Both the position numbers and the translations under genes were made by a program. DNA of 64,000 nucleotides, from the NCBI RefSeq assembly GCF_004217495.1, contig NZ_SHLC01000001.1, positions 2,852,001 through 2,916,000 on the forward strand, in the 5' to 3' direction. The notes beneath the pieces are model-generated. The model made no database searches and was not told the DNA's origin. It saw only the letters and a program-made list of their open reading frames with translations. The stretch is from Microterricola gilva (GTDB taxonomy: Bacteria > Actinomycetota > Actinomycetes > Actinomycetales > Microbacteriaceae). Position 1 is the stretch's first letter. The number at the start of each line of letters is the position of its first letter. This document shows positions 1 through 64,000 of the stretch, one piece after another.

Positions 1-40
1 TCCGAGCAGCGGCAGCCGCCCGGCCAGGCGTCGGCCGCGC

Positions 41-673
41 TCAGGCGCGCGGGAAGGCATGGTACATCCAGCGGACGGCCCGCGCTCCGTCGCGGGAGGC
101 GTCGCTCGCGGCCTCCCACTTGCGGCTGAGCGCGCCGAGTTCCGCGGTCAGCTCGGCCAGCTGCGGGGCGGTCAGGTAGGCGAAGGAGTCGGAGCTGTTC
201 GAGGCGGCCACCCACTCGCGCTCCAGTGTCGGTTCGGCGTCGAGGGCGGCGAGGAGCTCCCCCATGTACGACTGCAGGATCACCTGCTGCAGGGCGCGGG
301 CCGCCCCGTACTGCTCGGGGTTGGCGCGCAGCTCGGCCGGCTCGAAGCTCGTGTGGCTGTGCGCGGCACGCCACCAGCGTTCCCGGCCGTCCCTCGCGTG
401 TTCCGGCGCCTCCACCACGAAGCCGAACTTCGCCAGCGTGCCGAGGTGGTAGCTCACCGTGCCTGGCGCCTCGTCGACGAGCTCGGCGAGCTGGCCGACC
501 GAGTGGGCTCCGTCGGAGCGCAGGATGCCGAGCAGCTGGAGTCGCAGCGGGTGCGCGAGCGCGCGCAGCGACTTCGGGTCGCGCAGCCCCTCGGCCGGCC
601 GGATCGGTGCGGCTTCGGGTCTGGCGCCGGGTTCTGTTGGGCTGGCTCCGGTCGGCCTCGAGTCGTCATCCAT
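41..673 (-). CDS. ArsR-type winged-helix transcriptional regulator
   Basis: A 210-residue protein with an N-terminal tail rich in Pro and Ala, followed by a winged-helix domain at about residues 30-110. The helix starting SLRALAHPLRLQLLGIL and the recognition segment GTVSYHLGTLAKFGFV are typical of ArsR/HTH_20 regulators. The C-terminal ~100 residues are helical and probably carry the dimer or ligand part; no metal-binding Cys pair is visible, so metal sensing is unlikely. The ATG at 673 lies just downstream of a 26-bp palindrome (692-717) that probably serves for autoregulation. Members of this type often sit next to an MFS exporter, but the window ends 40 bases beyond the stop codon, so the downstream gene cannot be judged. 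Confidence 0.85.
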   Translation of the reverse strand: MDDDSRPTGASPTEPGARPEAAPIRPAEGLRDPKSLRALAHPLRLQLLGILRSDGAHSVGQLAELVDEAPGTVSYHLGTLAKFGFVVEAPEHARDGRERWWRAAHSHTSFEPAELRANPEQYGAARALQQVILQSYMGELLAALDAEPTLEREWVAASNSSDSFAYLTAPQLAELTAELGALSRKWEAASDASRDGARAVRWMYHAFPRA

Positions 674-691
674 ACGGCAACCCTAGTTCCA

Positions 692-717
692 CAAGAACTC
701 TTGCGCAAGTGTTCTTG
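692..717. promoter_or_regulatory. 26-bp palindromic operator upstream of the ArsR gene
   Basis: CAAGAAC-T-CTTGCGCAAG-T-GTTCTTG: the arms are perfectly complementary except for the two flanking T positions. It begins 19 bases upstream of the regulator start codon and about 70 bases before the divergent lipoprotein gene. This is the expected place and shape for a homodimeric winged-helix repressor site. Assignment to the adjacent ArsR protein is inferred from position. Confidence 0.7.
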
Positions 718-787
718 CATGATTCGCCGGCGACTGTCGAGCACGGCGTGCCATACTGCACGCTGGTCAGGTTGGGGGGCGGGTGCC

Positions 788-2203
788 ATGGCGCGCAGAC
801 GGTTGAGGATGGTGGCGATGCTGGTGACGGCCGTCGCCGGTGTGGCGACGCTGTCTGGATGCGGGTTCCTCTTTCCGCCCGATCCGCCCTCCTCTGTCTC
901 GGGCGCCCTCGATGAGGCTGTTGAGGCGATCCGCGATCTAGACGGAGTCGGTTCCGCAATGTGGACGGCCTCGGCGGACAGGAAAGACGGTGGCCCGCTC
1001 TCGAAACCGGATGCGTGGTCGGCGCACATCACCGTCGCCGTTTCCCCCGGCCTGCCGGATCTCGAAGCGCTCGCCGCCGATGTCGCGTACGAGGTGGCAT
1101 CCGCACGCGGCACCGTGAAGACCACAGGCACGATGCGGCTGCGCGCCGATCGGAACGGCCCGGCCACTGTGCTCGAGTTCGCCGGCAACGACTCCCCCGA
1201 AACTCCCGCAGACATCGCGGCCGCCGCGGAGCTGCTGCGGTCGGTCTCCGGCGCGACCTCGGTCTTCGTCGCACTGGGCTCGCAGCCGGCGAGCGTGAGC
1301 ACTTCCTCGTCCGCAGGCTGGGCCGAGACGGCTGCCGAACTGCGTCGGCTTCCGGGCTTCGGGAGCGGTGCTCTTGCGTCCGTCGCCATTGACGGCCGCG
1401 ACGCATTCTCCGGCCGGGTCAGCCGGATCTTGATCGATGCGCTCACCCCGAGCGCGGCCCTCATCCCGCTGCTCAGCGAGTTGGCAGGGCGGGCTGACGT
1501 CATCAGCTTCCACGAAGGACCGACTCGCAGCACCGCGGAGGCGGGGAGCGTTCGCCCGATTTTCCGCATCGAGGTGCGCAGCCGGGAGGCCGTTGCGCGC
1601 TTCAGTGACACCCTCACTGGGATCGATGGCGGGCTCCTTGTCGACGGCCGCCCGCGGCCAGCCTTCACCGTTTACGCGAGCGCGGGCGAGACAACGACCG
1701 AACACAGCGGCTTTCTCGGCTTGCCGCTCGGCGCGGACGAGCCGGACGATCTCGCCAAGCCCAGTATCGACGACCTCACGCCGGAGGAACTCGCCGCGCG
1801 ATCCGACGGTCCGCTGATCGTTCTGTCCCCTGACGCGGCTGCCGAGCGACTCGAAGCGGACCGCCTGGCCACGATGGCGCTGTTGACGGACGCCGGCGAC
1901 CTCGCCGGAGTCCCCGGGACCGTGACGGTGTCGACCGCAGGCTGCGAGGTCGGCGTCGGAGAACAGCAATCGGGTTCGGTCGTGATCCCCGTCTTCGAAA
2001 TCGCGGACAGCGCGGATGAGGCCCTCGACGCGATCACGGCGTCGTGGCTCACCGTGGGATACTCAGCCTCCGACCGCGCCATGGGGACCGATTTCTACAC
2101 CTCAGCCGACGCCTTACAGGGAGGAGTGGCGACAGCCTCCATCCGCGGAGGAGTCGAAGGGATCACGATCCGCACTACCTCGACGTGTGTCGTCTCACGC
2201 TAG
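788..2203 (+). CDS. putative secreted lipoprotein of unknown function
   Basis: A 471-residue protein. The N-terminus has Arg residues, a hydrophobic stretch and a lipobox ending VATLSGC, so it should be lipid-anchored at the outer face of the membrane at about Cys23. The rest is a soluble, Asp- and Ala-rich domain with no motif I recognise; it may consist of repeated alpha/beta modules, since similar segments with EAL and DLxG patterns recur. The ATG at 788 was chosen because it begins the signal peptide; the reading frame stays open upstream to position 59 but that part is antisense to the ArsR gene. It is divergent from the regulator and ends in a strong hairpin shared with ackA. Function unknown. 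Confidence 0.75.
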   Translation: MARRRLRMVAMLVTAVAGVATLSGCGFLFPPDPPSSVSGALDEAVEAIRDLDGVGSAMWTASADRKDGGPLSKPDAWSAHITVAVSPGLPDLEALAADVAYEVASARGTVKTTGTMRLRADRNGPATVLEFAGNDSPETPADIAAAAELLRSVSGATSVFVALGSQPASVSTSSSAGWAETAAELRRLPGFGSGALASVAIDGRDAFSGRVSRILIDALTPSAALIPLLSELAGRADVISFHEGPTRSTAEAGSVRPIFRIEVRSREAVARFSDTLTGIDGGLLVDGRPRPAFTVYASAGETTTEHSGFLGLPLGADEPDDLAKPSIDDLTPEELAARSDGPLIVLSPDAAAERLEADRLATMALLTDAGDLAGVPGTVTVSTAGCEVGVGEQQSGSVVIPVFEIADSADEALDAITASWLTVGYSASDRAMGTDFYTSADALQGGVATASIRGGVEGITIRTTSTCVVSR

Positions 2204-2213
2204 GCCCGAGGCA

Positions 2214-2274
2214 CGCGAGTTGTCGCAGATGGCCCCTTGAGCCACGGGCAAGGGGCCATCTGCGACAACTCGCG
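2214..2274. terminator. bidirectional terminator, perfect 26-bp inverted repeat
   Basis: Two arms of 26 bases (2214-2239 and 2249-2274) are exact reverse complements around a 9-base loop. It lies between the convergent lipoprotein and ackA genes, so it can end both transcripts. There is no long U tract on either side. The arms are much longer and more perfect than an ordinary terminator needs, which suggests a mobile or dispersed palindromic repeat has been recruited here. Confidence 0.8.
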
Positions 2275-2283
2275 GCGCGAGCC

Positions 2284-3408
2284 CTACAGAACGAGCGACT
2301 CCACCTGGCGCGCGATCTCGAGCTCCTCGTTGGTGGGGATCACCATGACCGTGACGCGGGCACCGGCCGGCGAGATCACGCGGGCCGCGCGCGAGGAGAG
2401 CTCGTTGCGGTCGTTGTCGATCTCGATGCCGAGGTGCTCGAGCCCGGCGAGGGCGCGGCGGCGCAGCAGCGCGTTGTTCTCGCCGATCCCTGCGGTGAAC
2501 ACGAGCGCGTCGAGGCCGCCGAGCTGCGCGAAATACGCCCCGATGTAGTGCCGGATGCGGTGGCGCCAGACCTGCAGGGCGAGCTCGGCCTCCTCGTTGC
2601 CGTTGATGGCGGCATCCTGCACATCGCGCATGTCGCCCATGCCGGTCAGCCCGAGCAGGCCGCTCTGCTTGTTGAGCAGCACGTCCAGCTCGGAGATGCT
2701 CATGCCGGCCGCACGGTTGAGGTGCACGAGCACGGCCGGGTCGATGTCGCCGGAGCGGGTGCCCATCACGAGACCCTGCAGCGGCGTCAGACCCATCGAG
2801 GTGTCGACCGACTTGCCGCCGTCGACGGCGGTGATCGACGCCCCATTGCCGAGGTGCAGGATGATGCTGCGGACGGCGCCGAGCGGCTTGCCGAGCATCA
2901 CGGCTGCCTGCTCGGAGACGTACTTGTGCGAGGTGCCGTGGAAGCCGTATCGACGCACCTTGTACTCACGGGCGATGTCCTTGTCGATCGCGTAGGTGTA
3001 CGCGGCTGGGGCCATGCTCTGGTGGAACGCGGTGTCGAACACGGCAACGTGCGGCACCTGCGGCAGCGCCTTCTTGGCGGCGCGGATGCCGAGCAGATTC
3101 GCTGGGTTGTGCAGCGGGGCCAGGCGGGAGAGCGCGTCGATCTCGCGCTCGACCTCGTCCGTGATGAGGGTCGGGCCGTCGAACTCGCTGCCGCCGTGCA
3201 CGACGCGGTGCCCGACCGCGACGAGGTCGTCGACGTTTCCGAGCTTGGCCAGCACGACGTTCATGCCCTCGGAGTGGTCGGCGATGAAGGAGTCAGGCTC
3301 GCCGATCCGTTCGATCAGACCGCTGAGCCGTGACTCGCCGGTCGCCAGATCGATCAGCTGGTACTTGAGCGACGACGAACCCGAGTTGACGACGAAGACG
3401 GAGCTCAT
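2284..3408 (-). CDS. ackA: acetate kinase
   Basis: Cytoplasmic enzyme that interconverts acetyl phosphate plus ADP with acetate plus ATP, the energy-yielding last step of overflow acetate formation. The 374-residue protein is close to the usual ~400. Visible family motifs are NSGSSSLKY at residues 8-16, VGHRVVHGG near residue 66, FHGTSHKYV and LHLGNGAS in the middle and FTAGIGENN near the C-terminus. It overlaps the end of pta by four bases (ATGA), so the two are translationally coupled in a pta-ackA operon transcribed leftward. Confidence 0.97.
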   Translation of the reverse strand: MSSVFVVNSGSSSLKYQLIDLATGESRLSGLIERIGEPDSFIADHSEGMNVVLAKLGNVDDLVAVGHRVVHGGSEFDGPTLITDEVEREIDALSRLAPLHNPANLLGIRAAKKALPQVPHVAVFDTAFHQSMAPAAYTYAIDKDIAREYKVRRYGFHGTSHKYVSEQAAVMLGKPLGAVRSIILHLGNGASITAVDGGKSVDTSMGLTPLQGLVMGTRSGDIDPAVLVHLNRAAGMSISELDVLLNKQSGLLGLTGMGDMRDVQDAAINGNEEAELALQVWRHRIRHYIGAYFAQLGGLDALVFTAGIGENNALLRRRALAGLEHLGIEIDNDRNELSSRAARVISPAGARVTVMVIPTNEELEIARQVESLVL

Positions 3409-5558
3409 GCGGTGGCCGCCTGAATCGCGGTGATGGCGATGGTGTTGACGATGTCCTGCACGAGTGCTCCCCTGGAGAGGTCGTTGATCGGTTTGTTGAG
3501 GCCCTGCAGCACCGGGCCCATCGCGACGGCGCCTGCGCTGCGCTGCACAGCCTTGTAGGTGTTGTTGCCCGTGTTGAGGTCGGGGAAGATGAACACCGTC
3601 GCGCGGCCGGCGACCGCGGAGCCGGGCAGCTTGGACGCGGCCACGGCCGCATCTGCAGCGGCGTCGTACTGGATGGGCCCCTCGACCGGCAGGTCGGGGC
3701 GGCGCTCACGCACGAGCACGGTCGCCTCCCGCACCTTCTCGACGTCGGCGCCCGCACCAGACTCCCCGGTCGAGTACGAGAGCATCGCGACCCTGGGGTC
3801 GATGCCGAACTGAGCGGCGGTCTCGGCGGAGGAGACGGCGATGTCGGCGAGCTGCGTCGCGGTCGGGTCGGGGATGACGGCGCAGTCGCCGTAGACGAGA
3901 ACGCGGTCGGCCAGCGACATCAGGAACACACTGGAGACGACCGAGACGTCCGGCCGGGTCTTGATGATCTCGAATGCCGGGCGGATCGTGTGCGCCGTGG
4001 TGTGTGCGGCACCGGAGACCATGCCGTCGGCGAGCCCCATGTGCACCATCATCGTGCCGAAGTAGGAGACGTCGGTGACGGTGTCGCGCGCCTGGTCGAG
4101 CGAGATGCCCTTGTGGGCGCGCAGCCTGGCGTACTCCTCGGCGAACTTGAAGCGCAGCACGTCGTCGAAGGGGCTCACGATCTCGGCGGCCGAGATGTCG
4201 AGGCCGAGTTCGATGGCGCGGGAGCGCACCTCGAACGGCTCACCGAGGATCGTCAGCCTGGCGATGCCGCGGGACAGCACGGTCGCGGCGGCGCGGAGCA
4301 CCCGGTCGTCGCTGCCCTCCGGCAGCACGATGTGGCGGCGGGCGGCGCGGGCCTGCTCGATCAGGCCGTACTCGAACATGAGCGGCGTGACGGCGGTGGA
4401 ACGGCTGAGGTTGAGCAGACCGAGCAGCGCCTCGGCATCCACGTGCTTCTCGAACAGGCCGAGCGCGGTGTCGCGCTTGCGGCTGGAGTCGGCCGCCAGT
4501 CGGCCGCGGGTGCGCGTGATGCGCAGCGCGGTGTCGTAGCTGCCGAGCTCGGTGCTGATGATCGGCAGCGGCGAGCGCACACCGGCGAGGAGGCGTTGGA
4601 TCGGCTCCGGCAGCTCGAATCCGCCGTTCAGCACGATTCCGGCGAGGCTCGGGAAGGTTCCGGACGCGTTCGCCAGCAGCACGGCGATCAGCACCTCTGT
4701 ACGGTCGGCTGGCACGACGACCACGGCACCCTCGAGCAGGCGCGGCAGCACATTGTTCATCGACATCGCGGCCACCACGACGGCGAGCGCCTCGCGGGTG
4801 AGCAGCTCAGGGTCGCCGGCCAGCAGGCTACCGCCGGTCGCCTCCATGATGCTCTGCATGGTCGGTGCGACCAGCACGGCGTCCTCCGGGATCGCCCAGA
4901 CCGGCGTCGATTCCGCCTGCGCACCTTCTGGCCCGTGGGCGTGCAGCACACCGGATGCCGGCAGCGCCGCCCGCACGGCCGCAATCGTCTCAGGCAGCTG
5001 CGCGGGGTCTGCCCGGTTCACGACGATGGCCAACAGCGAGGCGTGGGCGCTGCGCAGCTCGGCGAGCGCCATCTCGGCCAGGTCGCCGAGCTCGGCCGCG
5101 GTGCGCGGGTCGGACTGCCCCAGCCGCTCGCCCTGCACCTGCGCCGCACGACCACCGAGCGCCAGCAGCACCGGGGCGCCGAGGTTCGCGGCGATGCGAG
5201 CGTTGTAGCTGAGCTCGGTCGGGCTGCCGACGTCGGTGTAGTCGGAGCCGACGATGACGACGGCGTCGCTGGCGGCCTCGACGGCCTTGTAGCGCTCGAC
5301 GATGCGGCCGAGCGCGGCATCCGGATCGCTGTGCACATCGTCGTAGGTCACGCCGATGCACGTCGAGTATGGGAGGTCGGCCGTCGCCGATTCGAGCAGC
5401 AGGTTCAGCACGTAGTCGGGTTCGACGGTGGAGCGCGCGATGGGCCGGAACACCGCGATGCGCGCGGCCGTGTGGGTGAGCGTCTCCAGGACGCCGAGCG
5501 CGATGGTGGACTTGCCGGTGTTCCCCTCGACCGAGGAGATGTAGATGCTGTGTGCCAT
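3405..5558 (-). CDS. pta: phosphate acetyltransferase (long form)
   Basis: Transfers the acetyl group of acetyl-CoA to phosphate, giving acetyl phosphate for AckA. The 717-residue length matches the long, multidomain Pta: an N-terminal BioD/CobQ-like P-loop part with EGNTGKST at residues 10-17, a central DRTGG-type domain (about 215-330), and a C-terminal PTA_PTB catalytic domain from about residue 390 containing LPEGSDDRVLRAA, SYSTGESG and FPDLNTGNNTYK. It is the first gene of the pta-ackA operon. The start ATG was chosen because it opens directly into the conserved N-terminal beta strand. The upstream 97 bases to the Lrp gene hold no other feature I can identify. Confidence 0.97.
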   Translation of the reverse strand: MAHSIYISSVEGNTGKSTIALGVLETLTHTAARIAVFRPIARSTVEPDYVLNLLLESATADLPYSTCIGVTYDDVHSDPDAALGRIVERYKAVEAASDAVVIVGSDYTDVGSPTELSYNARIAANLGAPVLLALGGRAAQVQGERLGQSDPRTAAELGDLAEMALAELRSAHASLLAIVVNRADPAQLPETIAAVRAALPASGVLHAHGPEGAQAESTPVWAIPEDAVLVAPTMQSIMEATGGSLLAGDPELLTREALAVVVAAMSMNNVLPRLLEGAVVVVPADRTEVLIAVLLANASGTFPSLAGIVLNGGFELPEPIQRLLAGVRSPLPIISTELGSYDTALRITRTRGRLAADSSRKRDTALGLFEKHVDAEALLGLLNLSRSTAVTPLMFEYGLIEQARAARRHIVLPEGSDDRVLRAAATVLSRGIARLTILGEPFEVRSRAIELGLDISAAEIVSPFDDVLRFKFAEEYARLRAHKGISLDQARDTVTDVSYFGTMMVHMGLADGMVSGAAHTTAHTIRPAFEIIKTRPDVSVVSSVFLMSLADRVLVYGDCAVIPDPTATQLADIAVSSAETAAQFGIDPRVAMLSYSTGESGAGADVEKVREATVLVRERRPDLPVEGPIQYDAAADAAVAASKLPGSAVAGRATVFIFPDLNTGNNTYKAVQRSAGAVAMGPVLQGLNKPINDLSRGALVQDIVNTIAITAIQAATA

Positions 5559-5655
5559 GACCTGAGATTCGTTCGCCGCGAGTGGTGACCGACTCGGGCT
5601 CCTGCGCGATCGGCCACTGTCTACTCTGCCACGAATGCGGAAGCGCCGAGCGGCG

Positions 5656-6129
5656 TCAGCGGGCCCGAAGCCGCTCGATCAGCGGCTGGGTGCGGTAGGG
5701 CATCATGTGCTTCATCGCCAGCACCGTCGAGGTGCGCTCGATGCCGGGTGTGCTCAGCACGAGGTCCGCGACGCGGTACAGATCGTCCGCGTCGGCGGCG
5801 GCCACCCGGATCAGCAGGTCCCAGTCGCCTGAGACGCCGAACACCTCGATCACCTCGGGGATCCTGGCGAGGCTCTCCGGCAGCTGCGAGAGCTTCTGCT
5901 GCGTGACATGAGCAAAGATGAACGCGCAGAGCGGCAGGCCGACGGATGCCGGATCCACCCGGCGCAGCGGGTCGGTGAGCACCTCGGACTCCAGCCGGTT
6001 CAGGCGGCTGTGCACGGTGCTGCGGGCCAGCCCGGTCGTCTCGGCGAGCGCGACAGCCGTGGACCTCGGGTGTTCGGCCAGGGCCAGCAGCAGCGCGGCA
6101 TCCGTCGAATCGATCACGCGATCAGTCAT
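5656..6129 (-). CDS. Lrp/AsnC-family transcriptional regulator
   Basis: A 157-residue regulator of standard Lrp/AsnC size. An N-terminal HTH (about residues 5-55, with ALAETTGLARSTVHSRLNRL) is followed by the RAM/AsnC_trans_reg ligand domain containing VTQQKLSQLPESLARIPEV and FGVSGDWDLLIRV. The ATG at 6129 was chosen because it sits directly before the HTH; the frame stays open to 6321, but the extra residues look like low-complexity translation of the intergenic repeats. It is divergent from the E1-like gene, and the shared 209-base intergenic region carries an Lrp-type palindrome, so it probably controls that gene in response to an amino acid or 2-oxo acid. Confidence 0.92.
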   Translation of the reverse strand: MTDRVIDSTDAALLLALAEHPRSTAVALAETTGLARSTVHSRLNRLESEVLTDPLRRVDPASVGLPLCAFIFAHVTQQKLSQLPESLARIPEVIEVFGVSGDWDLLIRVAAADADDLYRVADLVLSTPGIERTSTVLAMKHMMPYRTQPLIERLRAR

Positions 6130-6198
6130 TGTGTCTGGCTCCGCTCCCCTGCATGGCACCCACGTGCGACATTCTGACTGAAATCTAGTGCATCTGTT

Positions 6199-6215
6199 GT
6201 TCATTGTGAATGAAC
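6199..6215. promoter_or_regulatory. Lrp-type operator palindrome
   Basis: GTTCATT-GTG-AATGAAC is a perfect inverted repeat with 7-base arms and 3-base spacer in an AT-rich stretch between the Lrp/AsnC gene and the divergent E1-like gene. Length and symmetry fit binding sites of Lrp/AsnC regulators. Which gene it controls is inferred from position only. Confidence 0.65.
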
Positions 6216-6273
6216 TCAGGACGATTGACACGACGCACAGCGCCACGACGGCGCTGTGAATCATGCACCCGTA

Positions 6274-6318
6274 CAGCACAGAACCGAGCAGTACAGAACC
6301 GAGCAGCACAGAACAGCG
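6274..6318. repeat. three tandem 15-bp direct repeats in the E1-like gene leader
   Basis: Three consecutive units: CAGCACAGAACCGAG, CAGTACAGAACCGAG and CAGCACAGAACAGCG. They end 20 bases before the GTG start codon of the E1-like gene and just before its ribosome-binding site. They could be regulator half-sites placed at regular 15-bp steps, a translational leader element, or slippage products. No protein-coding role is apparent. Confidence 0.75.
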
Positions 6319-6338
6319 CAACAGACGAAGGAGTCACC

Positions 6339-8714
6339 GTGTCAGTCACCATCAGCCAGACAGCATCGCCGACGAGCGAACCGGGCACGCTCGCCGAGCG
6401 CGATGCGGTGCTCGGCGCGATCGAGCAGCGCGTGCTCTGGCTGTCGACGGCGAGCATCCACCACGCCAACCACGTGCGCCCGAACCCACTCGGTCTGAAG
6501 GTCGGCGGCCACCAGGCCTCCTGTGCCTCGATGGTGACGATCATGACCCAGCTCTGGTTCGAGCAACTCCGCTCGGGCGACCGGGTCTCGGTCAAGCCAC
6601 ACGCCTCCCCCGTTCTGCACGCGATCAACGCCATCCTCGGCGAGCTCGACCCGGCCGCGCTGGCCGGGCTCCGCGAGTTCGGCGGGCTGCAGAGCTACCC
6701 CAGCCGCACCAAGGACCCGGACCCCGTCGACTACTCGACCGGTTCGGTCGGCCTCGGCGCCACCGCGCCGCTCTGGGGCGCGATCGCCCGCCGCTACGTC
6801 GATGACCACGGCGGCCGGGCCGGAACGGGCAGGCAGTACGCGTTGATCGGCGACGCCGAACTCGACGAGGGCGCGATCTGGGAGGCCATGGGCGACCCGG
6901 CCGTCGCCCACCTCGGCGAGCTCGTCTGGATCGTCGACTTCAACCGGCAGTCGCTCGACCGTGTTGTCCCGGCCGTCAGCGTCACGAAGCTCTCCGCCAT
7001 GTTCGAGGCCGCCGGCTGGCAGGTTCTCGTTGCCAAGTACGGTCGGCTGCTCGATGGGCTCTTCGCGCGCCAGGGCGGCGAGCGCCTGCGCGCACGCATC
7101 GACACCATGACGAACCCCGAGTACCAGCGCCTGCTCCGCAGCTCAGACGAGCAACTGGTGGATCGGATCTGCGCCGACAGCTGGGAGGACCTGCGCGCGC
7201 TGCTCAGCGACGTCGGGCTGGCCGAGCTGCGTGCGGCGGTCGGCAATCTGGGCGGGCACGACCACGACACGCTGCGCCAGGCCTTCGAAGCCATCGACGA
7301 CGAGCGGCCGACGGTGATCTTCGCGTACACCGTCAAGGGCAGGAACCTGCCGATGGAGGGGCACCCGCAGAACCACTCCGCGCAGCTGAACCCCACCCAG
7401 TTCGAGCAGTATGCGGCATCCGTCGGCATGGACCCCGCCCGGCCGTTCCAGCTGTTCGAACCCGACACGGCCGAGGGCAGGCTCTCGGCGGAGCGCGCGG
7501 CCCAGCTGCGCCGCGAGCCCGTTCCCGCTGCCGGAGCCTTCACCCCGCCGAGCGACCTCGGCTGGGTGCCGCGCGGCACCAGCACCACCCAGGCGGCGCT
7601 CGGCCGCACCCTGCTCGACCTCACCAGGCGGGCGCCTGACATCGCCGAGCGCGTGGTCACGGTGAGCCCCGACGTCAGTTCGAGCACGAACCTCGGCGGC
7701 TGGGTGAACAAGGCCAAGGTGTGGTCGGCCGCCCCGTCTCGGGACTGGTTTGACGACGACCCGGAGACGATCCTGCACTGGGAGGAGAGCGCTCAGGGCC
7801 GGCACATCGAGCTCGGCATCGCCGAGACGAACCTCGTCGGGCTGCTCGGCGAGCTCGGCGCGACGTGGAGCCGCTGGGGCTTCCCGCTCGTCCCCATCGG
7901 CGTCGTCTACGACCCGTTCATCGCCCGCGCCCTCGAACCCTGGACCTTCGGCATGTACGCAGGTGGGCAGTCGATCCTGGTCGGAACACCATCCGGCGTG
8001 ACGCTGGCCGCCGAGGGTGGCGCCCACCAGTCGCTGCTCACCCCGGCCATCGGGCTGCAGCAACCGGGCCTGCTGAGCTACGAGCCGGCCTTCGCCCTCG
8101 AGGTCGAGTGGATGCTGCTGGAATGCATTCGGCGCATCGGCGTTCCCGGTGGCAGCTCCGCCTACCTCCGCCTCTCGACCCGGCCGGTGCAGCAGGACCT
8201 GGCCGCTGTGCCTGCCCTGCCGGAGGCCAGGGAGCTCCGCCGTCGCCAGGTGCTGGCCGGAGGCTACCTGCTGCGTTCGCCGCACAGCGATCAGCCGCCG
8301 CACGCCACGATCGCGGCGATGGGCGCGCTCGTGCCGGAGGCCATTGCCGCCAGGGACACCCTGGCCGAGGCCGGCGTGCACGTCGACGTCCTCTGCGTCA
8401 CCAACGCCGGGCTGCTCTTCGAGGCGCTGCAGGCCAGGACCGGGCAGGGCTCCGTTCAGTCGGGCGGAGCGGATGCCGGGGAGTGGATCCTGCGCGACAT
8501 CCTGCCTGCGCACCGAGCGGCGCCGCTCGTGACCGTGCTCGACGGCCACCCGCACACCCTCTCGTTCCTGGCGGGCGTGAACGGCGTGCCGTCTGCCCAC
8601 CTGGGCGTCTCGAAGCTCGGGCAGTCCGGTGATCTGGAGAGCGTGTACCGCTACCACGGCATCGACGCGGCATCCATCGTCCGGGCTGTGCTGCGCGGCA
8701 TCGCCCAAGGCTGA
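6339..8714 (+). CDS. pyruvate dehydrogenase E1-like (AceE-type) TPP enzyme, stand-alone
   Basis: A 791-residue thiamine-diphosphate enzyme of the AceE/transketolase fold. TPP and Mg binding is shown by GDAELDEGAIWEAMGD at about residue 171 followed by DFNRQSLDR, equivalent to the GDGEMDE and NLQRLD segments of AceE. HASPVLHA and YSTGSVGLG match the AceE HxSPG and SMGLGP segments. The C-terminal transketolase-like domain follows. It is shorter than typical AceE (about 890-920) and has no E2, E3 or lipoyl gene nearby. The GTG at 6339 follows a GAAGGAG ribosome-binding site with five bases between. Lrp/AsnC control is likely. Substrate could be pyruvate or another 2-oxo acid; I cannot decide. 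Confidence 0.85.
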   Translation: MSVTISQTASPTSEPGTLAERDAVLGAIEQRVLWLSTASIHHANHVRPNPLGLKVGGHQASCASMVTIMTQLWFEQLRSGDRVSVKPHASPVLHAINAILGELDPAALAGLREFGGLQSYPSRTKDPDPVDYSTGSVGLGATAPLWGAIARRYVDDHGGRAGTGRQYALIGDAELDEGAIWEAMGDPAVAHLGELVWIVDFNRQSLDRVVPAVSVTKLSAMFEAAGWQVLVAKYGRLLDGLFARQGGERLRARIDTMTNPEYQRLLRSSDEQLVDRICADSWEDLRALLSDVGLAELRAAVGNLGGHDHDTLRQAFEAIDDERPTVIFAYTVKGRNLPMEGHPQNHSAQLNPTQFEQYAASVGMDPARPFQLFEPDTAEGRLSAERAAQLRREPVPAAGAFTPPSDLGWVPRGTSTTQAALGRTLLDLTRRAPDIAERVVTVSPDVSSSTNLGGWVNKAKVWSAAPSRDWFDDDPETILHWEESAQGRHIELGIAETNLVGLLGELGATWSRWGFPLVPIGVVYDPFIARALEPWTFGMYAGGQSILVGTPSGVTLAAEGGAHQSLLTPAIGLQQPGLLSYEPAFALEVEWMLLECIRRIGVPGGSSAYLRLSTRPVQQDLAAVPALPEARELRRRQVLAGGYLLRSPHSDQPPHATIAAMGALVPEAIAARDTLAEAGVHVDVLCVTNAGLLFEALQARTGQGSVQSGGADAGEWILRDILPAHRAAPLVTVLDGHPHTLSFLAGVNGVPSAHLGVSKLGQSGDLESVYRYHGIDAASIVRAVLRGIAQG

Positions 8715-8733
8715 CAGCACAGGTCCCCCAACG

Positions 8734-8773
8734 CGAAACTGGCCGCCACCCCGAGGGGTGGCGGCCAGTTTCG
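8734..8773. terminator. bidirectional terminator hairpin
   Basis: A 19-base arm (8734-8752) is perfectly complementary to 8755-8773, so the stem is about 18 bp with a very small loop. It lies between the convergent E1-like gene and the ABC permease gene. AAA and TTT tracts are part of the arms on each side, so it can work in both directions. Confidence 0.8.
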
Positions 8774-8782
8774 TGTGTGCGG

Positions 8783-9619
8783 TCAGCCCTTGACGGCGCC
8801 GGCGGTCAGCCCCTGCACGATGTAGCGGCTGGCGAAGGCGAACAACACCATCGTCGGCACGATGGTCAGCACGGCGGCGGCCGACATCGAGCCCCAGTCG
8901 ATGGTGAAGCTCGAGATGAAGCCGTTCAGCGCGGTCGGGATCGTCTTGTTCTCGTCCTTGTTCATCAACGTGACGGAGAGGAACAGCTCGTTCCAGCAGT
9001 TCACGAAGTTGAAGATGAACGCGGCGATGATGCCGGGCTTCATCACGGGAACGATCACTCGGAACAGCGCACCGAAGCGCGAGCACCCGTCGATCATCGC
9101 GGCCTCTTCGAGCGCATCCGGGATGTTCGCGAAGAATCCGCGCAGCATGATCGTGCTGAACGGGATGCAGACGGCGACGTAGATGAGCATCAGGCCGAAG
9201 CGATTGTCGACGAGCTTCAGCTGCACCATCATCAGGTAGAGCGGACCCAGCGCGATGAACGCCGGGATCATCTGCGTCACCAGGAAGGCCATCAGCACGG
9301 CCGCCTTGCTCCGGAACTCGAAGCGCGCCAGCACGTAGGCGGAGAGCATCGCGATGAGCGTCGCGACGGTGGCGGCCACGGTCGAGACGAGCAGGCTGTT
9401 CACGACGTATGTGGCGAAGTTCGACTTCTCGAACAGCGAGACGTAGTTCTCGAGCGAGAACTCCTCCGGCCAGTACGTCAGCGGGTAGCTGAAGATCGCG
9501 CCGGGGGTCTTGAACGAGGTGATCAGGATCCAGTAGAGCGGAAAGAGCGAGATGATCAGCCACAGCCCGAGGAAGGCGATTCTGACGGTCTTCGCCGCCG
9601 GTAGTTCTCGGTTGATCAT
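8783..9619 (-). CDS. CUT1-type sugar ABC transporter permease (MalG-like)
   Basis: A 278-residue inner-membrane permease with six predicted membrane segments. The C-terminal half holds the cytoplasmic EAA loop (EEAAMIDGCSRFGALFRVIVP) that docks on the ATPase, characteristic of MalG-like proteins. Its start overlaps the end of the upstream permease by four bases. Together with 9616-10590 it forms the membrane channel for the binding protein at 10599-11894. No ATPase gene is present in this operon, so it probably borrows a shared MsiK-type ATPase encoded elsewhere. Confidence 0.93.
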   Translation of the reverse strand: MINRELPAAKTVRIAFLGLWLIISLFPLYWILITSFKTPGAIFSYPLTYWPEEFSLENYVSLFEKSNFATYVVNSLLVSTVAATVATLIAMLSAYVLARFEFRSKAAVLMAFLVTQMIPAFIALGPLYLMMVQLKLVDNRFGLMLIYVAVCIPFSTIMLRGFFANIPDALEEAAMIDGCSRFGALFRVIVPVMKPGIIAAFIFNFVNCWNELFLSVTLMNKDENKTIPTALNGFISSFTIDWGSMSAAAVLTIVPTMVLFAFASRYIVQGLTAGAVKG

Positions 9620-10590
9620 GACCGTGCCCCCTTCTTCTCACGAATGGCCATCAGGTAGAACGCGGAGAACACCAACAGGATCACCATGACGATGAGGCCG
9701 AGGGCCGAGGCCTGCCCGTAGTCGCCGCGCTGGGTGATCGAGATCATCCAGGTGGTGATGATGTGGGTCTGGTTGGCCGGCCCGCCACCGGTCATCGCCC
9801 AGATGATGTCGGGGAAGTTGAAGATCCAGATCACGCGGAGCAGCACGGTCAGTGCCAGCGTCGTGCTGATGTACGGGATCGTGATGCTGAACAGGGTGCG
9901 GACCTTGCCTGAGCCGTCGAGAGCCGCCGCCTCGTACACCTCGTCTGGCACCGACTGCAGCGCGGCGAGGATCATGATGGCGAAAAAGGTGACGCCGTAC
10001 CAGGTGTTGGCGATGATCACGGCGGTCATGGCCGTTCCGGGTTCCGCCAGCCACGGGATGGCCGTGTCGATCAGACCGGCCTTCATCAGCAAGTCGTTGA
10101 TCACGCCGAATTCACCGTTGAACATCCAGCGGAACAGGATGCCGATGAGGAATCCGGAGATCGCCCACGGGAAGAAGATGAGGGCCTGGTAGACGCCGCG
10201 GAAGACGAACTTGCGGCGCAGCCACAGCGCCAGCGCGAAGCCGATGATGAACTGCGGAATGATCGACGCCACGACCCAGAGCACCGAGTTGCCGAGGATC
10301 ACGTAGAAGTTGGGGTCGGCGAAGATCTTCTGGAAGTTGCCCAGCCCGACCCAGTCGGTGTTCGACAGGTTGTTCAGGTTCCAGTTGCGGAAGGCCATCT
10401 GCGAGCCGGCGAGCATCGGGTAGTAGGTGAACACGGCCACGAAGATGATCGCCGGGAGCATGAATGCGAGGATGACCAGCCCGCGTCGCGTGCTGAACGC
10501 GCGCCGGCGGGTGGACTTGTGCGGAGCCGCGCTGGGGGCGCCCGCCCGTGTGGACGGGCGCCCTGTCGCGGTCGTGGTTTGACCAGACAT
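9616..10590 (-). CDS. CUT1-type sugar ABC transporter permease (MalF-like)
   Basis: A 324-residue permease with an Ala/Arg-rich cytoplasmic N-terminus of about 35 residues, then six membrane segments. The EAA-like loop YEAAALDGSGKVRTLFSITIP and GGPANQTHIITTW near the C-terminus are typical of MalF/UgpA permeases. It lies eight bases after the binding-protein gene and overlaps the next permease by four bases, which shows one operon. The transported substrate is not evident from the permease. Confidence 0.93.
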   Translation of the reverse strand: MSGQTTTATGRPSTRAGAPSAAPHKSTRRRAFSTRRGLVILAFMLPAIIFVAVFTYYPMLAGSQMAFRNWNLNNLSNTDWVGLGNFQKIFADPNFYVILGNSVLWVVASIIPQFIIGFALALWLRRKFVFRGVYQALIFFPWAISGFLIGILFRWMFNGEFGVINDLLMKAGLIDTAIPWLAEPGTAMTAVIIANTWYGVTFFAIMILAALQSVPDEVYEAAALDGSGKVRTLFSITIPYISTTLALTVLLRVIWIFNFPDIIWAMTGGGPANQTHIITTWMISITQRGDYGQASALGLIVMVILLVFSAFYLMAIREKKGARS

Positions 10591-10598
10591 GGTGGTTT

Positions 10599-11894
10599 CT
10601 ACTCAGCCGCCCACTTCTCGGTCCAGTAGGAGTCCCAACTGGCGAGAAGTTCCTTGTTCGTCATCTGGCCGATCAGCACCTGCTGCAGTTCGGAGTCGGC
10701 CTTGTCCGCCCACTCGGTGAACCAGGCGACGCCACGCGGCTGCTCGGCGGTGATGTAGACCTCCGGGTTCTCGTTCATGTAGAGGTAGCTCTCCCACGCG
10801 CCGGTCTTGTAGAACGGGTCGTCGGCTGCTCCGGTGAGGATCGGCACCAGGCTGTTCGTCTGCGTGAACTCGATCGACGCGTCGCCGGAGTTGAGGAACT
10901 GGATCAGCTTGGCCGCTTCGGCCTTGTGCTCGCTGGCCTCAGCCGTGCCCCAGCCCGCCGTCGCCAGCGGCTGGATGGCCTTGCCGCCGGGGCCGACGAG
11001 CATCGGCGCGGTCGTCCACTGCTCAGGGGTGATCGCCTTCGACTCGTTGACGGCCGCGATGACCTCGGGGTCCTGGAGCAGGAAGCCGGTGGAGCCGTTC
11101 GTGAAGCCCTCCACCATCTCGGGGTAACCCCAGGCAACGGATGACGGCGGCGAGGCCTGCTTGAACAGGGTCAGGTAGGTGTCCATGGCCTCGAGCGCCT
11201 CCGGTGCGGAGAAGATCGAGTCGCCGTTCTTCAGCTTGTACGCGTTGGTGACGTCGATGTCACCGGCGACGTAGGCCGAGATCGCGAGCACGGCGTTGGT
11301 GTAGCCGTTCTTGCCGCCGCGGAAGGCGTAGCCGTACTGGTTGGCTGCCGGGTCCTGGATCGCGGTCGCCTGATCCACGAGGTCGTCCCAGCTCAGCGGG
11401 GCGCCGTCGAAGCCGGCATCCTTGACCATGTCGGTGCGGTAGAACAGGCTGATGCCGTAGAAGCCGTACGGCACGAAGTACATCTTGCCGCCGGCGGTGG
11501 CCACGTTCTGGGCGTTGCTGGTGAGCGAGTCCCAGCCGTCCCAGCCCTCGAATTCCGTCGTCATGTCGCTGAGCCAGCCGTTGGCCGAGAACGGGCCGAC
11601 GGTCAGGTCGCGCACCTCGAGCACGTCGACGCCGGACCCCGACTGCAGCATCTGCTGGATCTTCTGGTCGGCCTGGTCGGTTGGCGGTGAGATCAGCTCG
11701 ACGGTGATGCCGGGGTTCTGCTCTTCAAACTCGCCGATGAGCTTGTCGAGCAGTTCGGTGCGTGCGGGGCTTGTCAGGCTCTCAACCATCTGGAGCGTGA
11801 CTTGGCCATCGCCTGCAGGGGCTGAGCAGCCGCTGAGCGCAAGAGCAGTCACCAGGCCGAAGCCCAGACCGGCAAGAAGTTTCCGTTTCGTCAT
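10599..11894 (-). CDS. extracellular solute-binding protein of a CUT1 ABC importer
   Basis: A 431-residue lipoprotein. MTKRKLLAG starts a signal peptide whose lipobox LALSGC gives a lipidated Cys at about residue 23. The mature part is a family 1 solute-binding fold with the usual VTLQMVES and ELLDKLIGEFEEQNPGITV opening. The ATG at 11894 has a GAGGAGA ribosome-binding site directly upstream; longer starts have none. It is second in the operon after the class V PLP enzyme, which hints that the ligand may carry an amino group, but most family 1 proteins bind oligosaccharides. Confidence 0.9.
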   Translation of the reverse strand: MTKRKLLAGLGFGLVTALALSGCSAPAGDGQVTLQMVESLTSPARTELLDKLIGEFEEQNPGITVELISPPTDQADQKIQQMLQSGSGVDVLEVRDLTVGPFSANGWLSDMTTEFEGWDGWDSLTSNAQNVATAGGKMYFVPYGFYGISLFYRTDMVKDAGFDGAPLSWDDLVDQATAIQDPAANQYGYAFRGGKNGYTNAVLAISAYVAGDIDVTNAYKLKNGDSIFSAPEALEAMDTYLTLFKQASPPSSVAWGYPEMVEGFTNGSTGFLLQDPEVIAAVNESKAITPEQWTTAPMLVGPGGKAIQPLATAGWGTAEASEHKAEAAKLIQFLNSGDASIEFTQTNSLVPILTGAADDPFYKTGAWESYLYMNENPEVYITAEQPRGVAWFTEWADKADSELQQVLIGQMTNKELLASWDSYWTEKWAAE

Positions 11895-11955
11895 GTCTCC
11901 TCGTTTCGTTGTGCGTGCTGTGGTCCGTGATGTGTGCAGGTGTGGACGCGTGCGC

Positions 11956-13200
11956 TCAGCGCTCGGCATCACGTGCCCAATCGCAGAGCGTCGGAACCAT
12001 GCGCTCTACGAAGTCTTCGAAGTCGGCCGCCGTGTTGTAGACGTGCGTGGAGAGGCGGAAGTAGCCGACCCCGCCGAAACTGGTGAATGCGCCCTCGATG
12101 TTGAACTCGCTGACGACCCGGTTGCGCAGGGCATCCGCGGTCGGGTGCGATTCGGCCAGCCCGTCCGGCAGACGCACGAGGCGCAGCGCGCTGACCGGGG
12201 CGCCGACATCGACGCGGTGGTCGAACCCCGTGCGCTCCGCAAAGGCGGCCGTGACGATGTCCTCGGCGTAGTCGGCGAGCTCCGTCATGTAGCGGCGGGC
12301 CTCGCCCCAGCCCCAGGTGTCGGCGATGAAGCCGGTCGAGGTCGGCGCGGCCAGGTAGCTGGTGAGGTCGAGGGTGCCCTGGGTGTCGAAGCGCTCGGGG
12401 AACTCGAGCGGAGCGCCCCAGGAGTCGACAAGTGGGTAGAGCTCGGAGCGCAACTCCGTCGGGGCGAGGAGCACTGCCGTGCCGCGCGGGGCGCAGGCGA
12501 ACTTGTGCAGGTTGCCGATCCAGAAGTCGCAGTCGACGCCGTCGAGTGGGTTGTCGTACAGGCCGGGCACGTGGGCGCCGTCGACCAGTGTGACGATTCC
12601 GCGCTCCCGTGCGGATGCCGCGATCTCGGCCACGGGCATGAAGCGTGCCGTCGCCGAGGTGATGTGGTCGATCACGATGAGCCGGGTCTTGTCGGAGCAG
12701 ACCGCCATGACGGCGTCGTGCGCCTCGGCCGGCGTCGCGTCCAGTGGAACACGCGCGGTGCGCACGGTGCCGCCGTAGCGGCGCGCCATGCGCTCGGCCC
12801 CCATGGTGACGGCGCCGTAGCCGTGATCGGTGACGACGATCTCCGCGCCGTGCTCCATCGTCAGGCTCGAGTACACGACGGTGGCTCCTGCGCTGGCGTT
12901 CGGCACGATGGCGGTGTGCTCGGCCGGCGCACCGACGAAGGCGGCGATGTCATGCCGGACCGCGCCGATCCGCTCTGGCAGGAAGGAGAACCACGCCACG
13001 GGGTCCGCGTCCATCTCCGCGCGCAGCGCGTTCTGGTGCTGCTGGGCGACCCGGGGCACGGCGCCGAAGGAACCGTGGTTGATGTGCAGTGCGCTGTCGG
13101 AGAGAGTCCACGCCTCGGCGGCCGGAGCACCGCCAGGCAGAGTGAGCGGGCTCGGGGCAAGCGCGGCGGGGTGCGTGCTTGGCGCATTGGTCGAGGTCAT
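11956..13200 (-). CDS. class V aminotransferase-fold PLP enzyme (isopenicillin-N-epimerase-like)
   Basis: A 414-residue cytoplasmic PLP enzyme of the class V (CefD/NifS-like) group. HINHGSFGAVPR near residue 38 is the conserved opening of CefD-like proteins, VDGAHVPG holds the Asp that contacts the pyridine nitrogen, and the Lys of GNLHKF at about residue 233 is the expected Schiff-base lysine. True reaction unknown: members epimerise, transaminate or lyse various amino compounds. It is first in an operon with a CUT1 importer and is divergent from a GntR regulator, so it probably acts on the imported compound. Confidence 0.85.
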   Translation of the reverse strand: MTSTNAPSTHPAALAPSPLTLPGGAPAAEAWTLSDSALHINHGSFGAVPRVAQQHQNALRAEMDADPVAWFSFLPERIGAVRHDIAAFVGAPAEHTAIVPNASAGATVVYSSLTMEHGAEIVVTDHGYGAVTMGAERMARRYGGTVRTARVPLDATPAEAHDAVMAVCSDKTRLIVIDHITSATARFMPVAEIAASARERGIVTLVDGAHVPGLYDNPLDGVDCDFWIGNLHKFACAPRGTAVLLAPTELRSELYPLVDSWGAPLEFPERFDTQGTLDLTSYLAAPTSTGFIADTWGWGEARRYMTELADYAEDIVTAAFAERTGFDHRVDVGAPVSALRLVRLPDGLAESHPTADALRNRVVSEFNIEGAFTSFGGVGYFRLSTHVYNTAADFEDFVERMVPTLCDWARDAER

Positions 13201-13331
13201 CGAGGTGTCACATCCTTGTGTGTTGCGAGGGCGGTATGCGGCACCCGCCGCCGAGTCACATCAAGTTATTGGATGACTTGCTGCAAATCTGCGAACAACT
13301 GCCGACCTAGTGGAGCATATACAGGAAGTCG

Positions 13332-13355
13332 TCAGATAACTACCCACTCATCTGA
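13332..13355. promoter_or_regulatory. inverted repeat in the GntR/PLP-enzyme intergenic region
   Basis: TCAGAT at 13332-13337 and ATCTGA at 13350-13355 form an exact inverted repeat with 18-base centre spacing. It lies between the divergent class V enzyme and GntR genes, just upstream of a possible -10 element (TATGCT) of the GntR gene. Candidate site for the GntR regulator; the spacing is wider than in classic FadR-type sites, so confidence is modest. Confidence 0.4.
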
Positions 13356-13389
13356 TCACTTTCTGGCCCTATGCTGTTCCTACGCATCT

Positions 13390-14136
13390 ATGCCAGCGGC
13401 CGAACGCACCATTCGCACAAGGAGGCGCACCATCAGCGCTATCGACAACGCCTTCCACGGCCTGCGGCAGATGATCGCCTCCGGCGAGTTGCAGCCCGGT
13501 CAGCAGTTCCCCTCCGAGGCGCAGCTCTGCGACCGCCTCCAGGTGTCCCGTGGCTCGCTGCGTGAGGCCGTGCGCATGCTGGGCGCGCTCGGCGTGATCG
13601 AGTCTCGGCACGGCTCAGGCACCTACGTCTCCGCGCTGGAACCCGCGAACATCATCGGCGCGCTCGGACTCACCGTCGGGCTGATGCCCCTCGAGGGACT
13701 CATCGACATGTTCGAGTCGAGGCGCGTGCTGGAATCGCACGCGACCGCGCAGGCCGCCGCCAACATGACGGATGCCGCTGCGGACGAACTCGGCGCGATC
13801 CTCGATGCGCTCGAGCAGACCGACGACCAGGAGCGGGCATCCGATCTGGACTCGCAGTTTCACGAGGGCGTCACCGCGCTCGCCCAGAACGCGACGATCG
13901 CCGTGCTCCTGCGGGTGTTCCGATCCCGCTCGCGCTCGTACCAGCTCTTCGACCTGCCGGCCGGGCCGGAGATCAAGGCCCAGAGCGACCACTCGCATCG
14001 CGAGATTCTCGCTGCGCTGATAGCGCGCGACCCGGCGAACGCCGCGACAGCGGCCGCGACTCACGTGCTGCAGACCGAGCGCTGGGCACGTGAGCACAGG
14101 CCGGCCGCGAAGCCGGGCCCGATCACCGCCGACTGA
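13390..14136 (+). CDS. GntR-family (FadR-type) transcriptional regulator
   Basis: A protein of up to 248 residues. The wHTH domain (PGQQFPSEAQLCDRLQVSRG and SLREAVRMLGALGVIE) is GntR type and the helical C-terminal FCD domain (ESRRVLESHATAQAA, DSQFHEGV, SDHSHREILAAL) makes it a FadR subfamily member. It probably represses the divergent PLP-enzyme/ABC operon. The start is uncertain: ATG at 13390 has no Shine-Dalgarno and would be nearly leaderless, whereas a strong AAGGAGG lies six bases before an in-frame ATC at 13432, just before the conserved AIDNAFHGLR segment. A stem of tandem repeats begins 16 bases after its stop codon. Confidence 0.9.
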   Translation: MPAAERTIRTRRRTISAIDNAFHGLRQMIASGELQPGQQFPSEAQLCDRLQVSRGSLREAVRMLGALGVIESRHGSGTYVSALEPANIIGALGLTVGLMPLEGLIDMFESRRVLESHATAQAAANMTDAAADELGAILDALEQTDDQERASDLDSQFHEGVTALAQNATIAVLLRVFRSRSRSYQLFDLPAGPEIKAQSDHSHREILAALIARDPANAATAAATHVLQTERWAREHRPAAKPGPITAD

Positions 14137-14152
14137 GCTGCTGGGCCTTCGA

Positions 14153-14288
14153 CTTAACGAAAAGGACCCCTCGCGCACCTCGGGCGTTGACACTGCCCCG
14201 GTTACCCTTGCGCGGGTCGAGTTAACGAAAAGGACCCCTCGCGCACCTCGGGCGTTGACACAGCCCCGGTTACCCTTGCACGGGTCGG
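14153..14288 (-). repeat. two tandem 68-bp units, truncated copies of the SRP RNA 3' end
   Basis: Units at 14153-14220 and 14221-14288 are nearly identical to each other. Read on the minus strand each carries GCAAGGGTAACCGGG and then GGTGCGCGAGGGGTCC followed by TTTTCGTTAA, which are the 3' half and U tract of the adjacent SRP RNA gene. The central segment differs (TGTCAACGCCC instead of the intact sequence), and the GGAA tetraloop and 5' half are absent. They are therefore tandem partial duplications directly downstream of the functional gene. Confidence 0.85.
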
Positions 14289-14299
14289 CTTAACGAAAA

Positions 14300-14389
14300 G
14301 GACCCCTCGCGCACCCGCCAGAGCCCGGTTACCCTTGCTACGTTTCCGTCCTGGGGGAGTTGGCCTGGATGACGCCACGCGAGGAGTCG
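14300..14389 (-). ncRNA. ffs: signal recognition particle RNA, small bacterial type (4.5S)
   Basis: About 90 nt on the minus strand. The conserved Ffh-binding region is clear: CCCCCAGGAC, the GGAA tetraloop, then ACGTAGCAAGGGT with the AGCA internal-loop element. The 5' end GACTCCTCGCG pairs with the 3' CGCGAGGGGTC (one U-G pair), closing the long hairpin. A TTTTC tract follows the 3' stem and can terminate transcription. Placement next to tRNA-Ser supports the call. It guides inner-membrane and secreted proteins to the translocon together with Ffh and FtsY. End positions are approximate. Confidence 0.9.
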
Positions 14390-14395
14390 TTGAAT

Positions 14396-14401
14396 AGTTT
14401 A
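14396..14401 (-). promoter_or_regulatory. -10 element of the SRP RNA promoter
   Basis: TAAACT on the minus strand, seven bases before the predicted 5' end of the SRP RNA, in a locally AT-rich stretch. A convincing -35 was not found, which is common for actinobacterial promoters. Confidence 0.5.
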
Positions 14402-14508
14402 CCGTGTCGCGGGAGTGCTCGCGTCCACCTCGCTCAGGGGGTGGTGGCACGAAGCACCCTTTCGATCAGATAAGATTCTCTGAGTTGCTTTCTTCCGAGA
14501 GAGTTTCT

Positions 14509-14596
14509 GGAGAATTCGCCTAGTGGCCTATGGCGCACGCTTGGAAAGCGTGTTGGGTGCAAGCCCTCGGGGGTTCGAATCCCCCATTCTCCGCCA
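14509..14596 (+). tRNA. tRNA-Ser (anticodon GGA)
   Basis: 88 nt including an encoded CCA. The acceptor stem GGAGAAT pairs with ATTCTCC, the anticodon arm CACGC-TTGGAAA-GCGTG gives anticodon GGA, the long variable arm is that of a class II tRNA (serine), and GGGGGTTCGAATCCCCC is the T arm. Reads UCC and UCU codons. A GAAA-loop terminator follows at once. Confidence 0.97.
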
Positions 14597-14602
14597 ACAA
14601 TT

Positions 14603-14636
14603 CCGGCCCCGACCATCGAAAGATGCTCGGGGCCGG
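14603..14636 (+). terminator. Rho-independent terminator of tRNA-Ser
   Basis: CCGGCCCCGA (14603-14612) pairs with TCGGGGCCGG (14627-14636); inside, CATC-GAAA-GATG closes the stem with a stable tetraloop. A T-rich tail TTTAGTTTT follows. The following bases to 14812 hold no gene that I can support. Confidence 0.9.
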
Positions 14637-14812
14637 TTTAGTTTTCGGCTGGAAACGACGGCGCACGGCATCCGTTCACCGTTCTGCCCGAAAGAATTCG
14701 TCCCGGGAGGTAGCCAGACGTAACCCCGGTGGTGCGCTTCGCGCCAATCCGCAATACGCTCGGGTGTATGCGCTGGAGGAATGCCTCTGGCGCATGCACG
14801 GGGGGAATTGCA

Positions 14813-15370
14813 ATGAATCGAGCGCGCGCCGACGATCCGGGGGGCGAGACTTTTCGACCGCGGGAACAGGTGTTCACGCAGACGATTCTCGCTGCGGCGG
14901 CACTGCTGGTCCCCATCTTCGCCGTGCTCTACTGGCTGACGATCCCGAGTGGCACGTGGATGATCATCGTCATTGCGAAGGTTCTCGTTGTCGGCCTCCT
15001 CGTGCTCTTCGGCTCGATCTTCTACCGGACATCGATCACGGTCTCCGCAGCGGGCGTGCGCGAGAGCGGCCTCGGCGGTCTGCGCCGGTACATCCCGCGC
15101 GACGAGGTCGAGTACGTGCTGTTCGTGTCGTTCTACCGCGGGCACACCCTCGACACCGAGAACCAGCTCTTCATCGTCGGCCACGACGGCAACACGCTTG
15201 TGCGCATGCGCGGCCGCTACTGGACGGCCGCCGACATGCGCAAAGTGCTCGACATCCTCGGGGCGCCGGCGACCATCATCGACGAACCGCAGCCGATCAA
15301 CGAGTTCATGCGCGAGAACGCGGCCCTGCTCTACTGGCACGAGCGTCGCGCCGGCTTTGCCCGGCGCTGA
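14813..15370 (+). CDS. small membrane protein of unknown function
   Basis: A 185-residue protein with two membrane segments near residues 25-72 (IFAVLYWLTI and a long Val/Leu-rich helix) and a cytoplasmic C-terminal domain of about 110 residues. The C-terminal part (TSITVSAAGVRESGLGGLRRYIPRDEVEYV) resembles bacterial PH-like domains that follow a two-helix anchor, but I cannot confirm this. The ATG at 14813 follows a GGGGGGAAT ribosome-binding site; an in-frame upstream start lacks one. Probably a single-gene unit. Function unknown. Confidence 0.75.
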   Translation: MNRARADDPGGETFRPREQVFTQTILAAAALLVPIFAVLYWLTIPSGTWMIIVIAKVLVVGLLVLFGSIFYRTSITVSAAGVRESGLGGLRRYIPRDEVEYVLFVSFYRGHTLDTENQLFIVGHDGNTLVRMRGRYWTAADMRKVLDILGAPATIIDEPQPINEFMRENAALLYWHERRAGFARR

Positions 15371-15420
15371 GCCCCACGCTCCGCAGCACCGCACACCCAC
15401 CCGAGTCCACGAAGAGCACA

Positions 15421-16317
15421 ATGACCGCAGACGCCGCAGGGAAGCCCACCCTCGAAGCCGCTGACACCGCGCGCCTGCTCGAGCGCCTCAAGCGCTGGCG
15501 GCTCCGGCCGGATGGCGCGGCATTCGCGACCGCGAGCAGCCTGCTGCAGCCGGTCCTGAGCGATGCCGGTGACGGCCGGCCGGCAATGCTGAAGCTCGCC
15601 AGGGCCTCGGCGGCCGGCGACGAGGAACGGGCCGGCTTCGCCCTCCAGCGCTGGTGGGACGGCCGAGGGGCGGCAGGCGTATACCGGCACGACGAGGACG
15701 CAGTGTTGCTGGAGCGGGCGCGCGGCCGCCGCTCACTGGCTGCGATGTCGCTCGGGCCGTCCGCCGCGGATGACGACCACGCACTGCGTCTGCTCTGCCG
15801 CAGCGTTGCCGTCCTGCACGTGCCGCGCCCGAGCCCGCCACCAACGCTCGTTCCACTCGATTCGTGGTTCGGCGAACTGTTCGAGCACGCCGATGACCTC
15901 GGCGGCAGCTATCTGCGCGGCGCCGATCTGGCGGCCGAGTTGCTCGATGAACAGGCCGAGGCCGTGCCGCTGCACGGCGACATCCATCACGGCAATGTTC
16001 TTGATTTCGATCATCGCGGCTGGCTCGCGATCGATCCCAAGGGCCTGCTGGGCGCCGCCGAGTTCGACTATGCCAACATGCTCTGCAACCCGTCGCGCGC
16101 GCAGTCGGCAGAACCGCGACGACTGCGGCGGCGCGTGCAGACGGTGGCGCTGGCGTCCGGGATCGACGCCGACCGCCTGCTGCGCTGGACCATCGCGTGG
16201 ACCGCCCTCTCGGCAACCTGGTTCGCCACAGCCGACGACGCGGGCTCTGCCGATGCCCTGGCGACGGTCGCCATCGGCGAGGCTGCGACACGGATCCTGC
16301 TGGACAGCGCGCTCTAG
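15421..16317 (+). CDS. aminoglycoside phosphotransferase, streptomycin 6-kinase-like
   Basis: A 298-residue kinase-fold protein. VPLHGDIHHGNVL at about residue 180 is the catalytic loop with the Asp base, and AIDPKG is the Mg-binding DxxG-like segment typical of the APH(6)/hydroxyurea-resistance group; GRPAMLKLARA carries the ATP-binding Lys. The family phosphorylates streptomycin, but many chromosomal members have unknown small-molecule substrates, so resistance should not be assumed. Its stop codon overlaps the stop of the convergent GNAT gene. Confidence 0.8.
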   Translation: MTADAAGKPTLEAADTARLLERLKRWRLRPDGAAFATASSLLQPVLSDAGDGRPAMLKLARASAAGDEERAGFALQRWWDGRGAAGVYRHDEDAVLLERARGRRSLAAMSLGPSAADDDHALRLLCRSVAVLHVPRPSPPPTLVPLDSWFGELFEHADDLGGSYLRGADLAAELLDEQAEAVPLHGDIHHGNVLDFDHRGWLAIDPKGLLGAAEFDYANMLCNPSRAQSAEPRRLRRRVQTVALASGIDADRLLRWTIAWTALSATWFATADDAGSADALATVAIGEAATRILLDSAL

Positions 16318-16976
16318 AGCTCCGCCGCCGTCGAGATACCGACGCGCGGAGCCTGCTCGCTCCCCGACGGCAACGGCCGGAAGCCCAGCCGCGCGTAGAA
16401 CGCCGCCGCTCCGCTGTTGAGCGGCGCGTAGCCGAGGTGCACACCGGACACCCCGAGCGCGCGCAGCTGTGCGAGCAGCGTCGCGATCAGCGTGCGGCCG
16501 AGGCCGAGACCCTGCGTCTCCGGCAGCAGGTTGATGTGCAGGTGGGCGGGGAACGCCGCGAGTTCGTCGGCCGGCGGCGCCTCCGGGTGCAGGCCGGCAG
16601 CGATGACCGTGCGCTCTGCGGCGCTGACGGATGCCGGCTCGCCGGCCGGCGCGTAGCGCTCAGCGAACCGCGGCAGCCAGCGCTCCCCGTACCAGCGCAC
16701 GAAGTCACGCGTGTCGGCCGCGGCGATGATGTAGCCGAGCACCCGCTCTGGCGCGGACTCCCCCTGCGCTGACTCCCCCTGGCCGGCATCCGGGCGGTCG
16801 ACGACGAGCGTGGCGAGCTCAGGCGCATACTCCAGATACGGGCCGGCGTAGACGTCGGGCATCAGATCGTCGCTGCTGTACTGGCCAGTGGCGTCGGCCC
16901 CGGCATCCGCCGTGCGCACGCAGATCTCGTAGACGGCGGCTCGGTCGGCTGGACGGTACGGGCGCAGTTCGAGCAT
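16314..16976 (-). CDS. GNAT-family N-acetyltransferase
   Basis: A 220-residue protein whose C-terminal half has the acetyl-CoA binding signature QGLGLGRTLIATLLAQL (motif A) and the later AAAFYARLGFRPL (motif B). The N-terminal RPYRPADRAAVYEICVRT is the usual first strand and helix. Acceptor unknown. It overlaps the kinase gene by four bases at their convergent ends. The separation from the upstream phosphatase gene is about 23 bases on the same strand. Confidence 0.88.
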   Translation of the reverse strand: MLELRPYRPADRAAVYEICVRTADAGADATGQYSSDDLMPDVYAGPYLEYAPELATLVVDRPDAGQGESAQGESAPERVLGYIIAAADTRDFVRWYGERWLPRFAERYAPAGEPASVSAAERTVIAAGLHPEAPPADELAAFPAHLHINLLPETQGLGLGRTLIATLLAQLRALGVSGVHLGYAPLNSGAAAFYARLGFRPLPSGSEQAPRVGISTAAEL

Positions 16977-16999
16977 GCACCCATTCTCCCGCGTGCGCG

Positions 17000-17785
17000 C
17001 TAGGACGGTGAGCCGGTGATGCGCTCGCGCAGCTCACCGAGTTCCTGCTCGCTGAGTCCCGCGCGGCGCAGATAGGCGGCCGATCCGCCGCGCTCGTCGA
17101 GCCAGGCGAGCGCCGCCTCGATCGCCGAACGTGGCGTGGCAGTCACCAGCTCGGTCAGTCGAGGCGACAGCGGAACGCCCATGGCTCCGAGGCGCGCGAG
17201 CATGCCGTCCGCCCAGCGGCCAGCCAGATTCGCCTCGCTTGCCGCGTAGTCGGCGACGATCGCCTCCCGCCGGGCCCCGACCGTATCCAGCAACAGCGCA
17301 GTGGCGACCCCCGTGCGGTCCTTGCCTGCCGTGCAGTGCACCAGCACGGCGGGGAATCGGGGGTCGGCGGGCCGGGCGACGAGACGGGCGAGCTGGGCGA
17401 ACGCCTCGCCGGCGTGCTCCAACATCCCGACGTAGAGTTCCGGCATCGTCGGAAGCTGCTCGAGCGCCGCGCGCATCGCCTCGGTTGAGACGGGGCCATC
17501 AGAGGGGGCCGGCCCGGCCAGTGCGCCCTCCAAGAGCGGGAGTTCGACGATACGGATCGTTCTGCTCGCCGGGAGGCGATCGGGGGCCTGCTGCCGCTCG
17601 CTGTCGGTGCGGAAGTCCACGATCACCCCGATCGGCGTGGCCGCCAGCTGCGCGAGCCCGTTGTCGCTGGCGGTGCCGAGCGCGTCGGAGCGCAGGAGCA
17701 CGCCGGGCCTCGTCGCTCCCCCCGCGGTCAGCGGCATGCCCCCGGTGTCGCGAGCGTTGTATGTTCCGCCGATCAAGGAGCTCAC
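17000..17785 (-). CDS. protein tyrosine/serine phosphatase (IphP-like)
   Basis: A 261-residue phosphatase. The P-loop HCTAGKDRTG with its nucleophilic Cys at about residue 151 is the catalytic signature of the tyrosine-phosphatase 3 family, and VDFRTDSERQ at about residue 55 is the conserved DLR-like segment. Cytoplasmic, no signal peptide. It overlaps the MFS transporter gene by four bases (ATGA), so the two are translationally coupled; that pairing suggests action on a sugar- or lipid-phosphate or on a phosphoprotein linked to the transported compound rather than on capsule export. Confidence 0.9.
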   Translation of the reverse strand: MSSLIGGTYNARDTGGMPLTAGGATRPGVLLRSDALGTASDNGLAQLAATPIGVIVDFRTDSERQQAPDRLPASRTIRIVELPLLEGALAGPAPSDGPVSTEAMRAALEQLPTMPELYVGMLEHAGEAFAQLARLVARPADPRFPAVLVHCTAGKDRTGVATALLLDTVGARREAIVADYAASEANLAGRWADGMLARLGAMGVPLSPRLTELVTATPRSAIEAALAWLDERGGSAAYLRRAGLSEQELGELRERITGSPS

Positions 17786-19122
17786 GCGACCGACTCCTTC
17801 TCGGTGATCGTGGATGCCGTGGCGGCCGCGCGCCCCCGCTCGTAGTCCGCGCGGCGGAGCACGCCGCGCAGGCCGGGCAGGGTGAGCAGAGAACCGAGCA
17901 CAGCGATGGCCGCCACAATGTAGAGCGCTGCATAGTTCTTGTCGCCGCCGGCGATCGGATCGCTGCCGCCGATGAGGACGATGAGCGGGGCGAGGGCCGG
18001 TGCAAGCGACTGCGGCAGCGTCTTGGCAATGTTGAAGATGCCGAGGTACTTGCCCTCCTCGCCCAGCGGCAACGTGCGCATCACCAGTGCGAGGTCAACG
18101 GCGTAGTAGGCACCGAGGGCGAATCCGGCGAGCGCCGTGCTGATCCAGAACACCGCGAGGTCATCGGTGAACGCCTTCATCAGGAGCGACACGGCCATGA
18201 GGGCGGCCGAGCCGATCACGAACGGCGCATAGTTGCCCCGGCGCGAGGCCAGATACCCGCAGCCGAACGCCGCGGCGACGTTGAGTGCTGCACCGGCCAG
18301 GGTGGCGATGGAGGTCAGACTCGCCGCTCCGGTCTGATCCATGCTCAGACGGATCATCAGGTAGAACAGGCCAAAGGTCGACACCACCGTGTACCCGAAT
18401 TGCATGGTCGCGCGCTGCACCCAGACCAGCGTGAAGGCCGGGACCTTGAACGGGTTGAACAGGAACGCGGAGAAGATCTGGCCGATCGAGCGACTCCCGG
18501 CATCCTGCCGTTCGACAGGCGGGTCGGGGATCACGAAGCAGATGATCGTGACGACCACGACCGCGAAGACGGGCATCACCAGCATCACGACCGTGAGGTT
18601 CGAGGCGAACAATGCGGCAACGAGCATGGCGGGAACCATGCCGAGGAATCCGAAAGCGCCGAAGATCCCGGATGCCTTCGAGCGCTGCTCCTCGGGAACC
18701 TGATCGGCGAGCAGCGCGGAGAGCGAGGCCAGCGTGGCGTTGTAGGCGGCCTGGGCCAGCACCCAGGCGAGGATCATCATGGGCAGGCTCGACGCGACGG
18801 CAAGCAGCACGGATGCCAGAAGCCCGCCGACCACGCCGGCGACGAGCCAGGGCCGGCGCCGGCCGAAGCGGCTGCGAGTGCGGTCGGAGAGGCTGCCGAA
18901 GATCGGGTTGGCCAGGAGCGCAGCAAGGGAACCGAGCGCGGCGACGATTCCGAGCGCCCCCTCCTTCTCGGCTTCCGGCACCAACTGCAGCACCTTCAGA
19001 GACAGCGAGACCACGAGTGGCGTGATGATGGCACCCAGTGTGGCGAGCTCGATGAGCGCGAACAGATAGATGCGCGACATGGGTACGCGTGTACGTGACG
19101 GTGCGTCAACGGTGTTGGGCAT
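17782..19122 (-). CDS. MFS transporter, sugar (SLC45/GPH-like)
   Basis: A 446-residue, 12-helix membrane protein. GSLSDRTRSRFGRRRPW between helices 2 and 3 is an extended form of the MFS DRxGRR loop typical of sucrose/glycoside-type symporters. It is divergent from the GH3 gene across a region carrying two matching palindromes, so it probably imports the glycoside cleaved by that enzyme. Followed by the coupled phosphatase gene. Confidence 0.88.
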   Translation of the reverse strand: MPNTVDAPSRTRVPMSRIYLFALIELATLGAIITPLVVSLSLKVLQLVPEAEKEGALGIVAALGSLAALLANPIFGSLSDRTRSRFGRRRPWLVAGVVGGLLASVLLAVASSLPMMILAWVLAQAAYNATLASLSALLADQVPEEQRSKASGIFGAFGFLGMVPAMLVAALFASNLTVVMLVMPVFAVVVVTIICFVIPDPPVERQDAGSRSIGQIFSAFLFNPFKVPAFTLVWVQRATMQFGYTVVSTFGLFYLMIRLSMDQTGAASLTSIATLAGAALNVAAAFGCGYLASRRGNYAPFVIGSAALMAVSLLMKAFTDDLAVFWISTALAGFALGAYYAVDLALVMRTLPLGEEGKYLGIFNIAKTLPQSLAPALAPLIVLIGGSDPIAGGDKNYAALYIVAAIAVLGSLLTLPGLRGVLRRADYERGRAAATASTITEKESVA

Positions 19123-19186
19123 GGAAACCTTCCTCGGTCTGATTGATCCCTCATTGGACCAAACGCTCTCGTGCCGCAGTCAAAGA

Positions 19187-19202
19187 CCTAGTGGCAACTA
19201 GG
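19187..19202. promoter_or_regulatory. operator copy 1: CCTAGT-N4-ACTAGG
   Basis: A perfect 6-base inverted repeat in the 209-base region between the MFS gene and the GH3 gene, nearer to the MFS side. A second, one-mismatch copy lies 77 bases away. Probably bound by the TetR regulator encoded after the GH3 gene. Confidence 0.65.
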
Positions 19203-19263
19203 TTAACTTCTGCTGACCATACGGTGCCGGGCGTTCCCGGCGCAATCGTTCACCAGAAAGTTG

Positions 19264-19279
19264 CCAAGTCGTCACTAGG
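19264..19279. promoter_or_regulatory. operator copy 2: CCAAGT-N4-ACTAGG
   Basis: Same architecture and right half as the site at 19187-19202, with one mismatch in the left half, placed about 50 bases before the GH3 start codon. Two copies, one per divergent gene, support a shared regulator. Confidence 0.6.
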
Positions 19280-19331
19280 TTTGTGATCTACTGGGGCGGA
19301 GCGCCGCGTGCGGCCGAGACGAAGGAGCACC

Positions 19332-21104
19332 ATGATCGACCTCTCCACTGCGCCCGAACAGGCCCGCGACGAACGCGTCGAGTCGGTTCTGTCTGCGATG
19401 ACGCTGGAGGAGAAGGTGGGCAGCCTACTCGTGGCCCGGGTGGTTGCTGGCGCGGGCGGCACACTGTGGGAGGGCACCGACGGGGAATCGCCGTTCGGCT
19501 TCACGGCGACCACCGAGCTGATCCGCTCGCGGCACGTCACCCACCTGACCCTGATGAACGCCGCGCCGATCGACGAGCTGGCTCGATGGGGCGGCCACGT
19601 GCGGGAGCTGGCGGCATCCACCCGTCTCGGCATTCCGGTCTCGGTGGCCGCCGATCCCATGCACGGCCGCAACCGCAACGTGCAGGTGGCGATGAGCGGC
19701 GGAGGATTCACCGTGCTGCCCGAGCCGATCGGCCTGGCCGCGACGTGCGACCGGCAGCTTGTTCGCGAGGCCGCGCGCATGATGGGTGAGGAGCTGAAGG
19801 CTGCCGGGATCCGGATCGCGCTGCACCCGATGGCCGATCTGGCGACCGAGCCGCGCTGGGGGCGCGTCGCAGGCACGTTCGGCGAGGACCCGGCACTGGC
19901 ATCCGAGATGGTGACCGCCTATATCGCCGGCCTGCAGGACGCCGGTGTCGCCGCGACAGTGAAGCACTTCCCGGGTGGCGGGCCGCAGCAGGGCGGCGAG
20001 GACTCCCATTTCGAGCGCGGGGCACACACCGTCTACCCAGGAGGGCGCTTCGACGAGCACCTGGCACCGTTCGCCGCCGCCGTGCAGGCCGGGGTTGTGC
20101 GCGTGATGCCCGGCTACGCGGCCCCGCTCGGACTCGACTACGACGAGGTCGGCTTCGCCTTCGAACGGCGGATTCTCACCGAGGTGCTGCGCGAGCGGCT
20201 CGGCTTCGACGGGGTCGTCGTCACCGATTTCAACATCGTCACCGGCATGCGTCTGCCGAGGCTCGGGATCGAGTTCCCGGTGCGCGCATGGGGAATGCTG
20301 CAGGCGAGCCCAGCCGAGCGCGTCGCCCGCCTCTTCGACGCTGGCGTCGATCAGCTCGGCGGAGAAGACGACCCGGCACCGATGCTGGAGGCGCTGGAGC
20401 GTGGGCTGATCTCGGAGGAGCGGATCGACGAATCCGTGCGCCGGGTGCTGCGCGAGAAGGGCCGGCTCGGGCTCCTCGGCGACCCCCATGGTGGCGAGCC
20501 GAACCACGGGGCCGCCGACGTCGGCAGCATCCGGGAGCGGATCGCCACCCCGGAACACCGCGCGCTCGCACGCCGCGTACAGCGGGCATCCGTCGTCGCG
20601 CTCCAGGGCGCGCCGCTTGCCATCACGCCCGGCACCCGGGTCTACGCGGAGGGTGTCGACCGCGACGTTCTCGCCCGGCGCGCAACGCCCGTCGACGACA
20701 TCGGCGACGCGGATGTCGCAATCCTGCGCATTCCGGCGCCGTTCGAGCCCCGCGAGGGAATGCTCGAGCAGGGCTTCCACCAGGGGAGCCTCGATTTTGC
20801 GTCATCCACCATCGAGCACATCAGGGCGATCGCCGCGCGGGTGCCGACGGTCGTTGACGTGTTTCTCGAGCGAGCGGCCGTGCTCACCCCGCTCGCGGCG
20901 CTGCCGATCACCCTCGTGGGCACATTCGGGGTGGATGACGAGGTGCTTCTTGACGCCGTGACCGGCGCGGCGGCGACCTCCGGCCGGCTGCCCCTTGACA
21001 TCCCCCGCTCCATGGCAGCGGTGGAGGCCTCGCGGGAAGACGTACCATTCGACACCGTCGATCCGCTCTTCCGATTCGGCTTCGGTCTCGTATGGTCGAA
21101 GTGA
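19332..21104 (+). CDS. glycoside hydrolase family 3 enzyme
   Basis: A 590-residue retaining glycosidase of family GH3, short for the family, with the alpha/beta barrel (residues ~20-340) and a reduced C-terminal domain. ADPMHGRNRN, VKHFPGGGP and VVVTDFNIVTG are family motifs; the Asp in TDF at about residue 299 is the expected nucleophile. There is no signal peptide, so it acts in the cytoplasm. A GAAGGAG ribosome-binding site precedes the ATG at 19332. It overlaps the TetR gene by one base (TGATG). Probably beta-glucosidase- or beta-xylosidase-like; substrate not determined. Confidence 0.92.
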   Translation: MIDLSTAPEQARDERVESVLSAMTLEEKVGSLLVARVVAGAGGTLWEGTDGESPFGFTATTELIRSRHVTHLTLMNAAPIDELARWGGHVRELAASTRLGIPVSVAADPMHGRNRNVQVAMSGGGFTVLPEPIGLAATCDRQLVREAARMMGEELKAAGIRIALHPMADLATEPRWGRVAGTFGEDPALASEMVTAYIAGLQDAGVAATVKHFPGGGPQQGGEDSHFERGAHTVYPGGRFDEHLAPFAAAVQAGVVRVMPGYAAPLGLDYDEVGFAFERRILTEVLRERLGFDGVVVTDFNIVTGMRLPRLGIEFPVRAWGMLQASPAERVARLFDAGVDQLGGEDDPAPMLEALERGLISEERIDESVRRVLREKGRLGLLGDPHGGEPNHGAADVGSIRERIATPEHRALARRVQRASVVALQGAPLAITPGTRVYAEGVDRDVLARRATPVDDIGDADVAILRIPAPFEPREGMLEQGFHQGSLDFASSTIEHIRAIAARVPTVVDVFLERAAVLTPLAALPITLVGTFGVDDEVLLDAVTGAAATSGRLPLDIPRSMAAVEASREDVPFDTVDPLFRFGFGLVWSK

Positions 21105-21718
21105 TGAGTACAGCAGACGCCGTTCCCGAGACCGACAAACGTGTGGCGCGCGGCGACGCCCGCCGTCTGGCGATCCTTGCGGCCGCCACTCGCGAGTTCG
21201 GCCGCAAGGGCTACGAGTCGGCGCGCATCGCCGACATCGCCAGAGCCGCGGGGGTGACCGACGCGGGCGTTTTCCACCATTTTGCGAGCAAACAGGAGCT
21301 GTTCATGGCCGTGGTCGAACGCCGCGAGGAGGTCTACCAGTCGATCCGCCTGCCGATGGACACGGTCAGGCAGCTCTTCGACGCGATCATCGGCACCGTG
21401 CACGTGGCTGCCGCGGAGCCCGATCTGCTGCGGTTCCGCGTCATGCTCACCGGGGCATCACGCATCGAGGGCCACCCCGTGGAGGGCCGCAGCCAGCGCT
21501 CGCTGGAGGCGGCGCTGGATGCGTTCGTTCCGTTCATCGAGCAGCGAATCGAGCAGGGGGAGATCGCTCAGGGTGTCGATGCCCAACAGGTGGTGCTGGA
21601 GCTTCTGGCGCTCAACGAGGGCATCCGCGACCAGTGGTCGACGCTGCCAGACCGGATCGACTACGAGGCGACCTTCACCGCCGCCGCCAACGGGCTGTAT
21701 GAGCGAATCCGCGCCTGA
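21104..21718 (+). CDS. TetR-family transcriptional regulator
   Basis: A 204-residue regulator. The N-terminal HTH (LAILAAATREFGRKGYESARIADIA and AAGVTDAGVFHHFASKQELF; given here in parts) is canonical TetR type, followed by an all-helical ligand domain. The ATG overlaps the GH3 stop codon, so it is co-transcribed with GH3. It most likely binds the CCTAGT-N4-ACTAGG sites upstream and controls both the MFS and the GH3 transcripts. An alternative in-frame start 12 bases earlier is possible. Confidence 0.92.
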   Translation: MSTADAVPETDKRVARGDARRLAILAAATREFGRKGYESARIADIARAAGVTDAGVFHHFASKQELFMAVVERREEVYQSIRLPMDTVRQLFDAIIGTVHVAAAEPDLLRFRVMLTGASRIEGHPVEGRSQRSLEAALDAFVPFIEQRIEQGEIAQGVDAQQVVLELLALNEGIRDQWSTLPDRIDYEATFTAAANGLYERIRA

Positions 21719-21724
21719 ACGCGG

Positions 21725-23593
21725 CTAGCGGCGCTTGCGGGTGCCGAAGATTCCGCCGATCACGGCCGTGAGCACCGACTTCGTCGCACTGGAGCCCAGC
21801 ACCTCCTCGAGCACCGTCTTCTGCTTCTTCGTCGAGCGCGCCGTGCCGGAGGTCTGCTTCATCAGGCGGTCGTACTCGGCCTGCGCCTTCTTCTCGGCCT
21901 TGGCCTGGTCAGCGGCGATCGTCTGCTGCATCTTGGCGTACTCGGCGTCGGCTGTCGCCTTGTCGGCGGCCTGCTGGGCGGCGTCGGCCTTGGCCGCGGC
22001 ATCCGCGAGCTTGCGGGTGAGCATCTCCCTGGCCGAGTCACGGTCGAGCGCCGTGCCGTACTTCGCCAGCAACGGGGACGCCGCGACGGCGGCGTCGATG
22101 GCGGCATCCGGCGACGGCGACATCGAGCCCTGCGGCGCGCGCAGGCGCGTCCACGCGACGGGGCTCGGCGCGCCCTTCTCGTTCATCACCGTGACGATGG
22201 CCTCGCCGGTGCCGAGCATCGTCAGCGTCTCCTCGAGGTCGTAGCCCGACTTCGGGTAGGTCGACACGGTCGCCCGCAGCGCCTTGGCGTCATCCGGTGT
22301 GAACGCCCGCAGCTGGTGCTGCACCCGCGAACCGAGCTGCGCCAGCACCTCGCCAGGCACGTCCTTCGGCGTCTGCGTCACGAAGAAGATTCCGACGCCC
22401 TTGGAGCGGATCAGCCGCACCGTCTGGGTGATCTGGGACAGGAAGTCCTTCGAGGCGTCCGCGAACAGCAGGTGCGCCTCGTCGAAGAAGAACACGAGCT
22501 TGGGCTTGTCGAGGTCGCCGACCTCCGGCAGGTCGTTGAAGAGGTCGGCCAGCAGCCACATGAGGAAGGTCGAGTAGAGGGCCGGCTTGTCTTGCACGCC
22601 TGGCACCTCGAGCAGGCTGATGATGCCGCGCCCATCGGCTGCGGTGCGCAGGAACTCGGCGGTGTCGATCTCCGGCTCGCCGAAGAAGACGTCTGCGCCC
22701 TGGTCGGCGAAGGTGATGAGCTCACGCAGGATCACGCCGACGGTGGCGCTGGAGAGCCCGCCGAGTTCCTTGAGCTCCGCTTTGCCGTCGTCGCTGATGA
22801 GATAGGCGAGCACCGCGCGCAGATCTGTGAGGTCGAGCAGCGGCAGCCCGGACTTCTCGGCGTAGTGGAAGACGAGGCCGAGGCTCGACTCCTGGGTGTC
22901 GTTGAGACCGAGCACCTTGCTCAGCAGGATCGGGCCGAAGCCCGCGATTGTGGCGCGGATCGGCACGCCCTTGCCGACGCCACCGAGCGAGAAGTACTCG
23001 ACGGGGAAGCTGTCTGGGGTCCACTCCTGCCCGATCCCCTCCGTGCGCGCGAGCAGCTTGGGGTTGCCCTCCCCCGCCGTCGCGATGCCGGAGAGATCGC
23101 CCTTGATGTCGGCGGCGAACACCGCGACGCCGTTGGCGGAGAGCTGCTCGGCGAGCACCTGCAGGGTGCGGGTCTTGCCGGTTCCCGTCGCCCCGGCGAC
23201 GAGGCCGTGCCTGTTCGTCATCGCCAACGGAATCCGCACCTGCACGCCGGGCATCGCCTCGTCGTTCACGAGCGCGCCCATCTCGAGCGCTGCACCCTCG
23301 AAGGCGTAACCCGCTCGGATAGTTTCGATCTGTGCGGCGTCGAGTGGGCCTTCCCCGCCGGTTGAGCTTGTCGAAACCGCTGGGGTCTCGACAGGCTCGA
23401 CCACCGGGGCAGCGGCAGCGGATGCCGCTGCGGCCTCGGCTGCGGCGAGCGCGGCGGCCGCGGCATCCTGCGCCTTCTTGATGGCCTCCTCGGCCTGAGC
23501 CTGCAGCACCTTCGCTGCTTCGGCGGCGGCAGCCGCGGCGTTCTGGGCTGCGCTGATCTGGGCTGAGTTGACGGCATCGTCTGTCATGGCCAC
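21725..23593 (-). CDS. HerA-like ATPase (DUF853 family)
   Basis: A 622-residue P-loop ATPase. Walker A GATGTGKT lies at about residue 132 and Walker B LVFFFDEAHLLF near residue 360, both typical of the DUF853/HerA-FtsK group thought to act on DNA. Residues 10-65 are an Ala-rich, probably coiled-coil tail, and about residues 60-80 are encoded by a palindromic repeat (23360-23402). A second Ala/Lys/Gln-rich coil is near the C-terminus. The frame starts with GTG at 23593; an ATG six bases later is equally plausible. A widespread actinobacterial protein of unclear role. Confidence 0.9.
   Translation of the reverse strand: MAMTDDAVNSAQISAAQNAAAAAAEAAKVLQAQAEEAIKKAQDAAAAALAAAEAAAASAAAAPVVEPVETPAVSTSSTGGEGPLDAAQIETIRAGYAFEGAALEMGALVNDEAMPGVQVRIPLAMTNRHGLVAGATGTGKTRTLQVLAEQLSANGVAVFAADIKGDLSGIATAGEGNPKLLARTEGIGQEWTPDSFPVEYFSLGGVGKGVPIRATIAGFGPILLSKVLGLNDTQESSLGLVFHYAEKSGLPLLDLTDLRAVLAYLISDDGKAELKELGGLSSATVGVILRELITFADQGADVFFGEPEIDTAEFLRTAADGRGIISLLEVPGVQDKPALYSTFLMWLLADLFNDLPEVGDLDKPKLVFFFDEAHLLFADASKDFLSQITQTVRLIRSKGVGIFFVTQTPKDVPGEVLAQLGSRVQHQLRAFTPDDAKALRATVSTYPKSGYDLEETLTMLGTGEAIVTVMNEKGAPSPVAWTRLRAPQGSMSPSPDAAIDAAVAASPLLAKYGTALDRDSAREMLTRKLADAAAKADAAQQAADKATADAEYAKMQQTIAADQAKAEKKAQAEYDRLMKQTSGTARSTKKQKTVLEEVLGSSATKSVLTAVIGGIFGTRKRR
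23360..23402. repeat. REP-like palindrome inserted in the DUF853 coding sequence
   Basis: Left arm 23360-23378 (GGTTGAGCTTGTCGAAACC) and right arm 23384-23402 (GGTCTCGACAGGCTCGACC) are complementary, with the three mismatches able to form G-U pairs. Read in the gene it encodes VEPVETPAVSTSSTG in the linker between the Ala-rich tail and the ATPase. I recall very similar palindromes scattered through actinobacterial genomes; this was not checked. Confidence 0.7.
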
Positions 23594-23633
23594 AGCCTAG
23601 TTAGCCGCCAGCCGAGACTGCAGCATCGATGGC

Positions 23634-24959
23634 TCAGCGCGTCGGTGTGCGCTCCTCGAGGCCCCACGCCTGGCCGTAGCCGCCCTCCTCGAGCGGGCGC
23701 GCCATCAGCTCAAGGAACGGCGCGGCGTCGAAGGCCTCCGGCCCGAGCACCCCGCTGCCCGCCCACACGCCGCCGGCCAGGAGCTCCAGCGCGATCACCG
23801 GGTTCAGCGCCGTCTGCCAGACAACGCACTGGGCATCGTACTCGCGCATCGTCCACTCGTTGTCGCTCACGTGATAGAGGTAGACCTCGCGCGGCTGGCC
23901 GTCGACCCCGATGCCGGTCACCCATACGCCGGCGCACGTCTTGCCCGTCATCCGCGGGCCGATCGAGGCCGGGTCGGGCAGCGAGGCGGCCACGACATCG
24001 CGCGGCGCGACCTCGACGGGGCCGCGCACGCCATCGGCATCCGCCCCGCGCACCCGCAGCGGCGTCGTCGAGTCGAGTCCAAGCAGGTGCAGCGTCTTCA
24101 GCACACCGATGAACTCGGCGCCGAGGCCGTACTTGAACGTCACGCGCTTGGCCGCGAGCCAGCGCGGCATCAGCAGCACCTCCTCGTGCTCGACGTTGAC
24201 GCACTCCACCGGGCCGATGCCATCGGGGAACACGAACACCTCGGGCTCCGAGAACGGCGGGGTGGTGAACCAGCCCTCCTCCTTCTGCCAGATCACGGGC
24301 GGGTTGAGGCACTCCTCGATGGTGGTCCAGATGGAGAACGACGGCGCGAAGATCTCGTTGCCGTCGTCGTCGCGGACGACGAGGTTGGCGCCGTCGCGGG
24401 TGCCGAGCTCGTCGATCTCGCTGAACAGGTGGTCGCTGGCGTAGCGGGCGAAGACGTCGCTGAGCCCGGGCTCGACGCCCATGCCGACGAGGGCGAGCTG
24501 ACCCGCCTGCTCCCAGTCGGGGTTCTGCGCGAACTGGTCGTCGCCGAGTTTGACTCCTGTGCGCCGGTGCGGGTCGCTCGGGTGGGGCTCGCTGAGGCTC
24601 ATCGCCATGTCGAGATAGTGCGCTCCGGCCGCGAGCGCTCCGGCGAAGATGGTCGGCACGAACTTCGGCTCGACGGCGTTCATCACGTGCGTGATGCGGT
24701 GCTCCCGCGCCAGGGATTCGACGCCGTAGGGGTCAGAGGCGTCGAGCTGCTCCGCGATGAAGCGCGCGGCGACATCCGCACCGTGCCGCGCCGCGATGGA
24801 GGCGATGGTCCGCTCGGCCCTGGACTCGTCGTAGTCGCTCACCACGATGACCTCGTAGAAGCTGCGCCTGGCCGCGATCTTCGCGATGGCGTCGCCAACT
24901 CCCCCCGCGCCGATCAGAAGCACCCGCATACCGCCTGAGACAACACCGTCTTCGTTCAT
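23634..24959 (-). CDS. saccharopine dehydrogenase-family protein (LYS9-like)
   Basis: A 441-residue NAD(P)-dependent protein. MRVLLIGAGGVGDAIAKIAA near the N-terminus is a Rossmann dinucleotide site. The remainder matches the saccharopine dehydrogenase / carboxynorspermidine synthase group (RITHVMNAVEPKFV, LDMAMSL, GMGVEPGLSDVFARYA). Such enzymes join or split an amine and a carbonyl compound by reduction. The ATG at 24959 has a GGAG seven bases upstream; a later ATG at 24929 is possible. It follows the alditol oxidase gene by 64 bases on the same strand, so it may be cotranscribed. Substrate unknown. Confidence 0.83.
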   Translation of the reverse strand: MNEDGVVSGGMRVLLIGAGGVGDAIAKIAARRSFYEVIVVSDYDESRAERTIASIAARHGADVAARFIAEQLDASDPYGVESLAREHRITHVMNAVEPKFVPTIFAGALAAGAHYLDMAMSLSEPHPSDPHRRTGVKLGDDQFAQNPDWEQAGQLALVGMGVEPGLSDVFARYASDHLFSEIDELGTRDGANLVVRDDDGNEIFAPSFSIWTTIEECLNPPVIWQKEEGWFTTPPFSEPEVFVFPDGIGPVECVNVEHEEVLLMPRWLAAKRVTFKYGLGAEFIGVLKTLHLLGLDSTTPLRVRGADADGVRGPVEVAPRDVVAASLPDPASIGPRMTGKTCAGVWVTGIGVDGQPREVYLYHVSDNEWTMREYDAQCVVWQTALNPVIALELLAGGVWAGSGVLGPEAFDAAPFLELMARPLEEGGYGQAWGLEERTPTR

Positions 24960-25023
24960 GCTCCGACGCTACTGCCTCGCTCGGACAGATATCCAGCAAC
25001 CGTCGTAAAACGCGAGGCGGCGG

Positions 25024-26304
25024 CTAGAGCAGTACCCGGCGCAGGTAGTCGTTCCGGAACACCCCGTGCGGGTCGTATGCGGCGACGAGCGCCACGAAGT
25101 CGGCGTGGCGCGGGTAGAGCGGCGCGATCGCGGCCGTCGTCTGGGTGAACAGCTTGCCCCAGTGCGGGCGAGCGGAGAACGGCGCGAGCGTCGCCTCGAT
25201 GACGGGCAGCAACGCCTCCACCTCGCTCTGGTGCTGCAGCCAGGTGAAGTGGATGCCGAGCGTGTCGCGCTGATACGCGGAACTCAGCCAGAGCTCGTCT
25301 GCGGCGACGGTGCGCAGCTCGCAGATCTGCAGCAGCGGCCGGATGCGGTCGCCGAGCGCGCGCAACGCCGTGATCGCCTCCGCCGCGTGCTGGCGCGGGA
25401 TCAGGTACTCGCTCTGCAGCTCCGCGCCATTGCTCGGGGTGAACGCCAGCCGGAAGTGCGGCAGCCGTTCGAACCACGGCCCAGGCACCCCGAGCTGCTC
25501 CGTGCAGCTCTCGGCCGAGATCCCGGGCAGCGGATGCCGCGGCTCCGGTGCGGCGACGGCGCCGGCCGCGAGCACCGCGTCGGCCTCTTCTCCGGGGGCC
25601 GACTCGCGCCGCTTCACCCAGACCTGATCCGGACCGTCGTCGTTCCAGCGGGTGAACACGCTCACGCTGTAGCCTGCACCCGTGATCGCGCCGACGTCCG
25701 CGAGCAGCGCCGACCAGCTCAGCCCCTCGTACACGGTCTGCGCGACGGTGAAGGCCGGCTCGACGGCGAGGGTGACGCGCGTGACGATCCCGAGCGCACC
25801 GAGGCTGACGACGGCGCCGGCGAAGTCGGCGTCACCGTCGCGCAGCACGCGCACGGCGCCCGTGCCGTCGACGAGTTCGATCCCGCGCACGGCGGTCGCG
25901 AGCGAACCGACGGCGTCGCCGGAGCCGTGCGTGCCGGTGGCGACGGCCCCGCCAACCGAGATGTGCGGCAGCGAGGCCAGGTTCGCCACCGCGAGGCCCC
26001 GCTCCTGCAGGGCGAGCGCGAGCTCGCCGTAGCGGATGCCGGCGCCGACCGCGACGGTGCCGGCCCTCCCCGCGTCCGCCTCAGCATCGCAGCTGATCTC
26101 TCCGGCGAGCAGGCGCGTGGAGATCAGCACGCCGTCGCTGTCTGCGATGTCGTTGAAGGAGTGCCGGCTGCCGAGCGCGCGCACGCCGACACCGCCGGCC
26201 GCGGCATCCGCGACCAGACGCTGCACCTCTGCAGCCTCGCGCGGCTCGTGCACGGTCGTGGCCGAGTAGCGCAGGTTGCCTGCCCAGTTCTGTCCAGTGC
26301 CCAT
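25024..26304 (-). CDS. aldO: alditol oxidase (xylitol/sorbitol oxidase, FAD-linked)
   Basis: A 426-residue VAO-type flavoprotein that oxidises the terminal hydroxyl of sugar alcohols to the aldose, releasing hydrogen peroxide. NWAGNLRYSATT at the start, GSRHSFND (His expected to carry covalent FAD) near residue 45, SLPHISVGGAVATGTHGSG, CELRTVAADELWLSSAYQ and RPHWGKLFT correspond closely to Streptomyces AldO, with its catalytic Glu, Arg and Lys kept. No signal peptide. It begins 33 bases after the GH51 gene on the same strand, so it is probably part of the arabinose operon. Confidence 0.9.
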   Translation of the reverse strand: MGTGQNWAGNLRYSATTVHEPREAAEVQRLVADAAAGGVGVRALGSRHSFNDIADSDGVLISTRLLAGEISCDAEADAGRAGTVAVGAGIRYGELALALQERGLAVANLASLPHISVGGAVATGTHGSGDAVGSLATAVRGIELVDGTGAVRVLRDGDADFAGAVVSLGALGIVTRVTLAVEPAFTVAQTVYEGLSWSALLADVGAITGAGYSVSVFTRWNDDGPDQVWVKRRESAPGEEADAVLAAGAVAAPEPRHPLPGISAESCTEQLGVPGPWFERLPHFRLAFTPSNGAELQSEYLIPRQHAAEAITALRALGDRIRPLLQICELRTVAADELWLSSAYQRDTLGIHFTWLQHQSEVEALLPVIEATLAPFSARPHWGKLFTQTTAAIAPLYPRHADFVALVAAYDPHGVFRNDYLRRVLL

Positions 26305-26337
26305 GGCGTCGATTCTCGTTCTTCGGCTGCGCCGTCG

Positions 26338-27849
26338 TCAGCCCAGTTCGATGGCGGTCCACGACACGGCAGGCAGCGTCACCGTGATGGTGCCATCGCC
26401 GACAACGGCAGAGTCGTTGGCGCTGAGGCCGACGCGCTCCGGGTCGTCCAGCGTGTTCTTGGCGTACACATCGTCGTCGGAGAGCGTCTGCGCGTCGAGC
26501 ACAGACACCGCGCCGAGGGCGGAGATGTCGATCGTGACGGTGGTCGGCTCGCTCTGGCTGCGGTTCACGAGGAAGACGGCCGAGCGACCCGTCTCTGCGT
26601 CGTGCGTGGCGACGGCGTCGACGAGCGCGGCCTCACCGTAGACCTCCGTCGTGTAGGTCTCGGACTCGAGCTTGACCTCGAGCGCCTGCCCCTGGGCGAG
26701 GCGGGAGGTGAGCGCGAACGGGAAGAAGGTGGTCTGGCGCCAGGCCGGCCCGCCAGGTTCGGTCATGATCGGGGCGATCACGTTGACCAGCTGGGCGAGC
26801 GATGCGCTCGTGACCCGGTCGGCGTGCTTGAGCAGCGAGATCATCAGGTTGCCGAACACGACGGCGTCGGCGACCGAGTACACGTCCTCGAGGATCCGGG
26901 GGGCGATCGGCCAGTTGTCGACGCCCTCGATCTTGTCGACCTGGTGGTAGCGGTCCAGGTACCAGACGTTCCACTCGTCGAAGGAGATGTTGATGGTCTT
27001 GTCGCTGCCCTTGACGGCCTTCACGTGGTCGGCCGTGGCGACGACGGAGTCGATGAAGTGGTCCATGTTCACGGCGGATGCGAGGAAGCTGCCGAGGTCG
27101 CCGTTCTTCTCCTCGTAGTAGGCGTGGCACGAGATGTAGTCGACGTCGTCGTAGCTGTGGCTCAGCACGACGCGCTCCCACTCGCCGAAGGTCGGCATCT
27201 GGGCGCTCGATGAGCCGCAGACGACGAGTTCGAGCGACGGGTCGATCTGACGCATCGCCTTGGCGGTCTGCGAGGCGAGCTTGCCGTAGTCGTCGGCCGA
27301 GCGGTGACCGAGCTGCCACGGGCCGTCCATCTCGTTGCCGAGGCACCACATCTTCACACCGAACGCGTCGGTCTTGCCGTTGGCTGCGCGCTCATCCGCA
27401 CGGGCCGTGCCGGAGGCGATGTTGCTGTACTCCAGCAGGTCGAGCGCCTCGAGCGTGCCACGGGTGCCGAGGTTCACGGCCAGCATCAGCTCGCTGTCGA
27501 CCTTGTCCAGCCAGGAGGAGAACTCGTGCAGCCCGACCTCATTCGTCTCGGTCGAGTGCCAGGCGAGGTCGAGGCGGCGGGGGCGCTCGCTCTTCGGGCC
27601 GACGCTGTCCTCCCAGCGGAAGCCGGAGACGAAGTTGCCGCCGGGGTAGCGGATGGCCGAGACGCCGAGCTCCTTGACCAGCTCGATGACGTCCTGCCGG
27701 AAGCCATCCGCGTCGGCGGTGTCGTGGCCGGGCTCGTAGATGCCGTCGTAGACACAGCGTCCGAGGTGTTCGACGAAGGATCCGAACAGGCGGCGGTTGA
27801 TGGCACCGACCGTGAAGTGCGGGTCGATGGTGATGCGTGCGGTAGACAT
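26338..27849 (-). CDS. alpha-L-arabinofuranosidase, GH51
   Basis: A 503-residue cytoplasmic arabinofuranosidase, standard length for GH51, that removes L-arabinofuranose from arabinoxylan- and arabinan-derived oligosaccharides. The acid/base Glu in CLGNEMDGPWQ is at about residue 173 and the nucleophile Glu in SFDEWNVWY at about residue 292; RLFGSFVEHLGR and IRYPGGNFVSGF are family motifs. The start ATG at 27849 opens the conserved domain. It follows the two permease genes of a CUT1 importer (75-base gap), which would supply its substrate. Released arabinose feeds AraA-AraB-AraD. Confidence 0.96.
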   Translation of the reverse strand: MSTARITIDPHFTVGAINRRLFGSFVEHLGRCVYDGIYEPGHDTADADGFRQDVIELVKELGVSAIRYPGGNFVSGFRWEDSVGPKSERPRRLDLAWHSTETNEVGLHEFSSWLDKVDSELMLAVNLGTRGTLEALDLLEYSNIASGTARADERAANGKTDAFGVKMWCLGNEMDGPWQLGHRSADDYGKLASQTAKAMRQIDPSLELVVCGSSSAQMPTFGEWERVVLSHSYDDVDYISCHAYYEEKNGDLGSFLASAVNMDHFIDSVVATADHVKAVKGSDKTINISFDEWNVWYLDRYHQVDKIEGVDNWPIAPRILEDVYSVADAVVFGNLMISLLKHADRVTSASLAQLVNVIAPIMTEPGGPAWRQTTFFPFALTSRLAQGQALEVKLESETYTTEVYGEAALVDAVATHDAETGRSAVFLVNRSQSEPTTVTIDISALGAVSVLDAQTLSDDDVYAKNTLDDPERVGLSANDSAVVGDGTITVTLPAVSWTAIELG

Positions 27850-27923
27850 AGCGATCTTTCTGTGGTGGTGACGAGGTGGGTGCGGATGCCGCGTGCTGCG
27901 GCATCCGTCGATGACGTGCCGCG

Positions 27924-28871
27924 TTACTTGACGCTGCCGAGCGAGAGGCCGCCCTGCCAGTAGCGCTGGAGGAAGAGGAAGGAGAGCACGAGCGGGATGA
28001 TCGAGACGAAGGCGCCCGTTGTGATGAGGTTCCACACCTGTTCGCCTCCGGCACCGGCGTTGGAGAGCGCCGTCCAGCCGTTCAGGCCGACCGTGACCGG
28101 CAACAGCTGCGGGTCGCTCAGCACGGCGAGCGGCAGGAAGAAGTTGTTCCACGTGCCGACGACCGAGAGCAGCAACACCGTCACCAGGGCGGGCTTCAGC
28201 AACGGCAGCGCCACCTGGAAGAAGATACGCAGCTCGCCCGCGCCGTCGACGCGGGCGGCGTCGAGCATCTCGTCAGGCACCGAGTCCTGCGTGTAGATGC
28301 GCATGAGGTAGACGCCGAACGGGCTCAGCAGCGATGGTAGGATGACGGCCCAGATCGTGTTGATCAGGCCGGCCTGGCTGAGCAGCATGAAGGTGGGGAT
28401 GACGAGGGCAGTCACCGGCACCATGACGGAGCCGAGCAGCACGGAGAAGAAGGCGTTGCGGCCGCGGAAGCGGAACTTGGCGAAGCCGTAGCCGGCCATG
28501 ACCGAGAGCACCGTCGCACCGAGTCCGCCGGCGAAGGCGTAGAGGAACGAGTTGCCGAGCCAGCGCCAGTAGATGCCGCCCTGGCGCTCGAACAGCCCGG
28601 CGACGTTGTCGAAGAACGCGAAGTTGTCGTCGAACCAGAGCGACCCGCCCGTTCCGGTGAACAGCCCGGAGTTGTCCTTGGTGGCGGCGACGAGCAACCA
28701 CCAGAGCGGGGTGATGAAGTAGATCACCAGGATGACGAGGAAGACGTGCGATCCGATGCGGCGCCCGCCGTTGCGGCCGGCATCCGATTGCTCGCTGCGT
28801 GCGCGTCGCTCTGCCGCGCTCGGCGTCGCCGCCGGCTGCACGAGCAGCGCTGTCTCTGTTGTGAGCGCCAT
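27924..28871 (-). CDS. CUT1-type sugar ABC transporter permease (MalG-like)
   Basis: A 315-residue permease with an Ala-rich cytoplasmic N-terminus of about 40 residues and six membrane helices. The EAA loop is LDAARVDGAGELRIFFQVALP. Start and upstream stop overlap by one base (TAATG). It is the inner-membrane partner of 28871-29818 and the binding protein at 29899-31242 and, with GH51 next, probably imports arabino-oligosaccharides. Confidence 0.92.
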   Translation of the reverse strand: MALTTETALLVQPAATPSAAERRARSEQSDAGRNGGRRIGSHVFLVILVIYFITPLWWLLVAATKDNSGLFTGTGGSLWFDDNFAFFDNVAGLFERQGGIYWRWLGNSFLYAFAGGLGATVLSVMAGYGFAKFRFRGRNAFFSVLLGSVMVPVTALVIPTFMLLSQAGLINTIWAVILPSLLSPFGVYLMRIYTQDSVPDEMLDAARVDGAGELRIFFQVALPLLKPALVTVLLLSVVGTWNNFFLPLAVLSDPQLLPVTVGLNGWTALSNAGAGGEQVWNLITTGAFVSIIPLVLSFLFLQRYWQGGLSLGSVK

Positions 28872-29818
28872 TACTTGAGTCCGCTCTGCTTGCGAGTGAA
28901 AAAGAGGAAGATGTACGAGCCGATGAACACGATGATGCCGAGCGAGAACGCGATGGCTGAGGCGTAGTTGAACTGGCTGTAGGAGAACGCGAGCGTGTAC
29001 GCGTACATGTTCGGCGTGTAGGAGACGGGGATCGCGCCCTGGGCGACGCTCCGCAGCACCTGCGGTTCCGTGAAGAACTGCAGCGTCCCGATCAGGGCGA
29101 AGATCAGCACCATCACCATCGAGGAGCTGATCATCGGCACCTTGATCCTGGTCGCCGTCTGCCAGCCGTTGGCCCCGTCGATGCGGGCGGCCTCGTAGAT
29201 GGACGGGTCGACGCCGCGCAGCGCCGAGTAGATGATGATCATGTAGTAGCCGGACCACTGCCAGGTGACGATGTTGATCAGGCTGCCGAAGATGGCACTC
29301 TGGGCCAGGAAGTCGGGAGCTGCAAGACCGAACAGCCCGAAGATGTCGGTGGCCGGGCCGAAGCGGGGACTGTAGAGGAAGCCCCACATCAGCGCGCCGA
29401 TGACGACGGGGATGGCGTACGGCACGAAGATCATCAACCGCGAGAACTTCGACAGCCAGCTGGTGAGGGTGTCGAGCACGAGCGCCGCGGCCAGTGCGAC
29501 GAGCATCTGGATGGGGATCATGATGAACGCGAAGGCGGCGACCCGGCCGAGACCCTCGAGGAAGATCGGGTCGGTGAAGGCCTTCACGTAGTTCGCGAAC
29601 CAGGTGAACTGGGTTCCCGTCGCGAGCGTCGAGGTCTGCAGGCTCATCCAGAACGCGTACACGAGCGGCACGATGAGGAAGCCGATGAAGATCAGGGCGA
29701 ACGGGGCGACGAAGAACCAGCCCCAGCGTTGCCGCTTGCGGTCGATCCTGCTGCCGCCGCTCATGGCGGAGCGCCGGCGGATGCCTGGCGTCGCCGCGTG
29801 CAGGGTGTCACTGCTCAT
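28871..29818 (-). CDS. CUT1-type sugar ABC transporter permease (MalF-like)
   Basis: A 315-residue permease with six membrane segments. The EAA loop YEAARIDGANGWQTATRIKVP is clear. Start ATG at 29818 opens MSSDTLHAA; the frame stays open further but runs into the antisense of the binding-protein gene. The 80-base gap to the binding-protein gene holds an imperfect hairpin. No ATPase is present in the operon. Confidence 0.92.
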   Translation of the reverse strand: MSSDTLHAATPGIRRRSAMSGGSRIDRKRQRWGWFFVAPFALIFIGFLIVPLVYAFWMSLQTSTLATGTQFTWFANYVKAFTDPIFLEGLGRVAAFAFIMIPIQMLVALAAALVLDTLTSWLSKFSRLMIFVPYAIPVVIGALMWGFLYSPRFGPATDIFGLFGLAAPDFLAQSAIFGSLINIVTWQWSGYYMIIIYSALRGVDPSIYEAARIDGANGWQTATRIKVPMISSSMVMVLIFALIGTLQFFTEPQVLRSVAQGAIPVSYTPNMYAYTLAFSYSQFNYASAIAFSLGIIVFIGSYIFLFFTRKQSGLK

Positions 29819-29856
29819 GTCTGTCGTCTTTCTGCTCTGAAAGGGCCGCGGTTCGG

Positions 29857-29893
29857 GCCGAGCCGGCCCACCGCTGGGGCGGGCCGACTCGGC
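29857..29893 (-). terminator. intercistronic hairpin after the binding-protein gene
   Basis: GCCGAG-cc-GGCCC (29857-29869) pairs with GGGCC-ga-CTCGGC (29881-29893), giving 11 bp with a small internal loop. It follows the stop codon of the binding-protein gene without a U tract, so it probably acts as a partial terminator or mRNA-stabilising stem that keeps binding-protein levels above permease levels. Confidence 0.55.
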
Positions 29894-29898
29894 TGCTG

Positions 29899-31242
29899 CT
29901 ACTTGACGGTGAAGCCCTGCTCGCCCGCGTACTTCACCAGGCTGTCCTGCAGGTCGTCGAGCGCCTGCGAGGCGTCCTTCTCCCCCTGGACCATGGCGAA
30001 CTGCTGTTCGGTCAGCTGGTCGAACGCGTAGTTCTGGAACGGGCTGAATGTGAAGCCGCCGTAGCCGGCCGCCGCCTCGAGGAAGACGTCCTTGTTGATC
30101 TGCTGGCCGCCGAAGAACGGGTACTCGAGCTCGGCGAAGTAGTCGGACTCGAGGATCGACTTGTAGGTCGGGAAGAGCGCCGCCTTCTCGATGCCGATCT
30201 TCCAGGCCTCGTCGCTGCCGAAGATGTCGGTGGCGACGACGGCCGCAGCCGCCTTGTCCTTCGCCTGGGCGGTCACGGCGAAGGTCGAGCCGCCCCAGTT
30301 GACCTGCACGGGAGCCGCTGCGTCCCACTGCGGCAACGGTGCGACGCGCCACTCCGCGCTCGAGTCGGCGTCGGAGAGCCCCTGCAGGTATCCGGGGCCC
30401 CATGCAGCAGCGAGGTAGACGGCATACGTGCCGTCGACGAGGCTCGTGTTGTAGTCGGCGGTGAACGCGTCATCCGTGGTCACGAGGCCGGCATCGACGA
30501 GTTCTTGCCAGTAGGAGAGCACCTTCTTGGAACCGTCGTCGTTGACGTCGATGCCGATGTCGGTCGGCTTGGCCGAGTCGTACACGAACGGCACGGATCC
30601 GGCCTGGGCGAAGAGCGCCTGGTTGAACGCGCGCCCGTTGGTCGGGAAGTTGACCAGGACGCCGTCGGAACCGGCATCCTTGAGCTGCTGCGCAGCCGCC
30701 GCGAACTCGTCCCACGTGGTCGGAGTCGCGATGCCGTACGTGTCGAAGATGTCCTTGCGGTACAGCATGCCCATCGGACCGCTGTCGACGGGGATGGCGT
30801 AGACCGCGTCGCCGCTCGTCACGTCGCTCCACGCACCCTCGGTGTAGTCACCCTTGACGTCTGCAGCCCCGAACTCCGCGAGATCGACGAGAGCGTTGCG
30901 GATCGTGAAGCTGGAGAGCACCTCCGACTCGAGCATGATCACATCGGGGGCGCCGGAGCCCGCCTCGATCGCCGTCGAGAACTTGGTGTACTCGTCGTTG
31001 CCCTGACCGGCGTTCGTCCAGCAGATCTGCACGTCGTCGTGGGTGTTGTTGAAGAGGTCGACGACCTCCTCGAATGCCGGGTACCAGGCCCACACGCTGA
31101 CCTGGGTTGCCTCGGTGTTGACGATCTTGTTGGTGCAGGAAGCGCCGGCGCTTGAGCCGCTGTCGGCCGTCGGCGCGCAGCCGGTCAGTGCGGCCGCGGC
31201 CACGGCGACGACGCCGGCCGTTGCAAGAATCTTGAACTTCAT
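29899..31242 (-). CDS. extracellular solute-binding protein, probable arabino-oligosaccharide binder
   Basis: A 447-residue lipoprotein; the signal peptide MKFKILATAG ends in the lipobox AAALTGC. The mature domain is a family 1 solute-binding protein (VSVWAWYPAFEEVVDLFNNTH, in parts; FPTNGRAFNQALFAQAG). It is the first gene of the operon with two permeases and GH51. The 300-base region upstream carries two copies of a TACAACGTTGTAA-type operator, the target of the adjacent LacI regulator. Ligand inferred from the GH51 neighbour. Confidence 0.9.
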   Translation of the reverse strand: MKFKILATAGVVAVAAAALTGCAPTADSGSSAGASCTNKIVNTEATQVSVWAWYPAFEEVVDLFNNTHDDVQICWTNAGQGNDEYTKFSTAIEAGSGAPDVIMLESEVLSSFTIRNALVDLAEFGAADVKGDYTEGAWSDVTSGDAVYAIPVDSGPMGMLYRKDIFDTYGIATPTTWDEFAAAAQQLKDAGSDGVLVNFPTNGRAFNQALFAQAGSVPFVYDSAKPTDIGIDVNDDGSKKVLSYWQELVDAGLVTTDDAFTADYNTSLVDGTYAVYLAAAWGPGYLQGLSDADSSAEWRVAPLPQWDAAAPVQVNWGGSTFAVTAQAKDKAAAAVVATDIFGSDEAWKIGIEKAALFPTYKSILESDYFAELEYPFFGGQQINKDVFLEAAAGYGGFTFSPFQNYAFDQLTEQQFAMVQGEKDASQALDDLQDSLVKYAGEQGFTVK

Positions 31243-31440
31243 GGTGGGGCTGTTCCTCTCGCGGTGATGGGACACCGTTGTCTGATTGCGATTGCGGACG
31301 GGGACCCGTTCAGCGACGAATGGCTGTCGGGAGCGTGCAACGAGGGAGCACCGGGGAAACGCAGGATGTGGGCTGCTGAGCCGGCATCGTGAATCCTCCT
31401 CGATCCAATTTCGCCCGGCGGCTGTGACGCCTTCCGGTTG

Positions 31441-31470
31441 TTACAACGTTGTAAAGTAAACGTTGTAAAG
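31441..31470. promoter_or_regulatory. two adjacent LacI-type operators, TTACAACGTTGTAA and TAAACGTTGTAA
   Basis: A perfect 14-base palindrome (31441-31454) followed at 14-base centre spacing by a second site with an intact right half and a degenerate left half. It lies about 200 bases upstream of the binding-protein start codon. The same core, ACAACGTTGT, recurs at 32636 and 62445, next to the only two LacI genes whose HTH reads SIKTVSNVI. The remaining bases between 31243 and 31540 show no gene. Confidence 0.8.
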
Positions 31471-31541
31471 AACATGATGCAGACTCATCGCGCGCATGTC
31501 AAGACGCAGACCGAGATGACCGGTCGATCAGGAGTCGCCGC

Positions 31542-32555
31542 TCAGGAGATGGCGGTTGACTCGCGTTCGACGATCGAGAAATTCGCGAGATACTCAACCG
31601 GGGCGGCATCCGGCTGCGCGCCCTGGATGCGCTCGAGCAGCACGCGCACGGCGGTCTCGGCGATCTCGGTGCGTCCAGGATCGACCGTCGTGAGTGTCGG
31701 CAGCGAGTAGCGAGCCTCGTCCAGATCGTCGAAGCCGATCACGGCGACGTCATGCGGAACCCGTAGTCCCGCCTCCTGCAACGCGCGCATCGCGCCGAGC
31801 GCGAGCGTGTCGTTCAGCCCGAACACGGCGTCGAACTGCGCCCCGGTGGCGAGGAGCTCGCGCATCGCGGTCGCCCCGTTCGATCGATGCCAGAGCGTGG
31901 TGTTCACGATGATGTCAGGGTCGAACGGGATGCCGGCGGCCTCCAGCGCCTCCCGGTATCCGCGGAGGCGGAGCCCGGCCGATCCGATGATCTCACCCTC
32001 GTGCGCGCCGACGACCGCGATGCGCCTCCGCCCCGTCGCAATCAGGTGCTCCGTCGCCGCGCGCGCCGCCTCGACGTTGCGCATCGTCACGTGGTCGACC
32101 GGACCGCCGAAGATGCGCTCGCCGAGCAGCACGAGCGGGTAGGGCACGGTGAGCGCGTCGGCGTCGTCGTTGCTCATGCCGAGCGGACTGAACAACACCC
32201 CGTCGGAGAACTGGATGCGCGGGCTGCTGAGAACCTCGAGTTCCCGCGCCCTGTCGCCGTTCGTCTGCTCGATCTGCACGACCTGTCCGTGTCGTTCGGC
32301 CGCCTTGATCACGGCGTCGGCGAGCTCGGCGAAGTAGCTCAGGCTGAATTCGGGAACGACGAGCCCGATCACGCCGGACCGGCCGGATCGCAGGCTCCGT
32401 GCCGACAGATTGGGCCGGTAACCGAGTTCGTCGATCGCGAGCAACACCTTCGCCCGCGTGGCTGGGCGGATGTGCTCGAAGTTGTTGATGACGTTCGAGA
32501 CGGTCTTGATCGACACGCCGGCGACGCGGGCAACGTCGTGCAACGTCACGGCCAT
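31542..32555 (-). CDS. LacI-family regulator of the arabinoside uptake operon
   Basis: A 337-residue LacI/GalR regulator: N-terminal HTH (TLHDVARVAGVSIKTVSNVIN), hinge helix YRPNLSARSLRSGRSG, then a periplasmic-binding-type sugar domain. The ATG at 32555 begins the conserved MAVTLHDVA. It lies upstream of the GH51/ABC operon on the same strand with operators on both sides (31441-31470 and 32636-32647), which suggests autoregulation and control of the operon. Its HTH is nearly the same as that of the ara regulator at 62552-63550. Confidence 0.93.
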   Translation of the reverse strand: MAVTLHDVARVAGVSIKTVSNVINNFEHIRPATRAKVLLAIDELGYRPNLSARSLRSGRSGVIGLVVPEFSLSYFAELADAVIKAAERHGQVVQIEQTNGDRARELEVLSSPRIQFSDGVLFSPLGMSNDDADALTVPYPLVLLGERIFGGPVDHVTMRNVEAARAATEHLIATGRRRIAVVGAHEGEIIGSAGLRLRGYREALEAAGIPFDPDIIVNTTLWHRSNGATAMRELLATGAQFDAVFGLNDTLALGAMRALQEAGLRVPHDVAVIGFDDLDEARYSLPTLTTVDPGRTEIAETAVRVLLERIQGAQPDAAPVEYLANFSIVERESTAIS

Positions 32556-32635
32556 GATCACTCCCGTTCTGCCGCGGCCCGCCCGATGCGGCTCAGCATG
32601 AGCGGTGCGAATCCGGTGCACCGTCGACAGAACAC

Positions 32636-32647
32636 TACAACGTTGTA
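32636..32647. promoter_or_regulatory. LacI operator TACAACGTTGTA upstream of the LacI gene
   Basis: A perfect 12-base palindrome about 80 bases upstream of the LacI start codon. Same core as the sites at 31441 and 62445. Position fits autoregulation. Confidence 0.75.
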
Positions 32648-32678
32648 AGCGGGGTGACGGGACGCGCGGTACCCCCGT

Positions 32679-33362
32679 TCAGGCCGCGCCACCCCTGCGC
32701 GACTCCCGCGCTCTCGCGGCACCCAGGCGTTCCGCCTCGAGCCAGCGTGCGCTGAACGCCCAGAGCACCAGGACGACGCCGGCCCCGATGAGCGCCCCGC
32801 CGATCGTGTCGCTCAGCCAGTGCGCACCGAGCAGGGTGCGGCTCCACGCCATCAACACCACGTAGGTGATCCCCGAGATCCACACCCACACGCGGGGAAT
32901 GAGCACGCCGAATGTGACGGCGATGGCGGCCGCATTCGCCGTGTGCCCAGACGGGAACGAGCCGAAGTCGGAGTGCACGAGCATCTCCTCCGGTCGCGCC
33001 CGAGCGAAGAGGTGCTTGAGCAGTTGAACGCCGAGCGTGCTGGCGAGCGCGGCCGCGAGCGAGAACAGCGCCGCCCATGGCCGGCGGAGCACCAGGAACA
33101 GCGCGGCGATCGCGAGCGGCACGACAAGGACCGCGACCCTGCCGCCGCCGATGAAGTTGAGGACCAGCGCGAGCCCCTCGGTGAACGGGGTGCGACTCTC
33201 GAGCATGAGCTCCTGCCACGCGGCGTCCACCGCGAACGGCTCGCCGCCGTTGCCGAGCGTGACCGCGGCACCGATGGCCATCGCGAGCAGGATCGCGGCG
33301 AAGCCAGTGATGAGCGGGGCGCGCTGCACCGCGCGGAGGCGGGTGGGGCTCTCAGCTGTCAT
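32679..33362 (-). CDS. PAP2-family membrane phosphatase
   Basis: A 227-residue integral membrane protein with about six helices. The three phosphatase motifs are complete: KHLFARARP, PSGHTANAA and SRTLLGAHWLSD with the catalytic His residues. Such enzymes remove phosphate from lipids such as undecaprenyl pyrophosphate or phosphatidic acid at the outer membrane face. It lies 20 bases after the Bcr/CflA transporter gene on the same strand; no functional link is evident. Confidence 0.9.
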   Translation of the reverse strand: MTAESPTRLRAVQRAPLITGFAAILLAMAIGAAVTLGNGGEPFAVDAAWQELMLESRTPFTEGLALVLNFIGGGRVAVLVVPLAIAALFLVLRRPWAALFSLAAALASTLGVQLLKHLFARARPEEMLVHSDFGSFPSGHTANAAAIAVTFGVLIPRVWVWISGITYVVLMAWSRTLLGAHWLSDTIGGALIGAGVVLVLWAFSARWLEAERLGAARARESRRGGAA

Positions 33363-33381
33363 GCGCCAACGCTACCGTGCG

Positions 33382-34671
33382 CTAGGCGGAGAGCTCCGGC
33401 ACGCGGCTCGGGCGCACGATGAACCAGAGCGCGGCGATCGAGATGATGGACGTGACGCTCATCACGGCGCCCATCGGTGCGGCGGTCGACACGCCGAGCA
33501 TCCCGACGACGGGCGAGATGACGCCGGCCAGGCCGAAGTTCACCGCGCCGAGCAGTGATGCGGCGGTTCCCGCCTCCTGGCCGTGACCGTTCAGGGCGAT
33601 CACCTGAACGCAGGGGAAGCTGAAGCCGCACATCGTGATGAAGAACCAGAGCGGCACGACGGTGCCCCAGAGGCCGGCACCGGTCAGGTCGAGCACCGTG
33701 ATCGAGATGCCCAGAATGAGCATCATGCCCGTGGTGATCGTCAGGATCCACTGCGGCCCGATCACGGTGCGCATCAGGTAGGAGCTCGTCTGCACACCGA
33801 TGATGACGCCGATGGAGTTGGCGGCGAAGAGCAGGCCGTACTGCTGCGCGGTGAAGCCGTATGTGCCCTGGAACAGGAAGGTCGAGGAGGAGAGGTAGGA
33901 GAACAGGCCGGTGAACGTCATGCCACCGACGATCGCGATGCCGACGAATGTCCGATCGGAGAGCACAATCCTGAAGCGCTGCAGCACCGTCTTCTCGCCC
34001 GCAGCCAGGCGTGCGCTCTTCGGCCGGGTCTCGACGATCCACAGCGACACGGCCACGATGACGACCGCACCGTACGCTGCGAGCACCCAGAAGATGCCGC
34101 GCCAGTCCATGACGAGCAGCAGCTGGGAGCCGATCACCGGGGCGAGCACGGGCGCGAGGCCGTTCACCAGGGCGAGGCGCGAGAGCATCTTGACCAGTGG
34201 CTTGCCGCCGAAGAGGTCGCGCACCATCGCCATCGCCACGACGCCGCCGGCCGCCGCGCCGAAGCCCTGCAGCAGACGGAACCCGCCGAGCACGAAGATG
34301 TCGGAGGCCATCGCGGCCCCGACGCAGGCCAGGACGTGCACGAGCGTCGCCAGGATGAGCGGCATCCTGCGCCCGACCTTGTCGCTCCACGGTCCGACGA
34401 TGAGCTGGCCGAGACCGAAGCCGATCATCGTTCCAGTGAGCGTCAGCTGCACCGCGGCCGGCGAGACGCCGAGCTCGCTCTCCAGCACCGGGAATGCGGG
34501 CAGGTAGAGGTCGATCGTGAACGGCCCGAGCGCGGTGAGCGCTCCGAGGATCAGCACGTAGACGAGCCGCTGCCGCGAGGAGAGCGCGTCGCCGGGGTGG
34601 CTGTGCCGGACGGTGCTGATGGATGCGGTGTCGTCGGGGCGGATGACGGGGATGCCTGCGGTGCTGGTCAC
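33382..34671 (-). CDS. Bcr/CflA-type MFS multidrug efflux transporter
   Basis: A 429-residue, 12-helix MFS protein. LYLPAFPVLESELGVS and QLTLTGTMIGFGLGQLIVGP (in parts), GPWSDKVGRRMPL and RLLQGFGAAAGGVVA are the motifs of the Bcr/CflA drug:proton antiporter family. The GTG at 34671 follows an AAGGACTT ribosome-binding site; an upstream in-frame ATG would overlap the divergent promoter region and lacks a good site. Natural substrate unknown. Confidence 0.88.
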   Translation of the reverse strand: MTSTAGIPVIRPDDTASISTVRHSHPGDALSSRQRLVYVLILGALTALGPFTIDLYLPAFPVLESELGVSPAAVQLTLTGTMIGFGLGQLIVGPWSDKVGRRMPLILATLVHVLACVGAAMASDIFVLGGFRLLQGFGAAAGGVVAMAMVRDLFGGKPLVKMLSRLALVNGLAPVLAPVIGSQLLLVMDWRGIFWVLAAYGAVVIVAVSLWIVETRPKSARLAAGEKTVLQRFRIVLSDRTFVGIAIVGGMTFTGLFSYLSSSTFLFQGTYGFTAQQYGLLFAANSIGVIIGVQTSSYLMRTVIGPQWILTITTGMMLILGISITVLDLTGAGLWGTVVPLWFFITMCGFSFPCVQVIALNGHGQEAGTAASLLGAVNFGLAGVISPVVGMLGVSTAAPMGAVMSVTSIISIAALWFIVRPSRVPELSA

Positions 34672-34851
34672 GGAAGTCCTTGAAGCTGAACGGTGGGCGT
34701 GGCAGAGCGCCCCATAACTGCCCTCCGGTCGGCGGCAGCGAAAAGTCTGTCCCAGAGCGATCGAATCGATTCGATGCTCGCAACCTCGCAATGCTACCGG
34801 ATGCCGCGAGTGAGCACGACGGAACCCGGGCGGGGATCGAATATGTTGCGC

Positions 34852-34880
34852 TTGACTGCATATCCATTCCGACGTATATT
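34852..34880 (+). promoter_or_regulatory. sigma-70-type promoter of the GH3/GH43 ABC operon
   Basis: TTGACT, 17-base spacer and TATATT: a near-consensus housekeeping promoter, unusually strong for a high-GC genome. Transcription should start near 34887, and two operators lie directly downstream (34898-34927), which fits tight repression. Confidence 0.8.
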
Positions 34881-34897
34881 CAACAGGTCCAGATTTC

Positions 34898-34927
34898 TTT
34901 CGACGCAGTTGTCGAAACTTTCGAAAG
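34898..34927. promoter_or_regulatory. tandem LacI-type operators downstream of the promoter
   Basis: TTTCGAC-N6-GTCGAAA (34898-34917) is a perfect inverted repeat, and directly after it comes the palindrome CTTTCGAAAG (34918-34927), which overlaps the ribosome-binding region of the first gene. A related CTTTCG...CGAAAG pair lies upstream of the LacI gene at 42122-43150. Repressor bound here would block elongation. Confidence 0.7.
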
Positions 34928-34932
34928 GTTCA

Positions 34933-36228
34933 ATGATGAACAGACGCAGCACACGGCTCGTCGCGTTGGCAACGGCGGCAGGCCTCGCGGTCGCCGCACT
35001 CAGCGGCTGCAGCACCGGCGGCACCAATGCGGCCGCCGGCGACGACGTGACTCTCACGTGGTGGCATAACGGAACCGGCGAGCCCCTCAACGGCTTCTGG
35101 CAAGACGTCGCGACGGAGTTCGAGGAGGCACACCCGAACGTCACGGTCGAGGTCACCGCCGTGCAGAACGAAGAGTTGAAGACCAAGGTCGCCGTTGCGC
35201 TGCAGTCGAACAACCCACCCGACCTGTTCCAGCAGTGGGGCGGCGGGCAGATGGTCGACCAGGTCGCTGCGGGCAAGTTGCTCGACGTGAGCGATGACGT
35301 GGCCGACGAACTCGAGCTCATCGGTGGCTCCGCCGCCGGCTGGCAGGTCGACGGCAAGACGTACGGCCTCCCGTTCTCGATGGGAATCTCCGGCTTCTGG
35401 TACAACAAGGCGCTGTTCGAGCAGGCCGGGATCACCGAGGCTCCGAGCACCGTCGACGAACTCAACGACGCGGTCGACAAGCTCAAGACCGCCGGCATCA
35501 CGCCCATCGTCGTCGGCGCGAAGGACAAGTGGCCGGCCGCGCACTACTGGTACTGGCTCGCGCTGCGCAGCTGCGGACAGGATGTGCTGCAGGACGCCAG
35601 CAAGGACCTCGTCTTCGATGACAAGTGCTTCACCGAAGCGGGCGAGGAACTCCAGTCGTTCATCGACACCGAGCCGTTCCAGGAGGGCTTCCTCGGAACC
35701 TCAGCACAGCAGGGCGCGACGAGCTCCGCCGGGCTGCTCGCGAACGGGAACGCCGCGATGGAGCTGATGGGGCACTGGCAGCCCGGTGTCATGGGTGGCC
35801 TGACCGAGGACGGCAAGGGGCTCGGCGACGACCTCGGCTGGTTCCCGTTCCCCGCAGTCTCCGGAGCAGACGGCGCGGCCGATGCCATGCTCGGAGGCGG
35901 CGACGGCTACTCCTGCTCGGCCTCCGCTCCGCCCGAGTGCGTCGAACTTCTCAAGTACATCTCGAGCGTCGACGTGCAGACCCGCTTCGCGGAGACTGGT
36001 GCCGGCCTCCCCGTTACCAAGGGCTCAGAGAGCGGAGTCACCGATCCGAACATGGTCGCGCTGCTCGAGGCACGCAACGACGCCAGCTATGTGCAGCTCT
36101 GGCTCGACATCGCATACGGAAACAACGTCGGTGGGGCGCTCAACGACGCCGTCGCCAACATGTTCGCCGGCCAGGGAACGGCCGAAGACATCGTCACCGC
36201 GATGAACGACGCCGCCGCACAGCAGTAG
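34933..36228 (+). CDS. extracellular solute-binding protein, probable xylo-oligosaccharide binder
   Basis: A 431-residue lipoprotein; signal peptide MMNRRSTRLVAL with lipobox AALSGC at about residue 26. The mature domain is family 1 solute-binding (LTWWHNGTGEP, FEEAHPNVTVEV, YGLPFSMGISGFWYN). It opens an operon with two permeases, GH3 and GH43, so xylo- or arabinoxylo-oligosaccharides are the probable ligand. Two adjacent ATGs (34933 and 34936) are possible; the GAAAGG ribosome-binding sequence suits either. Confidence 0.9.
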   Translation: MMNRRSTRLVALATAAGLAVAALSGCSTGGTNAAAGDDVTLTWWHNGTGEPLNGFWQDVATEFEEAHPNVTVEVTAVQNEELKTKVAVALQSNNPPDLFQQWGGGQMVDQVAAGKLLDVSDDVADELELIGGSAAGWQVDGKTYGLPFSMGISGFWYNKALFEQAGITEAPSTVDELNDAVDKLKTAGITPIVVGAKDKWPAAHYWYWLALRSCGQDVLQDASKDLVFDDKCFTEAGEELQSFIDTEPFQEGFLGTSAQQGATSSAGLLANGNAAMELMGHWQPGVMGGLTEDGKGLGDDLGWFPFPAVSGADGAADAMLGGGDGYSCSASAPPECVELLKYISSVDVQTRFAETGAGLPVTKGSESGVTDPNMVALLEARNDASYVQLWLDIAYGNNVGGALNDAVANMFAGQGTAEDIVTAMNDAAAQQ

Positions 36229-36238
36229 GGATCCACTC

Positions 36239-37288
36239 GTGAGCTCGAACCAGTTCGTCCGTCACACGGACAACGATCAGAGCGGCCTGCCCGCCGGTCG
36301 CGCTTCGGCGCGGCCGGCGCCCGGTCGCGCCGAAGTCCTGCCTTATGCCCCGATCGACCGGGATGCCGCAGGCGCAGGTCACAAGCGTCGCAACCGGTTG
36401 CGCGGCCGGGCGGAGATCGCGTTGTTCGCCGGCCCGGCGCTCGTCGTCTACCTGCTGTTCGTCATGGTGCCGGTCGGCCTCGCCGGGTACTACGGCTTCT
36501 TCAAGTGGAACGGCATCGGCCCACTCACCGACTTCGTCGGCCTGGACAACTACGTTCGTGCTCTCAGCGATCCCGTGTTCATCGGCGCGATCGGGCACAA
36601 CTTCTTCTTCGTGATCGCGTCGCTCCTCGTTCAGGGCCCGATCGCGATCGGAATCGCGCTCCTCCTGAACCGCCCCATGCGGGGCCGCTCGTTCTTCCGA
36701 GTGCTCGTGTTCGTTCCCTACGTGCTCTCCGAGGTCATCGCCGGTGTCGCCTGGCTCCTGCTCCTGCAACCGAACGGGCCATTCGACGCACTGCTGACAA
36801 GTCTCGGGCTCGGCGACGCCGTGCAGCTCTGGCTCGGCGACCCGACGATTGTGCTCTGGACGATGCTCGCCGTCATCAGCTGGAAGTACATCGGTTTCGC
36901 GATCATCCTCTTCCTGGCCGGCCTCCAGGGCGTGCCGGAAGAACTCGCGGAGGCCGCCCAGATCGACGGCGCATCCTGGTGGCAGATCCAACGGCACATC
37001 ACGATCCCGCTACTCGGACCCACCATTCGCATCTGGGCGTTCCTGTCGATCATCGGCTCTCTCCAGCTCTTCGACCTGGTGTGGATCATGACGGGCGGTG
37101 GCCCGGCGAACGCGACGTCGACCATGGCGACCTACATGATCAACTTCGGCTTCACCCGCTCGCAGTACGGCTACGGAAGCGCCGTCGCGGTGATCCTCTT
37201 CATCATCTCCTTCGCCATCGCCATCGTGTACCAGCGCTTCGTGCTCCGCCGCGACACCGAGGGCGCCCTCACGAGAAGGGTTGGCTGA
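36239..37288 (+). CDS. CUT1-type sugar ABC transporter permease (MalF-like)
   Basis: A 349-residue permease with an Arg/Ala-rich cytoplasmic tail of about 60 residues, six membrane segments and the EAA loop AEAAQIDGASWWQIQRHITIP. GTG start ten bases after the binding-protein stop. GGGPANATSTMATYMI near the C-terminus is the usual MalF-type segment. Partner of 37290-38165. Confidence 0.92.
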   Translation: MSSNQFVRHTDNDQSGLPAGRASARPAPGRAEVLPYAPIDRDAAGAGHKRRNRLRGRAEIALFAGPALVVYLLFVMVPVGLAGYYGFFKWNGIGPLTDFVGLDNYVRALSDPVFIGAIGHNFFFVIASLLVQGPIAIGIALLLNRPMRGRSFFRVLVFVPYVLSEVIAGVAWLLLLQPNGPFDALLTSLGLGDAVQLWLGDPTIVLWTMLAVISWKYIGFAIILFLAGLQGVPEELAEAAQIDGASWWQIQRHITIPLLGPTIRIWAFLSIIGSLQLFDLVWIMTGGGPANATSTMATYMINFGFTRSQYGYGSAVAVILFIISFAIAIVYQRFVLRRDTEGALTRRVG

Positions 37289-37289
37289 C

Positions 37290-38165
37290 ATGGCCACCAT
37301 CACTCTGCCATCCGGCTCTGCCTCGCAGCGGGTGCCTGCCGGGCGACGCATCGACTGGGGACAGCCCTTCGTCTACCTGGTCGCCCTCATCTGCATCGGG
37401 ATCACCGTCGTTCCGATCGCCTACGTGATCCTCGGCGGTTTCCGTACAACCGGGCAGCTCGCCGCCAAACCGAACGGGCTGCCAGACCCCTGGGTGCTCG
37501 ACAACTACGCCGCCGTGCTCTCCTCGCCGTCATTCTGGACGCAGGTCGGCAACAGCACCATCGCCGCACTGGTGACGACCATCGGCGTCGTGCTCCTCGG
37601 CGTCATGGCCGCCTTCGTCATCGCCAGGTACGAGTTCCGTGGGCGAGGAACGATCTACACCCTGTTCACGGCTGGCCTGCTGTTCCCGCTTTCGGTCGCG
37701 ATCCTCCCGCTCTACTTGTTGCTCCAGAACCTCGGGCTCCTCGGCTCGATCATCGGCGTCATCATTCCACAGATCGCATTCGCCCTGCCGACGACCATCG
37801 TGATCCTGGTGCCGTTCCTTCGCGCCATCCCGGAGGAGCTGGAGGATGCGGCATCCATCGACGGAAGCAGCCGTGTCGGCTTCTTCTGGCGCATCCTGCT
37901 TCCCCTCTCCAGCCCCGGCCTCGTGACGGTCGGAGTGCTCGCCTTCGTCGGCAGCTGGAACGGCTACCTCCTCCCCCTGCTCGTTCTGAACGACCCTGCC
38001 GCGTACACGTTGCCGCTCGGAGTGCAGGCCTTCTCGACGCAGTACTCGCAGAACACCGCACTCGTTCTCGCCTTCACCTCGCTGGCCATGTTGCCCGCAC
38101 TCATTTTCTTCACCCTCGCAGAACGCCGCATCGTCGGTGGCCTCAGCGGCGCAGTCAAAGGATGA
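37290..38165 (+). CDS. CUT1-type sugar ABC transporter permease (MalG-like)
   Basis: A 291-residue permease with six membrane segments; EAA loop EDAASIDGSSRVGFFWRILLP. The ATG at 37290 has a GAGAAGG ribosome-binding site and begins one base after the previous stop codon. Its last codons overlap the GH3 start by four bases (ATGA). As in the other CUT1 units, no ATPase gene is present. Confidence 0.92.
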   Translation: MATITLPSGSASQRVPAGRRIDWGQPFVYLVALICIGITVVPIAYVILGGFRTTGQLAAKPNGLPDPWVLDNYAAVLSSPSFWTQVGNSTIAALVTTIGVVLLGVMAAFVIARYEFRGRGTIYTLFTAGLLFPLSVAILPLYLLLQNLGLLGSIIGVIIPQIAFALPTTIVILVPFLRAIPEELEDAASIDGSSRVGFFWRILLPLSSPGLVTVGVLAFVGSWNGYLLPLLVLNDPAAYTLPLGVQAFSTQYSQNTALVLAFTSLAMLPALIFFTLAERRIVGGLSGAVKG

Positions 38166-40546
38166 CCATGAACTCGACCCCCACACCGCAGACGATCACC
38201 GACACGTGGCACGACACCTCGCTGCCGGCCGCCGAGCGCGTCGATGCTCTCATCGACGCCATGACGCTCGACGAAAAGCTAGCCCAGCTCTACGGCGTCT
38301 GGGTCGGCGCGTCCACTGAGGGCGGAGACGTTGCCCCGCACCAACACGATCTGAACGATGCCGTCGACCTGGACGAGCTCCTGCCGCTCGGACTCGGTCA
38401 GCTGACCCGTCCATTCGGATCCGCGCCGGTCGACGCCGCTGTCGGGGCGCTCTCGCTGATGCGCACTCAAGAGCGCATCGTGGCCGCAAGCCGTTTCGGC
38501 ATCCCGGCCGTTGCCCACGAGGAGTGCCTCGCCGGCTTCGCGGCCTGGGGCGCGACCGCCTACCCGGTCCCGCTGTCATGGGGTGCGTCCTTCGACCCTG
38601 AACTGGTCGAGCGCATGGCGCGGCGGATCGGCGATGACCTGCGCAGCGTCGGTGTGCACCAGGGGCTGGCCCCCGTTCTCGACGTGGTTCGCGACGCCAG
38701 GTGGGGGCGCGTCGAGGAGACGATCGGCGAAGACCCTCAGCTCGTCGCCACGATCGCGACCGCCTACGTCAAGGGCCTCGAGTCCTCCGGCGTCGTCGCG
38801 ACCCTGAAGCACTTCGTCGGGTATTCGGCGTCCCGCGCCGGTCGCAACCTCGCGCCGGTCTCGATCGGGCGCCGCGAGCTGGCCGACGTGTTGCTGCCGC
38901 CGTTCGAGATGGCCGTGCGTGACGGCGGTGTTCGCAGCGTCATGAACGCCTACACCGACATCGACGGTGTGCCGTCCGCGGCCGACCGCGAACTCCTCAC
39001 CGGCCTGTTGCGCGACACCTGGGGCTTCACGGGCACCGTGGTGGCCGACTACTTCGCGGTCGCTTTCCTCAAGCTGCTCCACGGCACGGCCGGCAGCTGG
39101 GCCGAAGCGGCCGGCGCGGCACTCGAGGCCGGCATCGACGTCGAGCTTCCGACGGTCAAGGCCTTCGGTGCGCCGTTGCGCGCCGCCGTCGCGGACGGCG
39201 TCGTCGCCGAGTCACTGGTGGACACGGCGCTGCGGCGCGTGCTGCTGCAGAAGGCCGAGCTGGGCCTGCTCGACCCCGACTGGTCTGCCGTCCCAGCCGC
39301 TCTTGCGGGCGCAGACCTCGGCTCGGCCGATGCACTCAGGGGCAGCGTCGACCTCGACTCGGCCGGCAACCGCGAGCTCGCGCGCGAGCTCGCGGAGCGC
39401 GCCGTCGTCCTACTCAAGAACGACGGGGTCCTGCCGCTCGCGTCGCCAGCATCGATCGCGGTGATCGGGCCGAACGCCGATGATCCATACGCGATGCTCG
39501 GGTGCTACTCCTTCCCGTCGCACGTCGTCGTGCAGCACCCCGGGGTGCCCATCGGCATCGAGATCCCCACGCTGCTCGATGCCATCCGGCTCGAGTTTCC
39601 CGACAGTGAGATCCGGTACGCACTCGGCACAAGCGTCGACGGCGGTGAGACCGATGGCATCGCGAATGCCGTGGCCATCGCGGCATCCGCCGACATCGTC
39701 GTGCTCGCACTCGGCGACCGTGCCGGACTGTTCGGGCGTGGCACCAGTGGTGAGGGCTGCGACGTCGAGTCGCTCGAGCTCCCCGGTGCGCAGCAACAGC
39801 TCGTCGACGCGGTGCTGGCGACCGGCACGCCGAGCGTGATGACGCTGCTCACCGGACGGCCGTACGCCATCGGGCACGCGGTAACCGACGCCTCCGCGAT
39901 CGTGCAGGCATTCTTCGTCGGCGAGGAGGGCGCATCGGCGATCGCCGGCGTGATCAGCGGGCGGGTCAATCCGAGCGGGCGCCTGCCCGTGAGCGTCCCG
40001 GCGACACCCGGCGCGCAACCAACCAGCTACCTCGCCCCGCCTCTCGCTCGCGCCACCGACGTGTCGAACATCGATCCCACCCCCGCATTCGCCTTCGGTC
40101 ACGGGCTCGGCTACTCGCGGTTCGAGTGGGGCTCCTTCGTGGGCGACGAGAGCGAGATCGCCATCGACGGCGAGGCGAGCGTGCGCCTGCGCGTGCGCAA
40201 CACGTCTTCTCGGGCGGGCACCGACGTCGTTCAGATCTACATGCACGACCCGGTGGCCTCCGTTGTGCGCCCGGTGCAACGCCTCGTCGGCTACATTCGC
40301 GTCGCCCTCGAGCCGGGCGAGAAGACGGAGGTGCGTTTCGTCGTGCCAGCCGACCTCGCCTCGTTCACCGGGCGCAGCGGCGAGCGGATCGTGGAGCCAG
40401 GAGAGATCGTGCTGAGCGTCGGGCGTTCAAGTGCCGAGCTGCCGTTCTCGCACGCGGTGCAACTGCAGGGATCCACCCGCCTGGTCGACCACACGCGGCG
40501 TCTGTGCTCCGAGGCCTGGCTGGTTCCGGTCGACGCCGAGCGCTGA
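38162..40546 (+). CDS. glycoside hydrolase family 3, beta-xylosidase/beta-glucosidase-like
   Basis: A 794-residue GH3 enzyme with the complete three-part plan: barrel (residues ~25-340), alpha/beta sandwich (~400-620) and C-terminal fibronectin-like domain (~680-770). The nucleophile is Asp296 in TVVADYF; LKHFVGYSASRAGRN is the substrate-binding K/H motif. No signal peptide, so intracellular. It overlaps the permease gene upstream and the GH43 gene downstream (TGATG). With GH43 next, removal of xylose from xylo-oligosaccharides is likely, but GH3 specificity cannot be read from motifs. Confidence 0.92.
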   Translation: MTMNSTPTPQTITDTWHDTSLPAAERVDALIDAMTLDEKLAQLYGVWVGASTEGGDVAPHQHDLNDAVDLDELLPLGLGQLTRPFGSAPVDAAVGALSLMRTQERIVAASRFGIPAVAHEECLAGFAAWGATAYPVPLSWGASFDPELVERMARRIGDDLRSVGVHQGLAPVLDVVRDARWGRVEETIGEDPQLVATIATAYVKGLESSGVVATLKHFVGYSASRAGRNLAPVSIGRRELADVLLPPFEMAVRDGGVRSVMNAYTDIDGVPSAADRELLTGLLRDTWGFTGTVVADYFAVAFLKLLHGTAGSWAEAAGAALEAGIDVELPTVKAFGAPLRAAVADGVVAESLVDTALRRVLLQKAELGLLDPDWSAVPAALAGADLGSADALRGSVDLDSAGNRELARELAERAVVLLKNDGVLPLASPASIAVIGPNADDPYAMLGCYSFPSHVVVQHPGVPIGIEIPTLLDAIRLEFPDSEIRYALGTSVDGGETDGIANAVAIAASADIVVLALGDRAGLFGRGTSGEGCDVESLELPGAQQQLVDAVLATGTPSVMTLLTGRPYAIGHAVTDASAIVQAFFVGEEGASAIAGVISGRVNPSGRLPVSVPATPGAQPTSYLAPPLARATDVSNIDPTPAFAFGHGLGYSRFEWGSFVGDESEIAIDGEASVRLRVRNTSSRAGTDVVQIYMHDPVASVVRPVQRLVGYIRVALEPGEKTEVRFVVPADLASFTGRSGERIVEPGEIVLSVGRSSAELPFSHAVQLQGSTRLVDHTRRLCSEAWLVPVDAER

Positions 40547-42114
40547 TGGGCCGGTACCGCAACCCCGTCCTGCCCGGATGCCACCCTGACCCCAGTGTGT
40601 GCAGGGTCGGTGACGAGTACTTCATCGTCACCTCGACGTTCGAGTACTTCCCAGGGCTGCCGATCCACCGCTCATCGAATCTCGTCGACTGGGAGCTGAT
40701 CGGGCACGCCGTGCACCGCGACGACCAGGTCGATCTGAGCGGGGTCCCGGCATCCGGAGGGCTCTTCGCGCCGACGATCCGGTACAACAACGGACGCTTC
40801 CACGTCGTGTGCACGCTCGTGCACGGCACGGGCAGACAGGGCCACTTCCTCGTGACGGCGCGCGATGCGGCCGGGCCGTGGTCGCAGCCGCTGTGGCTGG
40901 ACGACATCGGCGGCATCGACCCGTCGCTGACGTTCGACGGCGATCGCGTGTGGCTCTGCGGCACCAGGCTCGCCGAGCAGGGCGAGTGGGCCGAGCAGAC
41001 GGAGGTGTGGCTCTCCGAACGCGACCCCGTGAGCTTCGAGGCGATCGGCCCGACCCATGTGCTCTGGCGCGGTGCTCTCACCGGCGCCAGGTGGGCGGAG
41101 GGCCCTCACCTGTTCCGCCACGGCGGCCGCTGGCTCCTGCTCGCCGCGGAGGGTGGAACGGAGCGCGACCACGCCGTGATCGTCGCCTTCGCCGACGAGA
41201 TCACCGGGCCGTACACCGGTGATCCGGGCAATCCCCGACTCACGCACCGCGACCTCGGGGCGCGTGCACCGATCATCAACGTCGGCCACGCCGACCTCGT
41301 GGATGCCGTTGACGGCGCAAGCGGGGCGGCAGCAGACAGCGGGTGGGCGACGCTGCTGGCCACGCACACCCTCGACGGCGTCGCCAGCCTCCTCGGCAGG
41401 CAGACCCACCTGGTCCCGGTCGGCTGGGAGGCCGATCGGGTGCTCTTCGCACCGGGATTCGCGCGGGTACTGGAGAGCGTCGATGCGGCGGGCGTCCCCG
41501 ACCAGGCGGAACGCCCAACCCACTTCGTCGACCATTTCGACGCGCCGACTCTGGAGCTGGGCTGGAACACACTGCGATCCGCCGGCGCGGAACGGATGTC
41601 GCTCTCGGCACGCCCTGGCCATCTGCGGCTTGTGGCCGGACCGGGTAGCCCAGCGGAGACGGGCCCACTGGCATTTCTCGGACGACGGCTGCCATCGATG
41701 CGCGTCACCGTGGCGACGCGGCTCGAGCTCTCCGCCCCGGCATCAGCCCGCGCGGAGGCCGGCCTGCTGCTGCGCCTGTCCGAGCGCGACCATCTGACTT
41801 TGGTCGTGCGTGCCGACGCCGCCGGAGGCTCAACCGCGGAGGCGCGCCTCACCGTTGCGGGGGCGGAGATCGCGCTGGGCGCGGCATCCGTGCCCGCCGG
41901 GGCAGCAGAGCTCGTCCTCGAGCTCGATGGCTTCGACGCCGTGCTCTCGGTGCGGGGCGACGGGACCTCGACGCCCATCGCCGAGGCCGAGCTGACGCGG
42001 CTCTCCCCCGATGTCACCGGCGGTTTCGTCGGCGCGTGGATCGGGATGTTCGCGGTGGGCGACGGCACGGGGCACGCCGATGTCGACAGCTTCGAGCTGT
42101 CGGTCCGCGACTAG
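40546..42114 (+). CDS. glycoside hydrolase family 43, beta-xylosidase/arabinofuranosidase-like
   Basis: A 522-residue inverting glycosidase. The five-bladed propeller comes first: base Asp15 in HPDPSV, modulator Asp125 in GGIDPSL and acid Glu185 in WAEGPHLF. A C-terminal beta-sandwich of about 190 residues (from FVDHFDAPTLELGWN) is that of GH43 beta-xylosidases and shapes the exo-acting pocket. No signal peptide. Last gene of the operon; the start overlaps the GH3 stop by one base. The product, xylose or arabinose, feeds XylA/XylB and AraA/B/D. Confidence 0.94.
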   Translation: MGRYRNPVLPGCHPDPSVCRVGDEYFIVTSTFEYFPGLPIHRSSNLVDWELIGHAVHRDDQVDLSGVPASGGLFAPTIRYNNGRFHVVCTLVHGTGRQGHFLVTARDAAGPWSQPLWLDDIGGIDPSLTFDGDRVWLCGTRLAEQGEWAEQTEVWLSERDPVSFEAIGPTHVLWRGALTGARWAEGPHLFRHGGRWLLLAAEGGTERDHAVIVAFADEITGPYTGDPGNPRLTHRDLGARAPIINVGHADLVDAVDGASGAAADSGWATLLATHTLDGVASLLGRQTHLVPVGWEADRVLFAPGFARVLESVDAAGVPDQAERPTHFVDHFDAPTLELGWNTLRSAGAERMSLSARPGHLRLVAGPGSPAETGPLAFLGRRLPSMRVTVATRLELSAPASARAEAGLLLRLSERDHLTLVVRADAAGGSTAEARLTVAGAEIALGAASVPAGAAELVLELDGFDAVLSVRGDGTSTPIAEAELTRLSPDVTGGFVGAWIGMFAVGDGTGHADVDSFELSVRD

Positions 42115-42121
42115 TCGGCGT

Positions 42122-43150
42122 TCAGGCCGGCGGTGCGGTGCTGTCGCGCACGACCAGGCTCGTGGCGAGGTCCATCCGCGGAGTCGACTCCATGGTCTCC
42201 TCGCTCAGTCGGATCACCAGGCGCGCGGCCTCCTCGCCCATCCGCCTGAGCGGCTGGTGCACCGTCGTCAACGGCGGGGTCACCCACCTGGCGAGCGGGA
42301 TGTCGTCGTAGCCGACGATGGAGAGGTCCTCCGGCACGCGCAGCCCGCTGGCGCGCGCCGCGTCGAGCACACCGAGTGCCTGCAGATCACTCCCGGCGAA
42401 GATCGCCGTCGGCCGCTCGGGGCCGGCGAGGATCGTGTTCGCACGGTCGCGACCGCCTGCCGCGTGGAAGTCGCCGAACTGGATCCAGTCCGGATCGATG
42501 TGCAGCCCGGCCGAGTTCATCGCCGAGCGAAAGCCGTCGAGCCGCGCCAGGGAGCACATCATGTCTTCCGGACCCGTGATCGCGGCGATGCGGGTGTGCC
42601 CGAGCTCGATGAGGTGGCGGGTGGCGATGAGCCCGCCCGACCAGTTCGCCGAGCCGACGGATGGGGCGTCCGGAGAGGGATCTCCGGCCGGATCGACGAT
42701 GACGAAGGGGATGGCGCGGGCACGCAGGCGTTCCCGGTACTCGGGGGCGAGGTCGGAGAACACGAGAACGACTCCGACCGGACGCCTTCGCATGACGCCC
42801 TCGATCCAGTCCGGATCGGGCGAATGGCGGCTGCCGCTCACGGTGAGCACGACGCTCAGCCCGTGCTCCTTCGCGACAGACTCCACCCCGTTGATGAGCT
42901 CCATCGACCAGATGCTGTCGAGTTCGTGGAACACGAGCTCGATCAGCTCGGCCTTGGGCTGCGCGCGGCCACCGCGGCGCATGTACCCGCGCTCGCGCAG
43001 CAGTTCCTCGACGCGTTCGCGCGTTGCCCCGGCGACATCCGAACGCCCGTTCAACACCTTCGAGATCGTTGACAGGGAGACACCGGCCTCCTCGGCGACG
43101 TCAGCGAGCGTCACCCTCTCGCTGTTGTCTTCGGCGACATCACTCTGCAT
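42122..43150 (-). CDS. LacI-family regulator of the GH3/GH43 operon
   Basis: A 342-residue LacI/GalR regulator: HTH TLADVAEEAGVSLSTISKVLN, hinge YMRRGGRAQPKAE and a sugar-binding domain. It is convergent to the GH3/GH43 operon with only seven bases between the stop codons. CTTTCG and CGAAAG half-sites upstream of its start (43151-43181) resemble the palindromes in the operon promoter, which suggests it controls both. Its HTH differs from the other two LacI proteins, consistent with a different operator. Confidence 0.92.
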   Translation of the reverse strand: MQSDVAEDNSERVTLADVAEEAGVSLSTISKVLNGRSDVAGATRERVEELLRERGYMRRGGRAQPKAELIELVFHELDSIWSMELINGVESVAKEHGLSVVLTVSGSRHSPDPDWIEGVMRRRPVGVVLVFSDLAPEYRERLRARAIPFVIVDPAGDPSPDAPSVGSANWSGGLIATRHLIELGHTRIAAITGPEDMMCSLARLDGFRSAMNSAGLHIDPDWIQFGDFHAAGGRDRANTILAGPERPTAIFAGSDLQALGVLDAARASGLRVPEDLSIVGYDDIPLARWVTPPLTTVHQPLRRMGEEAARLVIRLSEETMESTPRMDLATSLVVRDSTAPPA

Positions 43151-43181
43151 CTTTCGATCCTAGTTCCGAGAGTTGCGAAAG
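43151..43181. promoter_or_regulatory. CTTTCG / CGAAAG inverted half-sites upstream of LacI
   Basis: CTTTCG at 43151-43156 and CGAAAG at 43176-43181 are reverse complements, 19 bases apart, directly upstream of the LacI start codon. They match the halves of CTTTCGAAAG at 34918-34927. Likely a weak autoregulatory site. Confidence 0.45.
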
Positions 43182-43220
43182 CGGCTCGTGGCACGCGACA
43201 ACCGCCGATCGCGCCCGTGC

Positions 43221-44441
43221 TCAGCGCGCGGCTCGTCCGGGCCAGCTGAAGCCGGCCGGGTCACCGAGCAGAGGGGCGAATGCCAACTCCGCGGCACCGA
43301 CCATCAACAGGTTCGGCCCGAGTTCGGCGCGAACAACCGTCACGTCCTCACGTGGCGCCGCGAGAGCCGAGCGGGCGAGCGCCGCGTCGAGCGCCTCGGG
43401 GTCGGCGACGAGCAGCGATGCGAGAAAGCCACCGAGTACGACGAGTTCCGGGTTCAGCACGTTGACCGCAGCCCCGAGCGCCGTGCCCAGATGGCCGAGT
43501 TGGCGGGCGACCTCCGCGCGCGCGGCGTCGCCAGTGGCACCGTCGTCGGCGAGCGCGGCCAGCAGCGCAGCGTCCAGGTCCTCGACGTTCTCGGCGCCGA
43601 GTCCGAGCACCGAGAGCAGGGCACTCAGCCGCACCTCGGACTCCAGCGTGCCCGCAATGCCGGCCGAGTCGAGGTGAGCCCCGGCATCGTTCGCTGCGCT
43701 CACGCGGATGTGGCCGAACTCCCCCGCGAACCCGCCGACACCGCCGAATGGGGCGCCGGCGGCGATGACACCACCGCCGATGCCGCTTGCACCGCCGTTG
43801 AGATACACCAGGTCGCGGCATCCGCGCCCCGCTCCGAAGTGCCACTCGGCGATCGCGCCGAGCCCTGCATCGTTCGCCGCGAACGCCGGATAGCCGCTCG
43901 CCTCGGCGAGCAGGCTCGCGATCGGCGCATCGACCCAGTCGAGGTGCGGGGCCAAGCGCACCATGCCGTCACTCGAGCGCACCTGGCCGGGAACGGCGAG
44001 GCCGATGCCGGCGACACGGAACCCGGCATCGAGCTCTCCGCGCAATGCTGCGATCACCGATTCGGCGATGCCCACCGCCTCGGTGACGCTGGGTGAGTGC
44101 TCGAGGACGTGGCGGATGCGACGGTGCACGTGACCGCCGAGGCCGACGACGGCGATGGTCACGGCGTCGATCTCCGGGTTCACGGCCAGCGCGACCACGC
44201 GAGGGTCCACCGCGACGACCGGGCTCGGGCGGCCAACCTGCTTGGTTGCGTCCGGCTCCCGCTCGAGCGCCAGGCCCAGCTCGACGAGCTCTGCGACCAG
44301 CGCCGCGACCGTCGAGCGGTTCAGGCCGGTCATGCGCGTGAGCTGCGAGCGGGGTGTCGCCCCGTTGCGGTGCACAATGCCGAGGATGGTCGAGAGGTTG
44401 TGCCGTCGCACATCGTCGTTGTTACTGCCGTGCACTGCCAT
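43221..44441 (-). CDS. xylR: ROK-family transcriptional regulator (XylR-type)
   Basis: A protein of about 406 residues: N-terminal wHTH ([39 protein letters not shown]) and a ROK sugar-kinase-like domain ([37 protein letters not shown]). It is divergent from xylA, and the intergenic region carries two operator-like repeats, so it probably represses xylAB until xylose is present. Start uncertain: ATG at 44441 lies directly after GAGGGAG, GTG at 44435 has better spacing, and TTG at 44459 is also in frame. Confidence 0.92.
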
Positions 44442-44524
44442 CTCCCTCGTCGCAGTCAAGGCTAGCGGCGCGCATCCGTTTTCACGGATTCCACCATCCC
44501 GGAGAACCCGGGAGAACGCAAGCG

Positions 44525-44547
44525 ATTTGTCGTCAAAAACGACAAAT
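44525..44547. promoter_or_regulatory. ROK/XylR operator, ATTTGTCGT-N5-ACGACAAAT
   Basis: A perfect inverted repeat with 9-base arms in an AT-rich stretch midway between the ROK gene and xylA. The A/T-rich arms are typical of XylR-type sites. A related half-size repeat lies 59 bases downstream. Confidence 0.8.
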
Positions 44548-44605
44548 TATCGAGGCCGCATCACTGCCCCAGTGGCAGAACCGCGGGATCCGTGTTCTAA
44601 TATGT

Positions 44606-44621
44606 TTTGTCAGTCAACAAA
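44606..44621. promoter_or_regulatory. second ROK/XylR-type repeat, TTTGT-N6-ACAAA, near the xylA -10
   Basis: TTTGT-N6-ACAAA at 44606-44621 has the same outer halves as the site at 44525-44547. A -10-like TAATAT (44598-44603) lies just before it, so a repressor here would cover the start region of xylA transcription. Confidence 0.55.
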
Positions 44622-44653
44622 TCATCAACGATGCTGAATCCGGAGTTCGACCA

Positions 44654-45847
44654 ATGTCTCTCACACCCACCCGCGCCGACAAGTTCTCCTTCGGTCTCTG
44701 GACCGTCGGCTACAACGGGACCGACCCGTTCGGTGGCCCGACCCGCCCGAACCTCGACGTCGTCGAGGCCGTCACGCGCCTGGCCGATCTCGGCGCATAC
44801 GGCCTCACCTTCCACGACGACGACCTGTTCGCCTTCGGCTCTTCGGATGCCGCCCGCCAGACGCAGATCGACCGGCTCAAGCAGGCCTTGGCCGACACCG
44901 GCATCATCGTGCCGATGGTCACGACGAACCTCTTCAGCGCCCCCGTCTTCAAGGACGGCGGTTTCACCTCGAACGACCGCGCCGTGCGCCGCTTCGCCCT
45001 CCGCAAGGTGCTGCGCAACATCGACCTCGCAGCCGAACTCGGCGCGAAGACCTTCGTGATGTGGGGCGGCCGCGAGGGCGCGGAGTACGACGCCGCCAAG
45101 GACATCCGCTCGGCGCTCGGCCGTTACCGCGAGGCCGTGAACCTGCTCGGCGACTACGTCACCGACAAGGGCTACGACATCCGCTTCGCCATCGAGCCCA
45201 AGCCGAACGAGCCCCGCGGCGACATCCTGCTGCCGACCGTCGGCCACGCCATCGCGTTCATCAACACCCTGGAACGCCCGGAGCTCGTCGGCGTGAATCC
45301 AGAGGTCGGCCACGAGCAGATGGCCGGGCTCAACTTCACCGCCGGCATCGCCCAGGCGCTGGATGCCGGCAAGCTGTTCCACATCGACCTCAACGGTCAG
45401 CGCGGCATCAAGTACGACCAGGACCTGGTGTTCGGGCACGGCGATCTGCAGAACGCCTTCTCGCTCGTCGACCTCCTCGAGAACGGCGGCCCGGACGGTG
45501 GCGCAGCCTACGACGGCCCCCGCCACTTCGACTACAAGCCATCGCGCACCGAGGACATCACCGGCGTCTGGACCTCGGCCGCGGCGAACATGCGCACGTA
45601 CCTGCTGCTCAAGGAGCGCGCGGCAGCATTCCGCGCCGACCCAGAGGTGCAGGAGGCCCTCGCGGCCTCGCGCGTGCCCGAGCTGGCCGTGCCGACGCTG
45701 GCCGCAGGCGAGAGCTACGACGACCTGATCGCCGATCGGAGCGCCTTCGAGGACTTCGACGCAGCGGAATACCTCGGCGGCAAGGGCTTCGGCTTCGTGC
45801 ACCTGCAGCAGCTCGCGCTCGAGCACCTCCTTGGAGCTCGAGGCTAA
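44654..45847 (+). CDS. xylA: xylose isomerase
   Basis: A 397-residue cytoplasmic enzyme that converts D-xylose to D-xylulose using divalent metals. Family motifs are [15 protein letters not shown] at the start, TFHDDDLF with the catalytic His, [14 protein letters not shown] with metal-binding Glu, [11 protein letters not shown] and FHIDLNGQ; length matches actinobacterial XylA (about 390). The ATG at 44654 has GGAG nine bases before it. It overlaps nothing and is followed by xylB after three bases. Confidence 0.97.
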
Positions 45848-45850
45848 TCC

Positions 45851-47308
45851 ATGACGCTCGTCGCGGGAATCGACTCATCCACCCAAAGCTGCAAGGTCGT
45901 GATCAGGGACGCCGCGAGCGGAGCGCTCGTGCGCTCCGGCCGCGCCGCCCACCCGGACGGCACCGAGGTCGACCCCGGGGCATGGTGGGTGGCGCTCGGC
46001 GAGGCGATCGCGGATGCCGGCGGCCTCGCCGACGTGAGCGCGCTGAGCGTGGCGGGGCAGCAGCACGGCATGGTCGCCCTCGATGCGGCAGGCCGCGTCA
46101 TCCGCCCCGCCCTGCTCTGGAACGACACGCGCTCGGCCGCGGCGGCCGACGACCTCGTCGCCGAGGTGGGCGCTGAGGAGTACGCGCGGCGCAGCGGCGT
46201 GGTGCCCGTCGCGTCATTCACGGCGAGCAAGCTGCGCTGGTTGCGTGATGCCGAACCCGCGAATGCGGCCACAGTCGCCGCAGTCGCGCTCCCACATGAT
46301 TGGCTCGTGTGGCGATTGCGCGGCTGCGGTCCAGCCGAGTCCTCACCGCGCGGCCCCGCGCTCGAGCTGCTCTGCACCGACCGCTCGGACGCCAGCGGAA
46401 CCGCCTACTGGTCACCGACCACCGGCGAGTACGACCGCGAGCTGCTGCGGCTCGCGCTCGGGCACGATGCGGTGCTGCCACGCGTGCTCGGCCCGGCCGA
46501 GCACGCGGGTACCGTGCACCCGGTCATCGCCGAGCGATTCGGCGCGGCCGACCCCGCAGCCGATATCGTCCTCGGCGCGGGGGCAGGCGACAACGCCGGC
46601 GCGGCGCTCGGCCTCGACGCCGTGGCCGGCGACGTCGTCGTCTCGATCGGCACGAGCGGCACCGTCTTCGCCGTCACGGATGCCGCGGCATCCGATGCAA
46701 GCGGCACGGTCGCCGGCTTCGCCGACGCCAGCGGGCGCTTCCTCCCCCTCATCGCCACCCTGAATGCCGCACGCGTGCTCGACGCGGTCGCCGGCCTGCT
46801 CGGCGTCGACCACGCCGAACTGGGCGAGCTCGCCCTGCAGGCGGAGGCCGGATCCGGCGGCGCGGTGCTCGTGCCCTGGTTCGAGGGCGAACGCACGCCC
46901 AATCTGCCGCGCGCCACCGCAGGCTTCGACGGACTCACCCTCGCCAACAGTACGCGGCCGAATCTGGCGCGCGCGGCCATCGAGGGAATGCTCTGCGGCC
47001 TCGCCGACGGCCTCGACGCCGTGCGCGCGCAGGGTGTGAGCGCCGAGCGCATCATCCTGATCGGCGGCGCGGCGCAGAATCCGGCCGTGCAGCGGATCGC
47101 GGCGCAGATCTTCGACGCGCCGGTCGTCGTGCCGACACCGGGCGAGTACGTCGCAGACGGGGCGGCACGCCAGGCGCGCTGGGCGCTCGACGGCGAGCGC
47201 CCGAACTGGGCGGTCACGGTCGCCGCACGACCGACGCCGGAGCACCACCCCGTGATCCGCGAGCAGTATGCCGCAGCACGCGCGGCCCGCGCCGCCCGAT
47301 TCGCCTAG
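45851..47308 (+). CDS. xylB: xylulokinase
   Basis: A 485-residue FGGY kinase that phosphorylates D-xylulose to xylulose 5-phosphate. [12 protein letters not shown] is the first ATP-binding motif, [10 protein letters not shown] the second, and [13 protein letters not shown] plus [17 protein letters not shown] (adenosine motif) complete the pattern. Operon with xylA, three bases apart. It ends at a strong Rho-independent terminator. Confidence 0.97.
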
Positions 47309-47337
47309 CGGCCCGCGCGCAGTCGCGGCCCGCGAAG

Positions 47338-47378
47338 AGTGCAGGGGCCCGGGATATCTCCCGGGCCCCTGCACTTTT
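47338..47378 (+). terminator. Rho-independent terminator of xylAB
   Basis: A 17-base arm (47338-47354) is perfectly complementary to 47359-47375 around the loop TATC, followed by a TTTT tract. This separates the xylAB operon from the xylF-type transporter operon. Confidence 0.93.
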
Positions 47379-47594
47379 AGCGGGCCATGACGCGACGGGT
47401 GCGCCGTGGAATCGCAAGCCACTGCCGGACGCCCGTCCCACACACCCGCGACCGTTACAGAATTGCAACCTGAGAATATCTCGAATGCCTGTTGGCGGGC
47501 GAGTTTTCGGAGAAATATATCCCTTTGCCACCGTTCGACGTGGAAGGTGACCCCGCGAGGGAATCGACACAACACCACACAGAAGGGCAGAGAG

Positions 47595-48662
47595 ATGAAG
47601 CATTCTTCATTGATCTCACTAGCCGCGGTCGCGGGCGTCTCCGCTTTGATGCTCGCCGGATGTTCCAGCTCCGGAGGTGGTGGCGGCAGCAGCGAGAGCG
47701 CGCAACCGGCCGCCGATCGCGCATGCGTGATCCTTCCGGATGCGGCATCCTCTCCGCGTTGGGAGAACCTCGACCGTCCGGCCCTCGACACGGCCCTGAC
47801 CGATGCCGGCTTCGAGGCGGACATCCAGAACGCCCAGGGTGACACCAGCCAGTACGCGACGATCGCCGACCAGCAGCTGAGCAAGGGCTGCGGCGTCATG
47901 CTGCTCGTCGATCTGGAGGGTGCGGCCGGCGCCGTCACAGAGAAGGCACAGGCAGAGGGCATCCCCGTCATCGCCTACGACCGCCCCATCGAGGGCGCCG
48001 ACTACTACGTGTCGTTCGACAACTTCAAGGTCGGCGAGCTGCAGGGGCAGTCGATCGTTGACGGCCTCAAGGCCGAAGGCAAGGACCCGGCGACCGCGAT
48101 CGTCGTCTACATGGGCGGCGACGCCACCGACGGCAACGCGAAGATGTTCCATGACGGCGCAGACTCCGTGATGGCTGCAGCGGGCATCGTTCCGGCGGCT
48201 GAGCCCCCGGGAATCTGGGACGGCGACAAGTCGGCGACGAACTTCGAACAGGCCCTCACCGGCCTCGGCGGAAAGGTCGACGCGGTCTGGGCCGCCAACG
48301 ACACCAACGCCGCCGGCGTCATCACGATCCTCGACAAGAACGGCCTGAAGGTTCCCGTCTCGGGTCAGGACGCCAGCACCGCCGGCCTGCAGAACGTGCT
48401 GCTCGGCAAGCAGATCGCCACGGTCTACAAGCAGGTCTCCCTGGAAGCGGATGCCGCGACCAAGCTCGCCATCCAGCTGCTGAAGGGCGAGACTCCCAAG
48501 GTCGAGAAGACTCTCGACGATGGAACGCCCTACATCGCCGTGACGCCTGTACTCGTCGGCCCAGCCGAGGTGCAGACGGTGATCGACAACGGCGAAGCAA
48601 GCGCAGCTGACATCTGCACCGGAGAGGTGCTGGCCGCCTGCGAGGCGAACGGCATCAAGTAA
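47595..48662 (+). CDS. xylF: pentose ABC transporter substrate-binding protein (CUT2, XylF-like)
   Basis: A 355-residue lipoprotein; signal peptide MKHSSLISLAAV with lipobox LMLAGC and a Gly/Ser-rich linker of about 15 residues. The mature domain is the type 1 periplasmic-binding fold of monosaccharide binders, with CGVMLLVDLEGAAGAVTEKA, IPVIAYDRPIEGADYYVSFD (conserved sugar-contact region) and AVWAANDTNAAGVI. First gene of a CUT2 importer directly after xylAB, so xylose is the best guess. The ATG follows an AAGGGCAGAGAG ribosome-binding region. No XylR-type repeat was found upstream. Confidence 0.9.
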   Translation: MKHSSLISLAAVAGVSALMLAGCSSSGGGGGSSESAQPAADRACVILPDAASSPRWENLDRPALDTALTDAGFEADIQNAQGDTSQYATIADQQLSKGCGVMLLVDLEGAAGAVTEKAQAEGIPVIAYDRPIEGADYYVSFDNFKVGELQGQSIVDGLKAEGKDPATAIVVYMGGDATDGNAKMFHDGADSVMAAAGIVPAAEPPGIWDGDKSATNFEQALTGLGGKVDAVWAANDTNAAGVITILDKNGLKVPVSGQDASTAGLQNVLLGKQIATVYKQVSLEADAATKLAIQLLKGETPKVEKTLDDGTPYIAVTPVLVGPAEVQTVIDNGEASAADICTGEVLAACEANGIK

Positions 48663-48677
48663 CCGACACATCTGGAC

Positions 48678-48706
48678 GGAGGCGGCGCGCTCGTCGCGCC
48701 GCCTCC
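48678..48706 (+). terminator. intercistronic hairpin after xylF
   Basis: GGAGGCGGCGCG (48678-48689) pairs perfectly with CGCGCCGCCTCC (48695-48706) around a five-base loop. No U tract follows. Lies between the binding-protein and ATPase genes; likely tempers read-through and stabilises the binding-protein mRNA. Confidence 0.6.
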
Positions 48707-48736
48707 TGTGTATCGCAGCGGGCGAAGGGATGCAGC

Positions 48737-49489
48737 ATGGACGAGCCACTCATCGAACTGACCGGGATCGTCAAGAGCTTTGGGCCTGTCAGCGTTCTCA
48801 AGGGAGTCAACCTCACCGCATACGCCGGCAAGGTGACGGCCCTCGTTGGCGACAACGGCGCGGGCAAGTCCACCCTCATCAAGGGGCTCGCCGGTGTGCA
48901 GCCCTACGACGAGGGCGAGGTGCGATTCGCGGGCGACCTCGTGAATCTGCACAGCCCCCGTGACGCAGCCCACCTCGGTATCGAGGTCGTCTACCAAGAC
49001 CTCGCACTGTGCGACAACCTCGACATCGTGCAGAACATGTTCCTCGGCCGCGAGAAGACCTCGGTCGGCACCTTCGACGAGGCCCACATGGAGCGCGAGG
49101 CAGCCGAGACGCTGCGCCAGTTGTCGGTGCGGACGGTCAAATCGGTGCGACAGAAGGTCTCATCGCTCTCTGGTGGCCAGCGGCAGACGGTCGCGATCGC
49201 CCGTTCCGTGCTCAAGAAGGCGAAACTGGTCATCCTCGACGAGCCGACTGCTGCCCTCGGCGTCGCCCAGACGGAGCAGGTGCTGAACCTGGTCGAGCGG
49301 CTTGCAGAACAGGGCGTCGGCGTCATCATCATCAGCCACAACCTCGCCGATGTATTCGCCGTCGCCGACTACATCAGCGTGCTCTACCTCGGCCAGATGG
49401 TGGCGTCGGTCAAGACCGAGGACACCAACCGTGACGACGTCGTCGGCTACATCACCGGCAGCAAGACCTACACAGGAGCCCCCGAATGA
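48737..49489 (+). CDS. xylG: sugar ABC transporter ATP-binding protein, single-domain (XylG-like)
   Basis: A 250-residue ATPase. Walker A GDNGAGKST at about residue 39, Q-loop VVYQDLALCD, signature LSGGQRQTVAIARS and Walker B LVILDEPTAALG are all intact, so it is functional. Typical XylG/MglA proteins of CUT2 systems are about 500 residues with two such domains; this one has a single domain and would work as a homodimer. Its start is 75 bases after xylF and its stop overlaps the permease start by four bases. Confidence 0.92.
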   Translation: MDEPLIELTGIVKSFGPVSVLKGVNLTAYAGKVTALVGDNGAGKSTLIKGLAGVQPYDEGEVRFAGDLVNLHSPRDAAHLGIEVVYQDLALCDNLDIVQNMFLGREKTSVGTFDEAHMEREAAETLRQLSVRTVKSVRQKVSSLSGGQRQTVAIARSVLKKAKLVILDEPTAALGVAQTEQVLNLVERLAEQGVGVIIISHNLADVFAVADYISVLYLGQMVASVKTEDTNRDDVVGYITGSKTYTGAPE

Positions 49490-50772
49490 GCCGGACACCT
49501 CCAGACACGACACCCACCTCGGTACTCGCCGCGCAGAGCACAGCAGAGCTGATCGGCAGCGGCCAGGAGGGAACGTTGGTCGACCAGGCGAAGGCCTGGG
49601 TGCAGCGCCTGCGCAGCGGCGACATGGGCGCCCTGCCCGCCATCGGCGGTTTCATCGTGCTGAGCATCCTCTTCTCGTTCCTCAGTCCGTTCTTCGCCAC
49701 CGAGCGTAACTTCGCCAACCTCATGACCCAGGCGGCGACGCTCGTCATGCTCGGCATGGCGCTCGTCTTCGTGATCCTGCTCGGTGAGATCGACCTCTCA
49801 GCCGGTGTCACAGCCGGCCTCTCGATGTGTGTCTGGATCGTGCTCGTGAACGTCACGGGACTCAACTGGATGCTGGCCCTCGCGATCGCCTTCCTCGTCG
49901 GCTTGACGGTTGGCTCGTTGATCGGCTTCTTCGTCGCCAAGGTCGGCATCCCGTCATTCGTCGTGACACTGGGCCTGTTCCTCGGCATCCAGGGTCTCAA
50001 CCTCATCATCATCGGCAGCGGAGGGCTCTACCGGGTGCAGGTGCCGGAAGTGCTCGCGATCATGAACAGCAACATGCCCGTGTGGGCAGGCTGGGTCATG
50101 CTCGGCATCATGCTGGCCGTGTCGTTCGGGATGGCGATGTGGGATCGTGCCCGCCGTGCGCGGGTCGACCTGCCGAACCGCACGATCACGCTGCTCTGGA
50201 TCAAGCTCGCCGCGATCGCCCTCATCGGCGGCACCGCGGTCTGGCTGCTGAGCCAGAACCGAGGCACCGGGTTCAGGGCGGTCGAGGGGGTGCCCATCGT
50301 CGTGCCCATCACGCTCGTCATCCTGTGGATCGGCACCTTCGTGCTCGACCGCACGAAGTACGGCCGCTACATCTACGCGGTGGGCGGCAACGCCGAGGCC
50401 GCGCGCCGCGCTGGCATCAAGGTCGTCATGATCCGGTGGACCGCGTTCATCGTCTGCTCCGGCCTCGCGGTCGTCTCCGGCCTGTTCAGCATCAGCAAGG
50501 TCGGCTCCGTGGATGCCGCGGCGGGCCGAGACATCGTGCTGAGCGGTGTCGCAGCGGCCGTCGTCGGTGGCGTGAGCCTCTTCGGTGGGCGCGGTCGGCT
50601 GATGCACGCGGCGATCGGTGCGCTCGTCATCGCGGTCATCACGAACGGCCTCGGCCTGCTCAATCTGCCGGCCGGTGCCAACCTCGTCATCACCGGTGGC
50701 GTGCTGATCCTCGCGGCGACCGTCGACGCCCTCTCCCGGCTGCGCGCGGGCGGGTCGCTCGTGCGAAGTTGA
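49486..50772 (+). CDS. xylH: sugar ABC transporter permease (CUT2, XylH-like)
   Basis: A 428-residue membrane permease of the BPD_transp_2/RbsC type, with about 10-12 membrane segments. VKVVMIRW... is preceded by GRYIYAVGGNAEAARRAGI, the cytoplasmic coupling-loop motif of RbsC-like permeases. Length and a large periplasmic loop fit XylH rather than RbsC. Final gene of the operon; convergent with the VOC gene. Confidence 0.92.
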   Translation: MSRTPPDTTPTSVLAAQSTAELIGSGQEGTLVDQAKAWVQRLRSGDMGALPAIGGFIVLSILFSFLSPFFATERNFANLMTQAATLVMLGMALVFVILLGEIDLSAGVTAGLSMCVWIVLVNVTGLNWMLALAIAFLVGLTVGSLIGFFVAKVGIPSFVVTLGLFLGIQGLNLIIIGSGGLYRVQVPEVLAIMNSNMPVWAGWVMLGIMLAVSFGMAMWDRARRARVDLPNRTITLLWIKLAAIALIGGTAVWLLSQNRGTGFRAVEGVPIVVPITLVILWIGTFVLDRTKYGRYIYAVGGNAEAARRAGIKVVMIRWTAFIVCSGLAVVSGLFSISKVGSVDAAAGRDIVLSGVAAAVVGGVSLFGGRGRLMHAAIGALVIAVITNGLGLLNLPAGANLVITGGVLILAATVDALSRLRAGGSLVRS

Positions 50773-50787
50773 CTCCCGGCGCACCGT

Positions 50788-51216
50788 TCAGGCGTCGAGC
50801 TCCTGAAACAGCGTGAGCTGCAGCCCGCCCGGCCCCTCGAGCCGGGAGTTGAGCGAGCGCCACGGTGTTTCCCGCGGTGCGGCAATGAGCGCGGCACCCT
50901 GCGCGACGGCATCCGTCGTTGCCGTCTCCGAGTCGTCGACCTCAAGCGCGACCCGCAGCTGCCTGCTGTGACCTCCTTCCGTCTCGATCGCGTCGATCAT
51001 GCGCACCTGGGCAGCGTTCGAGAGCTCGAGCGTCGCCCGCCCCGCGTCGAGGATCACGACCCTGGTCCCGCCATCACCGTCGTAGGCCTCGGCCACCGGC
51101 ATGCCGATCACATCGCGGTAGAACGCGAGCACGCCGTCGAAATCCTCGTCATCCGGCACCGCAACGACGAGCCTCAGCTGCCGCACCCGCCCGGCGCCCT
51201 GCTCCGCTGTACTCAT
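50788..51216 (-). CDS. VOC-family (glyoxalase/bleomycin resistance-like) protein
   Basis: A 142-residue protein with one beta-alpha-beta-beta-beta VOC module pair: LRLVVAVPDDEDFDGVLAFYRDVIGMP in parts, then GGTRVVILDAGRATLEL and GLQLTLFQE. Small dioxygenases and resistance proteins share this fold; function not determinable. The ATG at 51216 has an AGGAGG site seven bases upstream. It lies just after the response regulator gene on the same strand. Confidence 0.85.
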   Translation of the reverse strand: MSTAEQGAGRVRQLRLVVAVPDDEDFDGVLAFYRDVIGMPVAEAYDGDGGTRVVILDAGRATLELSNAAQVRMIDAIETEGGHSRQLRVALEVDDSETATTDAVAQGAALIAAPRETPWRSLNSRLEGPGGLQLTLFQELDA

Positions 51217-51239
51217 CGTTCCTCCTGGCGATCGAGCGG

Positions 51240-51920
51240 TCATTCGCTGTCACTCTGCATGAACGCGAGCACCGCGGCAACCCGTCGGTGCACGCCGGAT
51301 TCCGGCAGGCGCAGCTTGGTGAAGATCGCGTTGACGTGCTTCTCGACCGTCGATGATGACAGGAACAGAGCCTGCTCGATGCCGGCGTTGGTCTTGCCCT
51401 CCGCCATCGCGCGCAGAACATCGAGCTCGCGCGGGGTCAGTGCCGCGAGCGGGCTCGCCGCGCCGGCCCGGCTGCGGCGGCGCACGAGCGTGTCGACGAT
51501 CTGCGGGTCGATCACCGATCCGCCCGCGCTCACCTCGCGCAGCGCGTGCACCAGGTCTTCCAGGTCGCCGATGCGGTCCTTCAGCAGGTAGCCGAGCCCT
51601 GCAGCCCCCTCGGCGAAGAGGGCAAGGGCGTAGCTCTCGTCCGCATGCTGCGAGAGCACGACCACGCCGATGTCTGGATGGGCGGCGCGGATGGCGCGCG
51701 CGGCCTCGATGCCCTCCATCTGGTGGCTCGGCGGCATCCGGATGTCGGTGAGCACGGCATCCGGCGCGAACCTCCGCACCGCGTCGAGCAGCTCGGCCGC
51801 GTTGCCGGTCGACGCGACGACGTCGATCTCTCCGGAGTCTTCGAGCAGGCGGCGCAGCCCTTCCCGCACGAGGTAGTTGTCCTCGGCGATCACAACCCGC
51901 ACAACCCCCTGCTCATCCAC
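51240..51920 (-). CDS. NarL/LuxR-type response regulator
   Basis: A 226-residue response regulator. The receiver domain (RVVIAEDNYLV and the phospho-acceptor Asp59 in VLTDIRMPP) is followed by a LuxR HTH (LTPRELDVLRAMAEGKTNAGI, ...). It overlaps the sensor kinase by eight bases with a GTG start, so kinase and regulator are coupled. The target genes are not evident in this window; no paired operator was found. Confidence 0.93.
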   Translation of the reverse strand: MDEQGVVRVVIAEDNYLVREGLRRLLEDSGEIDVVASTGNAAELLDAVRRFAPDAVLTDIRMPPSHQMEGIEAARAIRAAHPDIGVVVLSQHADESYALALFAEGAAGLGYLLKDRIGDLEDLVHALREVSAGGSVIDPQIVDTLVRRRSRAGAASPLAALTPRELDVLRAMAEGKTNAGIEQALFLSSSTVEKHVNAIFTKLRLPESGVHRRVAAVLAFMQSDSE

Positions 51921-53982
51921 CGCGGCCGCCGTCCACGGCGGGCGGGTGGCCGACCGGCAGCTCGGCGAGCACGGTCGTGCCAGACGGCACGGCGGCCGTC
52001 ACCTGCACGGTGCCGCGGAGCGCCGCCACCCTGTCGCGGATGTTCGCGAGGCCGCCGCTCGTCGCCGCGGCCGGCCTGATCGCGCCGATACCGCGGCCGT
52101 CGTCGGTGATCGCGATGCGCAGCTGCCCGTTGCTCCGCTCCAGCCTGACCGTTGCCCTCGTCGCCTGGGCGTGCTTGGCCGTGTTCGCGAGCGCCTCGCG
52201 CACCACGTAGTACGCCGTCGTCTCGACGTCCTCCGGGTAGCGTTCCCGGCGCACCGCGGCGTCGGCCTCGACGGTGAGCGTGATCGGGAACCGTGCCATC
52301 CCCGACTCGACCGCGGCCACCAGCCCGTTGTCGCTCAACACGGAGGGGTGGATGCCGCGGGTGATCTCCCGCAGCTCGGTGAGGGTCTCGCGTGCCTGGT
52401 CCTGAAGTTCGATGAGTTCAGTTGCGGCGAGCTCCCCGCGCTGCAGGCGGTTGCGAGCCAGCCGCAGTCCCGCAATCTGCGCCACCAGATTCTGCTGGAT
52501 GCCGTCGTGCAGATCGCGCTCGAGCCGGCGGCGCTCGTCATCCTGCACCGCGACGAGCCGCTCGCGAGAGGCGCGCAGTTCATCGAGCTGTTCGGCCAGC
52601 TGCGCGCTGAGGAGCACATTGGCAACGGATGCCGCCGCCTGAGCCGCGACCGTTCGGAGCAGCGCGCGTTCGGCGTCACCGTACTCGCCGCGGCGCCTCG
52701 GCCCCAGCTCGATGCGGCCGAGGGTCTCCTCGCCGCGCACGAGCTCGCTGGACTCGGCCGGGTCGCCGACCGGCTCCCCCGCGCCTCCGATCGAGGTCCC
52801 GGCGAGCGCCGCATCCGCCCCGACGAGCCGGATCTGCACCCACGTCGCGTCGAGGCCGCCGCGAACCGCCTCGGCCAAGGTGGTCAGCAGTTCGCGCGGC
52901 TCGCCTGCCCGCTCCAGTTGCGCGCCGAGCTCACTCAGCATCGCGAAGTGTTGCTCGCGGTCGCCGAACAGAGCGCGGTGCAGGCGCAGCTGCATCCAGC
53001 TGCGGGCCGGCAGCAGCACGACCGCGAGCAGCGTTGTGATCAGGATCGCCGAGAGCGTGCTGAGCGGGGGCGTGAGCAGGAGCGCCGGCGTCGCGACCGC
53101 GGCCGCGTAGACGACCGTGATGAGCAGGGTCGACGCGCGCTCGACGCGTGCTCCGCGCTCGCCCGGCCCGATGTCGAAGGCGCCGTAGCGGAGGATGCCG
53201 TGGATCGCCGCGACCGGGATCGCGATCATTGACGCGTAGACCAGGAACTCGACGCCCCAGAGGCCTGGCACGAATGTCCACAGCAGGAACGCCGCCATCG
53301 CAGAGCCGACCGCGAGGCCCATGACGCGGGTGCGGGCACGCACCCCCGGCTGTCCGAAGAACACTCGGGAGGCGAGCACGGTGACGCCGAGCGCGACAGC
53401 GGCCCAGCCCTGGAAGACGAGATAGTGGACGGCGGGGGCGGCCCACTCGAGCCACGGCACGAAGTACGGGTTGGGGATCGACTCGCCGCTGATGCCGATG
53501 AACTGCGACATGACGATGTGCGGTGTGGTGAGCAGCGTGAGCGGACCGACCAGAACCGGGGTCCAGAGGAAGAGGACCGCGATCCGCTGCCACCGACGCT
53601 CCGGAACGCCGTCCGGGAACGTCGCGAACACCACCAACAGCGCCGAGGTCGCCACCGCGTCGGCGCTCAGGCCGAGCAGGTTGACGAACGGGAACCACGG
53701 CTCGGTGAGGATCTCGAGGTTGAGGTGCACGAAGGTCTCAAACGCAGAGCCGACGAGCATCGCGGTCGCCCCGAGCGCGATGAGCAGCGCGATCCGAGAC
53801 GCCGACACCGTGAGCAGCCACATTCCGAAGACGAACAGGGGCAGCGCGCCGAGCAGCGGCCACGCGAGGCCGTGATCCGAATTGAGGTCTGGGTCGATGA
53901 AGCCGCGCATGACGACGATGTAGAGCAGAGACGCGACCCCGATCGGGCCGAACGTCGCAAGGCACAACCACCTGCGATCCAC
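51913..53982 (-). CDS. sensor histidine kinase (HisKA_3 type, membrane-bound)
   Basis: A 689-residue kinase. The N-terminal half has about ten hydrophobic segments, residues ~1-280, then a GAF-like domain and the HisKA_3 dimerisation domain with the phospho-acceptor His492 in LERDLHDGIQQN. The C-terminal HATPase ends with TSGGLANIRDRVAAL. A NarL-type partner follows directly. GTG start at 53982, with GGGAG close upstream. Signal not known. Confidence 0.92.
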   Translation of the reverse strand: MDRRWLCLATFGPIGVASLLYIVVMRGFIDPDLNSDHGLAWPLLGALPLFVFGMWLLTVSASRIALLIALGATAMLVGSAFETFVHLNLEILTEPWFPFVNLLGLSADAVATSALLVVFATFPDGVPERRWQRIAVLFLWTPVLVGPLTLLTTPHIVMSQFIGISGESIPNPYFVPWLEWAAPAVHYLVFQGWAAVALGVTVLASRVFFGQPGVRARTRVMGLAVGSAMAAFLLWTFVPGLWGVEFLVYASMIAIPVAAIHGILRYGAFDIGPGERGARVERASTLLITVVYAAAVATPALLLTPPLSTLSAILITTLLAVVLLPARSWMQLRLHRALFGDREQHFAMLSELGAQLERAGEPRELLTTLAEAVRGGLDATWVQIRLVGADAALAGTSIGGAGEPVGDPAESSELVRGEETLGRIELGPRRRGEYGDAERALLRTVAAQAAASVANVLLSAQLAEQLDELRASRERLVAVQDDERRRLERDLHDGIQQNLVAQIAGLRLARNRLQRGELAATELIELQDQARETLTELREITRGIHPSVLSDNGLVAAVESGMARFPITLTVEADAAVRRERYPEDVETTAYYVVREALANTAKHAQATRATVRLERSNGQLRIAITDDGRGIGAIRPAAATSGGLANIRDRVAALRGTVQVTAAVPSGTTVLAELPVGHPPAVDGGRGG

Positions 53983-54178
53983 ACTCCCATCGTCCTCCTC
54001 CCGGCGCCGTTACGGGAGGGGGCCTGCCCCGTGCCTCGCTGGCGGCTGGCCGCCATGAGCGCTGCGCCGATCCGCGCCGCGAGGCGCGGTCTGCCGCGTT
54101 CCGGCGAGGGGTGCCGCGGGGCGAGAGTGAGCCAAACGGATGCCGCAACGCGCGTCCGCACGAACAGGGAGGTTCATC

Positions 54179-54646
54179 ATGCACAGGGTCTATGCGGTCA
54201 TCGCCTGGGTCATCGCCGGCGGCGTCGCCGTGCAGGCCGCCGCGATCGCGTTCGGAGTCGGCGGAATGGTGCACTTCGTGCAGGACGGCGGCGTCGTCGA
54301 CAAAGCGCTGATCGAGAGCGGTCAGCTCACCTACCTCGGCGAGATCGGCTTCTGGATCCACGCAATCGTCGGTGCCGTGGTGATCCCGCTCGCCGCCGTC
54401 GCCTTGTTCCTCGTGGCATTCGGGGTGCGCGTGCGCGGCGCCCGGCTGCTGGCCGGGATCGTGCTCGGGCTGATCGCCCTCCAGGTGATGGCCGGCTTCG
54501 GGCTGCGCGATCTGCCGTATCTGGGTCTGCTGCACGGGGTGAACGCCCTCGCCGTGCTGCTCGCCTCCGTGTTCGCCGCGCTGCGGGTGAGCCGCTCCGC
54601 GCGGAAGACCGTGGCGGAGGCGACATCCGATGCCGTCCCGGCGTGA
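54179..54646 (+). CDS. four-helix membrane protein (DUF6220-like)
   Basis: A 155-residue protein with four predicted membrane helices and short loops, including a periplasmic segment GVGGMVHFVQDGGVVDKAL after the first helix. The layout matches the small DUF6220-type membrane proteins, a match I did not verify. The ATG at 54179 follows CAGGGAGG. It overlaps the multicopper oxidase gene by 17 bases, which shows coupled expression and suggests a shared copper or redox role. The 196 bases upstream to the kinase start hold no other feature I can support. Confidence 0.75.
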   Translation: MHRVYAVIAWVIAGGVAVQAAAIAFGVGGMVHFVQDGGVVDKALIESGQLTYLGEIGFWIHAIVGAVVIPLAAVALFLVAFGVRVRGARLLAGIVLGLIALQVMAGFGLRDLPYLGLLHGVNALAVLLASVFAALRVSRSARKTVAEATSDAVPA

Positions 54647-56129
54647 GGTCTTCCGCCGCGTGCTTCTCGGCGCCGCGCTCACGACCGCGCTGCTCGCCGC
54701 GTTCGTCGCCTGGCAGGGAACGCTCCTGGGCGAGTACTCGGTCATGGAGATGGGCGGGTCTGCCGGCCATTCCGACCACGCGGGCCACGCCGTCCCCGCC
54801 AGTGCCGCGCTCGACGGCCCCGCCGCCGGCGGCACGAGCGTCACGGCGTTGACCGCCGATGCAGACCGCCCGGCCGATGTGCGGGTCGAACTCGTCGCCA
54901 GGCAGGAACGCATCGACGTGCCTGGTGGCCGCCCGGTCGATGGGTACACCGTGAACGGCCAGTCCCCCGGCCCCGTCATCCGAGCCAGGCAGGGCGAGCT
55001 CGTCGAGGTCGTGTTCATCAACGAGTCCGTCGCAGCCGGCGCGACGCTGCACTGGCACGGTATCGACGTGCCGAATGCGGCCGACGGGGTGGCCGGCATC
55101 ACGCAGGACGCGGTTCCCGTCGGCGGCCGTTACGTCTACCGCTTCGTCGCCGCGGACGCCGGGACGTACTGGTACCACTCGCACCAGCTCTCGCACGAGC
55201 AGGTGCAGCGCGGCCTGCTCGGTGCTGTCGTGATCGAGCCGGGCGACGCCGCACCGGATGCCGCCACCGAGCTGATCGCCCTGCTGCACCTCTACGGCAG
55301 CCAGCACACGCTGAACGGCCGGGTGGCCGACGAGCGGGTTCCGGCCTCTCCCGGCCAGGAGGTGCGGGTGCGCGTGATCAACACCGACCAGGGCACCGCC
55401 GCGGTCTGGTCGGCCGACCCGTTCCGCGTCGTCGCGGTCGACGGCCATGAGGTGAGCGAACCGGGCGAGGTCACCGACCGCACGCTCCTCATCCCGGCAG
55501 GCGGGCGCGCCGACGTCTCGATGCTGGCGCCAGAGCAGGGCGCGGCGCAGCTCAGGGTGGGCGGCGCCCGCAGCGTGCTGATCGGGGACGTGGCGGACGG
55601 CGCCGCGGTGACGGAGCCGGTGCGGCAGCCCGCCGAGCGCCTCGATCTTCTCAGCTACGGCGCGCCGGTGCCGCTTGGCATCGATCCGTCCCGCCCCGAC
55701 CGCGTGTACGACTACGTGATCGCCCGCCGCTACGGCATCATCGACGGCCGACCGGGCAACTTCTGGACCATCAACGGCCGCATGTTCCCCGACGTGCCGA
55801 TGTTCGCGGTGAGCGAGGGCGATGTCGTCGTGATGAGGATCCGCAACGACTCCGGCGACGTGCATCCGATGCACCTGCACGGGCACCACGCCCTGGTGCT
55901 CTCTCGTGACGGTGTCGCGGCATGCGGCAGCCCCTGGTGGGTGGACACGCTCGATGTTCGGCCGCACGAGTCCTACGAGATCGCGTTCGTCGCCGACAAC
56001 CCCGGCATCTGGAGCGACCACTGCCACACACTCCAGCACGCGGTCGACGGGCTGATCACCCATGTCATGTACGACGGGGTCACGACGCCATTCACGATCA
56101 ATGGCGACGCGGGCAACCACCCGGAGTGA
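54630..56129 (+). CDS. multicopper oxidase
   Basis: A 499-residue three-domain oxidase. The copper ligands are complete: HWHG near residue 140, YWYHSH near residue 181, HPMHLHGH near residue 412 and DHCHTLQHAVDGL near residue 470, giving one T1 and a T2/T3 cluster. The residue at the T1 axial position is Leu. An N-terminal SRREVFRR stretch followed by a hydrophobic segment suggests Tat-type export or membrane anchoring, and an MGGSAGHSDHAGH segment is His/Met-rich. Probably oxidises copper or phenolic substrates outside the cell. Confidence 0.93.
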   Translation: MPSRREVFRRVLLGAALTTALLAAFVAWQGTLLGEYSVMEMGGSAGHSDHAGHAVPASAALDGPAAGGTSVTALTADADRPADVRVELVARQERIDVPGGRPVDGYTVNGQSPGPVIRARQGELVEVVFINESVAAGATLHWHGIDVPNAADGVAGITQDAVPVGGRYVYRFVAADAGTYWYHSHQLSHEQVQRGLLGAVVIEPGDAAPDAATELIALLHLYGSQHTLNGRVADERVPASPGQEVRVRVINTDQGTAAVWSADPFRVVAVDGHEVSEPGEVTDRTLLIPAGGRADVSMLAPEQGAAQLRVGGARSVLIGDVADGAAVTEPVRQPAERLDLLSYGAPVPLGIDPSRPDRVYDYVIARRYGIIDGRPGNFWTINGRMFPDVPMFAVSEGDVVVMRIRNDSGDVHPMHLHGHHALVLSRDGVAACGSPWWVDTLDVRPHESYEIAFVADNPGIWSDHCHTLQHAVDGLITHVMYDGVTTPFTINGDAGNHPE

Positions 56130-56252
56130 ATCGTAATCGCCTAGAAGAAATGCGCGACGGATTCCTGAGATTTCATCGATTTCTTCGTACTTTTTTGCTA
56201 GACTGGGTGCATCAGAGATCGCTCGTGCCGAACGATGAGTCTGGAGAAGTGG

Positions 56253-57569
56253 ATGCACCCGTCATCCCCGCCCGAAGCACCTCCCACCACCAATCTGCCC
56301 GGCCCGCTGCTCATGCACGCCCCGCCGCCTCACCCGCCAGGGTCCGCACCACCGACACCGCCGCCTCATGGCGCTGAGCTGATCGTCGACCGCATCGAGC
56401 AGGCCGTCGACGCTCACACGGCCGGCAATCGAGCACAGGCTCGGCTCTGGACGGCGCTGGCCGAGCTGATCCGACTCGCCAGAGCGAAGCCGGAGATCTA
56501 CCTGCGCCCTGTCGGACTGGCGCACGCCGACGCACCCGAGCTCGCCGCGGATGCCGCGGCCTTCGACGCCGGCCTCCGGCTGCAGCTCTCCTCGACGCAG
56601 GTGCGCACCATTGCGTTCCGGGCACAGACCCTCGAAGACCGGATGCCGCGCCTGCACGCCGCGTTCCAACGTGGCGCGACCAGTGCCGCACATGTCGGCG
56701 CGGCGCTCGAACTCATCACCGGCTGGTCAGAAGACAACGCCGTGCGCGCGTTCGACGAACAGCTGGCTGAGCCGGCCGGAAGCCTCACGCTGTCGGCGTT
56801 CCGCGCCAGAGCCCGCCGCCTCAAGGAACGACTCTCAGCCGAGCCGGCCGAGAGTCGCCACACCCGCGCGTTCGCCGAGCGCCGCGTGTGGTTCGAACCC
56901 GAGGAAGACGGCATGGCGTGGATTCACGCACTCGTCGCGGCACCCGATGCCGTGCGTATCGTGTCCCGACTGAATGCGACCGCCCGCGCCGAGCAGAAGA
57001 AGACCCCGATCGGCGAGCCGGAGTGGCGCTCGCGTGACCAGATCCGTGCCGACCTGGCCGTGGCCTGGCTCGCCGGCGATGGCACGGCGACGGCCGCGAA
57101 GGTCCGCCCGATCCTGCTGGTGCCCCTGCTCTCGCTCATCGCCGACGGGGACGAGCCCATCGAGCTGCGCGGCTACGGAACGGTCGACAAGGCCACGGCG
57201 GCGCGGCTCATCGCGTCGGCCCCGTCGTTCCGCCGCGTGGCAACCGATCCGTTCACGGGCGAGCGGCTCCGCTACGACCGCACCCGCTACCGCCCGAGCA
57301 CAGCGCAACGCGACTGGATCGCGTTCCGCTACGAGAGCTGTATCGACCCCACCTGCTCTCGGCCGGTCGACGATACAGATGTCGACCACCTCGAAGAGTG
57401 GGTGCGTGACCGCGGTCGCACCAACGACGACAACCTTCTCCCCCTCTGCGAGCGCGGAAACCGCCGCAAGAATCTCAGCCGCATCGAATACAGCCGCCTG
57501 CCGGACGGCCGCGTCACCATCACGACACCGACCGGGCACATCGCTGAGGTCGAGCCGGCACCCTTCTGA
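56253..57569 (+). CDS. DUF222/13E12-type protein with C-terminal HNH domain
   Basis: A 438-residue protein: Pro-rich N-terminus, helical DUF222 domain, then a C-terminal HNH-like module (CIDPTCSRPVDDTDVDHLEE...). The first His of DVDHLEEW and the central Asn of NLLPLC are kept, but the usual final HH of this family is replaced by GN (ERGNRRKN). These proteins occur in many copies in Actinobacteria and their role is unclear. The ATG at 56253 has GGAG seven bases upstream; an in-frame ATG at 56235 has none. Confidence 0.88.
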   Translation: MHPSSPPEAPPTTNLPGPLLMHAPPPHPPGSAPPTPPPHGAELIVDRIEQAVDAHTAGNRAQARLWTALAELIRLARAKPEIYLRPVGLAHADAPELAADAAAFDAGLRLQLSSTQVRTIAFRAQTLEDRMPRLHAAFQRGATSAAHVGAALELITGWSEDNAVRAFDEQLAEPAGSLTLSAFRARARRLKERLSAEPAESRHTRAFAERRVWFEPEEDGMAWIHALVAAPDAVRIVSRLNATARAEQKKTPIGEPEWRSRDQIRADLAVAWLAGDGTATAAKVRPILLVPLLSLIADGDEPIELRGYGTVDKATAARLIASAPSFRRVATDPFTGERLRYDRTRYRPSTAQRDWIAFRYESCIDPTCSRPVDDTDVDHLEEWVRDRGRTNDDNLLPLCERGNRRKNLSRIEYSRLPDGRVTITTPTGHIAEVEPAPF

Positions 57570-57684
57570 TCGCCCTACGGGGCATTCGCGATTCGCCATC
57601 GGGGCTGGACAGCGGGCGTTCGGCGCGCGAAGAATGAACGTCGATGGCCGTGGCCCTCGCCGCGGCGGAAGGAGCAATCCGATC

Positions 57685-58299
57685 ATGGGCATCATCAGCG
57701 CAAGCCTGTTCATCTCACTGGACGGCGTCTATCAGGCCCCGGGTGGCCGCGAGGAAGACCGCGAGGATGGGTTCGAGTTCGGCGGCTGGCAGGCGCCGTT
57801 CTTCGACGACGAGTCCGGGGAGGCGATCGGCGCCGACCTCGACAACCTCGACGCGCTCCTGCTCGGGCGCAAGACGTACGACATTTTTGCGTCGTACTGG
57901 CCGACCGCGGGTGACGGCCCCATCGCGGTGAAGTTCAACACGGTGCCGAAGTTCGTCGTCTCTCGCACGCTCAGCGATCCGAGCTGGGCGGGAACGACCG
58001 TGCTGCCGGATGCCGCATCCGCAGGACGGCTCCGCGAGGAGTTCAATCGGGTATCCGTGATCGGCAGCGGCGAACTCGTGCGGTCGCTGCTGGCCGAGGA
58101 GCTCCTCGATCGACTGCAGCTGTGGCTCTACCCGGTCGCGTTCGGGCAGGGCAAACGGCTGTTCGACGTCGGCACGGTTCCCTCATCGTTCCGGTTGGTG
58201 GAGCCGGCCCGCAGCTTCGAGAAGGGAGCGGTGTCGCTCATCTACGAGCGCGCGGGCGAGGTGCAGACGATGGACATGCCTGACGAACCCGAGGCCTAG
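57685..58299 (+). CDS. dihydrofolate reductase-family protein (RibD C-terminal-like)
   Basis: A 204-residue reductase-like protein. SLFISLDGVYQAPGG at the start, LLLGRKTYDIFASYWP and VIGSGELVRSLL followed by ELWLYPVAFGQGKRLF are the NADPH-binding and substrate segments of the RibD_C/DHFR-like fold. Its natural substrate is unknown; it is not the true FolA. A GGAAGGAG site precedes the ATG at 57685. It ends before a bidirectional terminator. Confidence 0.88.
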   Translation: MGIISASLFISLDGVYQAPGGREEDREDGFEFGGWQAPFFDDESGEAIGADLDNLDALLLGRKTYDIFASYWPTAGDGPIAVKFNTVPKFVVSRTLSDPSWAGTTVLPDAASAGRLREEFNRVSVIGSGELVRSLLAEELLDRLQLWLYPVAFGQGKRLFDVGTVPSSFRLVEPARSFEKGAVSLIYERAGEVQTMDMPDEPEA

Positions 58300-58317
58300 C
58301 GAGCCCGAGCCAGCCGA

Positions 58318-58355
58318 GCCGCGGCATCCGCCCGGTGAGGAGCGGATGCCGCGGC
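58318..58355. terminator. bidirectional terminator hairpin
   Basis: GCCGCGGCATCCGC (58318-58331) is the exact reverse complement of GCGGATGCCGCGGC (58342-58355), 14-bp stem with a 10-base loop. It separates the reductase gene and the convergent araA gene. No U tract is visible. Confidence 0.75.
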
Positions 58356-58373
58356 GTTGGCCGAGTCCGGCGG

Positions 58374-59891
58374 CTAGATGCCCTGAGCGAGGCGGTAGTA
58401 CGCCTGGTTCCAGCGCACCTCGCGCCCGAACTCGCGCAGTTCGGTGTTCTCGTCGATCACGAGCAGCTCGGTGCGGGCGATCTCGGCGAAGTCCTGGAAC
58501 ACCTCGATGCCGACCGCCGTCGACATCACCGTGTGGTGTGCGGCTCCGGCGGTGAGCCAAGCCGCGGCGCTCGTGGCGAAGTCCGGCGCCGGCTTCCACA
58601 CGGCACGGCCGACGGGCAGCTTCGGCAGCGGAGCCGTCGGCTGCACGACCTCGACGACGTTGGCCACGAGGCGGAAGCGGTCGCGCATGTCGCTCAGGGC
58701 GACAACGACGGCGGGGCCGGAGTCGGCGGTGAAGACGAGGCGCACCGGGTCTTCCTTGCCGCCGATGCCGAGCGGGTGCACCTCGAGCGTCGGCTTGGCG
58801 GTCGTCAGCGAGGGCGACACCTCCAGCATGTGGGCACCGAGGATCAACTCGTTGCCCGGGGTCATGTCGTAGGTGTAGTCCTCCATCAGCGAGGCGCCAC
58901 CGGGCAGGCCGGCACCCATGACGTTGGCGACGCGCACGAGGATGGCCGTCTTCCAGTCACCCTCGGCACCGAAGCCGTAGCCGTCGGCCATGAGGCGCTG
59001 CACGGCGAGGCCGGGCAGCTGGCGCAGGGTGCCGAGGTCCTCGAAGCTCGTCGTGAACGCGCCGAAGCCGCCCTCCTCGAGGAAGGAGCGCAGGCCGATC
59101 TCGATCGCGGCGCCGTAGCGAAGCGATTCGTGGCGCTCTCCCCCGCGGCGCAGCTCGGGCGCCACGGCGTAGAGCTCCTCGTACTCGGCGACGAGAGCGT
59201 CGATGTCGGCATCGGATGCCGCGTGCACGGCGTCGGCGAGCTCGTTCACGCCCCACGTGTTCACCTGCACGCCGAAGCGCAGCTCCGCCTCGGTCTTGTC
59301 CCCCTCGGTCACGGCGACGTAGCGCATGTTGTCTCCGAAGCGGGCGAGCTTGAGCGTGCGGGACGCGGCCCAACCGGCCGCCGCCCGCTGCCAGCTGCCG
59401 ACCTCGGCGGTGACGCGCGGGTCGGTGACGTGGCCGACGACCGTCTTGCGCACGACGCCGAGACGGGTCTGGATGTAGCCGAACTCCCGGTCGCCGTGGG
59501 CGGCCTGGTTGAGGTTCATGAAGTCGAAGTCGATCTCGCCCCACGGCAGTTCGACGTTGGCCTGCGTGTGCAGGTGCAGCAACGGCTTCTGCAGCGCGTC
59601 GAGGCCGTGGATCCACATCTTGGCCGGCGAGAAGGTGTGCATCCAGGCGATGACGCCGATCACGTTGTCGGCGGCGTTCACCTCGAGGGCGAGGCGGCGG
59701 ATGGAGTCGGAGTCCTTGAGCACCGGCTTCCAAACCACCTTCACGGGCACGCCGTCCGCGGCATCGAGCGTGCGCGCGATCGCCTGGGACTGCTCGGCGA
59801 CCTGACGCAGCGTCTCCTCGCCGTAGAGGTTCTGGCTGCCGGTGAGGAACCAGACTTCGTAGTGGTCGAGTGTCGTGGTGAGTTTCGGCAT
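58374..59891 (-). CDS. araA: L-arabinose isomerase
   Basis: A 505-residue enzyme that converts L-arabinose to L-ribulose, manganese dependent. [16 protein letters not shown] at the start, [30 protein letters not shown] and [14 protein letters not shown] are hallmark segments, and length equals the usual ~500. Last gene of the araB-araD-araA operon; the stop is followed by a bidirectional hairpin. Confidence 0.97.
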
Positions 59892-60610
59892 TACGCAATT
59901 GCTCCTTGGGGTGCTTGTCCGTAGACGTTCTGGTAGCGGTTGAAGAGTGAATCGATGGCGGCCTGAGGGATCGGGATCAGCTCGCCGCCCTGGCGGGCGA
60001 TGTGCACGGTGCGGGCAACGTCCTCGACCATGACGGCGGCCTTGACCGCGTCGCGGGCGTCCTTTCCGATCGTGAACGGACCGTGGTTCTGCATCAGCAC
60101 GGCCCGCGAGCGGTGGCCGCTGAGGGTCTGCACGATGCCGCGGCCGATCGAGTCGTCACCGATGATCGCGAACGGGCCGATTGGGATCGGGCCGCCGAAC
60201 TCGTCGGCCATGGCGGTGATCACGCAGGGGATCTCCTCGCCGCGGGCCGCCCACGCGGTCGCGTAGTCGGAGTGCGTGTGCACGACGCCGCCGACCTCAG
60301 GCATGTTGCGGTAGACGTAGGCGTGGGCGGCGGTGTCGCTGGACGGCGAGCGATCGCTGCCGGCCGAACCGGGCACGACGACACCGTCGAGGTCGCAGAG
60401 GATCATGTTCTCCGGCGCCAGATCGTCGTAGGAGACGCCGGACGGCTTGATCACGAAGAGCTCGGCGCCTGGCACCCGGCCGGAGACGTTGCCGCCGGTC
60501 CAGACCACCAGGCCGTAGCGCACGAGCTCGCCGTGCAGCGCGGCGACCTCCTCGCGCACAGCCTGAATGGCCCGTTCCGTTTCGGCAGAGAATGTGGTGA
60601 CGTCAGTCAT
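59891..60610 (-). CDS. araD: L-ribulose-5-phosphate 4-epimerase
   Basis: A 239-residue class II aldolase-fold enzyme that converts L-ribulose 5-phosphate to D-xylulose 5-phosphate. [10 protein letters not shown] and [16 protein letters not shown] form the phosphate-binding part, and [13 protein letters not shown] holds the zinc-binding His pair. The stop codon overlaps the araA start by one base; the araB gene ends four bases before its start. Links the arabinose branch to the pentose phosphate pathway. Confidence 0.97.
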
Positions 60611-60613
60611 CGC

Positions 60614-62365
60614 TCACGCCTCCGTTGAGGTTGCGGATGCTGCGGCCACCGCGTCGCGCTTCTGCGCCCGCAGCCGGTGCATCACCTCGTTGGCCCCGCG
60701 GCCGAAATAGTCGTGCAGCAGCGTGTATTCCGCGAACAGCACGTCATAGGCATCTGCAGATGCCTCGTTCGGCATATAGACGTTCTTGTTGAGCTTGCCC
60801 ATCGCCTGGCCGGCCGCGCGCACGTCCGGATAGGCCCCGGCGGCGACGGCCGCGTGGATGGCGGAGCCGAGTGCCGGCCCCTGCTCGCTGGCGATCGTGG
60901 AGATCGGCATCCGCAGCACGTCGCTGTACGTCTGCATGAGGTGTGGGTTCTTCAGCAGGCCACCGGCCACGATGAACTCGGTCACCGGAACGCCGCTGGC
61001 GTTGAAGGTCTCGACGATGGTGCGCGTTCCGAATGCCGTCGCCTCCAGCAGCGCGCGGTAGACCTCCTCCGTTCGCGTGGTCAGGGTGGTGCCGAGCACA
61101 ACGCCGGAGAGCTCGTGATCGACGAGCACCGAGCGGTTGCCGCTCTGCCAGTCGAGGGCGACGAGGCCGTGCGCGCCGACCGGCTCACGGTAGGCGAGAT
61201 CGGTGAGGTACTGGTGGATGCTGCTGCCTGCGGCGTCCGCGGCCTCGACGTAGCGGGCGGGAACCTGGTTCTTGACGTACCAGGCGAAGATGTCGCCGAC
61301 GCCCGACTGCCCGGCCTCGTAGCCGTAGAGCCCGGAGACGATGCCGCCGTCGACGACGCCGCACATGCCAGACACCTCTGCGAGCGTGTCGGAGTTCATG
61401 ACGTGGCAGGTGCTTGTGCCCATGATGGCGACCATCTGTCCTGGCAGAACGGCCTGCGCCGCCGGTGCCGTGACGTGGGCGTCGACGTTGCCGACGGCCA
61501 CGGCGATGCCCTGCGGCAGTCCCGTCCAGGCTGCGGCCTCTGCACTGAGCACTCCTGCCGCATCACCGAGCTGGCCGATCCGGTGCTCGAGCTTGTCGCT
61601 GACGAAGCCGGCGAAGTCGGGGTTGAGCGCCGCGAGGAAGTCGCGTGACGGGTAGCCGCCGTCCTGCCAGATGCCCTTGTAGCCTGCGGTGCAGGCATTG
61701 CGCACGTACTCGCCGGTGAGCTGCCAGACGATCCAGTCCGCGGCCTCGACCCAGTGCTCCATCTCGGCGTAGAGCGCCGGCGCCTCCTCGAGCAGCTGCA
61801 GGCCCTTGGCGAACTCCCACTCGCTCGAGATGAGCCCGCCGTAGCGGGGCAGCCAGGCCTCTGAACGCTCGGCGGCGAGCGCGTTGATGCGGTCGGCGTG
61901 CGGCTGGGCCGCGTGGTGCTTCCACAGCTTCACGTAGGCGTGCGGTGTGTCGGCGTGCTCGTTCAGCTCGTTCAGCGGGGTGCCGTCTGCGAGCGTCGGC
62001 ACCATCGTGCATGCGGTGAAGTCGGTGGCGATGCCGATCACCTGGGCTGGGTCGATGCCGGCGGCCGCGACGGCGGCAGGCACGGCGCTCTTCAGCACGG
62101 CGACGTAGTCGGCTGGCACCTGGAGCGCCCAGTCAGGGGCGAGGGCGACGGGCGCGCCGGCGGCCGCGGCCGGGCCAGCGGTCAGTACGGTGTCCATCAC
62201 GGCGTGCGGGTAGTCGAGGGTGGCGCTGCCGAGCTCGGCCCCATCGGAGACGCGCACCACGACGGCACGGCCGGAGAGGGTGCCGTAGTCGACACCGATC
62301 ACGAACTGCTCGGTCTGAGCGGAATGCTCGGCCACCGGGCGGGCGGGGGTGCTGCTGGGGGTCAC
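60614..62365 (-). CDS. araB: ribulokinase
   Basis: A 583-residue FGGY kinase that phosphorylates L-ribulose. FVIGVDYGTLSGRAVVV at the N-terminus, ATDFTACTMVP, KLWKHHAAQPHADRI and the C-terminal FIVAGGLLKNPHLMQTYSDVL are typical AraB segments, and the length (about 570) is right. First gene of the araB-araD-araA operon. An 18-bp operator lies 80 bases upstream. Confidence 0.97.
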   Translation of the reverse strand: MTPSSTPARPVAEHSAQTEQFVIGVDYGTLSGRAVVVRVSDGAELGSATLDYPHAVMDTVLTAGPAAAAGAPVALAPDWALQVPADYVAVLKSAVPAAVAAAGIDPAQVIGIATDFTACTMVPTLADGTPLNELNEHADTPHAYVKLWKHHAAQPHADRINALAAERSEAWLPRYGGLISSEWEFAKGLQLLEEAPALYAEMEHWVEAADWIVWQLTGEYVRNACTAGYKGIWQDGGYPSRDFLAALNPDFAGFVSDKLEHRIGQLGDAAGVLSAEAAAWTGLPQGIAVAVGNVDAHVTAPAAQAVLPGQMVAIMGTSTCHVMNSDTLAEVSGMCGVVDGGIVSGLYGYEAGQSGVGDIFAWYVKNQVPARYVEAADAAGSSIHQYLTDLAYREPVGAHGLVALDWQSGNRSVLVDHELSGVVLGTTLTTRTEEVYRALLEATAFGTRTIVETFNASGVPVTEFIVAGGLLKNPHLMQTYSDVLRMPISTIASEQGPALGSAIHAAVAAGAYPDVRAAGQAMGKLNKNVYMPNEASADAYDVLFAEYTLLHDYFGRGANEVMHRLRAQKRDAVAAASATSTEA

Positions 62366-62444
62366 GTCGTGGACTCCTTCGTCTGGGCCGTTCGGCCGCC
62401 ATCCTGTCGGTCGCAGAAGTCGGCCGGCACGGGTGACCGCCGAT

Positions 62445-62462
62445 TTCTACAACGTTGTAGAA
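62445..62462. promoter_or_regulatory. AraR-type operator, 18-bp perfect palindrome
   Basis: TTCTACAACGTTGTAGAA, perfectly palindromic, between the divergent araB and LacI genes. The core TACAACGTTGTA is identical to the site at 32636-32647, and ACAACGTTGT is shared with 31441-31454. Confidence 0.85.
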
Positions 62463-62551
62463 GAGTAACATTCCCGGCACGGTCCGTCTACGCGGGGCCT
62501 GATAGCTTGGGATACCGCGCCGGATCGGCGCCCGATCCAGAAGGGGACCCC

Positions 62552-63550
62552 ATGGCCGCAACGCTCTCCGACGTCGCCGCCATCGCCGGCGTCTCGATCA
62601 AGACCGTCTCGAATGTGATCCACGACTACCCGCACATCCGCCCGGCCACGAAGCAGCGCGTGCTCGACGCCATCGAGGCCACCGGCTACCGCCCGAATCT
62701 CACCGCGCGCAACCTCCGCACCGGGCGCACCGGCGTCATCAGCCTCGTCGTGCCGACCCTGCGGAACCCCTACTTCGCCGAACTCGCCGAGGCCGTGATG
62801 GACGCCGCCGACCGCGAGGGTCTCTCCGTGCTGATCGAGCAGTCGCGGGGCTCGGATGCCGGGGCGGCCAGGGCCAGCAAGGCACAGCTCGTCGACGGCA
62901 TGCTGTTCAGCACGCTCGGCCCCGAGCAGGAGGACACCGGTCTCTACGCCCAGCTCGCCCCGACGCTCGATGGCGGCACGAGCGAGCCGTTGGTCGACCA
63001 CGTGACCATGCGCAACACCGAGGCGATCCGCGCCGCGACGGAGCACCTCATCGGACTCGGCCGCACCCGCATCGCCGCGATCGGCGCCCGCCCCGGCGAC
63101 GTGTCGGGGGCCGCCAGCCTGCGCCTGCTCGGCTACCGGCAGGCGCTCGAGGCCGCCGGCACTGCCGAGCGCGCTGAGCTCGTGCGTCCCGTCGCCACCT
63201 GGACCCGCTTCGACGGCGCGGCCGAGACGGAGCGCCTGCTCGCCGAGGGGGTCGAGGTCGACGGCATCGTCGCCTTCAACGATGCGCTGGCACTCGGCGC
63301 CCTGCGCGCACTCGGGCAGCGCGGCATCCGCGTGCCAGAGCAGGTCTCGGTGATCGGTTTCGACGACCTCGACGAGTCCCGATACTCGCTGCCTGCACTC
63401 AGCACGATCAGCCCGGGTCGCGAGCAGATCGCCGCGCTGGCCGTGCAGATGCTCGCAGAACGGATCGCAGCCAGGGACGAGCCACTGCCTGCACGCAACA
63501 TCACCGTGCCGTTCACGCTCGTCGAGCGGGAATCGACGGCGCGGGCGTGA
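62552..63550 (+). CDS. LacI-family regulator of arabinose genes
   Basis: A 332-residue LacI/GalR regulator: HTH TLSDVAAIAGVSIKTVSNVI, hinge YRPNLTARNLRTGRTG, then the sugar-binding domain. ATG at 62552 follows AAGGGGACC. It is divergent from araBDA with the palindrome between them. Its HTH is almost the same as in the regulator at 31542-32555, which supports a shared operator. Probably responds to L-arabinose. Confidence 0.94.
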   Translation: MAATLSDVAAIAGVSIKTVSNVIHDYPHIRPATKQRVLDAIEATGYRPNLTARNLRTGRTGVISLVVPTLRNPYFAELAEAVMDAADREGLSVLIEQSRGSDAGAARASKAQLVDGMLFSTLGPEQEDTGLYAQLAPTLDGGTSEPLVDHVTMRNTEAIRAATEHLIGLGRTRIAAIGARPGDVSGAASLRLLGYRQALEAAGTAERAELVRPVATWTRFDGAAETERLLAEGVEVDGIVAFNDALALGALRALGQRGIRVPEQVSVIGFDDLDESRYSLPALSTISPGREQIAALAVQMLAERIAARDEPLPARNITVPFTLVERESTARA

Positions 63551-63562
63551 CAGGCTGGGCAG

Positions 63563-63988
63563 ATGAACAAGGTTGACGACGATGTCGACGAGTTCCTCGC
63601 CGCGATCGAGGGCGAGGCCGGAGCGTCCATGCGCGCCGTCGACGCCCGGATCCGCGCCGCGCTGCCAGACCTCTCGCGTGTGCTCTGGCGCGGGGTGTTC
63701 TGGGGCGGAACGGAACAGGCGATCATCGGCTACGGCGATCTGCTCCAACCCCGGCCGAAGGGCCAGGCCGTCGAGTGGTTCCTGATCGGGCTCGCGCAAC
63801 AGAAGAGGCACATCAGCCTCTACGTGAACGCGGCTGATGCCGCCGGCTACCTGGGTGCGCAGTACGCCGCCGAGCTCGGCACCGTCACGATCGGCGCCGC
63901 CAGCATCGGCTTCCGCTCGGCGAGCGATCTGGACCTCGACGCGCTGGAGCGCATGGTGATCCGCGCCAGGGAACTCTCCGGACTCTGA
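63563..63988 (+). CDS. DUF1801-like small protein
   Basis: A 141-residue protein. Its acidic helical start DDDVDEFLAAIEGEA, then RVLWRGVFWGGTEQAIIGYGDL and HISLYVNAADAAGYL resemble DUF1801 (YdhG-like) proteins, whose fold is known but not their task. It starts 13 bases after the LacI stop codon on the same strand. Function unknown. Confidence 0.7.
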   Translation: MNKVDDDVDEFLAAIEGEAGASMRAVDARIRAALPDLSRVLWRGVFWGGTEQAIIGYGDLLQPRPKGQAVEWFLIGLAQQKRHISLYVNAADAAGYLGAQYAAELGTVTIGAASIGFRSASDLDLDALERMVIRARELSGL

Positions 63989-64000
63989 GCGCCACGCCTT

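What the first reader, a model, noticed from the sequence alone, without database searches (positions are those of the whole stretch)
14153..14389. SRP RNA gene followed by two tandem partial copies of its own 3' end
The minus-strand ffs gene (14300-14389) is followed by two nearly identical 68-bp units that each repeat its 3' half, terminal stem sequence and U tract but lack the 5' half and GGAA tetraloop. Transcription passing the first terminator would run through two more copies of it. This may be a terminator array, a decoy RNA, or a recent duplication; I know of no description of such a structure.
Basis: partly seen in the sequence, partly recalled or inferred. Interest (0 to 1): 0.7.

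Follow-up and report, generated by a model that had tools for sequence, protein, structure and literature searches.

The report
Repeated tail copies behind SRP RNA
Behind the gene for the signal recognition particle RNA of this bacterium lie two shortened copies of the gene's tail, and related genera carry up to six such copies that change together with the gene: an old, easily lost repeat whose job, if it has one, is unknown.

Summary
One ffs gene (RF00169, 61.2 bits, 14295-14391 minus) is followed by two 68-bp units, 64/68 identical, without the 5' half or GGAA loop.

The units are not plain copies of the ffs 3' end. Between two ffs-like blocks they carry an altered, longer middle (GGCTGYGY plus a variable loop). 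It recurs in Leifsonia, Cryobacterium, Mycetocola, Homoserinimonas, Curtobacterium and Agromyces; of 16 such stretches, 15 lie directly behind ffs and one ends at a contig edge. Up to six units stand in a row.

Unit 3' arms follow their own genome's ffs (15-nt arm 96% against 89%; next 12 nt 84% against 52%): concerted change. Remnants and patchy absence are common.

The middle is conserved between genera (79%; spacer 29%), but I found no supported RNA structure. A terminator array is not supported; transcription was not testable.

Best reading: an old ffs-derived repeat, seen only in Microbacteriaceae, multiplied, homogenised and deleted by recombination. A function of the conserved middle stays open. 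Eight open-access literature searches listed no description.

The parts
14295..14391 (-). ffs, small bacterial SRP RNA gene
   Evidence: RF00169, 61.2 bits, full model 1-97; only match in the genome
14301..14315 (-). 3' arm of the ffs terminal helix (GGTGCGCGAGGGGTC), followed by CTTTT at 14296-14300
   Evidence: read; used as the arm
14224..14291 (-). unit 1, 68 bp partial copy of the ffs 3' half with altered middle
14156..14223 (-). unit 2, 64/68 identical to unit 1
14258..14265 (-). conserved core GGCTGTGT of unit 1, not present in ffs
   Evidence: 79% mean identity between genera
14190..14197 (-). core GGCAGTGT of unit 2
14233..14247 (-). repeated 3' arm in unit 1, identical to that of ffs
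   Evidence: offset 53, 0 mismatches
14165..14179 (-). repeated 3' arm in unit 2, identical to that of ffs
   Evidence: offset 121, 0 mismatches
13390..14136 (+). convergent FCD/GntR regulator gene; its stop lies 19 bp beyond unit 2
   Evidence: Pfam FCD 74.7 bits and GntR 66.2 bits

Best explanation
The units are an old repeat derived from the 3' half of ffs, found so far only in Microbacteriaceae. One ancestral truncated copy, with an altered and lengthened middle, was inherited by several genera. Because each unit ends like ffs, misaligned recombination or slippage between these ends multiplies units, deletes them, and swaps ends between unit and gene. This keeps unit ends matched to the local ffs and explains the patchy presence. 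Shown by sequence: homology, tandem arrangement, concerted change, decay, and confinement to this family within what was searched. Inferred: the recombination mechanism and a single origin. Not shown: transcription or any function. I think the array is close to neutral for the cell, with an unexplained constraint on the GGCTGYGY core.
For: The same altered middle in six genera. Unit arms match their own ffs at 96% against 89% for other species, and the 12 nt beyond the helix at 84% against 52%, which pairing alone would not cause. End swap: Leaf264 has one end at ffs and another at its unit, while in L. flava ffs itself carries the second end. Within arrays units are nearly alike, up to six in G485. 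Remnants: core without end (L183, L218), end without core (L201, L197), truncated (L137). In the window's genus the Ffh tree fits a loss in G001+G003. No excess of RNA structure.
Against: The core differs less than the spacer between relatives (10/88 against 65/175, p 6e-6) though not clearly less than the loop (24/118, p 0.09), so something may select for it; my loose core expression inflates this. The Ffh tree needs at least 6 gains or losses, so a single old origin implies many losses, or lateral transfer. Recombination was not observed directly.
Confidence: 0.6

Rival explanations
1. Fail-safe or strand-exchange ends: RNA polymerase that passes the ffs end transcribes units, whose 3' arm can pair with the ffs 5' arm and displace the native one, offering further stop or processing sites or limiting mature SRP RNA.
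For: Each unit repeats the 3' arm and a pyrimidine-rich tract. In 26 of 28 loci the predicted read-through RNA pairs the 5' arm with the unit arm (mean 0.92) rather than its own (0.12). E. coli SRP RNA is known to refold from a 5' hairpin during transcription (passages of PMC6954663).
Against: The same preference arises with shuffled unit middles (0.91 against 0.14). A column-aligned consensus of ffs plus unit keeps the native helix. T tracts of unit-bearing ffs genes are not significantly poorer. No transcript data.
Confidence: 0.2
2. A sequence-recognised element: the core ACCGGGGCTGYGY is bound by a protein, or acts as a pause or processing signal, in RNA or DNA.
For: Core 79% identical between genera, spacer 29%; a Curtobacterium subgroup lost GGGTA but keeps CCGGGGCTGTG; no secondary structure explains it.
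Against: Many relatives lack units; remnants decay freely; no binding partner known; the core is short and the expression used to find it is favourable.
Confidence: 0.12
3. Scars of integrating elements: repeats of a gene's 3' end of the kind that integrases leave at RNA genes.
For: Partial 3' copies behind tRNA and tmRNA genes are a classic sign of such insertions (recalled). Another family shows a longer repeat of the ffs end at a contig edge (L361).
Against: Units stand head to tail, arm to arm mostly 57-69 bp apart, with no room for an element; they share a middle that ffs lacks; the three viral contigs matches to the unit pattern have no ffs nearby. Integrases further away were not sought.
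Confidence: 0.05

Closest known systems
Bacterial small SRP RNA (ffs, RF00169)
   Same: Both outer blocks of the unit are the 3' half of ffs, including the 3' arm of the terminal helix.
   Different: No 5' half, no GGAA loop, no AGCA; a longer, altered middle; no RF00169 match even at E up to 1.
Tandem transcription terminators behind stable RNA genes (recalled)
   Same: Repeated 3' arm and pyrimidine tract behind a stable RNA gene.
   Different: No own 5' arm and no internal hairpin better than chance.
Partial 3' gene copies left by integrases at tRNA/tmRNA genes (recalled)
   Same: Repeat of the 3' end of an RNA gene just downstream of it.
   Different: Short head-to-tail units with a shared altered middle and no element seen.
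Tandem repeats under concerted evolution (general, recalled)
   Same: Copy-number change and homogenisation within arrays.
   Different: Here the homogenising partner is an RNA gene that every bacterium is thought to need.

Membership tests
Small SRP RNA (RF00169) | Matches the covariance model, with 5' and 3' halves and GGAA-type apical loop | tested here: not met
   Units give no match at E up to 1 in 14050-14450; only ffs does
Intrinsic terminator | Own GC-rich hairpin directly before a T tract | tested here: not met
   52 units: arm pairing and energy equal to shuffles; consensus hairpin has no double-sided change and is reached by 29% of column shuffles. For it: 97.3% of cells pair, against at most 62.7% when slid, a structure taken from the same alignment
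Intrinsic terminator | Stops transcription in the cell | not testable with these tools
   No transcript data at hand
Tandem repeat under concerted evolution | Units more alike within a genome than between species | tested here: met
   Spacer identity 0.95 within arrays, 0.33-0.48 within genera, 0.29 between genera; arms and following 12 nt match own ffs better
Tandem repeat under concerted evolution | Copy number varies between close relatives | tested here: met
   0 to 2 within the window's genus; 0 to 6 in Curtobacterium
Integrase scar | Mobile element or integrase between or beside copies | tested here: inconclusive
   None between adjacent copies; wider flanks not searched for integrases

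The most novel reading that the evidence does not exclude
The units are a functional accessory element of the SRP RNA gene in Microbacteriaceae: a conserved sequence core plus a spare 3' arm that acts on read-through ffs RNA by exchanging with the native 3' arm, thus setting the 3' end or the amount of SRP RNA.
Probability: 0.25. Interest if true: 0.75.

Novelty: new variant of a known kind. Interest (0 to 1): 0.5.

Why it matters
SRP RNA is usually seen as a single gene with nothing attached. Here a fragment of it appears to have persisted across genera, varying in copy number and tied by recombination to the parent gene, which in one species seems to have taken over the fragment's end. It is a compact natural case of concerted evolution at a basic RNA gene, and it poses a testable question: what happens to SRP RNA when polymerase reads into further copies of its own 3' strand.

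Tried and rejected
Self-standing hairpin in the unit: single folds, arm-pairing shuffles, pair counts and column-shuffled alifold gave no support. The terminator scan found nothing, not even ffs.

Core as partner of the ffs 5' half: the 28 concatenated sequences looked striking (5' arm to unit 0.85, own 0.18), but shuffled middles behave the same (mean energy z +0.37, i.e. real ones slightly less stable), and separately aligned parts keep the native helix. Rejected as evidence for selection.

Compensation for a weak ffs T tract: no significant difference. Unit as a known RNA family: none. Unit as a dispersed repeat: the ffs locus alone at E 0.001 in this genome.

Rows dropped or special: 14 loci had no ffs by my expression. 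Of the 38 loci with an arm copy, 30 had the core by my expression; L163, L167, L197, L200, L201, L225, L254, L289 did not (L167 and L225 have near matches; L163, L200, L254, L289 are 3-mismatch hits, probably chance). L223 was left out; L114 out, and L114 counts as one unit and is misread's first arm, because its first arm lacks a base. In one search, 14 of 69 loci had the arm set by a fixed offset because my expression failed.

Full report
What is there. On the minus strand the window carries one SRP RNA gene, ffs, at 14295-14391 (RF00169, 61.2 bits). A tRNA-Ser (GGA) lies on the plus strand at 14509-14596. Behind ffs follow two 68-bp units, 14224-14291 and 14156-14223, equal at 64 of 68 bases. 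A convergent FCD/GntR regulator gene, 13390-14136 plus, ends 19 bp beyond them. The genome is one contig of 3.67 Mb, and a search with the 261-base region found only this place at E 0.001.

The units are not simple copies. Each has a first block (GCAAGGGTAACCGGG), an altered middle and a last block (GGTGCGCGAGGGGTCCTTTTCGTTAA). The two blocks are ffs sequence; the middle is not. Where ffs has CTCTGGCGG, unit 1 has GCTGTGTCAACGCCCGA. They lack the 5' half and GGAA loop and do not match RF00169 at E up to 1.

The genus. Of 5 genomes, G000 has two units, G002 and G004 one each, G001 and G003 none. An Ffh tree of 30 genomes joins G000 with G002, and G004 with G001+G003 (starred branches), so one loss in the last pair is the simplest reading.

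The family and beyond. Model R1 of 12 units (sequence only) gave more than one match in 10 of 398 family genomes: 9 (5 of 85 genera) with a unit of 37.9 bits or more, and G343 with a truncated one; ffs itself scored at most 35.8. The pattern GGTAACCGGGRCN{12,26}GGTGCGYG hit 55 stretches in the GTDB genome collection. Of these, 15 have ffs within 600 nt upstream, one (L107) is a contig edge of a Cryobacterium MAG already among the 15, and 39 show no ffs by my expression. The 16 are titled Leifsonia, Cryobacterium, Curtobacterium, Agromyces, Homoserinimonas and Mycetocola. With model R2 of 27 units, 6 of 57 genomes of the genus of G343 (Cryobacterium) have strong units (51 bits or more) and G343 a remnant; 15 of 66 of the genus of G326 (Curtobacterium) have a match besides ffs, one of them (G485, L162) six units in a row; in the Leifsonia genus of G105, 2 of 3. 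At order level 4 of 396 genomes matched at E 1e-6, and only the window's own had units; R2 may miss units with other ends. That Agromyces belongs to this family is recalled; the other genera share family f1 with the window through G handles.

A model-free scan. For each ffs locus I looked 450 nt downstream for its own 15-nt 3' arm. Of 187 distinct loci, deliberately rich in the genera above, 38 had one at 3 mismatches or fewer and 34 at 2 or fewer. The opposite strand of the same stretches gave 2 and 0; the stretch upstream gave 2 and 0, from fewer positions. This added units that the models had not counted (L179, L223, L225) and remnants: core without end (L183, L218), end without core (L201, L197), truncated (L137). 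From other families of the order I scanned 69 loci out of 147 genomes with ffs: three had 3-mismatch hits and L361 a longer direct repeat at a contig edge; the L361 repeat, read, does not carry the unit middle. In 14 of the 69 the arm was set by a fixed offset.

Concerted change. Unit arms agree with the ffs arm of the same genome at 96%, with that of other species at 89%; the 12 nt beyond, outside the helix, at 84% and 52%. Leifsonia Leaf264 (L087) has one end at ffs and another at its unit; in L. flava (L070) ffs itself carries the second end, with its run of four or more T gone. In G457 (L158) ffs and unit share CCAGG; in G485 both have AGCC; in G419 (L129) the same position changed to different bases, which copying does not explain. 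Later units decay in C. luteum (L101) and Homoserinimonas (L106).

Is the middle kept? Between genera, mean identity of first units is spacer 29%, first block 88%, core of 8 nt 79%, loop 40%, arm 84% (296 pairs). In 11 pairs that I chose, 10 of them within genera, differences were spacer 65/175, first block 11/110, core 10/88, loop 24/118, arm 2/165; spacer against core p 6e-6, loop against core p 0.09. The core was found with a loose expression, which favours identity. A Curtobacterium subgroup lost GGGTA yet keeps CCGGGGCTGTG. I take this as moderate evidence of constraint.

Does it fold? 52 units are no more stable than shuffles (mean z -0.11), and their arm is no better paired. The consensus hairpin GGGRC:GUCYY with GYGY:GCGY pairs in 97.3% of cells but with one-sided changes only in 27 units, and column shuffles reach its energy in 29% of cases. 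With ffs in front, the 5' arm is predicted to prefer the unit arm (0.92 against 0.12, 28 loci), equally so with shuffled middles (0.91 against 0.14). A read-through RNA might therefore change its fold, but there is no sign that the middle was shaped for it. T tracts: 5.1 against 5.4 T in 8 (p 0.10); TTTT in 16 of 34 against 90 of 153 (p 0.25).

Reading. An old truncated copy of ffs with a changed middle is carried by several Microbacteriaceae genera and is multiplied, homogenised and lost through recombination between its end and the end of ffs. The Ffh tree forces at least 6 gains or losses, so many losses, or some transfer, must be assumed. Function is not shown. I rate the near-neutral repeat highest, a fail-safe or strand-exchange role next, a sequence-recognised element third.

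Literature. Eight searches of open-access PMC full text listed no paper that describes partial ffs copies behind ffs. Several lists were cut (for example 12 of 60 shown), and I saw titles and abstract starts only, plus passages of PMC12212151, PMC6954663 and PMC8632094. Subscription papers are not held, so absence in print is not proved.

Noticed in passing
L361 (G556:C9:1-318), another family of the order: The end of ffs plus about 60 bp behind it is repeated about 130 nt further on, at a contig edge; it lacks the unit middle. An independent duplication at the same kind of place.
   Followed up: partly
L165 (G502, Curtobacterium), downstream of ffs: Four copies of a roughly 21-bp repeat of the post-terminator type (CTTCTTCTCCGTTCCCGGGAC) stand behind ffs, without core or arm.
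   Followed up: no
L070 / G105, Leifsonia flava ffs end: The ffs gene lacks a T run behind its terminal helix (GTCACCTCTC), apparently after taking over the unit's end; how it terminates is unclear.
   Followed up: partly
L162 (G485, Curtobacterium): Six units of 62 bp in tandem, the longest array seen.
   Followed up: partly
L078 and L107 (Cryobacterium MAG CAN_BIN06): Two contigs both break inside the unit array, so its true copy number is unknown and the array hampers assembly.
   Followed up: no
window 930-974, 6274-6314 and 16751-16781: Three other short tandem repeats (period 23 or 15, 2 to 2.7 copies) reported by TRF.
   Followed up: no
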